A stretch of DNA of 64,000 nt from Xanthobacteraceae bacterium (lineage in GTDB: Bacteria; Pseudomonadota; Alphaproteobacteria; Rhizobiales; Xanthobacteraceae), in contig JARBUD010000013.1 of NCBI GenBank assembly GCA_029239875.1, forward strand, positions 1 through 64,000, written 5' to 3'. Below the pieces are notes generated by a model, which saw nothing but the letters and a program-made list of their open reading frames with translations, was not told the origin of the DNA and did not search any database. Made by a program: the position numbers and the translations under genes. This document shows positions 1-64,000 of the stretch, piece by piece (positions within the stretch are counted from its first letter, which is position 1; each line of letters begins with the position of its first letter).

Positions 1-1420
<1,420 letters not shown>

Positions 1421-1438
<18 letters not shown>

Positions 1439-1529
1439 TCGAAGTCCGACCGCCCCTGCGGTCCTTCGTGCCGAAGCCGGGTAGACCCGGCTTCGGTGGC
1501 GGCATGGACTTCTGATCGAAGTCCGACCG
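1421..1529 (+). repeat. Direct repeat of the groEL 3' end including its stop codon
   Basis: A 32-bp stretch covering the last codons, the TGA stop and downstream bases of groEL (1421-1452) recurs exactly at 1498-1529, 77 bp later. The second copy carries the same GGMDF-stop reading but is cut off from the gene. A perfect 11-bp hairpin lies between the copies. This looks like a local tail duplication that moved the terminator further downstream. Confidence 0.9.
1471..1496 (+). terminator. Hairpin between the two groEL tail copies
   Basis: Stem CCGAAGCCGGG pairs perfectly with CCCGGCTTCGG around the 4-nt loop TAGA. No T-tract follows, so it may protect the 3' end or pause polymerase rather than terminate alone. 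Confidence 0.55.
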
Positions 1530-1546
1530 TCTCTGAATTGCGGAAG

Positions 1547-1575
1547 GGCGCGGCGAGAGCCGCGCCTTTTCTTTT
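1547..1575 (+). terminator. Intrinsic terminator of groEL
   Basis: Stem GGCGCGGC / GCCGCGCC (8 bp, loop GAGA) is followed directly by TTTTCTTTT. This is a textbook Rho-independent terminator downstream of the duplicated groEL tail. Confidence 0.9.
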
Positions 1576-1590
1576 GGGGCTCTTAACCGA

Positions 1591-1722
1591 CCATCCTTCG
1601 AGGCTCGCTGCACTCGCACCTCAGGATGACGGCGTACGGTATGGGAGCGCGGAGCCCTGTTGCCCGCAACTCCCGACAACGTCATCCTGAGGTGCCCGGC
1701 GCAGCCGGGCCTCGAAGGAGGC
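1591..1722. repeat. Family A paired palindromic repeat, copy A1
   Basis: Two inverted modules (about 1591-1630 and 1681-1722), each bounded by CATCCTTCGAGG and CCTCAGGATGA-type ends around a variable GC stem. The second module ends in CTCGAAGGAGG, close upstream of the GIY-YIG gene. The same family occurs near 2.1, 31.0 and 57.0 kb. Confidence 0.85.
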
Positions 1723-1738
1723 ACGTCCGGGAGCGATC

Positions 1739-2050
1739 ATGGGCGCTTTCGTCTACATGCTCCGCTGTGCCGACGGCTCCTACTACGTCGGTTCGGCCAC
1801 CGGCCAGACGCTCGATAAGCGCATCGCCGAGCATCAGAGCGGAGCGTTTCCCGGCTACACCTTCAAGCGTCGTCCGGTGACGCTCGTTTGGTCTGACTAT
1901 TTCGAGCGCGTCACGGACGCCATCGCCGCCGAACAGCAGTTGAAGGGATGGAGCCGCGCCAAGAAGGAAGCTTTGGCACGCGGCGAATGGAGCGCGGTGA
2001 GTTCTCACGCGCGACGCCCCTCGGCGCGGCGGAAGACGGCGGAGGAATGA
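1739..2050 (+). CDS. GIY-YIG nuclease superfamily protein
   Basis: A small single-domain protein of 103 residues related to the YhbQ/UPF0213 group of GIY-YIG proteins. The N-terminus VYMLRCADGSYYVGSA is the GIY-YIG core in the variant form YML...YVG. It is followed by the helix with the conserved Arg (DKRIAEH) and a C-terminal Glu-bearing helix (AAEQQLKGW). The catalytic Tyr, Arg and Glu positions therefore appear to be present. The ATG follows GGGAG at a suitable distance. The gene sits alone between two family-A repeats. Members are proposed to act on DNA, but the cellular role is not established. Confidence 0.88.
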   Translation: MGAFVYMLRCADGSYYVGSATGQTLDKRIAEHQSGAFPGYTFKRRPVTLVWSDYFERVTDAIAAEQQLKGWSRAKKEALARGEWSAVSSHARRPSARRKTAEE

Positions 2051-2092
2051 ACTCCCAGGAGACCGTCATCCAGACGGTTCGACTCTCCGCAC

Positions 2093-2200
2093 CGTCATCC
2101 TGAGGTGCGAGCGCAGCGAGCCTCGAAGGATGGTCGGCACCGTGCACCCGGACGGCCTCCTTCGAGGCCCGGCTTTCGCCGGGCACCTCAGGATGACGGT
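2093..2200. repeat. Family A paired palindromic repeat, copy A2
   Basis: Modules at about 2093-2133 and 2155-2200 in inverted arrangement. The inner stems differ (GCGAGCGCAGCGAGC in one, CCCGGCTTTCGCCGGG in the other) but each stays self-complementary. The element fills most of the 213-bp gap between the GIY-YIG gene and the end of the Mla operon. I see no gene in this gap. Confidence 0.85.
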
Positions 2201-2263
2201 GCTTCGTGAGAATGCCTGATGCGAGCCAAGCTCGCATCTCGCTTCAAAAACCCGCCCTAAGCC

Positions 2264-2935
2264 TCAGAAACGACTCGAGGCCCAGCGCACGATCTCGATG
2301 AACACCTGGTCCGAGGCGGCGTCCAGCGCCTGGGTGGCCTCGGGGCCGCCGGTCGAGGCGGCGGGGGCGCTCGCCTTGAACACCTGCGCCGCGGCGATGC
2401 GGCCCGAGGTGGCGCCGACGATCTTCGCGGAGACCTCGACCACCGCCATCGGCCCGCCGTCGGAGGTCTGCAGGCCGAAGCTGCGCAGGTCGGTCAGCAG
2501 CGTGTAGTCGGCGGTGAGCCCGTCGCCCGCGCGCCCCACCGAGCGGGCGCGGTTGCCGTTCTCGAAGGCTTCGATCAGCCGCGCCTGGAACAGCGCCGGC
2601 AGCCGGTCGCTCCACTGCGCGCCACTCAGATAGGTGATCTGGCCGGGCACCGGCTCCACCACGATGCGGTTGGTGTCGAGCACCGCCAGCGCCGTCGGCG
2701 GGCCGACGACGAGCAGCCCCGCCCCGCGCCGCGGCGCGCTGAAATCCGTGGGCGCGGTCAGGTCGAAGGTCGGCACCGCCTTGTCGCCGCCCGCAAGGAT
2801 CGCGCCGCAGCCGCCCAGCGTCAGGGCGACGCCGAGGGCTCCCGCGCAACCGGCCAGCCTGCGGCCGAGCCCGCGACCTCTCTTCTCGAAATCCACGCGA
2901 ACGCCCCTGCCCCCGAAACTTCCCCGGATCCCCAT
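2264..2935 (-). CDS. ABC-type transport auxiliary lipoprotein (Mla/Mce system)
   Basis: Last gene of the mlaE-mlaF-mlaD operon. About 223 residues. A basic stretch, a hydrophobic segment and the lipobox LTLGGCG (Cys near residue 43) mark an exported lipoprotein. The rest (FDLTAP, VVEPVPGQITYLSGAQWSDRLPAL and similar) matches the ABC_trans_aux/PqiC-like family, which accompanies Mce transporters and probably binds the outer-membrane side of the lipid path. The ATG at 2935 lies one base after the mlaD stop, implying translational coupling. The track start at 2974 would overlap mlaD and is unlikely. A GTG further inside is a possible alternative. Confidence 0.85.
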   Translation of the reverse strand: MGIRGSFGGRGVRVDFEKRGRGLGRRLAGCAGALGVALTLGGCGAILAGGDKAVPTFDLTAPTDFSAPRRGAGLLVVGPPTALAVLDTNRIVVEPVPGQITYLSGAQWSDRLPALFQARLIEAFENGNRARSVGRAGDGLTADYTLLTDLRSFGLQTSDGGPMAVVEVSAKIVGATSGRIAAAQVFKASAPAASTGGPEATQALDAASDQVFIEIVRWASSRF

Positions 2936-2936
2936 C

Positions 2937-3983
2937 CTAGCGTCCACTGTAATTGGGAATATTGGACCCGCCAAAAAGGAACTGGCGCGGGTTGCGTTCG
3001 AAATTGCGGAACACGCGGTCGATCTCCGCCAGCGTCTTGCGCCCGTCCGCCGCCAGCGCCTCGTACTGGCGCAGGCCCGGACCGGTGAACTGGTTCAGGT
3101 TGGTGGAAAGCTCGGCGGTGCGCTTGTCGAGATTGACCGCCAGCTTGCGGATCTCGGTCGCCGCGCTGCTGATCTCGTTGAACATGCCCTTGCCTTCCTC
3201 GCTCGTGGTCATGGCGTTCACGTTGTCGAGGATGGTGTTGAACTTGTTGGCCATGCCGTCGAGCTGCGCGGTGAAGCGGTTGATGTCGTCCACCGTGTCG
3301 CCGACCTTGTTCGGATCGAAGGAGGTGATGACCTTGTCGAGATTGTCGGCGAGCGTGCTGATTCGGTTCGCCGCGCCGCCGACCTGCTTCAGGAAGGAGT
3401 CGATGTTCTGGGCGTTGTCGCCCAGCGCCTTGCTGAACTTGTCGACGTTGTCGATCACCGAGGCGATCTTGGCGTCGTTGGCGCGCAGGAGGTCGTCGAC
3501 GCGGGTGGCGATGTCGTCGACCCGCCCCAGCACCTCGCGCGCCGAGCGCATCAGGTCCTGCACCGCCGAGGTGTTGGCGTCGATGCGCGGCAGCTGGCCT
3601 TCCGGCGGGGGCGGCAGCGGCGCCGCGTCGGTCGAGCCGCCGACGAGGCCGATCGAGGACAGGCCGGTCAGCAGCGTCGAATCGAGGTTGGCGCGCGTGT
3701 CGGACTTCACCGGCGTGTTCGGCTGCACCGCGATGGTGGCGACGACCCTGCGCGGGTCCTGCGCGTCGAGCCGCAGGCCCGTCACCTCGCCGACCGGGAT
3801 GCCGTTGAAGGTCACCGCCGAGCCGGTCTGCAGCCCGCTCACCACGCCGCTGAACACGACGTCATAGGCGGTGCGCGGCCCGCGATTGTTCAGTCCGGTG
3901 AACCACCAGACGAAGAGGAAGCCGGCGGCGACCACGGCGAGGGTGAACAGGCCGATGATGGTGTAGTTGGCGCGCGTCTCCAT
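2937..3983 (-). CDS. mlaD: MlaD/Mce family lipid-binding protein
   Basis: Substrate-binding subunit of an Mce-type phospholipid transporter, anchored in the inner membrane with its domain in the periplasm. 348 residues. One N-terminal transmembrane helix (about 7-29, YTIIGLFTLAVVAAGFLFVWW), then one MCE domain (about 38-115) with the typical GLQTGSAVTFNGIPVGEVTGL. A long helical tail follows, rich in heptad-like D/N/L segments, of the kind that builds a tube or barrel in larger Mce proteins. At 348 residues it is about twice the length of E. coli MlaD, which is usual in Hyphomicrobiales. It lies between the ATPase and the lipoprotein genes with gaps of 1-10 bp. Confidence 0.92.
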   Translation of the reverse strand: METRANYTIIGLFTLAVVAAGFLFVWWFTGLNNRGPRTAYDVVFSGVVSGLQTGSAVTFNGIPVGEVTGLRLDAQDPRRVVATIAVQPNTPVKSDTRANLDSTLLTGLSSIGLVGGSTDAAPLPPPPEGQLPRIDANTSAVQDLMRSAREVLGRVDDIATRVDDLLRANDAKIASVIDNVDKFSKALGDNAQNIDSFLKQVGGAANRISTLADNLDKVITSFDPNKVGDTVDDINRFTAQLDGMANKFNTILDNVNAMTTSEEGKGMFNEISSAATEIRKLAVNLDKRTAELSTNLNQFTGPGLRQYEALAADGRKTLAEIDRVFRNFERNPRQFLFGGSNIPNYSGR

Positions 3984-3992
3984 AACCCTGCC

Positions 3993-4841
3993 TCAGCGCT
4001 CCCCGTCCTGCCCGAAGCCGGCGGCGCGCGCCCGCTTGCCGTGGAAATAGGCGGAAACCCAGGGATGATCCGACGCCAGCATGGTCTCGATAGGCCCGAC
4101 TGCGATTACCTTGCCCTCCGCCAGCGCCGCGATGCGGTCGCAGACCGTGTGAAGGCTGTCCAGATCGTGGGTTACCATGAATACGGTGAGCCCCAAAGTC
4201 TGCTGGAGGGTGGCGATCAGGTCGTCGAATTCGCCGGCGCCGATGGGGTCCAGGCCCGATGTCGGCTCGTCCAAGAACAGGATTTCCGGGTCGAGCGCGA
4301 GCGCGCGCGCGAGCGCCACGCGCTTGATCATGCCGCCGGAAAGCTCGGACGGCGCCTTCTCCGCCGTCTCCGGCGGCAGGCCGACCATCTCCAGCTTGGC
4401 GACGACGAGTTCGTCCATCAGCCGCGGCGACAGGTCGAGATATTCGCGCATCGGGAACTGGATGTTCTGCCGCACGCTCAGCGAGGAGAACAGCGCGCCC
4501 TGCTGGAACAGCACGCCCCAGCGCTGCTCGAGCTGGCGCCGCCCGTTGTAGCTCAGCGTGTCGAGGTCCTCGCCGAACACCTCGACCGTGCCGGAGCGCT
4601 TCGGCACCAGCCCGAGTATGGTGCGGGTGAGCACCGACTTGCCGCCGCCCGAGGCGCCGACGAAGCCGAGGATCTCGCCGCGCATCACGTCGAGCGACAG
4701 GCCCTTGAGCACGGTGCGCTCGCCGAAGCCGACCACGAGGTCGCGCACGCGGATGATCGGCTCGCCCGGCGCGATCGCGCGGGGCGCTCCGTCGGGCGCC
4801 GCCGCGCCGTCATGCCGCATCTGTTCGACGTCGGGATGCAC
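3993..4841 (-). CDS. mlaF: MlaF-like ABC transporter ATP-binding protein
   Basis: ATPase of the Mla lipid transporter, on the cytoplasmic face. Walker A GASGGGKS, Q-loop (LFQQGALF), signature LSGGM, Walker B ILFLDEP, D-loop and switch His (TVFMVTHD) are all present. About 282 residues. The ORF-track start at 5144 lies inside mlaE and is wrong. I prefer GTG at 4841 because TGAGG, which contains the mlaE stop, sits 6 nt upstream. ATG at 4820 is the alternative. The C-terminus carries the basic tail common to MlaF proteins of this group. It powers the neighbouring MlaE permease. Confidence 0.93.
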   Translation of the reverse strand: MHPDVEQMRHDGAAAPDGAPRAIAPGEPIIRVRDLVVGFGERTVLKGLSLDVMRGEILGFVGASGGGKSVLTRTILGLVPKRSGTVEVFGEDLDTLSYNGRRQLEQRWGVLFQQGALFSSLSVRQNIQFPMREYLDLSPRLMDELVVAKLEMVGLPPETAEKAPSELSGGMIKRVALARALALDPEILFLDEPTSGLDPIGAGEFDDLIATLQQTLGLTVFMVTHDLDSLHTVCDRIAALAEGKVIAVGPIETMLASDHPWVSAYFHGKRARAAGFGQDGER

Positions 4842-4849
4842 CGGGCGCC

Positions 4850-5998
4850 TCACATGTCGATCGCGGCGAAGAACATGGCGAACAGGCCGTCCACCACGAT
4901 GACGAGGAAGATCGCCTTCACCACCGCGGCGGTGGTGTGGGCGCCCAGCGATTCGGCGCTGCCGCCGACCCGCATGCCCTCCATGCAGGCGATGAGGCCG
5001 ACGATGGCGGCCATGAACGGCGCCTTGATCATGCCGACCTCGAAGGTGTTGAGCGCGATCGCCTCCTGCAGGCGGTTGAGGAAGATCTCCGGCGAGATGC
5101 CGCCATAGAGCCAGGCCACCAGCCCGCCGCCGAACAGCGCGCACATGTTGCCGATGAAGGTGAGCAGCGGCACGGCGATGATCAGTGCGACGAGGCGCGG
5201 CAGCACCAGCACCTCGTTCGGGTCGAAACCCATGACGCGCAGCGCGTCGACTTCCTCGCGCATGCGCATCGAGCCGAGCTCGGCGGTGAAGGCGCTGCCC
5301 GAACGGCCGGCGACCATGATCGAGACGATGAGCACGCCGAGTTCGCGCAGGGTGAGGATGCCCACCATGTCGACGACATAGGTGGTCGCGCCGAACTTGC
5401 GGAAATGGAAGATGCCCTGCTGGGCGATGATGCAGCCGATGAGGAAGGTGATCAGCGCGATGATCGGCACCGCACGCAGCCCGGTGCGCTCCAGGTGGTA
5501 GATCATCGAGGTGCCGCGGAAGGTATGCGGACGCGCGATCACCCGCAGCAGCGCGGCGACCACCGCGCCGATGAAGGACAGGAAGACCAGGCTGTCCCGG
5601 CCGGTATTGACCACCGTCTGGCCGACGAGCTGGATGCCGCCCACCAGCGCGTTGACGTGGCGTCGGTGCGGCGGCAGCTGGTGGCTGCCCTTGACGATCT
5701 CGTCGAGCAGCGGGCGGAAGCGGCGCTCCAGCCCGACGATCTGGAAACGCACCCCGGCGGCATCGAGCTCGCGGATCAGCCGGTCGACCATCACCGCGCC
5801 GACCGTGTCGAAGCCGCGCACGCCCGAGAGGTCGAGCCGGGCGGTCTCCGAGGCGCCGGCCTTGAGCTCGGCGAGCGCCGTCTCGACGCCGCCTTCCAGC
5901 GCCCTGCCCTGCCCTGCGACCCAGCGGCCATTGCCCACGAACACGAGTTCGCGGCCATGCCGGGCGGTGGCCAGAAGCGGTGCCTCAGCGGCTCCCAA
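4850..5998 (-). CDS. mlaE: MlaE family permease with N-terminal STAS domain
   Basis: Inner-membrane permease of the Mla lipid transporter. The N-terminal ~110 residues form a STAS-like domain (ARLDLSGVRGFDTVGAVM). The MlaE permease fold follows, with the conserved cytoplasmic stretch GSAFTAELGSMRMREEVDAL and several membrane helices to the end. In E. coli the STAS partner is the separate protein MlaB, so this gene fuses the two roles. I place the start at TTG 5998 because GAGGAG lies 8 nt upstream. ATG at 6028 or 6058 in the same frame would extend it, but I see no comparable SD there. First gene of the operon. Upstream lies a 232-bp divergent promoter region. Confidence 0.9.
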   Translation of the reverse strand: MGAAEAPLLATARHGRELVFVGNGRWVAGQGRALEGGVETALAELKAGASETARLDLSGVRGFDTVGAVMVDRLIRELDAAGVRFQIVGLERRFRPLLDEIVKGSHQLPPHRRHVNALVGGIQLVGQTVVNTGRDSLVFLSFIGAVVAALLRVIARPHTFRGTSMIYHLERTGLRAVPIIALITFLIGCIIAQQGIFHFRKFGATTYVVDMVGILTLRELGVLIVSIMVAGRSGSAFTAELGSMRMREEVDALRVMGFDPNEVLVLPRLVALIIAVPLLTFIGNMCALFGGGLVAWLYGGISPEIFLNRLQEAIALNTFEVGMIKAPFMAAIVGLIACMEGMRVGGSAESLGAHTTAAVVKAIFLVIVVDGLFAMFFAAIDM

Positions 5999-6230
5999 GA
6001 TCGGCTCTCCTCGTGGGTGGCGACCCATGCCGGACGACCGTCGCCCGGCTCGCGCCATTCGCCAGATTCCCCATGAGTTTCTTAGCCGTAGGCCCGGAGG
6101 CCGTCGAGGCGTCCATCCTCATATTCGGTTTCATATTGGAAATACGACACTTAATCGCCATGACTGTGCCTTCGGAGCGACGCCATCGCCGTGCTGCGGC
6201 GCATTATGCTCATCCAACGGCCACTGATTC
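5999..6230. promoter_or_regulatory. Divergent intergenic region mlaE / dipeptide epimerase
   Basis: This AT-richer stretch (by local standards) holds the two outward promoters. I see the short repeated word TTCATATT (around 6118-6140) but cannot assign -35/-10 boxes with confidence. Confidence 0.35.
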
Positions 6231-7238
6231 GTGACCGACGCCCCTGCTCATGTCGGTGCCATGGCCCAGCTCATCGTCACGCCGGAACGCTTTCCCATCC
6301 GCGGCAGCTTCACCATCGCCCGCGGCTCGAAGAGCGAGGCCGCCGTGGTCCTGGTGGAGCTTCACGACGGCGGCTTCATCGGCCGCGGCGAATGCGTTCC
6401 CTATGCGCGCTACGACGAGAGCGTGGAGGACGTGGCGGCGGCGCTGATCGCCCTCGCCGCCCCCGTCGCCGCCGGCATGGGGCGCGAGAAGCTGGCCTCG
6501 CTGCTGCCGCCCGGCGCGGCGCGCAACGCCATCGACTGCGCCTTCTGGGACCTCGAGGCCAAGCGCACGGGCAAGCCGGCCTATGAACTGGCCGGGCTGC
6601 CGGCGCCGCAGCCGGCCGTCACCGCCTTCACCATCAGCCTCGACACGCCGGAAGCCATGGCCGAGGCGGCCCGCGCCTCCGGCCACGAACTGCTCAAGCT
6701 GAAGCTCGGCATGGACAGCGATCCCCAGCGCATCGCCGCGGTGCGCACCGCGGTGCCCGGCACGCGCCTCATCGTCGATGCCAATGAGGGCTGGACGGCC
6801 GCGAACCTCGCGGAAAACCTCGCCGCCTGCGCCGATGCCGGCATCGAGTTGGTCGAGCAGCCGCTGCCGGCAGCCGAGGACGCGCTCCTCGCCTATACCG
6901 CGCGGCCGGTGCCGGTCTGCGCCGACGAGAGCGCGCACGGGCTCGACAGCCTGCCGCAGCTCGTCGGCCGCTACGACGCGCTGAACATCAAGCTCGACAA
7001 GACCGGCGGCCTGACCGAGGCGCTGGCGCTCGCCCGCGCAGCGCGTGCCGCCGGGCTCGACATCATGGTCGGCTGCATGGTGGCGACCTCGCTCGCCATG
7101 GCGCCGGCCATGCTGCTCGCCCCCCTCGCCCGCTTCGTCGACCTCGACGGCCCGCTGCTGCTGGCGCGGGACCGCGAGCCGTCGCTGCGCTACGAGGGCA
7201 GCGTGGTCTATCCGCCCGAGCCGGCGCTCTGGGGCTGA
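6231..7238 (+). CDS. Dipeptide epimerase, enolase superfamily (L-Ala-D/L-Glu epimerase-like)
   Basis: Enolase-superfamily enzyme likely to epimerise murein-derived dipeptides such as L-Ala-D-Glu for recycling. 335 residues. The barrel carries the expected catalytic set: KxK in LLKLKLG, metal ligands in VDANEGW, EQPLP and ADES, and the opposite base in NIKLDKTGG. The C-terminal DLDGPLLL is also typical. The start may be GTG 6231 or ATG 6261 (MAQLIVTPERFPIRG); neither has a clear SD. Its last 31 bp overlap the end of the convergent MFS gene. Exact substrate specificity (dipeptide or N-acyl amino acid) cannot be read from the sequence. Confidence 0.9.
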   Translation: MTDAPAHVGAMAQLIVTPERFPIRGSFTIARGSKSEAAVVLVELHDGGFIGRGECVPYARYDESVEDVAAALIALAAPVAAGMGREKLASLLPPGAARNAIDCAFWDLEAKRTGKPAYELAGLPAPQPAVTAFTISLDTPEAMAEAARASGHELLKLKLGMDSDPQRIAAVRTAVPGTRLIVDANEGWTAANLAENLAACADAGIELVEQPLPAAEDALLAYTARPVPVCADESAHGLDSLPQLVGRYDALNIKLDKTGGLTEALALARAARAAGLDIMVGCMVATSLAMAPAMLLAPLARFVDLDGPLLLARDREPSLRYEGSVVYPPEPALWG

Positions 7239-8407
7239 GCCGTCCGCATCAGCCCGGCGACCACCGCGAGCACGGCGCCGGCCCCGGCCAGCGCGGCCGA
7301 GGCGAGGAAGGAAAGCGCGCCGAAGGCCTGCCACAGCGGCCCGGCGGCGAGCGTCGCCGCCGTCATGGCGATGGCGGTCGCCCAGGCGGCCATCGCCTGC
7401 ACGCTCGCGCCTTTGCCCGCCGGCGCATGGCGGGCGACGAGCTCGACCGTGCCGAGATAGGTGCAGCCGAAGGTCGCCGCGTGCAGCGGCTGCAATGCGA
7501 GGAGCAGCAGCGGCGGCGGGTCGAACGCCATCGCCCCGAAGCGCAGCAGGCCGGCGAGGCCGCCGAGCAGCAGCAGCCTTTCCGCACCGAGCCGCCGCGT
7601 CACCCGCGTGCCGGAATGGAACAGCACCACCTCGGCGATGACGCCGAGCGCCCAGAGCAGGCCGATCACCGTGTCCGACAATCCTTCGCCGTGCCAGCGG
7701 ATGGAAGCGAAGGCGTAGAGCACGGCATGCGAGGCCTGGATCAGCGCCGCCGCGCCGATGCCGACCAGCAGGACCGGCGGGCATCCGGCAAAGGCTCGGC
7801 CGGCAAGACCGCCCCGCGGCGTCTGCCTCTCCGCCCGCGCCGCCGGCTTCGCCTCGTCCAGCAGCAGCGCGGCAGCGGCCGCACCCACGCTGCCGACGAC
7901 GATGAGCCAGATCACCGTGTCGTGCGGCAGCGCGGCGAAGAAGGTCCCGCCGAGCAGCAGCCCGGCCAGCAGATTGCCGCCGATGAAGGAGAGCGAGCCC
8001 CACAGCCGCACCCGCCCGTAATCGAGCACGCCTTCGGCCCGCCGCGCCACGGCATAGGCGTCGAGCACCGGCAGGCTCGGCTGCCAGAAGCTGGCGGCGA
8101 GCCCCAGCCCGACGAGGATCAGCAGAGCGCTCGGCGCCAGGGCGATGCCGGCAAAGCAAAGCGCGGTCATCAGCGCGTAGAGCACGAGCGTGGCGCGCGG
8201 CCGCCCGCTGCGATCGGCGAGGATGCCGCCGAGCGGCGTGGTGAACAGACGCACCGACATGGGCAGGGCCAGCGCGAAGGCGATCAGCGCCGGGTCGAAG
8301 CCACGACCGGCGAGCCAGACCGGGAAGAACGGCATGTAGACGCCGATGCCGAAGAACAGCCCGGCATAGACGGCGGCGATGGCATGGCGGGGGGCGAGGA
8401 TGGGCAC
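7208..8407 (-). CDS. MFS transporter (HcaT/3-phenylpropionate transporter-like)
   Basis: A twelve-helix major facilitator carrier of about 399 residues. The first helix GLFFGIGVYMPFFPVWLAGRG and the loop LGGILADRSGRPR match the MFS_1-like/PPP group that includes HcaT. The track ORF starts 150 codons too early. The first credible start is GTG 8407, just before the first helix, so the upstream part of the ORF is non-coding. The substrate is unknown. Its stop lies inside the last codons of the epimerase gene on the opposite strand, so the two transcripts are complementary at their 3' ends. A WTGYCACC word repeat lies just upstream. Confidence 0.82.
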   Translation of the reverse strand: MPILAPRHAIAAVYAGLFFGIGVYMPFFPVWLAGRGFDPALIAFALALPMSVRLFTTPLGGILADRSGRPRATLVLYALMTALCFAGIALAPSALLILVGLGLAASFWQPSLPVLDAYAVARRAEGVLDYGRVRLWGSLSFIGGNLLAGLLLGGTFFAALPHDTVIWLIVVGSVGAAAAALLLDEAKPAARAERQTPRGGLAGRAFAGCPPVLLVGIGAAALIQASHAVLYAFASIRWHGEGLSDTVIGLLWALGVIAEVVLFHSGTRVTRRLGAERLLLLGGLAGLLRFGAMAFDPPPLLLLALQPLHAATFGCTYLGTVELVARHAPAGKGASVQAMAAWATAIAMTAATLAAGPLWQAFGALSFLASAALAGAGAVLAVVAGLMRTAQPQSAGSGG

Positions 8408-8481
8408 GAGTGGACTCGCGGATGATCGCGGCCTCGATAGCAGCCGGCCGACGACCTTGCGAGCGCGGATTGCGCCGATCC

Positions 8482-8590
8482 TGTCACCGGTGACGTCGCC
8501 ACCGTCGGGCGGATGCCACCCGTGGCGCCAAATGCCACCGGTGGCGTCGAAAATGTCACCTTTTACGTCACTGGTGACAGATGGTGACTC
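8482..8590. repeat. Family D word repeat (WTGYCACC), copy D1
   Basis: The word TGTCACC/TGCCACC and close variants start at about 8482, 8497, 8514, 8533, 8554 and 8566, several inside palindromes such as TGTCACCGGTGAC and GCCACCGGTGGC. A second cluster of the same words is at 29631-29701. D1 fills the gap between thiD and the start of the MFS gene. I see no gene in it. Confidence 0.75.
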
Positions 8591-9395
8591 ACCACCAGGC
8601 GTGGAAGTGGTGCACCGGCCCGTGGCCGTGGCCGATCTCCAGCTCCTCCGAGCGGGCGAGCGCGCGGGTGAGGTAGTCCTTCGCCGCCTCGACCGCCGGG
8701 CGCAGCGCCATCCCCTTGGCGAGGCCGGCGGCGATGGCGGAGGAGAGCGTGCAGCCGGTGCCGTGGGTGTTGCGGGTGACCACGCGCTGCGCACTGAGCT
8801 CCAGGAAGCCGTCCTCGTCGAGCAGCACGTCGATGCTGTCCGGCCCCTCGCCGTGCCCACCCTTGATCAGCACCGCGCGCGGCCCCAGCACCTTGAGCCG
8901 CTCGGCCTGCCAGCGCACCTGATCGAGGTCCTGCGCCGGCTGCTCGTCGAGCAGCGCCGCCGCCTCGGGCAGGTTCGGGGTGATGAGGAACGCGCGGGGA
9001 AGCAGCAGCGAACGCAGCGATTCCACCGCTTCCGGCACCAGCAGCCGGTCGCCGGAGGCGGCGATCATCACCGGATCGAGCACGACGGTCGACTGGCCGT
9101 GGTCGTCGAGCCCCTTCGCCACGGCCTCGATGGCCTCGGGACGCGAGAGCATGCCGATCTTTACCGCGTCGACCGCGAGATCGGAGAACACGGCGTCGAT
9201 CTGCGCGGTGATGAAGGCCGCCGGCACGTCGTGGATGCCGGTGACGCCGCGCGTGTTCTGGGCGGTGAGCGCTGTGATGACGCTGGCGCCGTAGACGCCG
9301 AGCGCCGAGAAGGTCTTCAGGTCCGCCTGGATGCCGGCGCCGCCGCCCGAATCCGAGCCCGCGATGGTGACCGCGATTGGTGTGGAACCGCCCAT
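8589..9395 (-). CDS. thiD: Hydroxymethylpyrimidine/phosphomethylpyrimidine kinase ThiD
   Basis: Phosphorylates HMP and then HMP-P to HMP-PP for thiamine synthesis, in the cytosol. 268 residues of the ribokinase fold. The substrate loop [13 protein letters not shown] is at the N-terminus and the anion-hole motif [18 protein letters not shown] near the C-terminus. The true start is ATG 9395, preceded by GAGGAGG. The longer track ORF translates the TPP riboswitch upstream. No other thi gene adjoins it, so it is probably a single-gene unit controlled by the riboswitch and an SD-sequestering hairpin. Confidence 0.96.
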
Positions 9396-9399
9396 GACT

Positions 9400-9430
9400 A
9401 CGCCTCCTCGCCGGTTCGGGATGGAGGCGT
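9400..9430 (-). promoter_or_regulatory. SD-sequestering hairpin of thiD
   Basis: On the minus strand GACGCCTCC is followed 15 nt later by GGAGGCGT, an exact 8-bp complement. The second arm contains the thiD Shine-Dalgarno sequence. This is the expected expression platform for translational shut-off by the TPP riboswitch. Confidence 0.75.
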
Positions 9431-9466
9431 CGCCGGCACGGAAGTCCCGCCGCGGGCGTGCGCGAT

Positions 9467-9545
9467 CCGTTCCCTCCGCCGGCATGACCCGGATCAGGTT
9501 CGTGGGTTGGCTCACCGCCTCTCAGCCCATAAGGGCACCCCAACG
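9467..9545 (-). ncRNA. TPP riboswitch (THI element) upstream of thiD
   Basis: Read on the minus strand, the conserved aptamer segments occur in order: GGGGTGCCC, GGGCTGAGA, GAACCTGATCCGGGTCATGCC, then GGAGGGAACG closing P1 with CGTT. This is the thi-box that binds thiamine pyrophosphate. It stands about 70 nt ahead of the thiD ATG, with an SD-sequestering hairpin between. Confidence 0.95.
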
Positions 9546-9678
9546 CGATCGTTTCCGCGAGATAGGCGAAGCCGCCGTACCTTGCAAGCGTGACGCGCGG
9601 AGCGCTGGCGAAGGGGTTGCGCGCGCCTGCGGCTTCTGATCCTTATCGGCCTCCCGACAAGCAGCCGGAACGCCCGAG

Positions 9679-9915
9679 ATGGTCCCCTTCTTCATGCAGA
9701 TCAAATGTCACCTCGGCCGCTCCTACGAGGTGGCGAACGCCATCGCCGACGCCGAGATCGCCTCGGAGATCTACTCGACCGCCGGCGAGTTCGACCTGCT
9801 GGTGAAGTTCTACGTGCCTGATGACGCCGACATCGGCCATTTCGTCAACGAGAAGGTGCAGCTCTTCCCGGGCATCCAGGACACCCGCACCATCATCACC
9901 TTCAAGGCCTTCTGA
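9679..9915 (+). CDS. Stand-alone Lrp/AsnC ligand-binding (RAM) domain protein
   Basis: 78 residues matching only the C-terminal effector/oligomerisation domain of Lrp/AsnC regulators (GRSYEVANAIADAEIASEIYSTAGEFDLLVKFYV...TRTIITFKAF). It has no helix-turn-helix. Such proteins form alpha-beta sandwich oligomers and are thought to bind amino acids or similar small ligands; their targets are mostly unknown. A single gene, convergent with the EamA transporter and only 4 bp from its end. Met 1 or Met 6 could start it. Confidence 0.9.
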   Translation: MVPFFMQIKCHLGRSYEVANAIADAEIASEIYSTAGEFDLLVKFYVPDDADIGHFVNEKVQLFPGIQDTRTIITFKAF

Positions 9916-9919
9916 AGCC

Positions 9920-10840
9920 TCACGCTTCCGGCGCCCCGGGCGGCGGCGCGGGAATGTCCTCCCGCCGCGCGCCGGAACGGCGCTCGCGCCAGATCACATA
10001 CATGCCGGCGCCGATGACCACCGCCGCGCCGACGACGACCAGCACCGGCGGCACCTCGGCGAACAATATGAAGCCGAGCAGCAGCGACCACAGCATCGCC
10101 GAATAGGCGAAGGGCGCGACCACCGAGGCCGGCGCATAGCGGTAGCTCTCGGTGAGCAGGATCTGCCCGACGCCGCCGAGCAGGCCGATGGTCAGCAGCA
10201 GCGCCGCGTCGCCCGGCCCCGGAATCACCCAGCCCCAGCCGGCGGTGGCGAGGCCCGCCACCGCGCCCAGCGCCTGGAAATAGAACACGATGGCCGGCGT
10301 CGTCTCGGTCTCGGTGAGCCGCCTCACCTGGATCATCGCCCCGGCCGTGAAGCCGGCGGCGATCAGCGCCAGGACGGCGCCGAGCACATGGTCGGTGGTG
10401 TCGAACTCGCCCGACATGTGCGGCCATAGCATCAGCACCACGCCGCACAGGCCGACCGCCACCGCCGCCCAGCGATAGGTCTGCACATGCTCGCGCAGCA
10501 CCAGCGCCGCCAGCACCACGGTGAGCAGCGGCGCGGTGAAGCTGATGGCCGTGGCGTCCGCCAGCGGTATCAGCGCCAGCGCCGCGAAGCCGAGGCTCAT
10601 CGAGGTGACGCCGATGGTGCCGCGCAGGATATGGCCGACCGGATGGGCGGTGCGCACCGCGGCGCTGATCTCGTTGCGCCAGGCCAGCATCGCCAGCAGC
10701 GGGAACAGGGCGAAGAACGAGCGCGAGAACACCACTTCGCCGGTCGGAACACGTTCCGAGACGATACGCACCAGCGCCTGCATGATGGTGAAGAGGAACG
10801 TCGCGCCGATCTGCAGCACGATGCCCTTGAGCGCGTTCAT
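9920..10840 (-). CDS. DMT superfamily transporter, two EamA domains
   Basis: An inner-membrane carrier of about 306 residues with ten predicted helices in two EamA repeats. The first ends near LREHVQTYRWAAVAVGLCGVVLML and the second near LFAEVPPVLVVVGAAVVIGAGMYVIW. The C-terminal tail is proline- and charge-rich and cytosolic. I use ATG 10840, which has CCAAGG upstream. The track's GTG at 10858 has no SD. Substrate unknown; the family exports metabolites and amino acids. Monocistronic by spacing. Confidence 0.88.
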   Translation of the reverse strand: MNALKGIVLQIGATFLFTIMQALVRIVSERVPTGEVVFSRSFFALFPLLAMLAWRNEISAAVRTAHPVGHILRGTIGVTSMSLGFAALALIPLADATAISFTAPLLTVVLAALVLREHVQTYRWAAVAVGLCGVVLMLWPHMSGEFDTTDHVLGAVLALIAAGFTAGAMIQVRRLTETETTPAIVFYFQALGAVAGLATAGWGWVIPGPGDAALLLTIGLLGGVGQILLTESYRYAPASVVAPFAYSAMLWSLLLGFILFAEVPPVLVVVGAAVVIGAGMYVIWRERRSGARREDIPAPPPGAPEA

Positions 10841-10906
10841 GATGGCGCCTTGGAGCACGAGTCCCGGCCGGCTCGCAAGCGCGAAACGCTGGTGTTTCAG
10901 GCTTTC

Positions 10907-11611
10907 TCAGGGAAAGGGATCGCCCCCGGCCAGCGCGATGCCGCCGAACACCGCTGCGACCGCGGCGACGAGGCAGGCGAGCGCCCGCGCGACCGAGCCC
11001 GGCGTCGCCGGTGCCACGTCCGCAAAGGTACCCCCCGGCTTGCGGCCGCTGATCATGGCGCGGATCAGATTGTCCCGGCCGAACAGCGAATAGGCGAGGC
11101 TCACCAATACATGCAGGCCGATCAGCGCCAGCAGGACCACATAGATCCGCTGGTGCCAGGCCGAGGCGGCGGAGATGGTCTCGTCGCTCGCCACCGGCGT
11201 CATCGGCCCGTAGACGATGATGTCGTCGGTGGAGAACAGGCCGGTGAGCGCCTGCGCAGCCACGAGCGCCAGCAGCGCAACCGTCCCCCAGCCGCCGAGC
11301 GGACTATGGCCGAGGAAATGCTGCGGCCGGCCGCGCAGCAGGCTCGTCACATAGGAGACGGCGGTGCGGGGCCCGTACAGGAATCCGGCAAAGCGTGCGG
11401 TCGAGCCGCCGACGAAGCCCCACAGCAGGCGGAACACCAGCACCACGAGGATGGCGAGCCCATTCCACTGGTGCCAGACGAGGCCGACATCGCCGAAATA
11501 GTTGCTGGCGAAGGCGAGCCCGACCAGCATGGCGAGCAGCCATTTGGCGATGCGCGTCGGCAGGTCCCACGCCAGCACGCCGGCCGGCGCGGGAGAATCG
11601 GTCGCGCTCAC
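10907..11611 (-). CDS. Cytochrome b561-type membrane protein
   Basis: A di-haem cytochrome b of about 234 residues with four or five membrane helices. Histidines fall where the family places haem ligands: in or near AKWLLAMLVGLAFASN...VWHQWNGLAILV and SAWHQRIYVVLLALIGLHVLVSLAY. It begins with GTG at 11611, one base after the stop of the cytochrome c' gene, so the two are coupled. Such pairs pass electrons between quinol and a periplasmic c-type cytochrome. The exact donor and acceptor are unknown. Confidence 0.87.
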   Translation of the reverse strand: MSATDSPAPAGVLAWDLPTRIAKWLLAMLVGLAFASNYFGDVGLVWHQWNGLAILVVLVFRLLWGFVGGSTARFAGFLYGPRTAVSYVTSLLRGRPQHFLGHSPLGGWGTVALLALVAAQALTGLFSTDDIIVYGPMTPVASDETISAASAWHQRIYVVLLALIGLHVLVSLAYSLFGRDNLIRAMISGRKPGGTFADVAPATPGSVARALACLVAAVAAVFGGIALAGGDPFP

Positions 11612-11612
11612 C

Positions 11613-12062
11613 TCAGCTCTTCTTCAGCCGGTAGGTGTCGTGGCAGGCGCCGCAGTTGCGCACCACTGCCGGGAAATTCGCCTTGAAGGTTGCCTCGTCG
11701 GTGATGGCGGCACGGGCGGCGGCAGCGGCGGCGCCGAACTTGGCGAAGTGCGCGTCGAAATCGGACTTGTCCTGCCAGATCGTCGCCAGCGCCTCGGTGT
11801 CGGCGCCGGGGCCGGAGCCCTCGGGAAACAGGGTCGGCAGCACCTTGGCATTCTTGACATAGGTGTCGAGCGCCGTCTGCACGGTGGCGAGGTCGAAGGG
11901 GACGGAGCCGCGCAGCATGCCGCCGACCGGACGGGTCGCCGTGCCGAACTCCTTCAGGAGGGTCTGGCGCTCCTTGACGACATCGGACTGCGCGAGAACG
12001 GCGGTAGCCGCGACGGCGGCGAACGAGGCGGCGGCAACGGCAACCGCCAGGCGACGAACCAT
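11613..12062 (-). CDS. Cytochrome c' family protein (class II c-type cytochrome)
   Basis: A periplasmic monohaem cytochrome of 149 residues. A cleavable signal peptide (RRLAVAVAAASFAAVAATAVLAQ) is followed by a four-helix bundle with the haem motif CGACH at the extreme C-terminus, the hallmark of class II cytochromes. ATG 12062 has GGAGAG upstream and gives the signal peptide its proper start; the track ORF is 72 codons too long. It is the first gene of a two-gene operon with the b-type cytochrome. Class II members bind NO or CO or carry electrons. The function here is not resolved. Confidence 0.93.
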   Translation of the reverse strand: MVRRLAVAVAAASFAAVAATAVLAQSDVVKERQTLLKEFGTATRPVGGMLRGSVPFDLATVQTALDTYVKNAKVLPTLFPEGSGPGADTEALATIWQDKSDFDAHFAKFGAAAAAARAAITDEATFKANFPAVVRNCGACHDTYRLKKS

Positions 12063-12292
12063 GAAATACTCTCCACATGACGTGCTGCGACGCAACACAC
12101 CGGGCCACCTTATTGGCGCTCCAAACAATGACAACCGCCCGCGACCGCCGTTCGCGCTCTCGTGAAGCGCGGCGGCGGCGCGGCATAAAAAATACCTACT
12201 GGCTCTTGCGGATCGTGGTTTTCCCGATTTCCATTGGTGCCGAGTGACCTTACGTAAAAAATCATAACCCGCCCCCACGGAGAGAAGCGCCT
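12063..12292. promoter_or_regulatory. Divergent promoter region cytochrome c' / Usp
   Basis: 230 bp without a gene. It contains A-rich patches (CATAAAAAATACC near 12183, TTACGTAAAAAATCATAA near 12249), the latter close to the Usp start. I do not find an FNR/FixK palindrome (TTGAT-N4-ATCAA) here. Confidence 0.4.
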
Positions 12293-13108
12293 ATGTCCAT
12301 CCGCACCGTCCTGCTGCATGCCGCTCCCGATTCGGGTTTCAGCGACCGCCTCGCCTTCGCCGTGGCGCTGGCCCGCCAGTCCGGCGCCGCGATCAAGGGG
12401 TTGTACACGCTCTATCCCGCCGGCGTGCCGCGGGTCGGCCGCGCTCTGTCGATCTACGTCAACGAGCTGGTGCGCGAGGCCAAGGAAAAGGAAGTCGCGC
12501 TGAAGGTGCAGTTCGAGCAGGCGACCGCCGCCGCGGGCCTTACGGCCAGCTGGGAGACGATCGAGGGTGAGGTCGCCTCCTCGCTGCGCGATGCCGTGGC
12601 CTTCGCCGACATCACCGTGGTCAGCGAGACCCCCTATGGCACGGTCGACGACCAGCTCGCCGCCACCCTGCCCGAGCATCTGGCGATGGCCTGCAACGGC
12701 CCGGTGGCGGTGGTGCCGACCGGCAAGCCGGTGCCGGCGCGCGTCGGCAAGGTGCTCATCGCCTGGAAGCCCTCGCGCGAGGCCGGCCACGCCGTGCGCT
12801 TCGCCCTGCCCGTGCTCGCCGCCGCCGACGAGGTCGAGGTGCTGACCGTCGAGGAGGGCGACGAGACCGTCGCCGATTCCGGCGCCAAGATCACGGCCTG
12901 GCTCGCCACCCACGGCGTCAACGCCCGTCACCGCCACGTCGCCGATGGCAATGCCGGCCGCGCCATCACCAACGAGGCGCAGAAGTTCGGCGCCGACCTC
13001 CTGGTGATGGGCGCCTACAGCCGCTCGCGCTTCGCCGAGATGATACTGGGCGGCGTCACCGCCTCGCTGCTGGTCGATCCGCCGGTGCCGCTGCTCATCG
13101 CCCACTGA
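12293..13108 (+). CDS. Universal stress protein, tandem Usp domains
   Basis: 271 residues holding two Usp domains in one chain. The first (1-140) is divergent. The second (about 150-271) ends with the nucleotide-binding type G-A-Y-S-R-S-R-F-A-E-M-I-L-G-G motif and a closing VPLLIAH strand. Double Usp proteins are cytosolic stress factors in many alphaproteobacteria, often induced by oxygen limitation or growth arrest. GGAGAG precedes the ATG. Monocistronic, followed by a long GNRA-capped hairpin. No direct evidence for its trigger is visible. Confidence 0.93.
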   Translation: MSIRTVLLHAAPDSGFSDRLAFAVALARQSGAAIKGLYTLYPAGVPRVGRALSIYVNELVREAKEKEVALKVQFEQATAAAGLTASWETIEGEVASSLRDAVAFADITVVSETPYGTVDDQLAATLPEHLAMACNGPVAVVPTGKPVPARVGKVLIAWKPSREAGHAVRFALPVLAAADEVEVLTVEEGDETVADSGAKITAWLATHGVNARHRHVADGNAGRAITNEAQKFGADLLVMGAYSRSRFAEMILGGVTASLLVDPPVPLLIAH

Positions 13109-13137
13109 GCCGGCGACCGAACCAATCGTCTTGCGGG

Positions 13138-13169
13138 ATGCCGTCGGTCCGGGAACGGGCCGGCGGCAT
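13138..13169 (+). terminator. Long hairpin after the Usp gene
   Basis: ATGCCGTCGGTCCG pairs with CGGGCCGGCGGCAT over 14 bp (two G-U wobbles) with the tetraloop GGAA. The T-tract is poor, so termination efficiency is uncertain. Confidence 0.5.
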
Positions 13170-13261
13170 TGTCGTTCAGCGGTTTCGGGTTGCACGGGAG
13201 GGACAGGCGGCATAGCTGTGCCGGGCGAAGGTCAGCATGACTGGCCTGTCAGGAGTGCCGG

Positions 13262-13858
13262 GTGTCCGACCAGTTGCTGCCGCTGTTCCTGTTCGCCGTC
13301 GCCGGATCGATCACGCCGGGCCCCAACAACATGATCTCGGCCGGCTCGGGCGCCGCCTTCGGCTTCCGCCGCACCCTGCCGCAGATCTGGGGCGTGACCT
13401 TCGGCTTCTTCGTCATGCTGATGGCGATCGGCATGGGGCTGGGGACGCTGTTCATGGCGATCCCCTACATGCACGAGACGCTGAAATTCGTCGGCTCGGC
13501 CTATCTGCTCTTCCTCGCCTGGAAGATCGCCAATGCCGACGGGCCGGGCGGCGGCACGGCCGTCGAGCGGCCGATGACGCTGCTTCAGTCGGCGCTGTTC
13601 CAGTGGGTGAACCCCAAGGGCTGGGCCTTCGCCCTCAGCCTGATCCCCGCCTTCACCACGGTCGGCGGCGAGCATCTCTTCGCCGAGGTGCTGGTGCTCG
13701 GCCTGGTCACGGGAATGGTGACGTTTCCCTCGCTGTGCCTGTGGGCCGGCTTCGGAGTGTTGCTCGCGCGCTTCATGTCGTCGCCACGACAGCGACGCTG
13801 GGTCAACTATGCGATGGCGGCACTGGTGGCGGGCAGCGTCTTGATGCTATTTCTGTGA
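13262..13858 (+). CDS. LysE family amino-acid exporter
   Basis: 198 residues, six membrane helices. The LysE/RhtB signature is visible in the first helix (FAVAGSITPGPNNMISAGSGAAFGF) and the WVNPKGWAFALSLI segment in the middle. It exports amino acids or related compounds; the substrate cannot be told. GTG start at 13262. No partner gene or regulator lies next to it; the LysG-type regulator usual for lysE is absent. Confidence 0.92.
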   Translation: MSDQLLPLFLFAVAGSITPGPNNMISAGSGAAFGFRRTLPQIWGVTFGFFVMLMAIGMGLGTLFMAIPYMHETLKFVGSAYLLFLAWKIANADGPGGGTAVERPMTLLQSALFQWVNPKGWAFALSLIPAFTTVGGEHLFAEVLVLGLVTGMVTFPSLCLWAGFGVLLARFMSSPRQRRWVNYAMAALVAGSVLMLFL

Positions 13859-13876
13859 ACGCTGCGATGCAGCATC

Positions 13877-13894
13877 CCGTCATAAAAGCGTGAT
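13877..13894 (+). promoter_or_regulatory. Possible PHO box before the phosphoesterase-glycosyltransferase pair
   Basis: CCGTCATAAAAGCGTGAT matches 14 of 18 positions of the PhoB consensus CTGTCATAWAWCTGTCAY and has the right 11-bp repeat and AT-rich spacer. TTATGT lies about 12 bp downstream as a possible -10. Confidence 0.35.
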
Positions 13895-13968
13895 GCGAGT
13901 CGGGCTTATGTGCCTGCATGAATCGAACGCTGAACCCATTCGAGGGCTTGACCGAGGAGGCTTCCGAG

Positions 13969-14778
13969 GTGAGCGACGCGCCCGAGGGCCATCGTTATCG
14001 CAGCCTGTTCCTGTCGGACGTCCACCTCGGCACCAAGGGCTGCCAGGCGGACCTCCTGCTCGATTTCCTCCGCTATCACGAAGCGGACACCATCTATCTC
14101 GTCGGGGACATCGTCGACGGGTGGCGCCTGCGGGCCGGCTGGTACTGGCCGCAGACACATAACGACGTGGTGCAGAAGCTGCTGCGCAAGGGCCGCAAGG
14201 GCGCGCGCATCGTCTACCTGCCCGGCAACCACGACGAGTTCCTGCGCGACTATTACGGCAACCACTTCGGCGGCATCGAGGTGATGGAGACGGCGATCCA
14301 CGAAGCCGCCGACGGCCGGCGTTACCTCGTCATCCATGGCGACGTGTTCGACGTCGTGGTGCGCCACGCCAAATGGCTCGCCTTCCTCGGCGACGGCGCC
14401 TACACCTCCGCGCTCGGCATCAACACCTATCTCAACTGGGTGCGGCGCAAGCTCGGCTTCCCCTACTGGTCGCTGAGCCAGTGGGCCAAGCTGAAGGTGA
14501 AGAACGCGGTCAACTTCATCGGCCGCTTCGAGGAGGCCGTGGCCACCGAGGCGCGGCGCCACAAGGTGGACGGCGTGATCTGCGGCCATATCCACCACGC
14601 CACCATGCATGGTAATTTCGGCGTCGATTACATCAACTGCGGCGACTGGGTCGAAAGCTGCACGGCGATCGTCGAGCACGAAGACGGCCGCTTCGAGCTG
14701 ATCGACTGGGCCCGCACCACCCGGGCGCGGGTGAACGCCCCGCTGCTGCTCGAACAACGGCCGAAGGTCGCCGCCTGA
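13969..14778 (+). CDS. LpxH-like metallophosphoesterase (UDP-2,3-diacylglucosamine diphosphatase family)
   Basis: A calcineurin-type phosphoesterase with all five metal motifs in order: SDVHLGT, GDIVDGW, GNHDEF, HGDVFD and GHIHHAT. About 269 residues from GTG 13969, chosen because GAGGAGG lies 8 nt upstream; ATG 13918 would add 17 residues. The family is annotated as the lipid A diphosphatase LpxH. However, many Hyphomicrobiales use LpxI for that step, and this gene is coupled (1-bp gap) to a glycolipid-type glycosyltransferase. It may therefore serve membrane-lipid turnover instead. Peripheral inner-membrane location expected. Confidence 0.85.
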   Translation: MSDAPEGHRYRSLFLSDVHLGTKGCQADLLLDFLRYHEADTIYLVGDIVDGWRLRAGWYWPQTHNDVVQKLLRKGRKGARIVYLPGNHDEFLRDYYGNHFGGIEVMETAIHEAADGRRYLVIHGDVFDVVVRHAKWLAFLGDGAYTSALGINTYLNWVRRKLGFPYWSLSQWAKLKVKNAVNFIGRFEEAVATEARRHKVDGVICGHIHHATMHGNFGVDYINCGDWVESCTAIVEHEDGRFELIDWARTTRARVNAPLLLEQRPKVAA

Positions 14779-14779
14779 C

Positions 14780-15835
14780 ATGCGCATACTGATCGCGACG
14801 GACGCCTGGCTGCCGCAGGTGAACGGCGTCGTGCGCTCGTTGCAGAGTACCGTCGCCGAAGCAGAAAAGCTCGGCGCCCGGATCGACCTGCTGACGCCTG
14901 CCGACTTCCGCACCGTGCCGATGCCGACCTATCCGGAGATCCGCCTCGCCCTCGCCACACCGTCCCGCGTGGCGAAGCGCATGGACCAGATCGGCGCGCA
15001 TTTTGTGCACATCGCCACCGAGGGGCCGATCGGCCTGATGGCGCGCCGCGTCTGCCTCAACCGCGGCCACAGCTTCTCGACCAGCTACCACACGCGCTTC
15101 CCGGAATATCTGTCGGCCCGCGCTCCCGTGCCGGAGCGGCTTTCCTATGCCTGGCTGCGCCGCTTCCACAATGCCGGCGCCGGCGTGATGGTGTCGACCC
15201 CGACGCTGGAGGCCGAGCTGCGCTCGCGCGGCTTCCGCAACATCATGCGCTGGTCGCGCGGCGTCGACGCCGAGCTGTTCCGCCCTCGCCCCGTCGAGGA
15301 GCTCGACGCCTTCGTGGCCGCGCTGCCGCGCCCGATCTTCCTGTCGGTCGGCCGCGTCGCGGTGGAAAAGAACATCTCCGCCTTCCTCGATCTCGACCTG
15401 CCCGGCAGCAAGGTAGTGGTGGGCGAAGGCCCGGCGCGGCCTGAGCTGGAAGCAAAGCATCCCGAGGTGCATTTCCTCGGCCTGAAGGAAGGCGAGGCGC
15501 TCGCCCGCATCTATGCGGCGGCCGACGTCTTCGTCTTCCCGAGCCTGACCGACACTTTCGGCATCGTGCTGCTGGAGGCGCTGGCGAGCGGCGTGCCGGT
15601 CGCCGCCTTCCCCGTCACCGGGCCGAAGGACGTGCTCGGCGAGGCTCCGGCCGATGCTCCCGTCGGCGTGCTGGGCAACGATCTGCGCGAGGCCGCCCTC
15701 GCCGCGCTCGCCATCGACCGCAGGCGCGCCCGCGACTTCGCGCTGCGCTTCTCCTGGCGGGCCTGCACCGAGCAGTTCCTGCACAACATCGACGCCGCCG
15801 TCGCGCTGAGCCTGGCGACCGCTGCGGCGGGCTGA
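14780..15835 (+). CDS. GT4-type glycosyltransferase, likely glycolipid-forming
   Basis: A GT-B fold retaining transferase of 351 residues. The N-terminal acceptor motif is QVNGVVRSL with SYHTRFPEYL. The C-terminal donor site is FPSLTDTFGIVLLEALASGVP with the EX7E pair. It resembles the group with SqdX, MgtA and the Agrobacterium glucuronosyl/glucosyl-diacylglycerol synthase, which make phosphorus-free membrane lipids under phosphate shortage. Translation is coupled to the LpxH-like gene. I infer a lipid substrate from family and context; sugar donor and acceptor are unproven. Confidence 0.85.
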   Translation: MRILIATDAWLPQVNGVVRSLQSTVAEAEKLGARIDLLTPADFRTVPMPTYPEIRLALATPSRVAKRMDQIGAHFVHIATEGPIGLMARRVCLNRGHSFSTSYHTRFPEYLSARAPVPERLSYAWLRRFHNAGAGVMVSTPTLEAELRSRGFRNIMRWSRGVDAELFRPRPVEELDAFVAALPRPIFLSVGRVAVEKNISAFLDLDLPGSKVVVGEGPARPELEAKHPEVHFLGLKEGEALARIYAAADVFVFPSLTDTFGIVLLEALASGVPVAAFPVTGPKDVLGEAPADAPVGVLGNDLREAALAALAIDRRRARDFALRFSWRACTEQFLHNIDAAVALSLATAAAG

Positions 15836-15869
15836 TCGGCAACTCAGTTCGGCTCGGCCCCCTCTCTCG

Positions 15870-15957
15870 CCCTCATGGCCGGGCTTGACCCGGCCACCCA
15901 GTGACCGGGCGCGCCCGGTCCCCCTGGGTCCGCGGGTCAAGCCCGCGGATGAGGGAA
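15870..15957. repeat. Family B paired palindrome, copy B1
   Basis: Two modules of type CCGGGCTTGACCCGG, inverted to each other (about 15870-15900 and 15924-15957), with the palindrome GACCGGGCGCGCCCGGTC between them. It fills most of the 195-bp gap between convergent genes. No gene seen. Confidence 0.85.
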
Positions 15958-16030
15958 GTGGAAATACGGGTCAGGCTCTCAGGATGACGCAGTCATCGAG
16001 AGCCACAGGCAGGCCGATCAAGTGGCCGCG

Positions 16031-17020
16031 TTACGCCGCCGCGAGGCAGCGGGCGAAGAGTTCGCCGTCGACATTGCCGCCGGAGAGCACGATGGCGGCG
16101 ACCTTGCCCTTGAGGTCGAGCTTGCCGGCGAGCACGGCGGCGAGCGCCACGGCTCCGCCCGGCTCAACCACGATCTTCAGCTCCTCGAAGGCGAAGGCGA
16201 CGGCGCGCGCCACCTCCTCGTCGGTGGCGGAGACGCCTTCACCGACGATGCGCGAGGAGATCTCGAAGGTCAGCCGGCCCGGCGTCGCCGCCAGCAGCGC
16301 GTCGCAGATCGAGCCGCTGACGCGCTCATTGCGCTCGCGCCCGCCGGAACGGAAGGAGCGCGCATGGTCGTCGAAGCCGGCCGGTTCGGCCGTCATCACC
16401 CGCGCCTCGGGGAAACGGTGTTTCACCGCCAGCGCGATGCCCGAGACGAGCCCGCCGCCGGAAGCGTTCGCCACCACCACGTCGGGGGCGAGGCCGCGGG
16501 TGGAAAAATCCTCGGCGATCTCCAGCCCCACCGTCCCCTGCCCGGCGATGATGTAGAAGTCGTCATAGGGCGGCACGAACACCGCGCCGCGCTCCGCCGC
16601 AATGCTGCCGGCGATGGCGTCGCGGTCGTCATGCTCGCGATCGTACTGCACCACCTCGCCGCCGAAGGCGATGGTGCGGTTGCGCTTCATCGCCGGTGCG
16701 TCCTTCGGCATGACGATGACCGAGCGCATGCCCATCAGCGCCGCCGCCGCCGCCACGCCCTGCGCATGGTTGCCCGACGAGCACGCCACCACGCCGCCGG
16801 CGCGCTGGTCCTCGGGGATGCGCGAGATGCGGTTATAGGCGCCGCGGAACTTGAACGAGCCGGTGCGCTGCAGCGGCTCGGGCTTGAGGAAGATGCGCCC
16901 GCCGGTGATCTCGTCCAGCCTCTGGTTGGAGATCAGCGGGGTGCGCACGGCAACGCCGGCGAGCCGCTCGGCCGCCGATTGCACGTCGTCGATAGTGGGA
17001 AGGGCGTTGCTCTGCATCAT
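16031..17020 (-). CDS. PLP-dependent threonine/serine dehydratase family protein
   Basis: A fold-type II PLP enzyme of 329 residues. The Schiff-base lysine is in TGSFKFRGA, the substrate loop is SSGNHAQGVA, the phosphate-binding glycine loop is SGGGLVSG, and the closing SGGNVD is present. It lacks the ACT domain of biosynthetic IlvA, which fits catabolic threonine dehydratase, serine racemase or threo-3-hydroxyaspartate ammonia-lyase. The C-terminal SGGNVD resembles the last two groups. Divergent from an XRE-cupin regulator, which probably controls it. Two adjacent Met codons could start it. Confidence 0.88.
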   Translation of the reverse strand: MMQSNALPTIDDVQSAAERLAGVAVRTPLISNQRLDEITGGRIFLKPEPLQRTGSFKFRGAYNRISRIPEDQRAGGVVACSSGNHAQGVAAAAALMGMRSVIVMPKDAPAMKRNRTIAFGGEVVQYDREHDDRDAIAGSIAAERGAVFVPPYDDFYIIAGQGTVGLEIAEDFSTRGLAPDVVVANASGGGLVSGIALAVKHRFPEARVMTAEPAGFDDHARSFRSGGRERNERVSGSICDALLAATPGRLTFEISSRIVGEGVSATDEEVARAVAFAFEELKIVVEPGGAVALAAVLAGKLDLKGKVAAIVLSGGNVDGELFARCLAAA

Positions 17021-17156
17021 GGCGCGAGCTTAGTCGCGACATCGCGGCCGCGCACCTGAATTTGCCGTGCAACTTTGCACGACCGGCCCGCCGCGCTTGC
17101 GCCACCTGCCGGCCACGACCTAAATGAATGTCACCGCACGACAAACAGGAGCAGGC

Positions 17157-17777
17157 ATGTCGGGCCGCACGCGCAGTCTCGATCGGGGCGACATGGACGC
17201 CGGCGCTCAGGCCATCACCGGCCAGCTCGGGCGCACCATCCAGCGGCTGCGCAAGGCGTACAACCTCTCGCTCTCCGAACTGTCGGAGCAGTCGGGCGTC
17301 GCCAAGTCGATCATCAGCCAGATCGAGCGCAACGAGACCAACCCGACCCTCGCCACGGTCTGGCGGCTGTCGCAGGCCCTCGACATGTCGATCGACCGCT
17401 TCATGGCGGCCACCGACGACGAGCCCTTCGTCGAGCACCTTACCCGCGGCGACACGCCGATGCTGCTCTCCGAGGACGGCAAGTGCCGCCTGACCATCAC
17501 CGGCTGGATCAAGACGGTGGAATGGCTGCAATGGTTCGACTTCGTCGCCGAGCCGGGCGGCGAACTGGTCTCCGACGGCCACCAGCGCGGCTCGGTGGAG
17601 TGCCTCTCGGTGCTGTCGGGCGAATTGCAGGTCGAGTGCGGCGACGTCTTCGAGACCGCCCGCGCCGGCGAGACGCTGCGCTATCGCTGCGACCGCCGCC
17701 ACGTCATCCGCAACCTGGGTTCCGAGCCCGCGCACGCCACCATGGTGTGCCTGCTGAAGGCCGCCGTGCTGGATTGA
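17157..17777 (+). CDS. XRE family regulator with C-terminal cupin domain
   Basis: 206 residues. N-terminal helix-turn-helix (LGRTIQRLRKAYNLSLSELSEQSGVAKSIISQIERNETNPTLATVWRL) and a C-terminal cupin (SVECLSVLSGELQVECGDVFETARAGETLRY) that would sense a small ligand. This is the PuuR/SutR architecture, usually linked to amino-acid or polyamine catabolism. ATG 17157 is chosen because GGAGCAGG is just upstream; the track start is 11 codons earlier. Divergent from the PLP dehydratase, its likely target. Confidence 0.93.
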   Translation: MSGRTRSLDRGDMDAGAQAITGQLGRTIQRLRKAYNLSLSELSEQSGVAKSIISQIERNETNPTLATVWRLSQALDMSIDRFMAATDDEPFVEHLTRGDTPMLLSEDGKCRLTITGWIKTVEWLQWFDFVAEPGGELVSDGHQRGSVECLSVLSGELQVECGDVFETARAGETLRYRCDRRHVIRNLGSEPAHATMVCLLKAAVLD

Positions 17778-17846
17778 GCATCCCTGAACTGAAACGGGCG
17801 CCGCGAGGGCGCCCGTCCGTGATCGATCTTCGATCCCTCTCCTTCC

Positions 17847-17938
17847 CTCATCCCCGGGCTTGACCCGGGGACCCAGACTTTCCGCCGGTGTGTGGCCTTG
17901 GCCTCTGGGTGGCCGGGTCAAGCCCGGCCATGAGGGAG
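17847..17938. repeat. Family B paired palindrome, copy B2
   Basis: CCCCGGGCTTGACCCGGGG and GGCCGGGTCAAGCCCGGCC modules in inverted arrangement, about 35 bp apart. It lies between the convergent XRE gene and the phytase-like gene. The left module and its spacer reappear in reverse orientation at 30.93 kb. Confidence 0.85.
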
Positions 17939-17953
17939 AGCGGAGGAGACGGC

Positions 17954-20167
17954 TCAGTCGAGCTTGCCGAGCGAGATGAACTGCGTCTCGCCGGAGGAGC
18001 CGTCCACGCCGTCATTATCGGTGACAACGAAGGCGTTGCCGGCCGCGTCGATGGCGAAGCTCTCGACCTTGTCGAGCACATAGCCGTGCGGCGCCTTCAG
18101 CAGCGGCAGCAGGTCCTTGACCTCGGTCTTGGCCAGGACCGGCGGCTGCACTTCGCTGCCGAGCGCCGCCGGGGTCACGCCCTTGAGCGAGACATAGGCG
18201 AGCTTCTTCAGCTTGGCGTCCGGGCCGATCAGGTTGTCGCGCTCGACGACGATGAAGCCGTCCTTGTAAGGCGTGATCTCGGACAGGCCGACCCAGCCCT
18301 TCTCGGTCTTGTCGAGCGGGTAACGCACATAGCCCCAGCTCTTGTCGGCAGGCTTGTAGGCGAGGATCTTGGCGAAGCCCTTCGGGTCGTCCTTCCACTC
18401 GCGCTGCACGGCGATCCACACGGTCTCGTCCGCACCCGAGCCGGTCACCGCGACGCCTTCGAAGCCGAAGCGGGTGGCCTGGGCGGCGAGCGCTTCCGGC
18501 AGCGCGATCTCCTGCGCGATGGAGCCGTCGGCGTTCACCTGCAGCAGCAGGTTCTGCGTCGCGTTCTCCTTCTTCTCGACGGCGCCCTCCGACACCGCCC
18601 AGAAGCCGCCCTCCGGCCGCACCGCGATGCCTTCGAGGTCGAGGCCCTTGGCCGGCTTGCCGTCCTTGGTGAGGATGGTGGCGGCGGTGATTTTGGCCGG
18701 GGTGGCGGTGGCGTCGACGGTCAGGATGCGGCCCTGGCTGTAGGCGCTGTCGGTCACCGCATACAGCTTGCCCGCCTCCTTGGGATCGGCGGCGAAGCCG
18801 GAGAGCGCCGACCACCAGATCGGCAGGCCGTCCGGACCGTTCGCCGACTCGATGGTCGGATAGGCCGGCTTGGCGCCGGGCTGGCGCTGGTAGATGGTGA
18901 CAATGCCGCCGATGCCGCCATCCTCGCGCAGGTCGGTTTCCGCAGCAGTTACAAAGAGATCGCGGCCGGGGATGGCGATCAGCCCCTCCGGCCCGATGCC
19001 ACCAGGCAGCACCTGCATGAATTCCGGCGCCTCCGAACCGCCCTTGTCGCGGTAGACGAAGACGATCGAGCCGCGCTCGGAAGCGACGAAGATCAGGCGG
19101 TCATTGCCGAAGGTCGCGACTTCCGCGCCCTCCATCTCGATGCCCTTCTTGTTGCGCTTCTCGGGATAGTGGCCGAGGCGCACGGCGATTTGCTCCGGCG
19201 CCGGGCCGGATTCGAACAGCACCTTGCCGGTCTTGTCGAAGATGGTGAAGCCGCGCGAGCCGCCCTTCCAGTCGCCCTCATTGGCGGTGACGAAGCGGTC
19301 GTCGTCGATCCACTGCACGGTGTCGGGCTCGCGCGGAACCGCCTTCATCGAGCCTGACAGGTCGATGACGCCGTCCTTCTTGGTGTCGATGCGGTCGAGA
19401 TCGACGGTGCCGGCCGGGAAGTTCGCCGTCACCTTGCCGGTGGGCAGGTCGATGATGACGATGTGGTTATTCTCCTGCAGCGTGACGACCGCCTCGTTGC
19501 GGGAGTTGATATCGAGATATTCCGGCTCCGGATCCGTCGGCGCGACGGCGGCGAGGCCGGTCAGGTCGACCACCTTCTTGGACTCGTCGACGACGCGCCC
19601 GTTCTTCACCTCGAAATAGGTGAAGTTGCCCGCCGGCATCTGCGGGATGGCGCCGTCGTTCACGTCCTCGTCGCGCTCGTTCTCGATGACGACGCCGAGA
19701 TAGCTGCCGTCCGGGCTCTTGGCGATCGAATCGGGCTGGCCGCCGAGGTCGACCTTGTCCTCGACCTTCTTGGTGGCGAGGTCGACCACCGCCAGATGGC
19801 CGGACGGCTCGGACTTCTTCTCGGAGGTGACGACCCCGACATAGGCCTTGCCGCCGATCACCACCGTGGTGGTCGGCTCGCCGTCGAGGGCGACGGTACC
19901 TGCGGGCTTCGGCGCCGCCGGATCCGTGATGTCGATGAAGCCGATGCGCTTGCCGGGGCTGTCGCTGTAGATCAGCGTCTTGCCGTCCTCGGTGAAGGTG
20001 ATGATCTCCGACACCGTCTCCTTGGACGCATCAGCGCCGGCCGGCAGGTTGTCGATCACGTTGAAGGTGGCAATGCGGTTGAACGCGGAATCCGGTGTCT
20101 GGGCCGAGGCGGTGACGGCAAGGCCGAGAACGGCCGCCGACATGCCGGCGAGAAGAATTTTGCGCAT
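17954..20167 (-). CDS. Secreted phytase-like esterase domain protein (large, beta-propeller)
   Basis: About 737 residues with a signal peptide (MRKILLAGMSAAVLGLAVTASAQ). The first ~400 residues form a YVTN/choice-of-anchor-like beta-propeller (repeats such as KTLIYSDSPGKRIGFIDITDP and LAVVDLATKKV). The C-terminal ~300 match the esterase-like activity of phytase family (LEGIAVRPEGGFWAVSEG, WVGLSEITPYKDGFIVVERDN, KVESFAIDAAGNAFVVTDNDG). It is probably periplasmic or secreted and may release phosphate from organic phosphoesters. The start is moved to ATG 20167 to begin at the signal peptide. A PHO box lies about 65 nt upstream, supporting induction by phosphate starvation. Confidence 0.85.
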   Translation of the reverse strand: MRKILLAGMSAAVLGLAVTASAQTPDSAFNRIATFNVIDNLPAGADASKETVSEIITFTEDGKTLIYSDSPGKRIGFIDITDPAAPKPAGTVALDGEPTTTVVIGGKAYVGVVTSEKKSEPSGHLAVVDLATKKVEDKVDLGGQPDSIAKSPDGSYLGVVIENERDEDVNDGAIPQMPAGNFTYFEVKNGRVVDESKKVVDLTGLAAVAPTDPEPEYLDINSRNEAVVTLQENNHIVIIDLPTGKVTANFPAGTVDLDRIDTKKDGVIDLSGSMKAVPREPDTVQWIDDDRFVTANEGDWKGGSRGFTIFDKTGKVLFESGPAPEQIAVRLGHYPEKRNKKGIEMEGAEVATFGNDRLIFVASERGSIVFVYRDKGGSEAPEFMQVLPGGIGPEGLIAIPGRDLFVTAAETDLREDGGIGGIVTIYQRQPGAKPAYPTIESANGPDGLPIWWSALSGFAADPKEAGKLYAVTDSAYSQGRILTVDATATPAKITAATILTKDGKPAKGLDLEGIAVRPEGGFWAVSEGAVEKKENATQNLLLQVNADGSIAQEIALPEALAAQATRFGFEGVAVTGSGADETVWIAVQREWKDDPKGFAKILAYKPADKSWGYVRYPLDKTEKGWVGLSEITPYKDGFIVVERDNLIGPDAKLKKLAYVSLKGVTPAALGSEVQPPVLAKTEVKDLLPLLKAPHGYVLDKVESFAIDAAGNAFVVTDNDGVDGSSGETQFISLGKLD

Positions 20168-20229
20168 GGAATTGATCCCCGTCAGATGACGGGTCAATGC
20201 CCGCCCTGACGCCGTTCAATTCCTTGCGA

Positions 20230-20247
20230 ATGACAGCCGGATGACGA
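20230..20247 (-). promoter_or_regulatory. PHO box upstream of the phytase-like gene
   Basis: On the minus strand TCGTCAT and CTGTCAT are exactly 11 bp apart (TCGTCATCCGGCTGTCAT), the spacing required by PhoB. Located 63-80 nt before the ATG, which suits a PhoB-activated promoter. Confidence 0.6.
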
Positions 20248-20435
20248 AATCACCGCGAAACGGCGCGAATTCGACCCAGCGTTCGACTTTGGTAGGAGCC
20301 GTTTTACCGTAAAGCCGACAATTTGGGCTTGCACTTGCCGTTTGGGCATCGTCTCCTTGGGTTATCGGGACAAGGCGCACCAAGCGCCGCCCGGCGGGCA
20401 CGCCCGCACAGGAAACGCCACAGGAGGAACCGCCC

Positions 20436-21575
20436 ATGACCGAAACGTCAGGGAAGAGCGCGGACGCGCATCACGACGTCCGCACCAGCCGCCGCCGCTT
20501 CATTGCTACCGCCGCGGCCGTCGCCGGCGCAACTGCCGTCGCCGCGCCCGCCGTCCACGCGCAAGCGCCGATCAAACTGAAATTCCAGTCGACCTGGCCA
20601 AACAAGGACATCTTCCACGAATTTGCCGGCGATTACGTCAAGCGCGTCAACGCCATGACCGGCGGACGCGTCGAACTGGAGCTGCTGCCCGCCGGCTCGG
20701 TGGTGCCCGCCTTCCAGATGGCCGACGCAGTATCCTCCGGGATCCTCGACGGCGGCCACGGCGTGTCGGCCTACTGGTACGGCAAGAACAAGGCCTTCTC
20801 GCTGTTCGGCACCGCGCCGGCCTTCGGCTGGGACGCCGACGAACTGCTGGGCTGGGTCCGCTACGGCGGCGGCCAGGAGCTCTATGACGATCTCGTCACC
20901 AACGTGCTGAAGCTCAACGTCGTCGGCATGCTCTACGGGCCGATGCCGACCCAGCCGCTCGGCTGGTTCAAGAAGGAGATCACCAGCGCCGACGACTTCA
21001 AGGGGCTGAAGTACCGCACGGTCGGCCTCGGCGCTGACCTGAACAAGGAGCTCGGCGCGGCGGTGACCATTATCGCCGGCGGCGAGATCGTGCCCGCCAT
21101 CGACCGCGGCCTGCTGGACGGCGCCGAGTTCAACAACCCCTCCTCCGATCTCGTGCTCGGCTTCCCGGACGTCTCGAAGATCTACATGATCCAGAGCTAC
21201 CATCAGGCGCTGGAGTGCTTCGAGATCCTGTTCAACAAGAACAAGTTCCAGGGTCTGCCGCAGGACGTGCAGGCGATCCTCAGATCAGCCGCCGATGCCT
21301 CCTCCTCCGACATGATGTGGAAGGCGCAGGATCGCTACTCGAAGGACCTCGAGGCCATCAAGGCGCGCGGCGTGAAGGTGCTCCCCACTCCGAAGCCGAT
21401 GCTGGAAGCCCAGCTCGCCGCCTGGGACAAGGTGATCGCCAATCTCTCCGCCGACCCCTTCTTCAAGAAGGTGATCGACAGCCAGAAGGCCTGGGCGCAG
21501 CGCGTCGTCGGCTTCCGCCTCCAGTACGAGGCGGATTCGAAGACCGCCTACGACCACTTCTTCGGCAAGGCGTAA
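20436..21575 (+). CDS. TRAP transporter substrate-binding protein, Tat-exported
   Basis: Periplasmic DctP/TakP-type receptor of 379 residues. The twin-arginine motif RTSRRRFIATAAAVAGA directs Tat export, with cleavage near AVHAQA. The mature part has the TRAP features ELLPAGSVVPAFQMADAVSSGILDGGHG and the conserved arginine region GLKYRTVG. This subgroup (TakP-like) binds alpha-keto or other small monocarboxylates, often with a metal. AGGAGG precedes the ATG. First gene of dctP-Q-M. A palindromic repeat separates it from dctQ and may let it be made in excess. Confidence 0.94.
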   Translation: MTETSGKSADAHHDVRTSRRRFIATAAAVAGATAVAAPAVHAQAPIKLKFQSTWPNKDIFHEFAGDYVKRVNAMTGGRVELELLPAGSVVPAFQMADAVSSGILDGGHGVSAYWYGKNKAFSLFGTAPAFGWDADELLGWVRYGGGQELYDDLVTNVLKLNVVGMLYGPMPTQPLGWFKKEITSADDFKGLKYRTVGLGADLNKELGAAVTIIAGGEIVPAIDRGLLDGAEFNNPSSDLVLGFPDVSKIYMIQSYHQALECFEILFNKNKFQGLPQDVQAILRSAADASSSDMMWKAQDRYSKDLEAIKARGVKVLPTPKPMLEAQLAAWDKVIANLSADPFFKKVIDSQKAWAQRVVGFRLQYEADSKTAYDHFFGKA

Positions 21576-21589
21576 TCGCGCTGACCGCG

Positions 21590-21698
21590 TTATCCCGGAC
21601 GGCCGCAAGGCCGATCCGGGAGCGTCGGCCATATTGCCCGCATTCGGCATGCGATCCCGGCTCTGCGTGGCCTGCCGCCCGCTTCGGCCGGGATGACG
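21590..21698. repeat. Family C palindromic repeat, copy C1 (between TRAP genes)
   Basis: ATCCCGGACGGCCGCAAGGCCGATCCGGG, a spacer, then GATCCCGGCTC...CGGCCGGGATGACG. It can form strong stems and sits between the receptor gene and the permease genes, where REP elements in other bacteria stabilise upstream mRNA. Confidence 0.8.
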
Positions 21699-21729
21699 CG
21701 TCTTATGGACCCTCCAAAAGGCCCCGCCC

Positions 21730-22356
21730 ATGCAATCCGTCCTGCTCGGCGTAGACAGGCTGAACGCCTTCATCGGCAAACTGTTCGCCTGGTGCATCGT
21801 CATCCTCACGCTGGCCATCAGCTACGAGGTCTTCCGGCGCTACGTGCTCCACGACCCGACCACCTGGGCCTATGACGTCAGCCTGATGCTCTACGGCGCC
21901 CTGTTCATGATGGCCGGCGCCTACACGCTCTCACGCAACGGCCATGTGCGCGGCGACTTCATCTACCGCAAATGGCAGCCGGCGACGCAGGCCAAGACCG
22001 ACCTCGTCCTCTACTTCCTCTTCTACTTCCCCGGCATCCTGGCGCTGATCTATTCCGGGTGGAACTACTTCTACCTGTCCTACCTGCTCAACGAGCACTC
22101 GTCCTTCAGCCCGGAAGGCCCGGTGATCTGGCCGTTCAAGGCGCTGATCCCCATCACTGGCGTGATGATGCTCCTGCAGGGCGTGGTCGAGGTGGTGCGC
22201 TGCGTCATCTGCATCCGCACCGGCGACTGGCCGCAGCGCCTGCACGACGTGGAAGAGATGGAGAAGCTCATCCTCGAGGAGGCCGCCACCAAGGACAGTC
22301 CAGAAGAGGTGCTCAATGTGATCGAGCGCGACTCCACCACCCGAGGGTCCCTGTGA
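21730..22356 (+). CDS. TRAP transporter small permease (DctQ)
   Basis: 208 residues with four membrane helices: the N-terminal FAWCIVILTLAISYEVFRRYV, the middle LMLYGALFMMAGAYTL, LVLYFLFYFPGILALIYSGW, and IPITGVMMLLQGVVEVVRC. A long acidic cytosolic tail follows. It forms the Q subunit of the sodium- or proton-driven TRAP complex. The stop overlaps the start of dctM by one base (TGATG), so translation is coupled. The tail is somewhat longer than in minimal DctQ proteins, as usual for this subgroup. Confidence 0.93.
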   Translation: MQSVLLGVDRLNAFIGKLFAWCIVILTLAISYEVFRRYVLHDPTTWAYDVSLMLYGALFMMAGAYTLSRNGHVRGDFIYRKWQPATQAKTDLVLYFLFYFPGILALIYSGWNYFYLSYLLNEHSSFSPEGPVIWPFKALIPITGVMMLLQGVVEVVRCVICIRTGDWPQRLHDVEEMEKLILEEAATKDSPEEVLNVIERDSTTRGSL

Positions 22357-23684
22357 TGTTTCTTTCCGATCCCGCCCTCGGCATCCTGATGCTGGTGCTG
22401 TTCCTTGTCTTCCTGATGCTCGGATTCCCGATCGCCTTCACGCTGATGGCGCTCGGCGTAGGCTTCGGCTATTTCACGCAAGGCGACAGTATCTTCCAGC
22501 TCTTCGTGCAGCGCACCTATTCGGTGATGTCGAACGACGTGCTGATCTCGATCCCGTTGTTCCTGTTCATGGGTTACGTGATCGAGCGCGCCAACATCCT
22601 CGACCGGCTGTTCCGCTCCATCCAGCTCGCCGCCGGCTGGCTGCCCGGCTCCCTCGCCGTGGCGACGCTCATCACCTGCGCGCTGTTCGCCACCGCCACC
22701 GGCATCGTCGGCGCGGTGGTCACGCTGATGGGCCTGCTGGCCTTCCCGGCCATGCTGCGCGCCGGCTACGACACCCGCATCGCCTCGGGCGTGGTCTGCG
22801 CCGGCGGGTGCCTCGGCATCCTCATTCCGCCCAGCGTGATGCTCATCCTCTACGGCGCCACCGCCGGCGTCTCGGTGGTCAAGCTCTACGCCGCCGCCTT
22901 CATCCCGGGCCTCGCTTTGGCGGGCATGTACATGCTCTACGTCATCATCCGGGTGATGATTAACCCCGCCCTGGCGCCCAAGCTGCCGGCGGAGGAGCGC
23001 AACGTCCCTACCCTCACCATCATCTGGGCGCTGCTGACCTCCTTCCTGCCGCTGGTCACGCTCATCGTCGCGGTGCTGGGCTGCATCATCTTCGGCCTCG
23101 CGACGCCCTCCGAGGCCGCCGCCATCGGCGCCTTGGGCGCGGTGCTGCTGGCGCTGGCCTACCGCTCCTTCAGCCTCGACAAGATGAAGGACTCGGTGTT
23201 CCTCACCGCCCGCGCCTCGGCGATGGTGTGCTGGCTGTTCGTCGGCTCGGCGGTGTTCTCCGCCGTCTTCGCCCTGCTCGGCGGCCAGCGGGTGGTCGAA
23301 GAGTTCATCATGGGGCTGAACCTCGGCCCGGTCGGCTTCCTGATCCTCACGCAGATCATCATCTTCGTGCTGGGCTGGCCGCTGGAATGGACGGAGATCA
23401 TCGTCATCTTCCTGCCGATCTTCCTGCCGCTGCTCGACCATTTCGGCATCGACCCGATCTTCTTCGGGGTGCTGGTGGCGCTGAACCTGCAGACCTCGTT
23501 CCTCTCCCCACCGGTGGCGATGGCGCCATTCTACTTGAAAGGCGTGGCACCCAAGCACGTCTCCATCGACGAGATCTTCTCCGGGGTCATGCCCTTCATC
23601 CTGATCGTCGTCTTCGCGATGGTGCTGCTCTACACATGGCCCGGCTTCGCGCTCTGGCTGCCGAACGTCCTGTATGGCGGCTAA
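22356..23684 (+). CDS. TRAP transporter large permease (DctM)
   Basis: Catalytic membrane subunit of 442 residues with about 12 helices. Typical DctM stretches are LGFPIAFTLMALGVGFGYF, ISIPLFLFMGYVIERANI, GVVCAGGCLGILIPPSVMLILYGATAGVS and FLSPPVAMAPFYLKGVAPK. The track shows a longer ORF, but the ATG inside TGATG at the dctQ stop is the correct start. A strong intrinsic terminator follows the stop, ending the three-gene operon. Confidence 0.96.
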   Translation: MFLSDPALGILMLVLFLVFLMLGFPIAFTLMALGVGFGYFTQGDSIFQLFVQRTYSVMSNDVLISIPLFLFMGYVIERANILDRLFRSIQLAAGWLPGSLAVATLITCALFATATGIVGAVVTLMGLLAFPAMLRAGYDTRIASGVVCAGGCLGILIPPSVMLILYGATAGVSVVKLYAAAFIPGLALAGMYMLYVIIRVMINPALAPKLPAEERNVPTLTIIWALLTSFLPLVTLIVAVLGCIIFGLATPSEAAAIGALGAVLLALAYRSFSLDKMKDSVFLTARASAMVCWLFVGSAVFSAVFALLGGQRVVEEFIMGLNLGPVGFLILTQIIIFVLGWPLEWTEIIVIFLPIFLPLLDHFGIDPIFFGVLVALNLQTSFLSPPVAMAPFYLKGVAPKHVSIDEIFSGVMPFILIVVFAMVLLYTWPGFALWLPNVLYGG

Positions 23685-23707
23685 CCGCAGCGACCGCGAC
23701 AAACGCG

Positions 23708-23735
23708 AACGGGCCCCAGAGGGCCCGTTCTGCTT
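23708..23735 (+). terminator. Terminator of the TRAP operon
   Basis: AACGGGCCC / GGGCCCGTT, a 9-bp perfect stem with loop CAGA, then CTGCTTT. It separates dctM from the convergent HerA-like gene. Confidence 0.8.
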
Positions 23736-23753
23736 TGTGCCGGATGGGAATGA

Positions 23754-25229
23754 TCAGGCAGTGAGCGCCTTGGGGTCGCCCGGCGCGGTCTTCCAGCCGA
23801 GCGTGGGGAAGCGGACCACGCGCCGGCCGCGGAAATCCGCCTCGCAGACCAGGTGGCCGCGCTCTTCCATATAGGTCAGCAGCCAGCGCCCGCGCGAGGG
23901 CGAGCGGCTGCCATAGGCGCGCGCCAGCGCCTCGTCGGCGGGTGATGGCGCTCCCTCCATGCCGGCGCGGGCGAGCAGCAGGAACACCCCCTGCATCTCC
24001 TCCGGCAGGCCGGCCGCCTGCTCCACCGCGCGCTGCCAGCCCTCGTCCTCCGGCCGGGCGTCGAGCCCGGCGCGGGCGATGGCGAGGCGGCGGGTGAAGT
24101 CGGACAGGTCTGGCACCTTGGAGCCGACTCGTCGCACCCGGCAATGCACAAGGAAATCGGGATAGAGCGACGCAGCAGAACGGAACGGGGCGTCCGCGTC
24201 GGTGACGAACTGGCGCACGATCTCCTCGATCAGCGCCTCGCGCTCGGCCTCGAAGGCGGCCGCCGCTTCCGGATCGACCGGTGCGGGCTCCAGTGCCGGC
24301 GCCTCCTCCAGCGTCTCCAATATCTCCTCGGTCTCGCGCGGCCGCACCCGCAGCGGCGGGGCCGGCACCGGCTCGCCGCCGAGGTCGTCGAAGATCAGGT
24401 CCTGGATTTCCGCGGTGCCGAGTTCCGGCGGCGGCAGCAGCGAAGGCCGACCGTTACGGCTGGCGGTAGTGACGTCGCCGATCTTCACCGGCAGCGGGCG
24501 GCGCGACAGCGCCGGGCCGAGCGCCACGAAGGAGCCGGTGTTGAGGTCGCGAAAACTCTCCGCCTGCCGCTTCTCCATGCCGAGCAGGTCGGCCGCGCGC
24601 GCCATGTCGATGTCGAGGAAGGTCCGGCCCATCAGGAAGTTGGAGGCTTCCGCCGCCACGTTCTTCGCAAGCTTGGCGAGGCGCTGGGTGGCGATGACGC
24701 CGGCAAGGCCGCGCTTGCGGCCGCGGCACATCAGGTTGGTCATGGCCGAGAGCGACACGCGCCGCGCCTCGTCGGAGATCTCGCCGGCGCCGGAGGGCGC
24801 GAAGAGCTGCGCCTCGTCGACGATGACGAGCATGGGGAACCAGTATTCGCGATCGGCGTCGAACAAGCCATTGAGGAAGGCGGCGGCCGAGCGCATCTGC
24901 GCGTCGGCGTCGAGCCCTTCGAGGTTGAATACCACCGAGGCGCGGTGCTTGCGGATGCGCGCGGCGATACGCCCGATCTCGCCCGCGGTGCGCTCGGCGT
25001 CGATCACGACATGGCCGTAGCGCTCGGCGAGGCCGACAAAGTCGCCTTCCGGGTCGATGATCGCCTGCTGTACATGGCCGGCGCTCTGCTCCAGCAGCCG
25101 GCGCAGCAGATGCGACTTGCCGGAACCGGAATTGCCCTGCACCAGCAGGCGCGTCGACAGGAGCTCCTCCAGGTCGAGCCGCACCGGCTGGCCGGCATTG
25201 CTGCTCCCGAGCTCGATACCGATCTTCAT
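23754..25229 (-). CDS. HerA-like/DUF87 ATP-binding protein
   Basis: 491 residues. N-terminal RecA/FtsK-like ATPase of the HerA class: Walker A VQGNSGSGKSHLL (about 31-43), the IDPEGDF segment, Walker B MLVIVDEAQLF, and a sensor region LMCRGRKRGLAGVIATQRLAKL. The C-terminal third is variable and acidic and then has a helical/winged end. HerA ATPases are hexameric DNA translocases, normally paired with the nuclease NurA. No NurA is seen nearby, so the job of this stand-alone form is unknown. A divergent DUF488 gene is 128 bp away. Confidence 0.85.
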   Translation of the reverse strand: MKIGIELGSSNAGQPVRLDLEELLSTRLLVQGNSGSGKSHLLRRLLEQSAGHVQQAIIDPEGDFVGLAERYGHVVIDAERTAGEIGRIAARIRKHRASVVFNLEGLDADAQMRSAAAFLNGLFDADREYWFPMLVIVDEAQLFAPSGAGEISDEARRVSLSAMTNLMCRGRKRGLAGVIATQRLAKLAKNVAAEASNFLMGRTFLDIDMARAADLLGMEKRQAESFRDLNTGSFVALGPALSRRPLPVKIGDVTTASRNGRPSLLPPPELGTAEIQDLIFDDLGGEPVPAPPLRVRPRETEEILETLEEAPALEPAPVDPEAAAAFEAEREALIEEIVRQFVTDADAPFRSAASLYPDFLVHCRVRRVGSKVPDLSDFTRRLAIARAGLDARPEDEGWQRAVEQAAGLPEEMQGVFLLLARAGMEGAPSPADEALARAYGSRSPSRGRWLLTYMEERGHLVCEADFRGRRVVRFPTLGWKTAPGDPKALTA

Positions 25230-25356
25230 GCCGCCTTCAAATCCTGCGTTCGGCCCTGCCTAGCACGCGCGCGCGAGCCGCTCAGGGCCTTGACCACAGA
25301 ACTCCACAGATTCGGCGCCGCTCGACAAGGGCGCGCGGCGTGTCCATCTTGCCCGC

Positions 25357-25818
25357 ATGGCAAAACACCCGCCCCTCTTCACCATCGGCTACGAACAGGT
25401 CTCCTCCGGCGCTGTGCTCGACACGCTGAGCGCCACGGGCGTCGAGCTTCTGGTCGACGTGCGGGCGGTGGCCGCCTCGCGCCGCGCCGGCTTCTCCAAG
25501 AGCCTGCTGGCGGCGGGCGTGTCGGAGCGCGGCATCTCCTATCTGCATCTGCGCGGCCTCGGCACGCCGGCGGAGGGGCGGCAGGCGGCGCGTAGCGGGC
25601 ATTACGACGAGCTGCGCCGCATCTACGATGCCCATCTCGCCACGCCGACGGCGCAGGAGCAGCTCGACGAACTGACCACGCTGGTGAAGGCCGGCCGGCG
25701 GGTCTGCCTGCTGTGCTATGAGCGCCATCCCGAGTACTGCCACCGGCAGATGATCGCCGATCTCGTCTGCGAGCGGGTGGGAGTGAAGGTCGAACACCTC
25801 GCCGCACCGCCGGTGTAA
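25357..25818 (+). CDS. DUF488 family protein
   Basis: 153 residues with the full DUF488 pattern: FTIGYEQVSSG at the N-terminus, LLVDVRAVAASRRAGFSK, and the cysteine motif CLLCYERHPEYCHR. The last motif suggests a metal- or redox-active site, but no biochemical role is agreed for the family. No SD is obvious before the ATG. Divergent from the HerA-like ATPase, which raises the possibility of a joint role in DNA metabolism (inference from position only). Confidence 0.9.
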   Translation: MAKHPPLFTIGYEQVSSGAVLDTLSATGVELLVDVRAVAASRRAGFSKSLLAAGVSERGISYLHLRGLGTPAEGRQAARSGHYDELRRIYDAHLATPTAQEQLDELTTLVKAGRRVCLLCYERHPEYCHRQMIADLVCERVGVKVEHLAAPPV

Positions 25819-25963
25819 GGCTACCTGCGACGTAATAGCGCATGCCCTTGGCGAGAATCATCTCCGCGACTCAATCTCTGATTGATTGAGCGCGACCTTG
25901 CGTGATGCTCGTATCGGTTGCACGGTAATTTAATCCGACAGCCCTCGAACCCCGAGCGCGGCG

Positions 25964-26701
25964 ATGATCCCTTCGCCAGTGCATGGCTGCGCATGCCTTC
26001 TGGCAGCACTCGTCGCCTGCCTCGGCTCCGCCGGGGCGGAGGAAGCGTCGCCCAATCCGCTCAAGGACAGGTTGTATTTCTACTCCGGCATCGATGTGGC
26101 GCGTGACAACGCCTATGGCTGGGGCGGCATGGCCTGGGCGCCCTTCGCACCGATGGATCAGGAGGGGCTGCGCGTGCGCACCCAGACCGGCGGCGGGCGC
26201 TACGAGTACCGCACCCAGGCCGTGCCCGGCGGCTGGAACATCGGCAACAAGATGGAAGGCGAGCTGCTGGTCGGCTGGCAGTTCATCCGCGGCCGGCATG
26301 CGCTGGCCATCTATGGCGGCGTCAACGTCGTCGACAACCGCCTCGACCGGCCGGACCCCGGCAATCGTGACCAGGGCACGCAGTTCGGTGCCAAAGGCGT
26401 GGTGGAATGGTTCTACCGGCTGGACGAGCGCTGGGTGCTGACCGCCGCGCTCGGCGGCTCCACCGCCGATGGCACCGTCACCGGCCGCGCCACCGCCGGC
26501 TGGCAGGCCTTTGACCGGCTCGATGTCGGCATGGAAGTTGGCGCCACTACGGACTGGCTGGACGAGAGCGCCCGGATCGGCCTGTTCATCGCCACGCCGC
26601 TGGCAGCCGGGCGCGAGCTGCGCGTGGCCGGCGGCTGGCGATGGAGCAGCGACAGCGACGACAGCCCCTATGGCACGCTGTCGATCTTCCTGCCGTTCTG
26701 A
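25964..26701 (+). CDS. bcsS: BcsS-like outer-membrane beta-barrel (cellulose biosynthesis protein family)
   Basis: 245 residues. A signal peptide (CACLLAALVACLGSAGA) precedes an aromatic, glycine-rich body with alternating beta strands: YFYSGIDVARDNAYGWGGMAWAPF, GLRVRTQTGGGRYEYRT, LLVGWQFIRGRHALAIYGGV. The chain ends in a C-terminal phenylalanine, typical of outer-membrane barrels. This is the pattern of the BcsS family seen with some alphaproteobacterial cellulose operons. No bcs or other polysaccharide genes are nearby, so it is an orphan copy here. Function unproven. Confidence 0.72.
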   Translation: MIPSPVHGCACLLAALVACLGSAGAEEASPNPLKDRLYFYSGIDVARDNAYGWGGMAWAPFAPMDQEGLRVRTQTGGGRYEYRTQAVPGGWNIGNKMEGELLVGWQFIRGRHALAIYGGVNVVDNRLDRPDPGNRDQGTQFGAKGVVEWFYRLDERWVLTAALGGSTADGTVTGRATAGWQAFDRLDVGMEVGATTDWLDESARIGLFIATPLAAGRELRVAGGWRWSSDSDDSPYGTLSIFLPF

Positions 26702-26712
26702 GGAATGCCTTA

Positions 26713-27414
26713 TTACGCATCCTCCGCCTTCATCCCGTCCAGCGCGGCGCGGGCGTCGACATCGGCACGCTCGGCGATCTCGTGGATTTCCAGCGCCTCC
26801 AGTTCGTCGCGGGTGTCGATGTCGAGGAACGCCCCCTCGCCTTCCGCCAGCACCTCGGCGACCAGCTCGGGCTCGTCACTGATGAGCGCGCGCGCGCCGA
26901 CGTCGCCCTCGATCGCCATCAGCGCCGGAAACAGACGCCGCGCCCATCCGACGGGATTGCCGCGCCGTCCTTGCGCCACCGGCACGGCGATGAGCCGGCC
27001 AGCCGCCGGGTCGATGGCGGCGGCGAGCCGATCGATGAGCGCCGGCTCGACTTTCGGCATGTCGCCGAGGAGCACCACCGCCCGGTCGACCTCCTCCGGG
27101 ACTGCGGCGATGCCGGCCTTCAGCGAGGTGGAAAGACCCCCGGCGAAATCGGGATTGTCGACGAAGACAGCGTCGAGTCCGGCCAGCGCCGCGCGCACCT
27201 TCTCGCCCTCATGGCCGGTGACGACGATGACCGGCCGCGCCTGCGAGGCCAGCGCCGCGCTCACCGCCCGGCGCACCAGCGGCTCGCCGTTCAAAGGAGC
27301 GGTGAGCTTGTGGGCATGCGGCATGCGCGTGCCCTGCCCGGCGGCGAGCACCACGGCGGCGGCGCGGCCCGCCGGCGGCACATCACCCGGCTGTGGAGAG
27401 ATGGCGCTTTCCAT
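26713..27414 (-). CDS. MobA-like nucleotidyltransferase (molybdenum cofactor, MocA type)
   Basis: 233 residues of the NTP_transf_3 fold: AAAVVLAAGQGTRMPHAHKL (nucleotide loop, with the usual pyrophosphorylase Lys), VIVVTGHEGEKV, and the metal-binding LLGDMP. It most likely attaches CMP to molybdopterin for enzymes of the xanthine/CO dehydrogenase family, as MocA does. ATG 27414 is chosen; the track ORF begins inside the neighbouring gene. Last of a three-gene cassette after two XdhC-type genes. Confidence 0.87.
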   Translation of the reverse strand: MESAISPQPGDVPPAGRAAAVVLAAGQGTRMPHAHKLTAPLNGEPLVRRAVSAALASQARPVIVVTGHEGEKVRAALAGLDAVFVDNPDFAGGLSTSLKAGIAAVPEEVDRAVVLLGDMPKVEPALIDRLAAAIDPAAGRLIAVPVAQGRRGNPVGWARRLFPALMAIEGDVGARALISDEPELVAEVLAEGEGAFLDIDTRDELEALEIHEIAERADVDARAALDGMKAEDA

Positions 27415-27425
27415 CTTGCCCGGTC

Positions 27426-28127
27426 CTACGCAGCGCGTTCGCGCGCGGCCGGCCGGCGGCGCAGCTCGGCGATCACCTCGGCGAGGATGGAGACGGCGAT
27501 CTCGGCCGGGCTCGCCGCGCCGATGTCGAGGCCGATCGGCGCGTGGATGGTGGCAAGCGCCTCGCGTGAGAGCCCTCCCGCCACCAGCCGTTCCAGCCTT
27601 GCGCCATGCGTCTTTCGCGAGCCGAGCGCGCCGACATAGAAGCAGCCCGCCGCCAGCGCCGCCGCCAGCGCCGGATCGTCGATCTTCGGATCGTGGGTCA
27701 GCGCCGCCATGGCGGTGAACGGGTCGAGCCCGATCTTCGGCAGCGCCACGTCCGGCCATTCGGCCCTGACGTCGACGTCCGGAAAACGCTCCGGCGTGGC
27801 GAAGGCGGTGCGGGGGTCGACGACGATCACGTCGAAGCCTGCACTGGTGGCCATCGGTGCCAGCGCCTGCGAGACATGCACCGCCCCGGTGATGACGAGG
27901 CGGGGCGCCGGCACCTCGACGGTGAGGAAGACCTTTTCATTGCCAGTCTCGACCAGCCGGCTGCGGCCCGTGCGCAGCGCCTCGCCGAGCGCCTCCGCCA
28001 GCGGGTCGGCGGCGACCTCGGCCGGCGTCACCAGCCGCTGCCGCCCGCTGCCGAGCTCGGTGACCAGGATAGCCGCGCGGCGGGCCCTGTGTTCGGCGTT
28101 CAGCGCTTCGAGGATAGCGAGCTGCAT
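27426..28127 (-). CDS. xdhC: XdhC family protein, C-terminal Rossmann part
   Basis: 233 residues matching the C-terminal (XdhC_C) NAD(P)-like Rossmann domain: LVITGAVHVSQALAPMATSAGFDVIVVDPR, LTHDPKIDDPAL and YVGALGSRKTHGARLERL. XdhC proteins bind molybdenum cofactor, help sulfurate it and insert it into xanthine or CO dehydrogenases. Start ATG 28127 lies in a TGATG overlap with the upstream half-gene. Together the two encode a split XdhC, which is common in Hyphomicrobiales. Confidence 0.9.
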   Translation of the reverse strand: MQLAILEALNAEHRARRAAILVTELGSGRQRLVTPAEVAADPLAEALGEALRTGRSRLVETGNEKVFLTVEVPAPRLVITGAVHVSQALAPMATSAGFDVIVVDPRTAFATPERFPDVDVRAEWPDVALPKIGLDPFTAMAALTHDPKIDDPALAAALAAGCFYVGALGSRKTHGARLERLVAGGLSREALATIHAPIGLDIGAASPAEIAVSILAEVIAELRRRPAARERAA

Positions 28128-28450
28128 CAGGCGACCTTCTCGACATAGACGGCGATGCGCCCGCCGCAGGAAAGGCCGACATTCCACGCGGTCTCGTCGG
28201 TGACACCAAATTCGAGCAGACGCGGCTGGCCATCGGCGATCACCTCGGAGGCCTCGGCCACGACGGCACCCTCAACGCAGCCGCCGGAGACCGAGCCGAG
28301 GAAGTTGCCTTCCCCATCTATGGCAAGGTGGCTGCCCACCGGGCGCGGGGCTGAGCCCCACGTCTCGACCACGGTGGCGACGGCGACGCCGCGGCCCTCG
28401 CGCCGCCAGCTCGCCGCGGCAGCCAACACATCTTCCTCGCGCGTGAACAA
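28127..28450 (-). CDS. XdhC/CoxI family protein, N-terminal part (split gene)
   Basis: 107 residues matching the XdhC/CoxI N-terminal domain (VAVATVVETWGSAPRPVGSHLAIDGEGNFLGSVSGGCVEGAVV). I place the start at TTG 28450 because GAGGAGG stands 6 nt upstream and the domain begins right there; the track's 154-residue form adds an unrelated basic N-terminus. First gene of the molybdenum-cofactor cassette, coupled to the C-terminal half. No molybdoenzyme gene is in the window, so the client is encoded elsewhere. Confidence 0.87.
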   Translation of the reverse strand: MFTREEDVLAAAASWRREGRGVAVATVVETWGSAPRPVGSHLAIDGEGNFLGSVSGGCVEGAVVAEASEVIADGQPRLLEFGVTDETAWNVGLSCGGRIAVYVEKVA

Positions 28451-28541
28451 TGGCGCCTCCTCGTCACATCGTCTGGAGCATGACCCACCATAGCGCAGCC
28501 CCGCCTTGCCCGCGCGGCGCGAACGTATCACAAAGCCGCGC

Positions 28542-29699
28542 ATGAACCGCCCGCTCCGCTCCACCGCGCCCCTCGCGGACATTCCGCGCACCCTGCGCCG
28601 CCTCGATGAACTCGTTGAGGCTAGCCTCGTTGCGCCCGATCCGCGCCTCGACGCGGTCGCTTCGCGCTATGCCGTCGCCGTCACGCCGACGCTTGCCGGC
28701 CTGATCGATCCAGCCGACCCGGCCGATCCGATTGCCCGGCAATTCGTGCCGGATGTGCGTGAAATTGAGACGCTGCCTCAGGAGCTTGAGGACCCGATCG
28801 GCGACGAAGCGCACAGCCCAGTGGCGGGGATCGTCCACCGCTATCCCGACCGCGTGCTGCTGAAGCTGGTCGGCGTCTGCGCCGTCTATTGCCGCTTCTG
28901 CTTCCGCCGCGAGATGGTCGGGCCGGGCGCCGAGACGAGCCTGTCGGAGGAGGCGCTGGAGGCGGCGCTGGCCTATGTCGAAGGCCATCCGGAGGTGTGG
29001 GAAGTCGTCGTCACCGGCGGCGATCCCTTTGTTGCCTCGCCGCGGCGGCTCGCCGAGCTGATGCGCCGACTCGCCACCATCGGCCATGTGAAAATCGTGC
29101 GTTTCCATACGCGTGTGCCGATTGCTTCACCTGAACGCATAACACCGGCGCTGGTCGATTCCCTCTGCGCAGCGGGCGTGACCACCTATGTCGCCATCCA
29201 CGCCAACCACGTTCGCGAGCTCGGTCCCGAGGCCCGCGCCGCGCTCGCCCGGCTGGCGGATTCGGGCATCGCGCTGGTGGGGCAGAGCGTGCTGCTGGCG
29301 GGGGTGAACGACGATGCGGACACGCTTGCCGCCCTGTTCCGCGGTCTCGTCGAGAACCGGGTAAAGCCCTATTATCTGCACCATCCCGACCTCGCGCCCG
29401 GCACCGCGCATTTCCGCCTGTCCCTCGAGCGCGGGCAGGAGCTGATGCGGGCTTTGCGCGGGCGCGTCTCCGGCCTCGCTTTGCCGACCTATGTGCTTGA
29501 TATTCCCGGAGGTTACGGCAAGGTGCCGGTCGGGCCCAGCTATCTGGAGCCGGCGCCGGAAGGCTGGCGGGTCACCGATTATTGCGGCGGCGTGCATGCC
29601 TATGGCGAGGCCGCCGCCGGCAATTCTGCTGGTGGCAAAAATGGTGACATTTCGCCCGCCACCGGTGGCAATTCGGCTGTCCCCGGTGACATGGGGTGA
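28542..29699 (+). CDS. Lysine 2,3-aminomutase-like radical SAM protein (KamA/EpmB family)
   Basis: 385 residues. The radical-SAM cluster motif CAVYCRFC (CX3CX2C) is followed by VTGGDPF and, later, HANHVREL and YYLHHPDLAPGTAHFR, the substrate region of lysine 2,3-aminomutases. The length fits the short EpmB-type that makes beta-lysine for modifying elongation factor P. Neither EF-P nor EpmA is in the window. The last ~25 residues (GNSAGGKNGDISPATGGNSA) are low-complexity and are encoded by a family-D word repeat, so they are probably a late addition. GTGA overlap with the next gene. Confidence 0.87.
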   Translation: MNRPLRSTAPLADIPRTLRRLDELVEASLVAPDPRLDAVASRYAVAVTPTLAGLIDPADPADPIARQFVPDVREIETLPQELEDPIGDEAHSPVAGIVHRYPDRVLLKLVGVCAVYCRFCFRREMVGPGAETSLSEEALEAALAYVEGHPEVWEVVVTGGDPFVASPRRLAELMRRLATIGHVKIVRFHTRVPIASPERITPALVDSLCAAGVTTYVAIHANHVRELGPEARAALARLADSGIALVGQSVLLAGVNDDADTLAALFRGLVENRVKPYYLHHPDLAPGTAHFRLSLERGQELMRALRGRVSGLALPTYVLDIPGGYGKVPVGPSYLEPAPEGWRVTDYCGGVHAYGEAAAGNSAGGKNGDISPATGGNSAVPGDMG

Positions 29700-29702
29700 C
29701 AT
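29631..29702. repeat. Family D word repeat, copy D2, inside the aminomutase 3' end
   Basis: GGTGRCA words (the reverse of WTGYCACC) start at 29631, 29643, 29664, 29685 and 29695, i.e. 12, 21, 21 and 10 bp apart. They span the gene's last codons, its stop and the start of the following gene. Copy D1 is at 8482-8590. Confidence 0.75.
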
Positions 29703-30883
29703 CGGCCTCGCGCATCGACGTCGTCGTCATCGGCGCCGGCGCGGCCGGGATGATGGGCGCCATCGAGGCCGGGCGGCGCGGGCGGCGCGTCGTCGTCATC
29801 GACCATGCGCGCGCGCCGGGCGAGAAGATCCGCATCTCCGGCGGCGGGCGCTGCAACTTCACCAACCGCGATGCCGGCCCGCGCAACTTCCTCACCGCCA
29901 ATCCGGGCTTCCCGATCTCGGCACTGAAGCGCTTCACCGCGCAGGACTTCATCCGCCGGATCGAGGCGCGGGGGATCGCGTACCACGAGAAGACGCTGGG
30001 CCAGCTCTTCTGCGACGGCTCCTCGCGGCAGGTCGTGGACATGCTCACCGACGGCTTGCGCGAGGCCGGCGCCGAGCTGCGCCTCGCCACGTCCGTCACC
30101 GGCATCGACAGGACGGCGGACGGATTCCAACTCAGGACCACGAACGGCGCCCTCGCCTGCTCCTCGCTGGTCATCGCCACCGGCGGCAAGTCGATCCCGA
30201 AGATGGGCGCCACCGGCTTCGGCTACGAGGTCGCCGAGCGCTTCGGGCTGAAGGTGCTGCCGACCCGCCCCGGCCTCGTGCCGCTGACGCTGGAGCCCGG
30301 CCTGCTGGCGCGGCTCGCCCCGCTCGCCGGCGTCTCGGTCGAGGCCCGCATACGGCACGGCAAGACCAGCTTCGACGAGGGCCTGCTCTTCACCCATCGC
30401 GGCCTGTCGGGACCGGCGATCCTGCAGATCTCCTCCTATTGGCGCGAGGGCGAGGAGATCGAGATCGCCATGGCGCGGGGCACCGACGTCTTCGCCCAGC
30501 TGCGCGCGGCCCGCGCCGCCAATGGCCGGCAGGCGCCGAGCACATTGCTCGCCGGCATCCTGCCGAAGCGGCTGGCGCAGGCCATCGCCGAGCAGGAGGC
30601 CGATGGGAGGAACCTCGCGGACCTCTCCGACAAGGCGCTGCGGCGCATCGAGGCGGCGGTGAATGGCTGGCGGATCAAGCCTGTGGGGTCCGAGGGCTAC
30701 CGCACGGCGGAAGTCACGCTCGGCGGCGTCGACACGACCGGGCTCGATTCGCGCAGCATGCAGGCGCGCGACGTGCCCGGTCTCTATTTCATCGGCGAGG
30801 TCGTCGACGTCACCGGCTGGCTCGGCGGCTACAACTTCCAGTGGGCCTGGTCGTCCGGCTGGGCCGCGGGACAGGCGGTCTGA
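29696..30883 (+). CDS. NAD(P)/FAD-dependent oxidoreductase, BaiN/HI0933 family
   Basis: 395 residues. The dinucleotide-binding motif is VVVIGAGAAGMMGAIEAGRRG, then the family mark GEKIRISGGGRCNFTN. The middle domain holds LLFTHRGLSGPAILQISSYW and the C-terminal FAD contact is GLYFIGEVVDVTGWLGGYNFQWAWSSGWAAGQ. The cellular substrate of most members (YhiN-like) is unknown. GTG start in a 4-base GTGA overlap with the KamA-like gene, so the two are translationally coupled. Confidence 0.92.
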   Translation: MTSASRIDVVVIGAGAAGMMGAIEAGRRGRRVVVIDHARAPGEKIRISGGGRCNFTNRDAGPRNFLTANPGFPISALKRFTAQDFIRRIEARGIAYHEKTLGQLFCDGSSRQVVDMLTDGLREAGAELRLATSVTGIDRTADGFQLRTTNGALACSSLVIATGGKSIPKMGATGFGYEVAERFGLKVLPTRPGLVPLTLEPGLLARLAPLAGVSVEARIRHGKTSFDEGLLFTHRGLSGPAILQISSYWREGEEIEIAMARGTDVFAQLRAARAANGRQAPSTLLAGILPKRLAQAIAEQEADGRNLADLSDKALRRIEAAVNGWRIKPVGSEGYRTAEVTLGGVDTTGLDSRSMQARDVPGLYFIGEVVDVTGWLGGYNFQWAWSSGWAAGQAV

Positions 30884-31022
30884 TCGCGGGACATCGCTTC
30901 GTCCCTCCGGGCCAGGCCGCGCACCGGCGGAAAGTCTGGGTCCCCGGGTCAAGCCCGGGGATGAGGGCGATCCGGGTGGGGACAGGTGGCGTGACCGTGG
31001 CTGGCCTGAAACCTTGAGGAAC

Positions 31023-31129
31023 CTCATCCTGAGGTGCCCGGCCAGCGGCCGGGCCTCGAAGGATGTTCGTCCGGGCGCTGTAACGGCCATCCTTCGAGGC
31101 TCGGCTTCGCCGAGCACCTCAGGATGAGG
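31023..31129. repeat. Family A paired palindromic repeat, copy A3
   Basis: Modules at about 31023-31065 and 31087-31129, inverted to each other, with inner stems CCCGGCCAGCGGCCGGG and CTCGGCTTCGCCGAG. Confidence 0.85.
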
Positions 31130-31151
31130 GCGCATTGCGTGTCAGGGCACA

Positions 31152-31216
31152 GGGATGACGGCTGAAGGCCGATCCGGGATGACGGCTGAGGCCGATCCGG
31201 GATGACGGCTGAATCT
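31152..31216. repeat. Family C tandem triplet, copy C3
   Basis: GGGATGACGGCTGA followed by AGGCCGATCC starts at 31152, 31176 and 31199, giving a 23-24 bp tandem with small length differences. The words match the arms of the dispersed C elements at 21.6 and 58.8 kb. Confidence 0.85.
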
Positions 31217-31229
31217 CCCGCGGAACGCC

Positions 31230-31748
31230 CTACACCACCTTGTAGCCCCGCCCGACATAGGCGAGCTTCTCGCGGTCGGGGCCGAGCGTGACCGCCTCGA
31301 CGCGGCCGACCAGCACGTCATGGGTGGCGATGGTGCGGCTCTCGATCAGCGCGCATTCGAAGACGGCGACGGCGCCCTCCAGGCAGGGCAGGCCCAGAGT
31401 GCCCTCCCGCCAGTGCCCGACCGAGAAGCGCTGCTCGCCGGCGAGCGACAGCCGGCCGCCGAAGCTTTCCGCCACCGCCTGCTGCTCGCCGCTGAGCATG
31501 TTCACCGCGAAGCTGCCGGACTGGCGGAAGGCATTGGCGGAACGGATGCGGCGGTTGAGGCACACGAGCAAGGTCGGCGGGCTGTCCGACACCGAGGCGA
31601 CCGCCGTGGCGGTGAAGCCGGCGCGTCCGGCCGGTCCCTGCGTCGTCACCACGTGTACCGCCGCGACGAGGCGGCTCATCGCCTCGCGATAGAGGCCCGG
31701 CTCGACCAGCCGCTCCGCCCCGTGCGCCCTCACTTCGTCCAAGATCAC
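31230..31748 (-). CDS. Flavin reductase family protein (RutF/HpaC-like)
   Basis: About 172 residues. The FMN-binding split-barrel pattern is clear: VHVVTTQGPAGRAGFTATAVASVSDSPPTLLVCLNR, then FAVNMLSGEQQAVAESFGG, and ALIESRTIATHDVLVGRVEAV. It supplies reduced flavin to a two-component monooxygenase, but none is adjacent. I start it at GTG 31748, in frame and near the domain edge; the track start adds 62 unlikely residues. Divergent from the liv operon across a promoter-rich gap. Confidence 0.87.
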   Translation of the reverse strand: MILDEVRAHGAERLVEPGLYREAMSRLVAAVHVVTTQGPAGRAGFTATAVASVSDSPPTLLVCLNRRIRSANAFRQSGSFAVNMLSGEQQAVAESFGGRLSLAGEQRFSVGHWREGTLGLPCLEGAVAVFECALIESRTIATHDVLVGRVEAVTLGPDREKLAYVGRGYKVV

Positions 31749-32134
31749 CTCGCCGTCCTGCCACGCCGGCGCGCCTCTCCGGACGGGACGCGCGGGCTCT
31801 TGTGCATAACTCCCTCCGGCGGAATTTGGAAACGGCACCCCGCCGACATGCCGAATGGCCGGACTGTGACGAAAAGGTGAACCCGGACGCGGGGCGCGTT
31901 GCATGCACCCAACGGATAAACGTTTGACGTGCAAGGGATTTCGGCATTTTGGTATTTAAATACCGTAGTATCACGTCTTTCGATCGATTGCATTTCGTCT
32001 TTCGATCGAATTGTATCGGAGCGCGGACAACGCTAAGAGTCAGAGACGCACAGCTTGCGGGCACGAACAGAATATATGCAAAAGCCCGGCGCGCGCGTCT
32101 TCCGCATAACGGCTGAGGGGAGCCGGACGACACT
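31749..32134. promoter_or_regulatory. Divergent control region, flavin reductase / liv operon
   Basis: 386 bp with no gene and clearly more A+T than its surroundings. It contains the perfect 14-bp palindrome GGTATTTAAATACC (31951-31964) and a direct repeat CGTCTTTCGATCGA at 31974 and 31996 (22 bp apart). TTGCAT (31988) and TGTATC (32012) with an 18-bp gap could be the liv promoter. These are operator candidates. Confidence 0.55.
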
Positions 32135-33052
32135 ATGGAAATTTTTGTTCAGCAGCTCATCAATGGGCTGACGCTCGGCTCGATCTATGGGCTGATCGCC
32201 ATCGGCTACACCATGGTCTTCGGCATCATCGGCATGGTGAACTTCGCCCATGGCGACGTCTTCATGGTCGCCACCTTCATCTCGCTGATCTGCTTCCTGC
32301 TGCTCACCACGGTGCTGGGGCTGACCTCGATCTTCGTGGCGCTGTTCATCGTACTGATCGCGGCGATGTTCTTCACCTCGCTGCTGAGCTGGGCGATCGA
32401 GCGGGTGGCCTACCGGCCTCTGCGCGGCTCCTTCCGCCTCGCGCCGATGATCTCGGCGATCGGCATGTCGATCCTCCTCGCCAATTTCGTCCAGGTCTCC
32501 CAGGGCCCGCGCAACAAGCCGGTGCCGCCCATGATCACCGACGTGATCGTGCTGATGGACTCGGGCAGCTATCAGGTCACGCTGGCCTGGAAGCAGGTGA
32601 TCATCATGGTGATCACCTCGCTGCTGCTGGCCGGCTTCTGGTATCTGGTGCAGAAGACTTCGCTCGGCCGGGCGCAGCGCGCCTGCGAGCAGGACCGCAA
32701 GATGGCGGCGCTGCTCGGCATCAATGTCGACCACACCATCTCGCTGACCTTCGTCATCGGCGCGGCGCTCGCCGCCGTCGCCGGCGTCATGTACCTCATG
32801 TATTACGGCGTCGCGAACTTCGCCGACGGCTTCGTGCCGGGCGTCAAGGCGTTCACCGCGGCGGTGCTGGGCGGCATCGGCTCGCTGCCGGGCGCGGTGC
32901 TCGGAGGCCTGCTGATCGGCCTGATCGAGACCTTCTGGTCGGCTTATTTCTCCATCGAATACAAGGATGTGGCGGCGTTCTCCATCCTCGCCATCACGCT
33001 CATCTTCATGCCGCAGGGCCTGCTCGGCCGGCCCGAGGTCGAGAAGGTCTGA
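32135..33052 (+). CDS. livH: Branched-chain amino acid ABC transporter permease LivH
   Basis: 305 residues, about eight membrane helices. N-terminal [38 protein letters not shown] is the LivH signature. The EAA-like loop [22 protein letters not shown] contacts the ATPases, and [22 protein letters not shown]-type sequence closes the domain. First gene of livHMGF-DUF6867-livK. A divergent control region with two candidate operators lies upstream. Confidence 0.97.
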
Positions 33053-33063
33053 GGTCGCGCGTC

Positions 33064-34520
<1,457 letters not shown>

Positions 34521-34521
<1 letters not shown>

Positions 34522-35471
34522 TGGCGACCTCACCCGAAAAATGGGACGTCGATCCCATCCTGTCGGTCGAGCACCTGTTCATGCGCTTCGGCGGCCTGAT
34601 CGCGGTGAACGACCTCTCCTTCAAGGTCGGGCGCGGCGACATCACCGCGCTGATCGGCCCGAACGGCGCCGGCAAGACCACGGTGTTCAACTGCATCACC
34701 GGCTTCTACAAGCCGAGCGAGGGCCGCCTCGTGCTGGCGCATGGCCGCGCGCCGACGGATGACGAGGTCGTCGAGGTCACCCGCATCGGCGAGCGCTCGC
34801 TCGCCGTCGAGGGCGCCGGCGTGTTCCTGCTGGAGCGCCTGCCGGACTATCGCGTCTCCGGCGAGGCCAAGGTCGCGCGCACCTTCCAGAACATCCGCCT
34901 GTTCACCGGCATGACCGTGCTGGAGAACCTGATGGTCGCCCAGCACAATGCGCTGATGGCCGCCTCCGGCTTCTCCATCAAGGGCCTGCTCGGCCTGCCC
35001 GGCTGGACGAGCGCCCAGCGCGCCGCTACCGAGAAGGCCAAGTACTGGCTCGACAAGGTCAACCTCACCGACCGCGCCGACGATCCCGCCGGCGACCTGC
35101 CCTACGGAGCGCAGCGCCGCCTGGAGATCGCCCGCGCCATGTGCTCGGAGCCGATCCTGCTCTGCCTCGACGAGCCGGCCGCCGGCCTCAACCCGCGCGA
35201 GAGCCTGGAGCTGAACGCGCTGCTGCGCTCCATCCGCGCCGAGCACGGCACCTCGATCCTCTTGATCGAGCACGACATGAGCGTCGTGATGGAGATCTCC
35301 GACCACGTCGTCGTGCTCGACTACGGCACCAAGATCGCCGACGGCACGCCCGCGGCGGTGAAGAACGACCCGCGCGTCATCGCCGCCTATCTCGGCGTCG
35401 ACGAGGAGGCGGTGGAGAAGGTCGAGGCCGAGATCCACCAGATCGAAACCCAGGCGGGAGCAAGCTCGTGA
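34521..35471 (+). CDS. livG: Branched-chain amino acid ABC transporter ATPase LivG
   Basis: 316 residues. Walker A GPNGAGKTT, Q-loop RTFQNIRLF, a signature region reading PYGAQRRLEIARAM (the usual LSGGQ replaced by LPYGAQ, normal for LivG), Walker B LLCLDEPAAGLNP, and switch His IEHDMSVVM. Relative to E. coli LivG it has an insertion of about 20-25 residues before the Q-loop (LLERLPDYRVSGEAKVARTFQ), common in Hyphomicrobiales. The track ORF begins far upstream in livM; the TGATG start is correct. Confidence 0.97.
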
Positions 35472-36244
35472 GCGATACCCTCACCGCCCCCGCCCCGGCT
35501 GCGGCGGTCCCTACCCGCACCGACGCGCCCATGCTGTCGGTGCGCGGGGTCAAGACCTTCTACGGCAACATCATGGCGCTGAAGGGCGTCGACGTGGACG
35601 TCTACAAGGGCGAGATCGTCACCCTCATCGGCTCCAACGGCGCCGGCAAGTCGACGCTGATGATGACCATCTTCGGCCAGCCGCGCGCCCGCGAGGGCTC
35701 GATCGTCTATGAGGGCCGCGACATCACGCAGGTGCCGACCCACGAGATCGCGCAATTGAAGATCGCCCAGTCGCCGGAAGGCCGGCGCATCTTCCCGCGC
35801 ATGACCGTGTTCGAGAACCTGCAGATGGGCGCCTCCGTTGACGGCTTCGCCCATTTCGACGAGGACCTGCTCAAGGTCTTCACCCTGTTCCCGCGGCTGA
35901 AGGAGCGCATCAACCAGCGCGGTGGCACGCTGTCGGGCGGCGAGCAGCAGATGCTCGCCATCGGCCGCGCGCTGATGAGCCGGCCGCGCCTGCTTATGCT
36001 CGACGAGCCCTCGCTCGGCCTGGCCCCGCTCATCGTGCGGCAGATCTTCGACGCCATCCGCGAGCTCAACCGCTCGGAAGGGCTCACCGTCTTCCTCGTC
36101 GAGCAGAACGCCTTCCACGCGCTCAAGCTCGCCCATCGCGGCTATGTGCTGGTCAACGGCCTCGTCACCCTGTCCGGCGAGGGCAAGGAACTCTTGGAGC
36201 GTCCCGAGGTGCGGGCCGCCTATCTCGAGGGAGGGGCGCACTGA
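35468..36244 (+). CDS. livF: Branched-chain amino acid ABC transporter ATPase LivF
   Basis: 258 residues. Walker A GSNGAGKST, Q-loop AQSPEGRRIFPRMTVFENLQ, signature LSGGEQQ, Walker B LLMLDEPSLGLAP, and VEQNAFHALKLAHRGYVL at the switch. Starts with GTG inside a GTGA overlap with livG and ends in a TGATG overlap with the next gene, so the three genes are translated in series. An Ala/Pro-rich leader of about 20 residues precedes the domain. Confidence 0.97.
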   Translation: MSDTLTAPAPAAAVPTRTDAPMLSVRGVKTFYGNIMALKGVDVDVYKGEIVTLIGSNGAGKSTLMMTIFGQPRAREGSIVYEGRDITQVPTHEIAQLKIAQSPEGRRIFPRMTVFENLQMGASVDGFAHFDEDLLKVFTLFPRLKERINQRGGTLSGGEQQMLAIGRALMSRPRLLMLDEPSLGLAPLIVRQIFDAIRELNRSEGLTVFLVEQNAFHALKLAHRGYVLVNGLVTLSGEGKELLERPEVRAAYLEGGAH

Positions 36245-36720
36245 TGGCCACCCGCACCGGAACCCTCATCGCCCATGGCGCACCGACGAGCCTCGCCGTG
36301 CTGGTGCCGGGCCTCGCCGTGCTGCTCACGGTCCTCGCCTTCCTGTTCCTGCCCTGGGCGGTGGTCGAGGTCTCGCGCGGCGACTTCCTGCTCGTCACCG
36401 TCTTCCTCGGCGGCGGCGCGGCCTGGCTCACCGGGCGCTCCATCGCCGGCACCTGGCGCAGCTACCGGCAGGCGGTGATCTACGCCGCGCTGCTCGGCTG
36501 CGTAGTGCGCTTCTTCCACTACGCGCTGTTCGAGGGGACGCTGCTGTCGTGGCACTATTTCCTCACCGACACGGCGTTCCTGCTGGCGGTCACGACGCTC
36601 GGCTTCCGCGCCGAGCGCGCCAGGCAGATGGGTACGCGCTACGGCTGGCTCTATCGGCAGGCCGGTCCGTTCGGCTGGACCGAAGGCGTCCCATCGGCGA
36701 CCCACGGAGATACCGCGTGA
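36244..36720 (+). CDS. DUF6867-type small membrane protein of the liv operon
   Basis: 158 residues with four or so membrane helices. The centre and C-terminus (FLLVTVFLGGGAAWLTGRSIAGTWR, YAALLGCVVRFFHYALFEGTLLSWHYFLTDTAFLL, YGWLYRQAGPFGW) match a small conserved protein found at this place in many Hyphomicrobiales liv operons. The role is unknown; position suggests an accessory or assembly part of the Liv permease. An extra hydrophobic N-terminus (about residues 1-40) may be peculiar to this lineage. Coupled to livF by TGATG. Confidence 0.82.
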   Translation: MATRTGTLIAHGAPTSLAVLVPGLAVLLTVLAFLFLPWAVVEVSRGDFLLVTVFLGGGAAWLTGRSIAGTWRSYRQAVIYAALLGCVVRFFHYALFEGTLLSWHYFLTDTAFLLAVTTLGFRAERARQMGTRYGWLYRQAGPFGWTEGVPSATHGDTA

Positions 36721-36777
36721 GCGTCTCCGCAACCTTTCGCTTCGTCATCGACACGGACACGGAAAAGGGCATGATAT

Positions 36778-36804
36778 CGGCCCGAGGCGAGTGTCACCGG
36801 GCCG
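36778..36804 (+). promoter_or_regulatory. Intercistronic hairpin before livK
   Basis: CGGCCCG / CGGGCCG, 7-bp stem with 13-nt loop, between the permease part and the receptor gene. It could stabilise the livK message or limit read-through, giving more receptor than permease. Confidence 0.5.
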
Positions 36805-36850
36805 ACGAGGCAGCGAGATCAACTCCCTTCCAGAACCAGGAGAGAAGTTC

Positions 36851-37951
36851 ATGAAGAAGCTTCTGTTTGCCGGTATCGCGCTCGGCGCCATGGCGGCCCT
36901 CGCCGCCCCGGCCTCGGCGCAGGTCAAGGTCGGCGTGGGCGGCCCGATGACCGGCCCGAACGCCACTTTCGGCGCGCAGCTGAAGAACGGCGCCGAGCAG
37001 TGGGTCGCCGACGTCAACGCCAAGGGCGGCATCCTCGGCCAGAAGGTCGAGCTCTTCGTCGGCGACGACGCCTCCAAGCCCGAGCAGGGCGTCTCGGTGG
37101 CGAACAAGTTCATCGCCGACGGCGTGAAGTATGTCATCGGCCACTTCAACTCGGGCGTGTCGATCCCCGCCTCCGAGCAGTATGCCGAAGGCGGCATCCT
37201 CGCCATCTCGCCGGCCTCGACCAACCCGAAGCTGACCGAGCGCGGCCTCACCGCGGTGTTCCGCACCTGCGGCCGTGACGACCAGCAGGGCGCCGTGGCG
37301 GCCGACTACATCATCAAGAACCTGAAGGGCAAGAAGGTCGCGATCGTCCACGACAAGACACCCTACGGCAAGGGTCTGGCGGACGAGACGCAGAAGGCGA
37401 TGAACGCCGCCGGCGTCAAGGAAGTCGTCTACGAAGGCATCAACCCGGGTGAGAAGGACTACTCGGCCCTCGTCTCCAAGCTGAAGGCCGCGGGCACCGA
37501 GATCCTCTATTACGGCGGCCTGCACACCGAGGCCGGCCTGCTCGTGCGCCAGATGCGCGACCAGGGCATGAGCACCGTGCTCTTCTCGGGTGACGGCATC
37601 ACCGACAAGGAGTTCTGGACCATCGCCGGTCCGGGCGCCGCCGGCACGCTGATGACGTTCGGTCCGGACCCGCGCAAGAACCCCGCCGCCGCCGCGGTCG
37701 TCGAGGAGTTCAAGAAGAAGGGCGTCGATCCGGAAGGCTACGTGCTCTACTCCTACGCCGCCGGCCAGGTGATCCAGCAGGCCGCCGAGGCCGTGAAGTC
37801 GCTCGATACCAAGAAGGTCGCCGAGTACATCCACTCGGGCAAGCCGTTCGACACCGTCCTCGGCAAGCTGATGTTCGACAAGAAGGGCGACCGCACCAAC
37901 CTCGACTACGTGGTCTACGTCTGGAAGGACGGCGGCTACACCGAGCTCTGA
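36851..37951 (+). CDS. livK: Branched-chain amino acid-binding periplasmic protein (LivK-like)
   Basis: 366 residues. Signal peptide KKLLFAGIALGAMAALAAPASAQ, then the type I periplasmic-binding fold: KVGVGGPMTGPNATFGAQLKNGAEQWV, GHFNSGVSIPASEQYAEGGILAISPAS, and VAIVHDKTPYGKGLADE. AGGAGAG precedes the ATG. Here the receptor gene comes last in the operon after livHMGF, and a strong terminator follows. It probably binds Leu/Ile/Val or related amino acids. Confidence 0.96.
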   Translation: MKKLLFAGIALGAMAALAAPASAQVKVGVGGPMTGPNATFGAQLKNGAEQWVADVNAKGGILGQKVELFVGDDASKPEQGVSVANKFIADGVKYVIGHFNSGVSIPASEQYAEGGILAISPASTNPKLTERGLTAVFRTCGRDDQQGAVAADYIIKNLKGKKVAIVHDKTPYGKGLADETQKAMNAAGVKEVVYEGINPGEKDYSALVSKLKAAGTEILYYGGLHTEAGLLVRQMRDQGMSTVLFSGDGITDKEFWTIAGPGAAGTLMTFGPDPRKNPAAAAVVEEFKKKGVDPEGYVLYSYAAGQVIQQAAEAVKSLDTKKVAEYIHSGKPFDTVLGKLMFDKKGDRTNLDYVVYVWKDGGYTEL

Positions 37952-37993
37952 GCCGGCGCGCCTAACGGCGCCCCCTCGGACCGACATGACACG

Positions 37994-38026
37994 ACCCGCC
38001 GGAGCGATCCGGCGGGTTTTGTTTTG
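37994..38026 (+). terminator. Terminator of the liv operon
   Basis: ACCCGCCGGA / TCCGGCGGGT, 10-bp perfect stem with loop GCGA, followed by TTTTGTTTT. Confidence 0.92.
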
Positions 38027-38071
38027 GTACATTCTGGCCGTACGCAGGGACACCGGGTTGGCGGAGGCAAG

Positions 38072-38560
38072 GTGCGTATCGAGGAGGCTCGACCGTCGGA
38101 TGCCGAAGGGATGCTGACGGTGCATCGTGCCGCCGTACGCGGCACCGCGGCTCGATGGTACGAGGCCGATGTTATCGAGGCCTGGGCACCTCATGCGCTG
38201 CAAGCCGCGAGGATCGAGGAGCTTTCCCGGCGCATCGAGAGCGGCGAGGAAAGAGCCGTCGTCGCACGCGATGCAAGCGGCGCGATCATCGGCTTCGGCT
38301 CCATCGCGCCCGACGCCCGCGAATTGCGGGCCGTCTATGTCGCGCCCGATCATGGCCGTGCCGGCGTCGGCGGAGCCATCCTCCGTGAATTGGAAGTCCA
38401 GGCGAGACGGCACGGTCTCGTCGAACTGGCCATGGATGCTTCCCTCAACGCGGAAGCCTTTTATCGCCGTCACGGGTTCGCATCGGTAGGGCGCGGCGAA
38501 CACGTTCTGCGAGGAGGGCAGCGGATGGCGTGCATCCGCATGCACAAGCTCCTCGAATAG
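38072..38560 (+). CDS. GNAT family N-acetyltransferase
   Basis: 162 residues. The acetyl-CoA loop is VAPDHGRAGVGGAILRELE (Q/RxxGxG/A form RAGVGG) and the C-terminal strand-helix is LAMDASLNAEAFYRRHGFASVGRG. The N-terminus IEEARPSDAEGMLTVHRAAV is also typical. GTG 38072 with GGAGG a few bases upstream is the best start. Substrate unknown. It is convergent with the Inh-type gene 16 bp away. Confidence 0.9.
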   Translation: MRIEEARPSDAEGMLTVHRAAVRGTAARWYEADVIEAWAPHALQAARIEELSRRIESGEERAVVARDASGAIIGFGSIAPDARELRAVYVAPDHGRAGVGGAILRELEVQARRHGLVELAMDASLNAEAFYRRHGFASVGRGEHVLRGGQRMACIRMHKLLE

Positions 38561-38576
38561 AGCCGCGGCGGGGAGC

Positions 38577-38951
38577 CTACCTCTTCGGCGTGAGGTTCAG
38601 GTTGTCGAGCCCCTCGCCGCCGCGCCGGGCGTAGAACGTCCCGTCCTCCAGCCTGTCGAACCGCGCGAGCATTTTTCGCGTCGCGTCGATCAGGATAAAG
38701 TTGCCGTCCTTGTCGAGGAACCAGGCATAGGGATCGCCCTTGAGCTTCAGCTTCCTGAAGCACGCCTCGCTGCCCGTGAGCGCGAAGCCGCCGATCGCCT
38801 GCCCGCTTTCGAGGGTGATCGGACACACCGTGCCGCCCTCATGGTCCTCCCACAGCTCCCATTTCCCCTTGAGCTGCGTCGAGTCCGGATCGGCGGCCAT
38901 CGCCGGCGAGCCGCCGGCGAGAACCACCAGAAGGCCGAGAGCACTCCGCAT
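38577..38951 (-). CDS. AprI/Inh family metalloprotease inhibitor-like protein
   Basis: 124 residues. Signal peptide (ALGLLVVLAGGSPAMA), then a small lipocalin-like barrel: LKGKWELWEDHEGGTVCPITLE, GFALTGSEACFRKLKLKGDP, WFLDKDGNFILID. The two cysteines (CPI and ACF) match the single disulfide of Inh proteins. In pathogens these block secreted serralysin-type proteases in the periplasm. No such protease gene is adjacent here, so the partner is elsewhere or the protein has another role. Confidence 0.83.
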   Translation of the reverse strand: MRSALGLLVVLAGGSPAMAADPDSTQLKGKWELWEDHEGGTVCPITLESGQAIGGFALTGSEACFRKLKLKGDPYAWFLDKDGNFILIDATRKMLARFDRLEDGTFYARRGGEGLDNLNLTPKR

Positions 38952-39040
38952 CGTTCACCCCCATGAACAGACGGACCGCCTATTCCTAGCAGGGAGCCGC
39001 GCGATGCGCATGTGGGGACGGGCGGGACGGAGGCCGAACC

Positions 39041-39772
39041 TCAGCCGAAGCGCGACAGCGCCGGGAAGGTCTCCAGCAGCCAGAAGCTCGCGGTCGCCAT
39101 CCAGCCGGACAGGAAGCCGATGCCGGTGAGCACGAGCAGCGCACCCATCGCCTTCTCCACCATCGGCAGGTAGCGCCGGGCATGGCCGAGCAGGCCGAGC
39201 GCCGGGCGCGCCATCGCCGCCACCACCAGGAAGGGCACGCCGAGCCCGGCGGAATAGATGGCGAGCAGCCCCGCGCCCCGCGTCAGCGTCTGCTCGCTCG
39301 CCGCCACCGCGAGGATCGCCGCCAGCACCGGCCCGATGCAGGGCGTCCAGCCGAAGGCGAAGGCGAGGCCCATCACATAGGCGCCGACGAGCGTGGTCGG
39401 CGCGTCGACATGCACGCGCTTGGTCTGGGTGAGCCAGCCGAAGCGCAATATGCCGAGGAAGTGCAGCCCCATCAGCAAGATCGCCACGCCGGCGACGATG
39501 GCAAGCTCCTGCGAATAGAGCCTGAGATACGCGCCCGCCACCGAGGCGCCGGCCCCCAGCGCCACGAAGACGGTGGAGAAGCCGGCGACGAAGACGGCCG
39601 CCGCGCCGAGCGTGCGCCAGGCGGCGGTGTCGGTCGGCGCCTTGTGGGTGATCTGGTCGAGGCTGGTGCCGGCGAGGTAGCACAGATAGGGCGGCACCAG
39701 CGGCAGCACGCAGGGAGAGGCGAAGCTGGCGATGCCGGCCACGAAGGCGGCCGGAAGCGTGACGTCGGCCAT
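39041..39772 (-). CDS. ccdA: Cytochrome c biogenesis protein CcdA
   Basis: 243 residues, six membrane helices. It relays electrons from cytosolic thioredoxin to periplasmic thiol proteins for cytochrome c maturation. The redox cysteines are in FASPCVLPLVPPYLCYLAG (helix 1) and FGWTPCIGPVLAAIL (helix 4), both with the expected PC motifs. The window encodes c-type cytochromes at 11.6 kb, but no ccm genes are adjacent. Same strand as the inhibitor gene, 89 bp upstream of it; probably separate transcripts. Confidence 0.95.
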   Translation of the reverse strand: MADVTLPAAFVAGIASFASPCVLPLVPPYLCYLAGTSLDQITHKAPTDTAAWRTLGAAAVFVAGFSTVFVALGAGASVAGAYLRLYSQELAIVAGVAILLMGLHFLGILRFGWLTQTKRVHVDAPTTLVGAYVMGLAFAFGWTPCIGPVLAAILAVAASEQTLTRGAGLLAIYSAGLGVPFLVVAAMARPALGLLGHARRYLPMVEKAMGALLVLTGIGFLSGWMATASFWLLETFPALSRFG

Positions 39773-39898
39773 GAAAGGAGCAACCTTGCCGTTCCGAGGG
39801 CTTCCCCTTGCACGCCCGCGCCGGCTTATGCAATGCGACGGGTTAACCCTCGCCGTGATGTGATGCCCGCTAGAAGCCGTTTCCAGGGAAGACCTTCG

Positions 39899-40903
39899 AT
39901 GCGCAACCTAATCACCGACGTCGCCGGCCTGAAGATCGGCCACGCCACCGACCTCGACCTCGCCTCCGGCGTCACCGCCATCCTGTTCGACGAGCCGACC
40001 GTCGCCTCGGTGGACGTGCGCGGCGGCGGGCCGGGCACGCGCGAGACCGACCTGCTGGCGCCCGACTCGACGGTCGGCGCGGTCCACGCCATCACGCTGA
40101 GCGGCGGTTCCGCCTTCGGCACCGACGCGACCACCGGCGTGATGGGCTGGCTGGCCGAACAGGGGATCGGCTTCCCGATCGGCGACGCCCGTGTGCCGCT
40201 GGTGCCCGGCTGCGTGCTGTTCGACCTGCTCAATGGTGGCGACAAGGCCTGGGGCCGCTTCTCGCCCTATCGCGAGCTCGGCTATGCCGCCGCCGCCGCT
40301 GCCGGGGACGATTTCGCGCTCGGCACGGTGGGCGCCGGTACCGGGGCCTCGACCGCGATCCTGAAGGGCGGGCTCGGCTCGGCCTCCGTGGTCTCGGGAG
40401 CCGGCCACGTGGTGGGTGCGGTAGTGGCGGTGAACGCGGTCGGCTCGGTGAATGTCGGCCGCGGCCCGCATTTCTGGGCCGCCCCCTTCGAGCGGGACGG
40501 CGAATTTGGCGGCCTCGGCCTGCCGAGCCCCCTGCCCGCCCCCTCGATGACGCCGAAGATGAAGGGCGTCGATACCGGGGCCAACACCACCATCGCGGTC
40601 GTCGCCACCGATGCGGCGCTGACCAAGGCGCAGTGCAAGCGGCTCGCCATGATGGCCCATGACGGCCTCGCCCGCGCCATCTGGCCGGTGCATTCCATGC
40701 TCGACGGCGACACCATCTTCGTCGCCGCCACCGGCCATAGGCCGCTGGCCGATCCGGTGCTCGACATGACCTGGCTCGGCGTCGCCGCGGTGGATGCGCT
40801 CGCCCGCGCCTGCGCCCGCGGGGTATATGAGGCGACTTCCCTGCCCTTCGCCGAAGCCAAGCCCGCATGGCGCGACCGTTGGCCGGAGCATTGGAGGCGC
40901 TGA
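39899..40903 (+). CDS. P1 family peptidase (DmpA/L-aminopeptidase-D-esterase)
   Basis: 334 residues of the Ntn-type S58/P1 family. N-terminal ITDVAGLKIGHATD, RGGGPGTRETDLL, ITLSGGSAFGTDATTGVM and the C-terminal block GANTTIAVVATDAALTKAQ are all hallmarks. The last block holds the Thr expected to become the nucleophile after self-cleavage. ATG 39899 is chosen at the family's normal N-terminus; the track ORF is 239 codons longer. It hydrolyses amino-terminal residues or small amides; specificity is unknown. Divergent from ccdA. Confidence 0.93.
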   Translation: MRNLITDVAGLKIGHATDLDLASGVTAILFDEPTVASVDVRGGGPGTRETDLLAPDSTVGAVHAITLSGGSAFGTDATTGVMGWLAEQGIGFPIGDARVPLVPGCVLFDLLNGGDKAWGRFSPYRELGYAAAAAAGDDFALGTVGAGTGASTAILKGGLGSASVVSGAGHVVGAVVAVNAVGSVNVGRGPHFWAAPFERDGEFGGLGLPSPLPAPSMTPKMKGVDTGANTTIAVVATDAALTKAQCKRLAMMAHDGLARAIWPVHSMLDGDTIFVAATGHRPLADPVLDMTWLGVAAVDALARACARGVYEATSLPFAEAKPAWRDRWPEHWRR

Positions 40904-41029
40904 CCGCCCCTATTGACGGGGCCGCAATAAGCGCGACGTCTTGTCGTCTTTGACGCCGCGCTTGTCGCATATGTCCAATCGGCAGGGCAGCCATGCGCCC
41001 GACACTCTCCTTGATAAAGAGGGGAGCGC

Positions 41030-42229
41030 ATGACCGAGAAACGGCCGCGCATCAGGGTCCACGGGTTAACCAAGATCTTCGGCGACGAGGCCGGGGCGGC
41101 GCTGTCGCTGCTCCAGGCCGGACAGAACCGGGCCGACATCCTCAAGGCCACCGGCGCGGTGGTCGGCCTGCAGGATGTCAGCTTCGACGTCGACGAGGGC
41201 GAGATCCTCATCGTCATGGGCCTGTCGGGCTCGGGCAAGTCGACCTGCCTGCGCTGCATCAACCGGCTGATCGAGCCGACCGCCGGCAGCGTCCTCGTCG
41301 ACGATACCGACGTCACCGCGCTGTCCGAGCGCGACTTGATGGAGCTGCGCCGCACCCGCTTCGGCATGGTGTTCCAGCAATTCGCGCTGTTCCCCCACCG
41401 CACCATCCTGAAAAACGTCGAATACGGCCTGGAAATCCAGGGCGTGGCGGCGGACCGGCGGCGCGACAAGGCGCTCGCCGCCATCGAGACGGTCGGGTTG
41501 AAGGGCTGGGACCAGCATTATCCCTCGCAGCTCTCCGGCGGCATGCAGCAGCGCGCCGGCCTCGCCCGCGCGCTGGCGCTCGATCCGGACGTGCTCTTGA
41601 TGGACGAAGCCTTCAGCGCCCTCGACCCGCTGATCCGCCGCGACATGCAGCAGGAGCTCGTCGCGCTGCAAAGGCGGCTGAAGAAGACCATCGTCTTCGT
41701 CAGCCACGACCTCGACGAGGCCATCGCGCTCGGCGGGCGCATCGTGCTGATGAAGGACGGGCGCGCGGTCCAGCAGGGCACCGCCGCCGACTTCCTCGCC
41801 AACCCGGCGGACGAATATGTGCGCCGCTTCGTCGAGCATATCGACGTGCTCGGCGTCGTCACTGCGGGCGACGCCATGCGCCAGCCGGCGGCGGTCAAGG
41901 CGTGGCACAGCACGGCGGCGGAAGCCCTGGCGAGCCTCACCCAGTCCGGCGAGCCGGTGATGACCGTCGTCTGCCACGAGGGTCGCTTCCAGGGCACGGT
42001 CGATGCCGCGACGCTCAGGGGCGCCGGCGAGACCGAGCTGCGCCTGCTGCTCAGCGACCGCGAAGCCTTCGTCTCCGGCACCGCCACGCTCAACGAGGCG
42101 GTCGCCAAGCTCGCCGCCGGCCGCGGCGAGATCGCCGTCATCGGCCCGACGGGCGAGCTCGCCGGGGTCATCGCCAATGCCGATCTCGTCGCAGCGCTCG
42201 CCCGCCGGCGGTCCGAGACGGCGCACTGA
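41030..42229 (+). CDS. proV: Glycine betaine/proline ABC transporter ATPase ProV
   Basis: 399 residues. N-terminal FGDEAG...LLQAGQNRADILKATGAVVGL extension typical of ProV/OpuAA, Walker A GLSGSGKST, Q-loop FQQFALFPHRTIL, signature LSGGMQQR, Walker B VLLMDEAFSALDP, and switch His FVSHDLDEA. The C-terminal ~110 residues form a degenerate CBS-like region that may sense ionic strength. GAGGGGAG precedes the ATG. First gene of proVWX, an osmoprotectant uptake system. Confidence 0.96.
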   Translation: MTEKRPRIRVHGLTKIFGDEAGAALSLLQAGQNRADILKATGAVVGLQDVSFDVDEGEILIVMGLSGSGKSTCLRCINRLIEPTAGSVLVDDTDVTALSERDLMELRRTRFGMVFQQFALFPHRTILKNVEYGLEIQGVAADRRRDKALAAIETVGLKGWDQHYPSQLSGGMQQRAGLARALALDPDVLLMDEAFSALDPLIRRDMQQELVALQRRLKKTIVFVSHDLDEAIALGGRIVLMKDGRAVQQGTAADFLANPADEYVRRFVEHIDVLGVVTAGDAMRQPAAVKAWHSTAAEALASLTQSGEPVMTVVCHEGRFQGTVDAATLRGAGETELRLLLSDREAFVSGTATLNEAVAKLAAGRGEIAVIGPTGELAGVIANADLVAALARRRSETAH

Positions 42230-42242
42230 AGGGGGCACGGCG

Positions 42243-43097
42243 ATGGCATTCGAGATTCCCCGCATCCCGCTCGCCGAATGGTGCGACATCGCCCTCGACT
42301 GGGCCACCGAGCACTTCTCCGGCGTCACCCGCGCCATCAGCGCGGTCATCGGCACCGGCATCGAGGAGATCACCGATTTCCTTGTCGGCCTGCCGCCATG
42401 GCTGGTCATCATCGCCTTCGGGCTGCTGATCTGGCGGCTGACCACCGCGCGCATCGCGCTCTTCTCGATGCTCGGCTTCGCCTTCCTGTGGAACCTGGAG
42501 CTCTGGCGGGCGACCATGCAGTCGCTCGTGCTGGTGCTGGTCTCGACGCTGTTCGCGCTCGCCATCGGCATCCCGATCGGCATCGGCGCCGCGCTCAGCA
42601 AGCGCTTCTGGCGCGTCGTCGCGCCGGCGCTCGACATGATGCAGACCATGCCGAGCTTCGTTTACCTGATCCCGGCCATTCCCTTCTTCGGCCTCGGCGC
42701 GGTGTCGGCGTGCTTCGCGACCATCGTCTTCGCCATGCCGCCGACCATCCGGCTGACGGCGCTCGGCATATTGGAGACGCCCTCGCAGCTGGTGGAGGCG
42801 GCGGACGCCTTCGGCTCCAGCCGCTGGCAGAAGCTGTTCAAGGTGCAGCTGCCGCTCGCCATCCCCACCATCATGGCCGGCATCAACCAGACCATCATGC
42901 TGGCGCTCTCCATGGTGGTGATCGCCGCCATGATCGGCGCCGGCGGCCTCGGCGGCGAGGTGTGGAAGGCGATCCAGCGGCTGGAGGCCGGCCAGGGCTT
43001 CCAGGCCGGCATCGCCATCGTGGTGCTCGCCGTCATCCTCGACCGCATCACCCAGCACATCGCCCGTCACATGCGGCGCGACCGCGAGGGCGTCTGA
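42243..43097 (+). CDS. proW: Glycine betaine/proline ABC transporter permease ProW
   Basis: 284 residues with about six membrane helices. Conserved stretches: IGIPIGIGAALSKRFW, PALDMMQTMPSFVYLIPAIPFFGLGAVSACFATI, the EAA loop VEAADAFGSSRWQKLFKVQLPLAIPTIMAGINQTIMLALSMVVIAAMIGAGGLGG. The ATG is 13 bp after the proV stop; the track ORF starts earlier in another gene's frame. Works as a dimer with ProV. Confidence 0.96.
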   Translation: MAFEIPRIPLAEWCDIALDWATEHFSGVTRAISAVIGTGIEEITDFLVGLPPWLVIIAFGLLIWRLTTARIALFSMLGFAFLWNLELWRATMQSLVLVLVSTLFALAIGIPIGIGAALSKRFWRVVAPALDMMQTMPSFVYLIPAIPFFGLGAVSACFATIVFAMPPTIRLTALGILETPSQLVEAADAFGSSRWQKLFKVQLPLAIPTIMAGINQTIMLALSMVVIAAMIGAGGLGGEVWKAIQRLEAGQGFQAGIAIVVLAVILDRITQHIARHMRRDREGV

Positions 43098-43107
43098 CCT
43101 TCAAAAA

Positions 43108-43130
43108 CGGAAGCAGGACAAAGACTTCCG
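43108..43130 (+). promoter_or_regulatory. Intercistronic hairpin before proX
   Basis: CGGAAG / CTTCCG, 6-bp stem with 11-nt loop, in the 68-bp gap between proW and proX. It is placed like the hairpin before livK, in front of the receptor gene. Confidence 0.45.
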
Positions 43131-43165
43131 ACCCCGAACAACCTCTTCAGAGCGGAGCAACGACA

Positions 43166-44020
43166 ATGTCGATCCTCGGAAAATTCGTGCAGACGGCGGC
43201 CGTCGCCGCCACCGCCCTCGGCCTCGCCATGGGTGCGGCACAGGCGGAGAAGAAGGACCTCACCATCGCCTATGTGGAGTGGTCGGACGCGGTGGTCGCC
43301 ACCAACATCATCAAGACCGTGCTCGAGGACAAGGGCTACACGGTGAAGATCGTCCCGCTCTCCGGCGCCGCCATGTGGCAGGCGGTGGCGACGGGCGAGG
43401 CCGACGCCATGGTCGCGGCCTGGCTGCCGGCCACCCACGCCGCCTACAACGCCAAGCTGAAGGACAAGGTGGTCGACCTCGGCCCGAACGTCACCGGCGC
43501 CAAGATCGGCTGGGCCGTGCCGACCTATGTCGACATCGCCACCGTCGAGGACATCAAGAAGGACCCGGCGAAGATCGGCGGCAAGGTGATCGGCATCGAT
43601 CCCGGCGCCGGCCTGATGAAGGCGTCGGAGAAGGCGATCAAGGAATACGCCCTGCCGGTGAAGCTGGTCGAGGGCTCGGACGCCACCATGGTCGCGGCGC
43701 TCAAGGATGCCTACGCCAAGAAGGAGCCGATCGTCATCACCACCTGGACGCCGCACTGGATGTTCGCCGAGTGGGACCTGAAGTATCTCGCGGACCCGAA
43801 GGGCGTGTTCGGCGGCGAGGAGACGGTCAACACCGTGGTCTCGACCAAGCTGAAGGAAGAGGCGCCGGAGGCCTACAAGATCCTCGACAATTTCAGCCTC
43901 TCGCTCGACGACGAGCAGAAGGTGATGGTCGAGAACAACAAGCCCGGCGCGGACCCGGCCGCCACCGCCAAGGCGTGGGTCGCCGCCAACAAGGCCAAGG
44001 TCGACGCCTGGACCAAGTGA
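43166..44020 (+). CDS. proX: Glycine betaine/proline-binding periplasmic protein ProX
   Basis: 284 residues of the OpuAC type. Signal peptide (FVQTAAVAATALGLAMGAAQA), then IAYVEWSDAVVATNIIKTVLED, MWQAVATGEADAMVAAWLPATHAAY and VITTWTPHWMFAEWDLKYL. Several tryptophans are in place to cage the quaternary amine of glycine betaine. Receptor encoded last, as in the liv operon. The final codons CTGGACCAAGTGA are repeated 31 bp downstream. Confidence 0.96.
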   Translation: MSILGKFVQTAAVAATALGLAMGAAQAEKKDLTIAYVEWSDAVVATNIIKTVLEDKGYTVKIVPLSGAAMWQAVATGEADAMVAAWLPATHAAYNAKLKDKVVDLGPNVTGAKIGWAVPTYVDIATVEDIKKDPAKIGGKVIGIDPGAGLMKASEKAIKEYALPVKLVEGSDATMVAALKDAYAKKEPIVITTWTPHWMFAEWDLKYLADPKGVFGGEETVNTVVSTKLKEEAPEAYKILDNFSLSLDDEQKVMVENNKPGADPAATAKAWVAANKAKVDAWTK

Positions 44021-44051
44021 GCTGGACCGAGCGAAACGCTGGACCAAGTGA
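44008..44051 (+). repeat. Direct repeat of the proX 3' end
   Basis: CTGGACCAAGTGA, which includes the proX stop codon, occurs at 44008-44020 and again at 44039-44051, with a partial copy (CTGGACCGA) between. A small version of the tail duplication seen after groEL. Confidence 0.8.
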
Positions 44052-44121
44052 TCGGGACGCCTGGCGGCCCCCTCACCCCTCCTGACGATCGCCGTGACGC
44101 CTCGCGCGCGTCGTCAAACTG

Positions 44122-44152
44122 GAAGGCCGGGCATGCCCCGGCCTTCTCTTTT
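44122..44152 (+). terminator. Terminator of proVWX
   Basis: GAAGGCCGGG / CCCGGCCTTC, 10-bp perfect stem with a 5-nt loop, followed by TCTTTT. Confidence 0.88.
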
Positions 44153-44216
44153 GCTGGCCCGTTTCCTCAGAGCTGGCTCATAGTGGCCGTGGGTCGGCGG
44201 GTGCCATCTTTGCACC

Positions 44217-44312
44217 GTCATCCCCGGGCTTGACCCGGGGATCCACGGCCTGCCGGGCGCGCCGAGCCAAACCGAAGGCGTGGATGGCCGGGACAAGCCC
44301 GGCCATGACGTG
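44217..44312. repeat. Family B paired palindrome, copy B4
   Basis: CCCCGGGCTTGACCCGGGG and GGCCGGGACAAGCCCGGCC modules in inverted order, about 35 bp apart. Together with the terminator it accounts for the 330-bp gap 44021-44350; no gene seen. Confidence 0.85.
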
Positions 44313-44350
44313 GTTCCAAGCATCGCGGTCGCGAATTGCGAGCCCGGCTC

Positions 44351-44719
44351 TCAGGGGCAGGGTTCCCAGAAGCCGGTCGTGCGCTGCGGGTTGGTGTAGA
44401 ACCAGCAGTAATTCGGCTGAGGCGCCGGGCCGACCAGATTGGCGGCGGCGACCCCGGTGAGGAAGCCGAGCGCGGCGCCGGCGGCCACGGCTCCACCAGG
44501 CGCCCAGTAGCGGCGCGGATTGACGACCACCACGCCGCCGCCACGCGGCACCGGGCCGTAATAGCGGCCGGGACCGTAATAGTGGCCCGGTCCCCAGGCG
44601 GCGGCGCAGCCGCGCGGCCCGCAGCCGCCGGCCCGCCACGCACTCGCCTCCTGCGCCGAGCCCATGAAGCCGGCGACAGACAGCATCGCCACCGCGGCGA
44701 GCAAGCTCTTCCTGATCAT
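44351..44719 (-). CDS. Small secreted glycine/tyrosine-rich protein
   Basis: 122 residues. Signal peptide ([25 protein letters not shown]), then Gly/Tyr/Pro-rich sequence ([21 protein letters not shown]), a hydrophobic Gly-zipper-like segment ([23 protein letters not shown]) and a C-terminal aromatic/cysteine part ([20 protein letters not shown]). I do not recognise a named family with confidence; similar small envelope proteins are common in Hyphomicrobiales. ATG 44719 has AGGGGAT upstream. Composition resembles the SH3 proteins at 47-51 kb. Confidence 0.75.
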
Positions 44720-44885
44720 CAAAATCCCCTCAGATTGTCGGGCCGGCCGGCGCCACGCGCCGGAATCACCCAGCGTCATGGTTGGTCTTTTCCCAATGCC
44801 GCACAATAGCACCGGCCTTTGTTGCCGCGTCGCGACCGCCATGCTAGGGCGCGCACCAGCCGGAACCTGCGGCCGGAGACCCGAC

Positions 44886-45572
44886 ATGACCCAGCGCCCG
44901 CTCATCATCTCGCCTTCCATCCTCGCCAGCGACTTCGCGCGCTTCGGCGAGGAGGTGCGCGCGGTCGACGCCGCCGGCGCCGACTGGATCCATATCGACG
45001 TGATGGACGGGCATTTCGTGCCCAACATCTCCTTCGGCCCGGACGTGGTGAAGGCGATCCGCCCGCTCTCGTCGAAGCCCTTCGACGTGCACCTGATGAT
45101 CGCGCCGGTCGACCCGTATCTGGAAGCCTTTGCCAAGGCCGGGGCCGACCACATCTCCGTCCATGCCGAGGCCGGCCCGCATCTGCACCGCTCGCTGCAG
45201 GCGATCCGCGCGCTCGGCAAGAAGGCGGGGGTCGCGATCAACCCGGCGACCCCGGCGAGCATGATCGAGAACGTGCTCGACCTCATCGACGTCATCATCG
45301 TGATGACGGTCAATCCCGGCTTCGGCGGCCAGGCCTTCATCGCCCCGGTGATGGACAAGGTGCGGCAGATCTCGGCGCTGGTCGGCGAGCGGCCGATCGA
45401 CATCGAGATCGACGGCGGTGTCGCGCCCGACACGGCCGGCGTCTGCATGCAGGCCGGCGCCAACGCGCTGGTCGCCGGCTCGGCCGTGTTCAAGGGCGGC
45501 CCTTCCGCCTATGCCGGCAACATCAAGGCCATCCGCGACGCTGCGCTGCGGGCGCGGGGCGAACTGGTGTGA
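44886..45572 (+). CDS. rpe: Ribulose-phosphate 3-epimerase
   Basis: Interconverts ribulose 5-phosphate and xylulose 5-phosphate (pentose phosphate and Calvin cycles). 228 residues, TIM barrel. Active-site motifs: [56 protein letters not shown] and [13 protein letters not shown] stands upstream of the ATG. Followed by a small unknown gene and purB on the same strand. No other Calvin-cycle genes are in the window. Confidence 0.97.
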
Positions 45573-45586
45573 CGCGGAGCGAGACG

Positions 45587-45811
45587 ATGGAAGCCCACGC
45601 GAACGGCGACGAGCTCCGGAAAATCCTGTGCCGGCTGGAGATGGGCATGGTGCTCACCATCCCGGACCGCTGGCTCGACCGCAACATCACCGGCACCCGC
45701 GTGAGCCGCGCCTTGCTGGTGGAGGAGATCGCCCAGAAGTTCCACTGCGTCTGCCACCAGGAGATGGACGGCGTGCGCTTCGAGCGCCAGGGCTTCCCGT
45801 TCACCGGCTGA
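45587..45811 (+). CDS. Small conserved-looking protein of unknown function
   Basis: 74 residues. I do not recognise the family. It has no signal peptide or membrane segment. The middle GMVLTIPDRWLDRNITGTRVSRALLVEEIAQKFHCVCHQ is well structured, with a CVCH motif that could bind a metal. ATG 45587 is preceded by GGAGCGA; GTG 45569 overlapping the rpe stop is the alternative. Third-position GC is as high as in its neighbours, and it lies in line between rpe and purB, so I believe it is coding. Confidence 0.7.
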   Translation: MEAHANGDELRKILCRLEMGMVLTIPDRWLDRNITGTRVSRALLVEEIAQKFHCVCHQEMDGVRFERQGFPFTG

Positions 45812-45885
45812 AGCGCGCGGGATTTGTCCCGCCTCCGTCGATCTGCTAGAGCGCGGGCCATCGTCGCAAGCCGAAAGAGCCGCCC

Positions 45886-47193
<1,308 letters not shown>

Positions 47194-47202
47194 AGAAGAG
47201 GG

Positions 47203-47910
47203 TCAGAAGCGCCGGCCGAAGCCGCCGCCGCTGCGGACGAACATCGGACGGCCGCCGAAGCCACCCGCGCGGAAGGCGGGGCCGCGGAAGCCGCCGGCGC
47301 GGTAGACCGGACCGCGGAAGCGCGGACCGCCGCCCCAATAGGCCGGCCGGCCGCGCCAGCCGGGACGAGCGGCCCATCCGGGACGATTCCACCCCGGACG
47401 GTTCCAGCCAGGACGGCCGGCCCAACCGGGACGATTCCAGCCGGGGCGATTCCAGCCGGGACGGTTCCAGCCCGGGCCCCAATAGCCGCCGCGCCAATAG
47501 GCACGCCGCCAGCCCGGACCCCAGCCCCAGCCAGGACCCCAGCCCCAGCCCGGGCCATAGCCCCAGCCCCAGCCGTCGTCCCAGGCCGAGCCGACCGCCG
47601 CGCCCAGCGCGAAGGCGCCGACGCCGAGGGCGACGTCATCGGCATAGTTGGGGGTGACGACGACGCTGGTGCCGCCGCCGGCGATGAAGCTGGCGCTGAC
47701 CCAGCCGCCGCCGACGCGGCACCAGTTGCCGGTGCAGCCGCCCACGCTCACGCGGGCGCCCGCCGGCAGCGAGCCGATGACGGCATAGTTCGTTCCCGGT
47801 CCGCTGCGGACATTCACCGTATTGGTGATCACCGCCGCGGATGCCGCATTCACGACGCTGCCGGCGACCAGAAGGCCGGCGGCCAGCGCCAACGACTTCA
47901 CGAGACTCAT
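47203..47910 (-). CDS. Secreted SH3-domain protein with RPGWN repeats
   Basis: 235 residues. Signal peptide (VKSLALAAGLLVAGSVVNAASA), one bacterial SH3 domain (ITNTVNVRSGPGTNYAVIGSLPAGARVSVGGCTGNWCRV), a GWGWGPGWGWGPGW stretch, then about seven RPGWN/RPGWA repeats and an Arg/Gly/Phe-rich tail. SH3b domains in secreted proteins often bind peptidoglycan. The repeat part is low-complexity and probably extended and sticky. ATG 47910 is favoured because AGGGAG is 6 nt upstream. Paralogue of the six-SH3 protein next door. Confidence 0.87.
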   Translation of the reverse strand: MSLVKSLALAAGLLVAGSVVNAASAAVITNTVNVRSGPGTNYAVIGSLPAGARVSVGGCTGNWCRVGGGWVSASFIAGGGTSVVVTPNYADDVALGVGAFALGAAVGSAWDDGWGWGYGPGWGWGPGWGWGPGWRRAYWRGGYWGPGWNRPGWNRPGWNRPGWAGRPGWNRPGWNRPGWAARPGWRGRPAYWGGGPRFRGPVYRAGGFRGPAFRAGGFGGRPMFVRSGGGFGRRF

Positions 47911-48036
47911 TTTCATCTCCCTAAAGGCGCATGAAGCGCCCCGGTCGTCGCCTGGGCGGCCGGGTCTTGATCTTCGAAGGCAACCACGTCCGGCGGAATT
48001 GGTTGCATCACCTATCCGCGCGCGGGGCGACGGAGA

Positions 48037-51000
48037 TCACCAGATGCCCGCGCGCGGCTGCCAGACCACTGGTCGGCCGGCATATTCCGGGCCCTCGGCA
48101 TAGGGGCCCGGCCAGCGCGGGCCAATGCCATAGTACCAGCTCGCGGCCTGCGGCAGGCGCCCCTCGCCGCGGCGCGACCAGTAGTAGTTGCCACGCCGGT
48201 CGCCGCGATAGGCGCGCGTCGGATAGCCGGGATGGACGTTCCAGAAGGTGGTGCGCCCGCCCCAATAGCTCGGCCGCGCGCCCCAGTTGGACGGGATGTT
48301 GCGCCCGTGCAGCCCCGGCCCCCAGTAGCCCGGGCCCCAGCTCGTGCGCCAGTTGGTCCAGCCGAGGCCGCGGCCATAGCCGCCCCAGTTGCTTTCGATG
48401 CCGCCCAGCGTATCGACCACCGGCAGGCTGGCGGCGGTGGCAACATAGTCGCCCTGCGGATAGGCCTCCACCGGAGTGGCGGCATAGGCCGGCGCAGCGA
48501 CAAGCGACGGATCGACAAAGGCGGCGTTGGAATAGTCGCCGCCGGAGACGACCGCCGGCCGCGCCAGCAGGGTGCCGGCATCGGCGCCATCGAGATGGCG
48601 GGCGCTGACATAGCCATACTGCGTCTGGCACCAGCTGCCCGCGCAGCCCACCACGTTCACCGGCGAACCCGCCGGCAGCGTGCCGAGCACCTCATAGGAC
48701 GTGCCGGGGCCGCTGCGCACATTGAGGTTCGAGGCAGTGGTCGCGGTGTAGCCGCCGGCCGCGTCCAGCGCGGCACCCGGCGCGCCGAGATAACGCGGCG
48801 CCTGCGAGGGCGAGATCGGCACGATGCCCATATTGTTGCCGAGCGGATAGTTGCGCGCCGCCGGGACGGACTGCGTGCGGCGATAATTGGTGCCGCTGCC
48901 GGCGGGCACGGCGCCCGGCAGGGTGCCGGCCTGGCCGAGCACCGCGCCGGCGAAGGCACCCTGGTTGATGTGGCGGGCGCTGACATAGCCGTACTGCGTC
49001 TGGCACCAGCTTCCCGTGCAGTTCACGATATTGACCGACGATCCCGCCGGCAGCGTGCCGAGCACGCCGTAGCGGACGCCGGGTCCGCCGCGCACATTCA
49101 CATTGGCCGTGGTCGTCGCCGTGCCCGCCGCGCCATAGGCGGCGCCGGCCGAGGGCGCATAGGCGCGCCCCGCCGTCGGATAGCCGAGCGCTGCGGCGCC
49201 GGCGACCTGGGGCGTCGGGCGGGCATAGCCGCCGGCCGGCGTGTAGCCCGTAGCGCCGCCCGCTGCATAGCCGCCCTGCACGCCGGAGCCCGGTGCGCCA
49301 TAGCCCATCGCCGCCTGCGTCGCCGCGTTCCAGGCGATGGAATCGCGCGTCTGCGAGCCCGGCACAAGCGGCTGCGCCTGCGAGGTCAGCACCTGCTGCA
49401 CCGGGCCGCGCGAGAGCAGGTAGATGCTGATGTAGCCTTCATTGGTCTGGCACCAGGCATTGGCGCAGTTCGTCACCTCGACCTTGGTGAAGTCGGGCAG
49501 CGTCTTGGTGACGGGATAGTCGACGCCGGGGCCGCTGCGCACATTGGTGGTGCCGATCGTGGTGCGCGGCCCCGCCATGGTGGTGTTGCTGCCGGGATGG
49601 TCCTCGGCCGGATCATGCGCACCCGCCGGCCGCGTGGGGGTGCCGGCCGCCGGAGCGGCGCCATAGCCGAGCGCCGCCGCGCCGGCGACCGGCGCGGTGC
49701 GCGGCGCGGCGGGCGCGGCATAGGTGGGGGCGGCATAGGTGGGGGCGGCATAGGTGGGGGCGGCATAGGCCGGGGCGCGCGGAATCGCGGCGGCGCTGTT
49801 GTAGGGCTGCCGGTAATTGGTGCCCGTATTGGCATAGGCCGGCGCGGCCCCGGGGGCGACGCCGGTATAGCCCGCGCCGCCAAAACCCGCCCCGCCAAAG
49901 CCCGCGCCCTGCGACAGCAGCCGCGCACTGATGTAGCCGTACTGCGTCTGGCACCAGCTGCCGGAGCAGCCGACCACGTTCACCGGCGAGCCCGCCGGCA
50001 GCGTGCCAAGCACGCCATAGCGGACGCCCGGACCGCCGCGCACATTGGCATTGGCCGTCGTCGTCGCGCTGCCGCCGGCGCCGTAGGCCGCGCCAGCCGC
50101 GGGCGCGTAGCCACGCGCCGTGGGTGCATAGGTGCCGGCCAGTTGCGGCAGCGGGCGGGCAAGATTGGCGGCGGGAAGGCGCGGCGCGCCGACGGGCGCA
50201 TAGGCGCCGGCGGCGACGCCCGCCGCATAGCCGCCCTGCACGCCGGAGCCCGGCGCGCCATAGCCCATCGCCGCCTGCGTCGCCGCGTTCCAGGCGATGG
50301 AATCGCGCGTCTGCGAGCCCGGCACGCGCGGCTGCGCTTCCGAGGTCAGCACCTGCTGCACCGGGCCGCGCGAGAGCAGGTAGATACTGATGTAGCCTTC
50401 ATTGGTCTGGCACCAGGCATTGGCGCAGTTGGTCACCTCGACCTTGGTGAAGTCGGGCAGGGTCTTGGTGATGGGGTAGTCGACGCCGGGACCGCTGCGC
50501 ACATTGGTGGTGCCGATCGTGGTGCGCGGCCCCGCCATGGTGGTGTTGCTGCCGGGATGATCCTCGGCCGGATCATGCGCGCCCGCCGGCCGCGTGGGGG
50601 CCGTGCCAGCCACCGCCGGGGGCGTTCCATAGCCGAGCGCCGCGGCGCCGGCGACCGGAGCGGCATAGGCCGGCGCGCGGGCGAGTGCCGCGGCGGCCGC
50701 GGCGTTATAGGGCTGGCGGTAGTTCGTGCCCGTGCCGGCATAGGCCGGCGCATAGCCGGGGGCGAGGCCGGCAAGACCCGCCGCGCCCAATCCTGCCGCG
50801 CCGTAGCCCGTAGCTCCCTGCCCGAGCAGGCCCGCACTGATGTAGCCGTACTGCGTCTGGCACCAGTTGCCGGTGCAGGCGATCACATCGACCGGCGAGC
50901 CGGCGGGCAGCGTGCCGAGCACGCCATAGGCGGTGCCGGGACCGCTGCGCACATTGGCATTGGTCGTCGTCGTCGACGGCCATGCGCCGGCGACGAGCGT

Positions 51001-51051
51001 CCCCGCGACCACCAGCCCCGACGCCAGCGCGAGCGATGTCCTGATCCGCAT
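48037..51051 (-). CDS. Large secreted protein with six bacterial SH3 domains
   Basis: About 1,004 residues after moving the start to ATG 51051, which has GGGGAGA upstream and begins the signal peptide RIRTSLALASGLVVAGTLVAGA. Six SH3b domains follow, each with NVRxGPGxxY and a CxxxxWCQT motif. Domains 1, 3, 5 and 6 share the form TLPAGSPV...GSWCQTQYGY; domains 2 and 4 share TLPDFTKVEVTNCANAWCQTNEGY. Linkers are Ala/Gly/Tyr/Pro-rich with PTYAAPTYAAPTYAA repeats. The last ~120 residues are Trp/Gly/Arg-rich. Probably a cell-wall-binding envelope protein. Internal DNA repeats show recent domain duplication. Confidence 0.88.
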   Translation of the reverse strand: MRIRTSLALASGLVVAGTLVAGAWPSTTTTNANVRSGPGTAYGVLGTLPAGSPVDVIACTGNWCQTQYGYISAGLLGQGATGYGAAGLGAAGLAGLAPGYAPAYAGTGTNYRQPYNAAAAAALARAPAYAAPVAGAAALGYGTPPAVAGTAPTRPAGAHDPAEDHPGSNTTMAGPRTTIGTTNVRSGPGVDYPITKTLPDFTKVEVTNCANAWCQTNEGYISIYLLSRGPVQQVLTSEAQPRVPGSQTRDSIAWNAATQAAMGYGAPGSGVQGGYAAGVAAGAYAPVGAPRLPAANLARPLPQLAGTYAPTARGYAPAAGAAYGAGGSATTTANANVRGGPGVRYGVLGTLPAGSPVNVVGCSGSWCQTQYGYISARLLSQGAGFGGAGFGGAGYTGVAPGAAPAYANTGTNYRQPYNSAAAIPRAPAYAAPTYAAPTYAAPTYAAPAAPRTAPVAGAAALGYGAAPAAGTPTRPAGAHDPAEDHPGSNTTMAGPRTTIGTTNVRSGPGVDYPVTKTLPDFTKVEVTNCANAWCQTNEGYISIYLLSRGPVQQVLTSQAQPLVPGSQTRDSIAWNAATQAAMGYGAPGSGVQGGYAAGGATGYTPAGGYARPTPQVAGAAALGYPTAGRAYAPSAGAAYGAAGTATTTANVNVRGGPGVRYGVLGTLPAGSSVNIVNCTGSWCQTQYGYVSARHINQGAFAGAVLGQAGTLPGAVPAGSGTNYRRTQSVPAARNYPLGNNMGIVPISPSQAPRYLGAPGAALDAAGGYTATTASNLNVRSGPGTSYEVLGTLPAGSPVNVVGCAGSWCQTQYGYVSARHLDGADAGTLLARPAVVSGGDYSNAAFVDPSLVAAPAYAATPVEAYPQGDYVATAASLPVVDTLGGIESNWGGYGRGLGWTNWRTSWGPGYWGPGLHGRNIPSNWGARPSYWGGRTTFWNVHPGYPTRAYRGDRRGNYYWSRRGEGRLPQAASWYYGIGPRWPGPYAEGPEYAGRPVVWQPRAGIW
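49261..50600. repeat. Internal duplication in the six-SH3 gene (two copies, 960 bp apart)
   Basis: 49261-49640 and 50221-50600 align without gaps at an offset of exactly 960 bp. I count about 14 differences in ~380 positions. The flanking SH3 domains also align but less well, so the unit is an SH3 pair plus linker of ~960 bp. Confidence 0.92.
49718..49772. repeat. 15-bp tandem repeat (PTYAA codons)
   Basis: GGCATAGGTGGGGGC occurs three times in tandem plus a partial fourth. It encodes the Pro-Thr-Tyr-Ala-Ala repeats of the linker before SH3 domain 4. Confidence 0.88.
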
Positions 51052-51244
51052 CGGCTTCTCCCCACCGTCGCCTACCGTCATGGACGGCAACGGCCAGGGT
51101 CAGGGATGCCTCGAAAGCGGAAGTTTCGCAATAAAATGGGTGGAAAATGGTTGCCAAGGTGCAACCAGCATGCTTGCCGCGCCCGATGATTCGGGGCGAG
51201 GCCGGCCGCGTGCCGCGGCGGCGCAGGCGTCAGAACCTCAGGCG

Positions 51245-51568
51245 TCAGGCCTGGCTCTTCAGCGACTTGACCGCTTCTTCCAGCAGTTCGTCCATGGTCC
51301 GGCGGATGCGGTGCTCGGAGACGTCCACACCCTTGGCCTCGAAATCGGCCTTCAGCTTGCGGAACACGTCCTCGTCGCCGCCCTCCTCGAGGTCGGCCTC
51401 GATGAGCGCCAGCGCATAGGCGTCGACGTCGGTGCCGGAAAGGCCCAGCTTGTCCGCCGCCCACAGGGCGAGCGCCTTGTTGCGGCGCGCCTGGGCCTTG
51501 AATTTCAAGGCTTCGTCGTGGGCGTACTTGGCTTCGAACGCGTCTTCGCGGTCGTTGAACGTGCTCAT
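51245..51568 (-). CDS. DUF1476 protein, zeta-subunit inhibitor of F1-ATPase
   Basis: 107 residues: MSTFNDREDAFEAKYAHDEALKFKAQARRNKALALWAADKLGLSG. This is the alphaproteobacterial zeta subunit, which inserts its N-terminal helix into F1FO-ATP synthase to stop ATP hydrolysis. The four-helix remainder is present. ATG 51568 starts the family's normal N-terminus; the track adds 5 residues. Divergent from purC. A TTGATT/GATAAT pair upstream may be its promoter. Confidence 0.95.
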   Translation of the reverse strand: MSTFNDREDAFEAKYAHDEALKFKAQARRNKALALWAADKLGLSGTDVDAYALALIEADLEEGGDEDVFRKLKADFEAKGVDVSEHRIRRTMDELLEEAVKSLKSQA

Positions 51569-51881
51569 AAGTGCTCGCCCCATGTCTCGGTAAATTGCGG
51601 GCTTGATTATCCTGCCCCCGCACCCAAATCAACGCCGACGAGACATCTTGCCGGCCCCTACGTCAATGTGACGCTCATGTCGCCAGTGCTGGCCTGCCGC
51701 GCGCGGTGCCGTTTGTATCCGCTCCCCCGATCGGCTAGTGTCCGGCCGTGGGCGCTGGTGCCATGCGAGACGAATCGTCAGAGCGCGAGCAGATCGCGCA
51801 GAAGTGCGGCGCCCCAGCCGTTAACCCGGAACCGAAGCCCCGGCACCCTAAATGGACTTCCTCAACCGACGGTACCCACCC
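51569..51881. promoter_or_regulatory. Divergent region DUF1476 / purC
   Basis: 313 bp with no convincing gene. For DUF1476, TTGATT (51632-51627, minus) and GATAAT (51611-51606) are 15 bp apart, a plausible though short-spaced promoter. For purC I cannot name boxes. No purine riboswitch is recognised. Confidence 0.4.
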
Positions 51882-52661
51882 ATGAGCCGCCGCCGCCGCA
51901 TTTATGAAGGTAAGGCGAAGGTCCTCTATGAGGGCCCCGAGCCAGGCACGCTGATCCAGCACTTCAAGGACGACGCCACTGCCTTCAACAACAAGAAGCA
52001 CGACGTCATCGACGGCAAAGGCGTGCTGAACAACCGCATCTCGGAATATGTCTTCCTGAAGCTCAACGAGATCGGTGTCCCCACGCATTTCATCAAGCGG
52101 CTGAACATGCGCGAGCAGCTCATCCGCGAGGTCGAGATCATTCCGCTCGAAGTCGTCGTGCGCAACGTCGCCGCCGGCTCGCTGTCGAGCCGCCTCGGTA
52201 TCGAGGAAGGCACCCAGCTCCCGCGCTCGATCATCGAGTTCTATTACAAGAACGACCAGCTCGGCGACCCGATGGTCTCCGAGGAGCACATCACGGCGTT
52301 CGGCTGGGCCACCACCCAGGAGATCGACGACATCATCGCGCTGGCGATCCGCGTGAACGACTTCCTCTCCGGCCTGTTCCTCGGCGTCGGCATCCGCCTC
52401 GTCGACTTCAAGATGGAATGCGGCCGGCTGTGGGAAAACGACATGATGCGGATCGTCGTCGCCGACGAGATCAGCCCGGATTCCTGCCGCCTGTGGGACA
52501 TCAAGTCGAACGACAAGCTCGACAAGGACCGCTTCCGTCGCGACCTCGGCGGCCTCGTCGAGGCCTATTCGGAAGTCGCCCGCCGGCTCGGTATCATGTC
52601 CGAGAACGAGCGGCTGCAGTCGAGCGGCCCGGTGCTGGTGAAGTCCGAGCCCGAGAAGTGA
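51882..52661 (+). CDS. purC: SAICAR synthetase
   Basis: Joins CAIR and aspartate with ATP in purine synthesis. 259 residues: [34 protein letters not shown] at the N-terminus, [21 protein letters not shown], and the signature-type [12 protein letters not shown]...[14 protein letters not shown] (here VADEISPDS). ATG 51882 gives the usual N-terminus; ATG 51852 would add ten residues. First gene of purC-purS-(coiled coil)-purQ-purL-bolA-grxD. A terminator-like hairpin follows, before purS. Confidence 0.97.
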
Positions 52662-52739
52662 GGCTGGATGGCCCGTTGCGCCTGCTTCGGGTCAGCCATC
52701 CACATTCGCGCATTGAGCCGTTCGCGGCCAGATGATAGG

Positions 52740-52768
52740 CGGGGGCCGCAAAGCCCCCGTTTCTATTT
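52740..52768 (+). terminator. Terminator/attenuator between purC and purS
   Basis: CGGGGGC / GCCCCCG, 7-bp stem with loop CGCAAA, then TTTCTATTT. It lies inside the pur cluster, so either purS has its own promoter or this attenuates read-through. Confidence 0.7.
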
Positions 52769-52804
52769 GCCCCGTTACCGTTTGCAGAGAACTAGAGTGG
52801 TCCC

Positions 52805-53047
52805 ATGAAGGCGCGCGTCCTCGTCACCCTGAAATCCGCCGTGCTCGATCCGCAGGGCAAGGCGATCGAAGGCGCGCTGCGCTCGCTCGGCGTGCCGGGC
52901 GTGGCGAGCGTGCGCCAGGGCAAGGTGTTCGACGTCGAGCTCGACGGCAACGACCCCGCCAAGGCCGAGGCGACGCTGAAGGACGCCTGCGAGAAGCTGC
53001 TCGCCAACACGGTGATCGAGACCTACCGCATCGAGTTCGTCGGATGA
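52805..53047 (+). CDS. purS: FGAM synthase subunit PurS
   Basis: Small subunit that, as a dimer, bridges PurL and PurQ and helps channel ammonia in FGAM synthase. 80 residues: KARVLVTLKSAVLDPQGKAIEGALRSLGVPGVASVRQGKVFDVELDG...LLANTVIETYRIEFVG, matching the family end to end. Its presence shows a three-part FGAM synthase, consistent with the short PurL here. Confidence 0.97.
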   Translation: MKARVLVTLKSAVLDPQGKAIEGALRSLGVPGVASVRQGKVFDVELDGNDPAKAEATLKDACEKLLANTVIETYRIEFVG

Positions 53048-53072
53048 TATCCTCGCCTTCCGCAAGGAGACG

Positions 53073-53318
53073 GTGATCGCCATGGCCGAAGTCACCAACG
53101 AGCTGATCTACGAAGTGCTGAAGGCGATTCAGCGCGACGTCGCCGAAACCAGGCATTCGGTTTCCGAGGTGAAGGTAGAGCTCAATGCGATGCGCGGCCA
53201 TCTCATCGCCATGCAGCAGGACATTCACAACATCTACGCGACCCTGACGCGGCACGAGGTTCGCCTCGACCGCATCGAACGCCGCCTCGAACTGACTGAA
53301 AGCCCCTTCGCGCCATGA
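53073..53318 (+). CDS. Small coiled-coil protein within the pur operon
   Basis: 81 residues, almost entirely helical with heptads (IYEVLKAIQRDVAETRHSVSEVKVELNAMRGHLIAMQQDIHNIYATLTRHEVRLDRIERRLEL). I do not know a function. The fold is probably a parallel or antiparallel coiled-coil dimer. AAGGAG precedes two possible starts, GTG 53073 (close) and ATG 53082 (wide). Its stop overlaps purQ by four bases (ATGA), so purQ translation depends on it. Similar short heptad proteins are scattered in Hyphomicrobiales genomes. Confidence 0.8.
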   Translation: MIAMAEVTNELIYEVLKAIQRDVAETRHSVSEVKVELNAMRGHLIAMQQDIHNIYATLTRHEVRLDRIERRLELTESPFAP

Positions 53319-54013
53319 AATCCGCCGTCCTCGTCTTTCCCGGCTCCAACCGCGAGGGCGACGTCGCGCGTGCGCTCGAGCACGTCTCGGGCAGCAAGCC
53401 CGCGCTGGTCTGGCACGCCGACACCTCGCTTCCCGCCGGCACCGACCTCGTCGTGCTGCCCGGCGGCTTCTCCTATGGCGACTATCTGCGCTGCGGCGCC
53501 ATCGCCGCCCGCGCCGCCATCATGGACGCGGTGCGCGACCACGCCGCCCGCGGCGGGCTGGTGCTCGGCATCTGCAACGGCTTCCAGATCCTGTGCGAGA
53601 GCGGCCTGCTGCCCGGCGTGCTGGTGCGCAACGCCCGTCTGCGCTTCATCTGCCGCGAGGCGCTGCTCAAGGTCGAGCGCAACGACACGCCCTTCACCCG
53701 GCGCTATTCCAAGGGCGCCGTCGTCCGCTATCCCGTCGCGCATGGCGAGGGCAACTACACCGCCGACGCCGAGACGCTGAAGCGGCTGGAGGACGAGGGT
53801 CGCGTCGTGTTCCGCTATGTGATGGCGGACGGTCGGCGCGACGACACACAGGTGCTCAACGGCGCCGCCAACTCCATCGCCGGCATCATCTCCGAGAAGC
53901 TGAACGTGCTCGGCCTGATGCCGCACCCCGAGAACCATGTCGACCCGCTCGTCGGCCCGACCGATGGTCGAGCCATGTTCGAGAGCCTCGTCGGGGCGCT
54001 GGAGCGGGCGTGA
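53315..54013 (+). CDS. purQ: FGAM synthase glutaminase subunit PurQ
   Basis: Class I glutamine amidotransferase of 232 residues that supplies ammonia to PurL. Nucleophile Cys in LVLGICNGFQIL, His/Glu in GLMPHPENHVDP, and the family-specific PGGFSYGDYLRCGAIAA. Starts in an ATGA overlap with the coiled-coil gene. Confidence 0.98.
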   Translation: MKSAVLVFPGSNREGDVARALEHVSGSKPALVWHADTSLPAGTDLVVLPGGFSYGDYLRCGAIAARAAIMDAVRDHAARGGLVLGICNGFQILCESGLLPGVLVRNARLRFICREALLKVERNDTPFTRRYSKGAVVRYPVAHGEGNYTADAETLKRLEDEGRVVFRYVMADGRRDDTQVLNGAANSIAGIISEKLNVLGLMPHPENHVDPLVGPTDGRAMFESLVGALERA

Positions 54014-54064
54014 GCCTCGCGCCGCCCTCGCCCGCCCTGACCGAAAACAAATGACGGCCCGCGC

Positions 54065-56278
<2,214 letters not shown>

Positions 56279-56291
56279 GGGAGCGGAACCG

Positions 56292-56525
56292 ATGGCGATG
56301 GAAGCGGCCGAGATCGAGCGGCTGATCAGGGAGGGCCTGCCGGGCGCCTCCGTTGAGATCCGCGACCTTGCCGGCGACGGCAACCACTACGCCGCCACCG
56401 TCGTCTCGGAGAGCTTCCGCGGCAAGAGCCGGGTGCAGCAGCACCAGATGGTCTACGCGGCGCTGAAGGGCCAGATGGGCGGCATATTGCATGCCCTGGC
56501 GCTTCAGACCAATGTACCCGACTGA
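56292..56525 (+). CDS. BolA family protein
   Basis: 77 residues: EAAEIERLIREGLPGASVEIRDLAGDGNHYAATVVSESFRGKSRVQQHQMVYAALKGQMGG. The conserved His in the RVQQHQMVY segment can coordinate an Fe-S cluster with a monothiol glutaredoxin. IbaG/BolA2 type by its short N-terminus. Adjacent grxD is its usual partner in Fe-S cluster trafficking. GGGAGCGGA upstream of the ATG. Confidence 0.95.
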   Translation: MAMEAAEIERLIREGLPGASVEIRDLAGDGNHYAATVVSESFRGKSRVQQHQMVYAALKGQMGGILHALALQTNVPD

Positions 56526-56585
56526 AAGCGGCGCCTCGCGCCGCATCTCCAACTCGCGAGCCCCGCAAGGGCGAAGGGCACTGCC

Positions 56586-56924
56586 ATGAGCATCCACGAT
56601 TTCATCGACAGCCAGGTGAAGAGCAACGACGTCGTCGTCTTCATGAAGGGCACGCCGCAGTTCCCCATGTGCGGCTTCTCCGGCCAGGTGGCGCACATTA
56701 TGGGGCTGCTGGGCGTCGACTATAAGGGCATCAACGTGCTCGACTCCGACGAGATGCGTCAGGGGATCAAGGAGTACACCAACTGGCCGACCATCCCGCA
56801 GGTCTTCGTCAAGGGAGAGTTCGTCGGCGGCTGCGACATCGTGCGCGAGATGTACCAGTCCGGCGAGCTGCAGACGCTGCTGGAAGAGAAGGGCGTCGTC
56901 GTTATGGGCCGCGCCACGGCCTGA
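56586..56924 (+). CDS. grxD: Monothiol glutaredoxin, Grx4 family
   Basis: 112 residues with the active motif CGFS ([12 protein letters not shown]), the [17 protein letters not shown] glutathione-binding part and a C-terminal helix. It carries [2Fe-2S] clusters as a homodimer or as a heterodimer with BolA. Last gene of the pur-bolA-grxD cluster. A family-A repeat follows. Confidence 0.97.
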
Positions 56925-56950
56925 GGCCATCGCCCGGCCGATAGGGCGCC

Positions 56951-57058
56951 CTCATCCTGAGGTGCTCGCGCAGCGAGCCTCGAAGGATGGTCGCCATAGT
57001 GCACCCGGACGAGCATCCTTCGAGGCCCGGCCAAGGGCCGGGCACCTCAGGATGAGGT
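56951..57058. repeat. Family A paired palindromic repeat, copy A4
   Basis: Modules at about 56951-56990 (inner stem GCTCGCGCAGCGAGC) and 57013-57058 (inner stem CCCGGCCAAGGGCCGGG), inverted. It fills the gap between grxD and the next gene. Confidence 0.85.
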
Positions 57059-57112
57059 CGGACCTTCCATTCGGGCCGTACGCGGCCCGAACCTATTGGC
57101 AGAGGAGACCGC

Positions 57113-57964
57113 GTGTCGCTTGAGCGACTTCTCATGCGCGGCTATTTCGCCCTCGTCGAGCCGGTGCAGTTCCGGCTCAAGAAGGCGGACCGGCTCCGGC
57201 GGGCCGGCATGGCCGGCATCGACGACCTGCCCGTCGCCCTCCTCTGGCTCGGCGCGCCGGATGCGCCCCTCGACCGGCAGATGGTCGAAAATCACCGACA
57301 CTTCATCTCGAAATTCATGCGCCACGAGGCGGGTGGGCCTGCGCCAAGCCCGTGGCGCGGCACGGCCAGCGTCATCGATCTCGACCGCTTCACTGACGCC
57401 GACGCCTATATCCGCACCATCAAGAAGGCCACCAGCCGCGGCATCACCCGCGAGCTGAAGGGCGCGCGCGAGAGCGGCTATCGCTGCCGGACCTTCGACC
57501 GCTTCGCCCATGCCGGCGACCTCTACGAGATCGAGACCTCAAAGCTGTTCCGCACCGGCGGGCCGGTGCTCGAGGCCGTGGCGAGCCGGCTCGGTCTCGG
57601 CGATGCCGGCGTCGGCCAGGACCCCTGGCTCGGCTCGCCCTCGCCGTTCTACTGGACGCAGGACTGGGGCGTGTTCATCCCCGACGCGGCGGCCGGGCGC
57701 GAGCGGCTGGTCGGCAGCGTGGTGCTCCGCCGCATCGGCAACAGCGCGCGCATGGTGGCGATCATGGCGCATGCCGAGCACCTGTCCGCCGGCGCGCTCA
57801 AGCTGCTCTTCGTCGAGATCGTCTGCCGGCTGCTCGCGCGCGACGACCCGTCGATCAGGGGCGTGCGCTACGTCATGGGCGGGGCCATGGAGCATGGAAA
57901 GCTCGGCCTGCTCGACTGGAAGCTGCGTCTCCAGTTCCAGCCGCATCTGATTGCCGAGCAATAA
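57113..57964 (+). CDS. Protein of unknown function
   Basis: 283 residues from GTG 57113. I do not recognise the family. No signal peptide or membrane helix is evident. The N-terminal third is basic, a central segment reads RGITRELKGARESGYRCRTFDRFAHAGDLYEIETSKLFRTGGP, and the C-terminal part has alternating strands and helices (LVGSVVLRRIGNSARMVAIMAHAEHL, LLFVEIVCRLL, RGVRYVMGGAMEHGKLGLLDWK). That pattern could be a GNAT-like acyltransferase fold, but I see no acetyl-CoA loop. Convergent with rpsD and sharing a terminator. Confidence 0.8.
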   Translation: MSLERLLMRGYFALVEPVQFRLKKADRLRRAGMAGIDDLPVALLWLGAPDAPLDRQMVENHRHFISKFMRHEAGGPAPSPWRGTASVIDLDRFTDADAYIRTIKKATSRGITRELKGARESGYRCRTFDRFAHAGDLYEIETSKLFRTGGPVLEAVASRLGLGDAGVGQDPWLGSPSPFYWTQDWGVFIPDAAAGRERLVGSVVLRRIGNSARMVAIMAHAEHLSAGALKLLFVEIVCRLLARDDPSIRGVRYVMGGAMEHGKLGLLDWKLRLQFQPHLIAEQ

Positions 57965-57990
57965 AAAAGCCGCCCTCTCGGGCGGCTCTT
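57962..57990. terminator. Bidirectional terminator between the unknown gene and rpsD
   Basis: AGCCGCCC / GGGCGGCT, 8-bp stem with loop TCTC. The minus strand reads into TTTTTTAT, a strong tail for rpsD; the plus side has CTTTC only. Confidence 0.88.
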
Positions 57991-58012
57991 TCGATGTCGG
58001 CGATCCGAGCGA

Positions 58013-58630
58013 TCAGCGCGAGTAGTACTCGACCACGAGGTTCGGCTCCATCACCACCGGATAGGGCACCTCGTTGAGCTCCGGGATGCGGGCGAACTTC
58101 GCCGTCATCTTGGAGTGATCGACCTCGAGATAATCGGGAACGTCACGCTCGCCGGAGGCGACGGCTTCCAGAACCAGCACGAGCTGCTTGGAGGCTTCCT
58201 TCACCTCGATCACATCGCCGACCTTGACCTGGTAGGACGGGATGTTGACGCGGCGGCCGTTCACCTTGATGTGGCCGTGGCTCACGAACTGGCGGGCGGC
58301 GAACACGGTCGGGACGAACTTGGCGCGGTAGATGACCGCGTCGAGACGGCGCTCGAGCAGGCCGATCAGGTTGGCGCCGGTGTCGCCCTTGAGGCGCGAG
58401 GCCTCGACATAGACCGCGTAGAACTGCTTCTCGCCGATCGAGGCGTAGTAGCCCTTCAGCTTCTGCTTGGCGCGCAGCTGCACGCCGAAGTCGGAAAGCT
58501 TGCCCTTGCGGCGCTGGCCGTGCTGGCCGGGGCCGTATTCACGCTTGTTGATGGGGCTCTTCGGGCGGCCCCAGATGTTCTCGCCCATACGGCGGTCAAG
58601 CTTGTGCTTGGCCGAAACGCGCTTGCTCAT
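58013..58630 (-). CDS. rpsD: 30S ribosomal protein S4
   Basis: Primary rRNA-binding protein of the 30S body. 205 residues: [49 protein letters not shown], then the S4 RNA-binding domain ([46 protein letters not shown]). ATG 58630 with GAGGA upstream; the track's longer ORF includes the leader. It stands alone, not in an alpha operon, as usual in Hyphomicrobiales. Strong terminator downstream. Confidence 0.98.
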
Positions 58631-58826
58631 GCGCTGGTCCTCTTCGCAAGGTTGCGGTTTGGATCGCGCCCCCTCCTCTTCTCCCTTGCGGGAGCCGACA
58701 GGACCCGGCCGAACGCGCCGGACAGGCCCACGGGTGCGTGAAACACCACGCGGGACCGTTGCCGGCCTCGCGAGTGGGCGGGTGGTAGGGGAAAAAGGCC
58801 GGAAGGTCAAGGTCCCGTCTTCATAT

Positions 58827-58920
58827 CGTCATCCCGGACGGCCGCAGGCCGATCCGGGATCGCGGGCCGACATGGATGACGATCCCGGCTCTCCGCTACG
58901 CTTCAGCCGGGATGACGATT
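58827..58920. repeat. Family C palindromic repeat, copy C2
   Basis: CATCCCGGACGGCCGCAGGCCGATCCGGGATC, a spacer, and GATCCCGGCTC...CAGCCGGGATGACG. It lies between the lytic transglycosylase stop and the rpsD promoter region. Confidence 0.85.
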
Positions 58921-58925
58921 GCCGG

Positions 58926-60173
58926 CTACCGCCCGCCCCTCAGCGCCGCCAGCACGTCGAGGCCGGCATAGCCGTCCGGCTGCACGCCCATGCGGCGCTG
59001 GAAACTGGCCACCGCGCGCATGGTCATGTTGCCGACGCGCCCGTCGGTGCCGCCGGTGTCGAGGCCGGCGCGGGTGAGGCGGCGCTGCACTTCCTGGATC
59101 TCGACCAGCGTCAGCGGGCGCTCGCCGCCGGGGAAGAGCGTGACGAAGGGCGCGCCGCCCAGCACCCGGTCGCCGAGATGGCAGACCGCGAGCGCGTAGT
59201 TCATCGATGGGTTGTAGCTGCGCACGGCATAGAAATTCTGCGTCAGCAGGAAGCTCGGGCCGTTGGTCCCGACCGGCGCCCATAGCCGCGTGCGCGCCTT
59301 GGGGACGTCGAAGCGTCCTCCCCCGGCCGGCTTCACACCGAGCTTCGCCCAGTCCTCCACCGTGCGCCACGACTTCGCGTCGGCGTATTTCTCCGGGACG
59401 CCGGCCATGGCGACCTCGAAGCCCCAGGGCAGGCCGCGCTGGTAGCTGCCGCGCTTGATGAGGTAGCGCGCGCTGCCGGCGAGCGCGTCGGGCACGCTGT
59501 AGGGCGAGGGCTTGCCGTCGCCGTCATAATCGACGCCGAGGTTCAGCCAGACCTCCGGCATCCATTGCGTATGGCCCATCGCCCCGGCCCAGGAGCCGAG
59601 CATCTCGTCGGGCTCCGCCCAGCCGCGCTGGACGACGGCGAGGCCGTTGAGGAACTCGGTCTCCCAATATTTGCGCCGGCGCGGCTCGCCCCAGGCGAGC
59701 GCGGCGAGCGAGGGGAAGACCGGCTTCATGTGGTCCGGGTCGGTCACCAGCTCGCCGAAGGCGCTCTCCATGCCCCACAGGCCCAGCAACACGTCCGGCT
59801 CGACGCCGAAGTCCTTCTGCAGGCGCTTCAGCAGGGCGGCATTCTGCTGCGCCGCGGCGCGGCCGGTGTTCAGCCGCCATTCGGAGATGCGGCGGTTGAG
59901 ATACTGCCAGAGCTGCTCGCGGAACTCCGGCTGGGCGCTGTCCTTGGCATAGACCGAGGTGTCGGGCTTCAGTCCGCCGGTCACCCGGTCATAGACGGCG
60001 TCGGAGATGCCGCGGGCGCGGGCACGGGCGCGGAACTCGACGACCCAGGCGTTGAAGGGCTGCTTGGCGGTCTGCGCGAGAGCGCCCTCGCCCGCCAGCG
60101 CCAGCGCGCCGGCGCCGATGAGGAACGCCCGCCTTGTCTGCTGCATCGCGCCGAATCGAAGGTCGCCGATCAC
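58926..60173 (-). CDS. Lytic murein transglycosylase (MltB type) with peptidoglycan-binding domain
   Basis: 415 residues. The N-terminus QQTRRAFLIGAGALALAGEGALA carries a twin-arginine-like signal. The SLT_2 catalytic domain has the acid Glu in LLGLWGMESAFGE and conserved AMGHTQWMPEVW, NYALAVCHLGDRV. The C-terminal ~60 residues form a PG_binding_1 domain (EIQEVQRRLTRAGLDTGGTDGRVGNMTMRAVASFQRRMG). GTG 60173 is favoured because AGGAG lies 7 nt upstream; ATG 60146 is the alternative. Cleaves glycan strands in the periplasm. Confidence 0.93.
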   Translation of the reverse strand: MIGDLRFGAMQQTRRAFLIGAGALALAGEGALAQTAKQPFNAWVVEFRARARARGISDAVYDRVTGGLKPDTSVYAKDSAQPEFREQLWQYLNRRISEWRLNTGRAAAQQNAALLKRLQKDFGVEPDVLLGLWGMESAFGELVTDPDHMKPVFPSLAALAWGEPRRRKYWETEFLNGLAVVQRGWAEPDEMLGSWAGAMGHTQWMPEVWLNLGVDYDGDGKPSPYSVPDALAGSARYLIKRGSYQRGLPWGFEVAMAGVPEKYADAKSWRTVEDWAKLGVKPAGGGRFDVPKARTRLWAPVGTNGPSFLLTQNFYAVRSYNPSMNYALAVCHLGDRVLGGAPFVTLFPGGERPLTLVEIQEVQRRLTRAGLDTGGTDGRVGNMTMRAVASFQRRMGVQPDGYAGLDVLAALRGGR

Positions 60174-60243
60174 ATGTCCTCTCCTGCCGTTCGGGCATGC
60201 TGGGCAGGGATCGCGGCGCAGGCAAGGCGGAAAATGCGGGGGC

Positions 60244-61182
60244 TTAGGCCGGTGCGGTCATTGGCACGAGCTCTCCCGCCCGGGCGCGGCGGCCGACGAT
60301 ACGTTCGATCAGAGCGGCGTCGAGCGGCTGGCCGGTCGAGAACAGGCGCAGCGGCGCCGGGCTGGCGGCGAAGGCGACGGGACCGATGAGCGAGCTCAGC
60401 CGGCGGGCGATGGCCGGGGCCGGATCGACCCAGCGCACCGGCCAGGGCGCCACCTTCTGCAGGCGGTCGAGCACCAGCGGATAGTGCGTGCAGGCCAGCA
60501 CCACCGTATCGGTGCGGGACTTCCCATCACGTATCTTGCCCTCGCGCACGAAGGCGGGCGCGACCTCGGCGGCGAACTCCTCGTCGGCCACGGCTTCGCC
60601 CGCCATCACCGCCTCGGCGAGGCCGGCAAGACGGGTGGAGCCAACCAGCGTCACCCGGCAGGCGCCGGCGAAGTCACGGATCAGCGCCTGGGTGTAGTCC
60701 CGCTTCACCGTGCCGGGAGTGGCAAGCACGCTCACCTGCTTGGTCAGCGAGCCCTCGCAGGCCGGCTTGATCGCCGGCACGGTGCCGACGAAGGGGATGG
60801 AATAGCGCGCCCGCAGAACCGGCAGCACCAGCGTCGAGGCGGTATTGCAGGCGATCACCACCGCGTCCGGCGCCAGCCGCGCGATGAGCGCGTCCATCAC
60901 CCCGACGACACGGGCGACGAGGTCCTCCTCGCTGCGTGCGCCATAGGGGAAGCCGGCATCATCCGCCGCGTAGACGAAGCGCGCGTCGGGACGCGCGCGC
61001 GCCAGCTCGCGGAACACCGACAGGCCGCCCAGCCCTGAATCGAAGACGAGGATGGTCGGCGCTCGAAGCGCGGCGGATGGATGTACGGGAGGCGACGACA
61101 CGGCGGACGGCCCGGTTGAAGCAAGGTGCGAGACGCCGTGCACGCCCGGAGTTCCGGAAACGGGAGAAGCCTCGATGCGCAT
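60244..61182 (-). CDS. murI: Glutamate racemase
   Basis: Makes D-glutamate for peptidoglycan. 312 residues from ATG 61182, which has GGAGG 7 nt upstream. The two catalytic cysteines are in VIACNTASTLVLP and VLACTHYPLVLD, with FDSGLGGLSVF at the substrate loop. The first ~40 residues before APTILVFDSG are Pro/Ser-rich and not part of the fold. The lytic transglycosylase gene follows on the same strand, so cell-wall synthesis and turnover genes lie together. Confidence 0.96.
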   Translation of the reverse strand: MRIEASPVSGTPGVHGVSHLASTGPSAVSSPPVHPSAALRAPTILVFDSGLGGLSVFRELARARPDARFVYAADDAGFPYGARSEEDLVARVVGVMDALIARLAPDAVVIACNTASTLVLPVLRARYSIPFVGTVPAIKPACEGSLTKQVSVLATPGTVKRDYTQALIRDFAGACRVTLVGSTRLAGLAEAVMAGEAVADEEFAAEVAPAFVREGKIRDGKSRTDTVVLACTHYPLVLDRLQKVAPWPVRWVDPAPAIARRLSSLIGPVAFAASPAPLRLFSTGQPLDAALIERIVGRRARAGELVPMTAPA

Positions 61183-61244
61183 CTGATGTCCTCCATCCCG
61201 GGCAGGATTGTGACGCATCTAGGTGAACGGAAAGTTTCGCTCCG

Positions 61245-62093
61245 TCAGGCTCCGTCCTCGCCCGCGACGTCATCCACAGGCTTCTCTTTCGGCTTGCCGC
61301 TCAGCCGGGCGGCGGTGCGCTCCTCGCGCCGCTGCCTTCCCTCGACCAGGGCGGCGACCATGCCGTGCAGCGTGGCGATGTCCTGCCGCGTGAGGCCCAC
61401 GCGGTGGAAGATGTTGCGGATGTTGCGGATGGTGACCGGCTTCTTCTCCGGCGAGCGGAAGAACAGCGCCTCGTCGAGCTCCTTCTCGACATGGTCGAAG
61501 AAGGCGAGGAGGTCCGCCTTGTCGGCGATCGGATAGCGGTCCGGCTGCTGGAACGGCAGCGCCCCGCCGGAGGCGAGCTTGAACCATTCATAGCCGACCA
61601 CCGCCACCGCCATGCCGAGGTTGAGCGAGGCGAAGGCCGGGTTCACCGGCAGCGTGAGGATGACGTCGGCGAGCGACACCTCCTCCGTATAGAGCCCGGT
61701 GCGCTCGCGCCCGAAGACGAGGCCGACATTCTCGCCGCCGGCGATACGGGTGACGGCTTCGGCAGCCGCCGCGTCGGCGCCGAGCACCGACTTCTGCATG
61801 CCGCGCTCGCGCGCGGTGGCGGCGGCGACGAAATTGAGGTCGGCCAGCGCCGCGCGCAGGTCCGGGAAGACCTCGGCATTCTCCAGGATGCGATCGGCGC
61901 CGGAGGCGAAGGTCACCGCCTTCGGGTTCGGCCAGCCCTCGCGCGGATTGACCAGACGCAGCCGCGACAGGCCGAAATTGCCCATGGCGCGCACCGCCGA
62001 GCCGATGTTCTCGCCGAGCTGCGGCTCGACGAGCACGACGACGGGCCCGCCCTCCAGCCAGGGGCGGGTCGAGTCGGTGCCGGCGCCGGGCAT
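61245..62093 (-). CDS. trmJ: SpoU/TrmJ family RNA 2'-O-methyltransferase
   Basis: 282 residues of the SPOUT class: VVVLVEPQLGENIGSAVRAMGNFGLSRLRLVNP (motif 1), VGLVFGRERTGLYTEEVSLAD (motif 2) and PAFASLNLGMAVAVVGYEW (motif 3). The trefoil-knot fold binds S-adenosylmethionine. TrmJ methylates the ribose at position 32 in tRNAs. The helical C-terminal extension with RNIRNIFHRVGLTRQDIATLHGMV fits TrmJ. The C-terminal ~25 residues are charged and variable. Confidence 0.92.
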   Translation of the reverse strand: MPGAGTDSTRPWLEGGPVVVLVEPQLGENIGSAVRAMGNFGLSRLRLVNPREGWPNPKAVTFASGADRILENAEVFPDLRAALADLNFVAAATARERGMQKSVLGADAAAAEAVTRIAGGENVGLVFGRERTGLYTEEVSLADVILTLPVNPAFASLNLGMAVAVVGYEWFKLASGGALPFQQPDRYPIADKADLLAFFDHVEKELDEALFFRSPEKKPVTIRNIRNIFHRVGLTRQDIATLHGMVAALVEGRQRREERTAARLSGKPKEKPVDDVAGEDGA

Positions 62094-62123
62094 CAGGCGC
62101 GGCTCCCGGCGGCGGGCAAAAGA

Positions 62124-62156
62124 ACGGCGGCATGAGCGAACATGCCGCCGTCCTAA
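62124..62156 (-). terminator. Terminator downstream of the 62.2-63.0 kb gene
   Basis: ACGGCGGCATG / CATGCCGCCGT, 11-bp perfect stem with a 6-nt loop. On the minus strand it is followed by TCTTTTG. Confidence 0.85.
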
Positions 62157-62193
62157 AGCAAGTCCGGGGAAAATTGAACGCCCTGTCGGCGCG

Positions 62194-63030
62194 CTACTTC
62201 TTCTCCGGCAGCCGGCTCGCCGTCACCTGGCCGCCGGTCTTGCCGCGGATCAGGCCCCAGACCACGCCGGGCTGCGCCGGATCGAAGGCGAAGCCCTGGC
62301 CGCCGATCTCCACCGGAATGGTCTCCAGCCAGCGCATGGTCGAGCCCATCTCCGGCGGGGCGACGACATAGAGCTCGGGGTTGTCATGGCCGCTGATGTA
62401 GAGCCGGCCGTCCGGCCCGAAGGCGCCGCCGGAATTGCTCATGTCCTGGAACTTGGCCACCAGCGCGTCCGGATAGACGAAGGCTTCGGCGACGCTCCAA
62501 TCCGGATTGAAGCGCACGATCTGCGTCGCATACTTGTTGCCATAGGCCAGCGGGCTCTTGTCGAACACCCGGTTGTAATTGGCGAAAGCAGCCCACCAGC
62601 GGCCCTGCGGATCGCGGTCGAGCCAGGTGAAGGAGCCGCGCTCGATGCCGAAGCTGTGGGATTCCAGATGCTTCAGCGTCTCGGCGTCCCACACCTCGAT
62701 CGAGCTCACCATCGGCCAGTCCGGATAGTTGGAATGGGCGGTGTAGAGCTTGCCGTCGCGCACCACGCCGCTGTCGAGATGCAGGATCGGTCCGCCCTTC
62801 GGGCCCTCCCAGCGCGCGACCGGCTGGCCGGTCGTCTTGTCGAGCTTGGCGATGGTGCGGTTGTCGATGGCGTAGAGATAGCGGTCGGTGACCGCGACCG
62901 CCTGCCGGGCATCAGGGATGTCGAAGCGGGCGATGGTCTCGGCGGCCGGGCGCTGCTCCTGCGCCTGCGCACTGAATGCGACGGCGGCGAAGGCGAACGG
63001 CAGCAGAAGACGGAGAGGCGAAAGCGGCAT
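62194..63030 (-). CDS. Secreted beta-propeller-like protein of unknown function
   Basis: 278 residues. Signal peptide (LRLLLPFAFAAVAFSAQAQ), then repeated strands of the YVTN/quinoprotein type: TDRYLYAIDNRTIAKLDKTTGQPVARWEG, DGKLYTAHSNYPDWPMVSSIEVWDAETLKHLESHSFG, GAFGPDGRLYISGHDNPELYVVAPPE. Probably a five- or six-bladed propeller in the periplasm. No catalytic motif is visible. Monocistronic, divergent from icd, and ended by a clear terminator. Confidence 0.82.
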   Translation of the reverse strand: MPLSPLRLLLPFAFAAVAFSAQAQEQRPAAETIARFDIPDARQAVAVTDRYLYAIDNRTIAKLDKTTGQPVARWEGPKGGPILHLDSGVVRDGKLYTAHSNYPDWPMVSSIEVWDAETLKHLESHSFGIERGSFTWLDRDPQGRWWAAFANYNRVFDKSPLAYGNKYATQIVRFNPDWSVAEAFVYPDALVAKFQDMSNSGGAFGPDGRLYISGHDNPELYVVAPPEMGSTMRWLETIPVEIGGQGFAFDPAQPGVVWGLIRGKTGGQVTASRLPEKK

Positions 63031-63332
63031 GGCGGGGCTCCTGTCGGGCGGCGCGCGGGGCGCCGGGGGATGCCGCGCGATAGCAGCGGTGCGTGAAGCA
63101 CCTGCGACAGGGTTGGCCGGCGGCCGGCATGGCCGTCATCCATCCTGGGTATACAAAATGCCAGAAAGCCTTGACCCACAAGCCTTCCAGCCATGCGGCC
63201 CTCGGTCGAGATTTTGGCCCGCCGCGTGCTTCCCCTCGGGGACGTGGCGCGCTATCACGCGCCCCATCCGGCGTCTGTGCGCGGACACGCGCCGCGACCC
63301 TCCCGACAACGTTTCCGTGCGAGGTGGACCTC
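63031..63332. promoter_or_regulatory. Divergent region, propeller protein / icd
   Basis: 302 bp with no gene I can support. TTGACC (63171) and GTATACAAAA (63149) are the only promoter-like words; neither has a well-spaced partner. Confidence 0.3.
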
Positions 63333-64000
63333 ATGGCGAAGATCAAGGTGGCGAATCCGGTCGTCGAGCTCGACGGCGACGAGATGACCCGAATCATCTG
63401 GCAGTACATCAAGGACAAGCTGATCCACCCGTATCTCGACCTTGGGCTGGAATATTACGACCTCGGCCTGCCGAACCGCGACGCCACCGGCGACCAGGTC
63501 ACCATCGACGCGGCCGAGGCGATCAAGCGCGTCGGCGTCGGCGTGAAATGCGCCACCATCACCCCCGATGTCGGCCGCATGACCGAGTACAACCTCAAGA
63601 AGATGTGGCGCTCGCCGAACGGCACCATCCGCAACATCCTCGGCGGCGTGATCTTCCGCGAGCCGATCATCTGCCGGAACGTGCCGCGCCTGGTGCCGGG
63701 CTGGACGCAGCCCATCATCGTCGGCCGCCACGCCTTCGGCGACCAGTACCGCGCCACCGACTTCCTCGTCCCCGGCAAGGGCACGCTGACCATCAAGTTC
63801 GCCGGCGACGACGGGCAGGTGATCGAGCACGAGGTCTACAAGTTCCCCGGCGCCGGCGTGGCGCTGTCGATGTACAATGTCGACGAGTCCATCGCCGAGT
63901 TCGCCCGCGCCTCGCTGAACTACGGCCTGATGCGCAACTACCCAGTCTATCTGTCGACCAAGGACACCATCCTCAAGCAGTATGACGGGCGCTTCAAGCA
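63333..64000 (+). CDS. icd: NADP-dependent isocitrate dehydrogenase, 3'-truncated by window edge
   Basis: Eukaryotic-like (type II) NADP isocitrate dehydrogenase, oxidising isocitrate to 2-oxoglutarate in the TCA cycle. The visible 222 residues start [30 protein letters not shown] and include [41 protein letters not shown], with the substrate SPNGTIRN loop and arginines. The complete protein should be about 405 residues. The frame is open to the window edge, so the ORF track does not list it. ATG 63333 follows GAGGTGG. Confidence 0.96.

Follow-up and report, generated by a model that had tools for sequence, protein, structure and literature searches.

Near-identical SH3 domains in an exported Ancylobacter protein, probably kept alike by recombination within the gene

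The stretch of DNA analysed here (hereafter the window; 64,000 nucleotides) opens contig 29 in a genome of 5.07 Mb that belongs to Ancylobacter or a very close relative. It contains a gene for a predicted exported protein with six SH3 domains, two of which lie in almost identical blocks of DNA. This raises the question of whether these blocks result from a recent duplication or have been kept alike by recombination, the two possibilities that the initial annotation had put forward. The gene is on the minus strand (48037..51051), with its ATG at 51051 and its stop codon at 48039-48037, and encodes 1,004 residues. Its locus is bounded upstream by the gene for the ATPase inhibitor zeta-subunit (51245..51583, minus strand) and downstream by purB (45886..47193, plus strand), from which it is separated by a gene for a single-SH3 exported paralogue (47203..47916, minus strand). 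A promoter scan was empty, and two terminator-like sites were found, about as many as shuffled sequences yielded. A 985-codon open reading frame runs antisense to the gene (48232-51189, plus strand). Long antisense frames occur often in GC-rich coding DNA, and this one was set aside as probably a by-product of the high GC content.

A Pfam search identified six SH3_3 (PF08239) stretches in the protein, with a whole-protein score of 220.8 bits (E 1.5e-66; cut-off 27 bits), and a profile search of the genome placed each of the six domains singly above the PF08239 cut-off. This bears out the description of six SH3b domains in one exported chain. The only other Pfam family above its cut-off, SH3_4, is a related one and matched the stretches already assigned to SH3_3; no unrelated Pfam domain exceeded its cut-off in this search, and no catalytic domain was recognised. 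The TIGR04211 (SH3-and-anchor) profile scored 80.7 bits against a cut-off of 65 bits, a sum over five stretches of which the best covered only profile positions 8-41 of 198, and membership of this family, with its C-terminal anchor, was rejected.

By sequence, the domains are of two types, A and B, in the order A-B-A-B-A-A. They are encoded, all on the minus strand, at 50824..50961 (domain 1, A), 50389..50511 (domain 2, B copy 1), 49912..50052 (domain 3, A), 49429..49551 (domain 4, B copy 2), 48967..49104 (domain 5, A), and 48592..48732 (domain 6, A). The two types had thus been correctly recognised, but their alternation does not hold after domain 5. The domains are separated by linkers of 78-120 residues. 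The linker preceding domain 4 contains 15-bp tandem repeats encoding TYAAP (49708..49767, minus strand), a second potential source of length change. The chain ends in a Trp/Gly/Arg-rich tail (48040..48408, minus strand), and starts with a predicted signal peptide (MRIRTSLALASGLVVAGTLVAGA-W...), placed approximately at 50977..51051 (minus strand) from the sequence and an alignment with relatives, among which its start and AxA-type end are kept. Judging from sequence and conservation, the protein would be exported by means of this peptide.

A C-x3-W-C motif was present in all six domains, one residue shorter than the CxxxxWC first reported, and the 12 cysteines of the protein are all within these pairs. 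Across 115 domains, 111 had C-x3-W-C and the remaining 4 had C-x4-W-C (CTxNNWC); the latter belong to the single-SH3 genes (L057, L058, L061, and L062) that adjoin the multi-SH3 gene in the species with three domains. AlphaFold2 modelled an A-B-A unit as three beta barrels with a pLDDT of about 90, joined by linkers that were both mostly below 50, and in a second model the C-terminal 180 residues were also below 50; the underlying alignments were shallow (16 and 17 sequences). The strands of an SH3-type barrel were predicted at high confidence in domains 1-3 and in domain 6. From the low model confidence, the linkers and the Trp-rich tail are probably disordered. In the predicted strands (E53-60/E63-66), C59 faces C64 across a tight hairpin, a geometry that makes the earlier suggestion of one disulfide per domain plausible. 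When the predicted barrels were compared with known structures by Foldseek, they matched 2krs and 2kt8, and most matches of bacterial SH3 type came from enzymes of the cell wall or from SH3 domains and modules that bind it.

The repeated DNA of the window's gene consists of a B domain with its flanks. An ungapped self-match at an offset of 960 aligned 49257..49636 (copy 2) with 50217..50596 (copy 1), both on the minus strand, with 14 differences in 380 nucleotides (96% identity), 9 of them silent, exactly as the initial annotation had estimated. At any other offset, the best 300-nucleotide ungapped self-match reached only 69% identity. Highly identical tandem coding DNA was confined, in this genome, to the B type and did not extend to the A type.

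We searched 30 Ancylobacter genomes, the window's own included, with one genome per species. A multi-SH3 gene was present between the zeta-subunit gene and purB in 17 of them. It encodes six domains in 11 of the 17, among them the window's own; this count is secure, since five of these genomes are assembled in one or two contigs (G009, G010, G014, G018, and G011). Four domains were found in A. moscoviensis (G021) and three in G004, G007, G024, and G027, all of these lower counts coming from multi-contig drafts in which collapsed repeats are conceivable. In A. gelatini (G025), the gene is cut by contig ends and lies on both contigs (L052 and L053). Forms with four and six domains have the layout A-(B-A)n-A (n = 1 or 2) and those with three have A-B-A, in agreement with the growth by a two-domain unit that had been proposed. 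Domain number differs between species, and it may also vary between strains, as had been suggested.

The single-SH3 gene stands alone at the locus in 12 of the 30 genomes, and one (G002) gave no match in the genus search. Wherever the locus was read within the genus, the single-SH3 gene adjoins purB, even without the multi-SH3 gene. Its product in the window (237 residues) has a signal peptide similar to that of the multi-SH3 protein and a Trp/Gly-rich tail with GW/WNRPG repeats; a tandem origin of the multi-SH3 gene from this neighbour is plausible. When 298 genomes of the order were searched with an A-B-A profile (E <= 1e-15), only short matches of single-domain length were found outside the multi-SH3 gene. 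No paper linking Ancylobacter with an SH3 domain turned up in a literature search.

Comparison of the B blocks showed that they resemble each other by genome rather than by position. In DNA, the two B domains of one genome were 94-100% identical in each of the 11 six-domain genomes, as compared with mostly 72-89% between genomes across lineages and 92-97% between the genomes of the three most closely related sister pairs. A tree of the blocks paired copies from the same genome or from sister species. Placing all first B copies in one clade was rejected with p-AU 3e-57, an exact value that is unreliable in view of an implausibly large likelihood drop of 768 units, and the argument leans on the tree pattern more than on this test. 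Pairing the first B copy of G000 with that of its sister G009 was also rejected (p 2.5e-4); the G000 pair did not form a clade of its own in the free tree, and such a clade was not rejected (p 0.24). Outside the B block identity drops sharply, at edges that differ by species.

The A domains of sister species bear on the choice between recombination and duplication. In the pairs G000/G009 and G005/G016, domains 3 and 5 were each closest to their positional counterpart in the sister species, and the same was found, more weakly, for G010/G001. For the first two pairs, dS within a genome was 0.66-0.87 between domains 3 and 5, as opposed to 0.00-0.17 between the B domains, and the B copies were 96-99% identical per genome in at least two sister pairs whose A domains keep their positional identity. 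Old, positional A domains next to near-identical B domains indicate that the six-domain layout predates the species split in these two pairs, and that B was homogenised afterwards. As judged from these comparisons, the near-identity of the B blocks is more than the trace of a recent duplication: recombination appears to have homogenised the blocks in two sister pairs or more. Of the two possibilities initially offered, recombination thus stands for these pairs and a simply recent duplication does not. In G005/G016 a wider block of 91 codons had a dS of 0.22-0.29 within the genome, no lower than the 0.23-0.25 between the species, so that the homogenised tract is there little more than the domain itself.

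The strongest competing explanation starts from an ancestor with the four domains A-B-A-A; each lineage would have duplicated a B-A (or A-B) unit on its own, and gene conversion would have had no part. A four-domain form is known in A. moscoviensis, and the B-A units, domains 3 and 5 included, are near-identical within the genome in G011, G013, G018, and G029 (in G014 partly); for these genomes a fresh or later duplication is equally possible. Furthermore, domain 3 resembles domain 1 in G000 and G010 but domain 5 in G013, and the breakpoints may differ. Duplication alone is, however, insufficient for G000/G009 and G005/G016, where B is near-identical per genome although domains 3 and 5 are old and correspond by position between the sister species. 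It is disfavoured in these two pairs, and we consider it unlikely as an account of the whole family.

A somewhat less likely possibility is that the family always has six domains and that the three- and four-domain forms are collapses of short-read assemblies. Assemblies from short reads tend to break inside repeats, as happened in the A. gelatini gene, and every three- and four-domain genome is multi-contig. Against this, several draft assemblies did yield six domains, and the three-domain forms have a different ending: the proteins stop past their third domain and keep no more than a short piece of the tail that, within the genus, was found only alongside the multi-SH3 gene. In a purB+purC tree, whose deeper nodes are weak, the three-domain species form one clade; on this tree, domain number must have changed four times or more (G025 left out).

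The comparison with known systems bears on a further reading, that of a surface-exposed stalk whose length sets the projection of its tip. Periscope Proteins are by definition rod-like surface stalks (Whelan et al. 2021, PMC8201768; review PMC9704523); they consist of tandem domains with near-identical DNA, their repeat-number differences have been attributed to intragenic recombination, and SH3_3 is one of the repeat domains for which longer, flexible linkers were noted (PMC8201768). Of the known systems they come closest. The multi-SH3 gene shares with them the highly identical tandem coding DNA, in its B blocks, and differs in repeat number between species. Its long linkers, of low confidence in the two that were modelled, are neither short nor rigid and do not make a rod-like array, and the protein has a signal peptide but no recognisable tip adhesin or surface anchor, its tail not being confidently folded. 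On account of these linkers and the missing tip and anchor, a stalk of this type is improbable. The repeat number of Periscope Proteins varies by strain; the numbers three, four, and six were compared here between species, with one genome each and the low counts from drafts. Strong purifying selection on the protein without recombination, which would fit the near-identical amino acid sequences of the B copies within genomes, can be dismissed, because silent sites are homogenised as well (dS 0.00-0.24 between the B domains of one genome, versus B-block values of 0.38-0.50 between G010 and G001 and 0.53-0.87 between G029 and G011).

A further parallel is the autolysin CpAcp of Clostridium perfringens, whose ten SH3b domains, joined by mostly disordered linkers, have been proposed to hold peptidoglycan through multiple contacts (PMC8470621). 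The multi-SH3 protein is likewise an exported chain of many SH3 domains with probably disordered linkers; CpAcp differs in having a catalytic domain and in being from a Gram-positive organism, whereas no enzyme domain was recognised here. With exported PF08239 proteins, including its single-SH3 neighbour, it shares the domain family, a signal peptide, and a Trp/Gly-rich tail, but it has six domains where the neighbour has one. We class it with the multi-SH3b wall proteins that evolve by intragenic recombination, a known kind, and regard it as neither a new class of system nor a Periscope Protein proper.

We favour, with some reservation, the view that the gene encodes an exported, multivalent peptidoglycan-binding protein of the envelope, the B copies of which are homogenised by intragenic recombination, with gain and loss of B-A units. 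The Sec-exported chain would carry six disulfide-clasped SH3 barrels on long, probably disordered linkers rich in Ala, Pro, Gly, and Tyr, followed by the Trp/Arg-rich tail. It would most likely remain periplasmic and bind peptidoglycan through domains that are individually weak, acting by avidity. A flexible, multivalent binding function is the most likely one from what is known of the family and from the comparison with CpAcp (PMC8470621). In most species, the B domain and some 60-150 nucleotides on each side would be homogenised between the two copies, either by gene conversion or by unequal crossover after which the length is restored. The same B/A repeats would also permit gain or loss of a B-A unit, which would account for the three-, four-, and six-domain forms across the genus.

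Extended to the genus as a whole, recombination would keep B uniform in each genome, with the A domains drifting apart by position in several of the lineages, and the protein would be a periplasmic tether of the wall, its valency changing by two domains at a time; we regard this generalisation as rather unlikely. The occurrence of three, four, and six domains at one locus, together with the sister species, offers a natural series for distinguishing, in a bacterial repeat protein, duplication from homogenisation driven by recombination. The same Ancylobacter series provides a setting in which to ask whether wall binding in Gram-negative bacteria is tuned by the number of domains.
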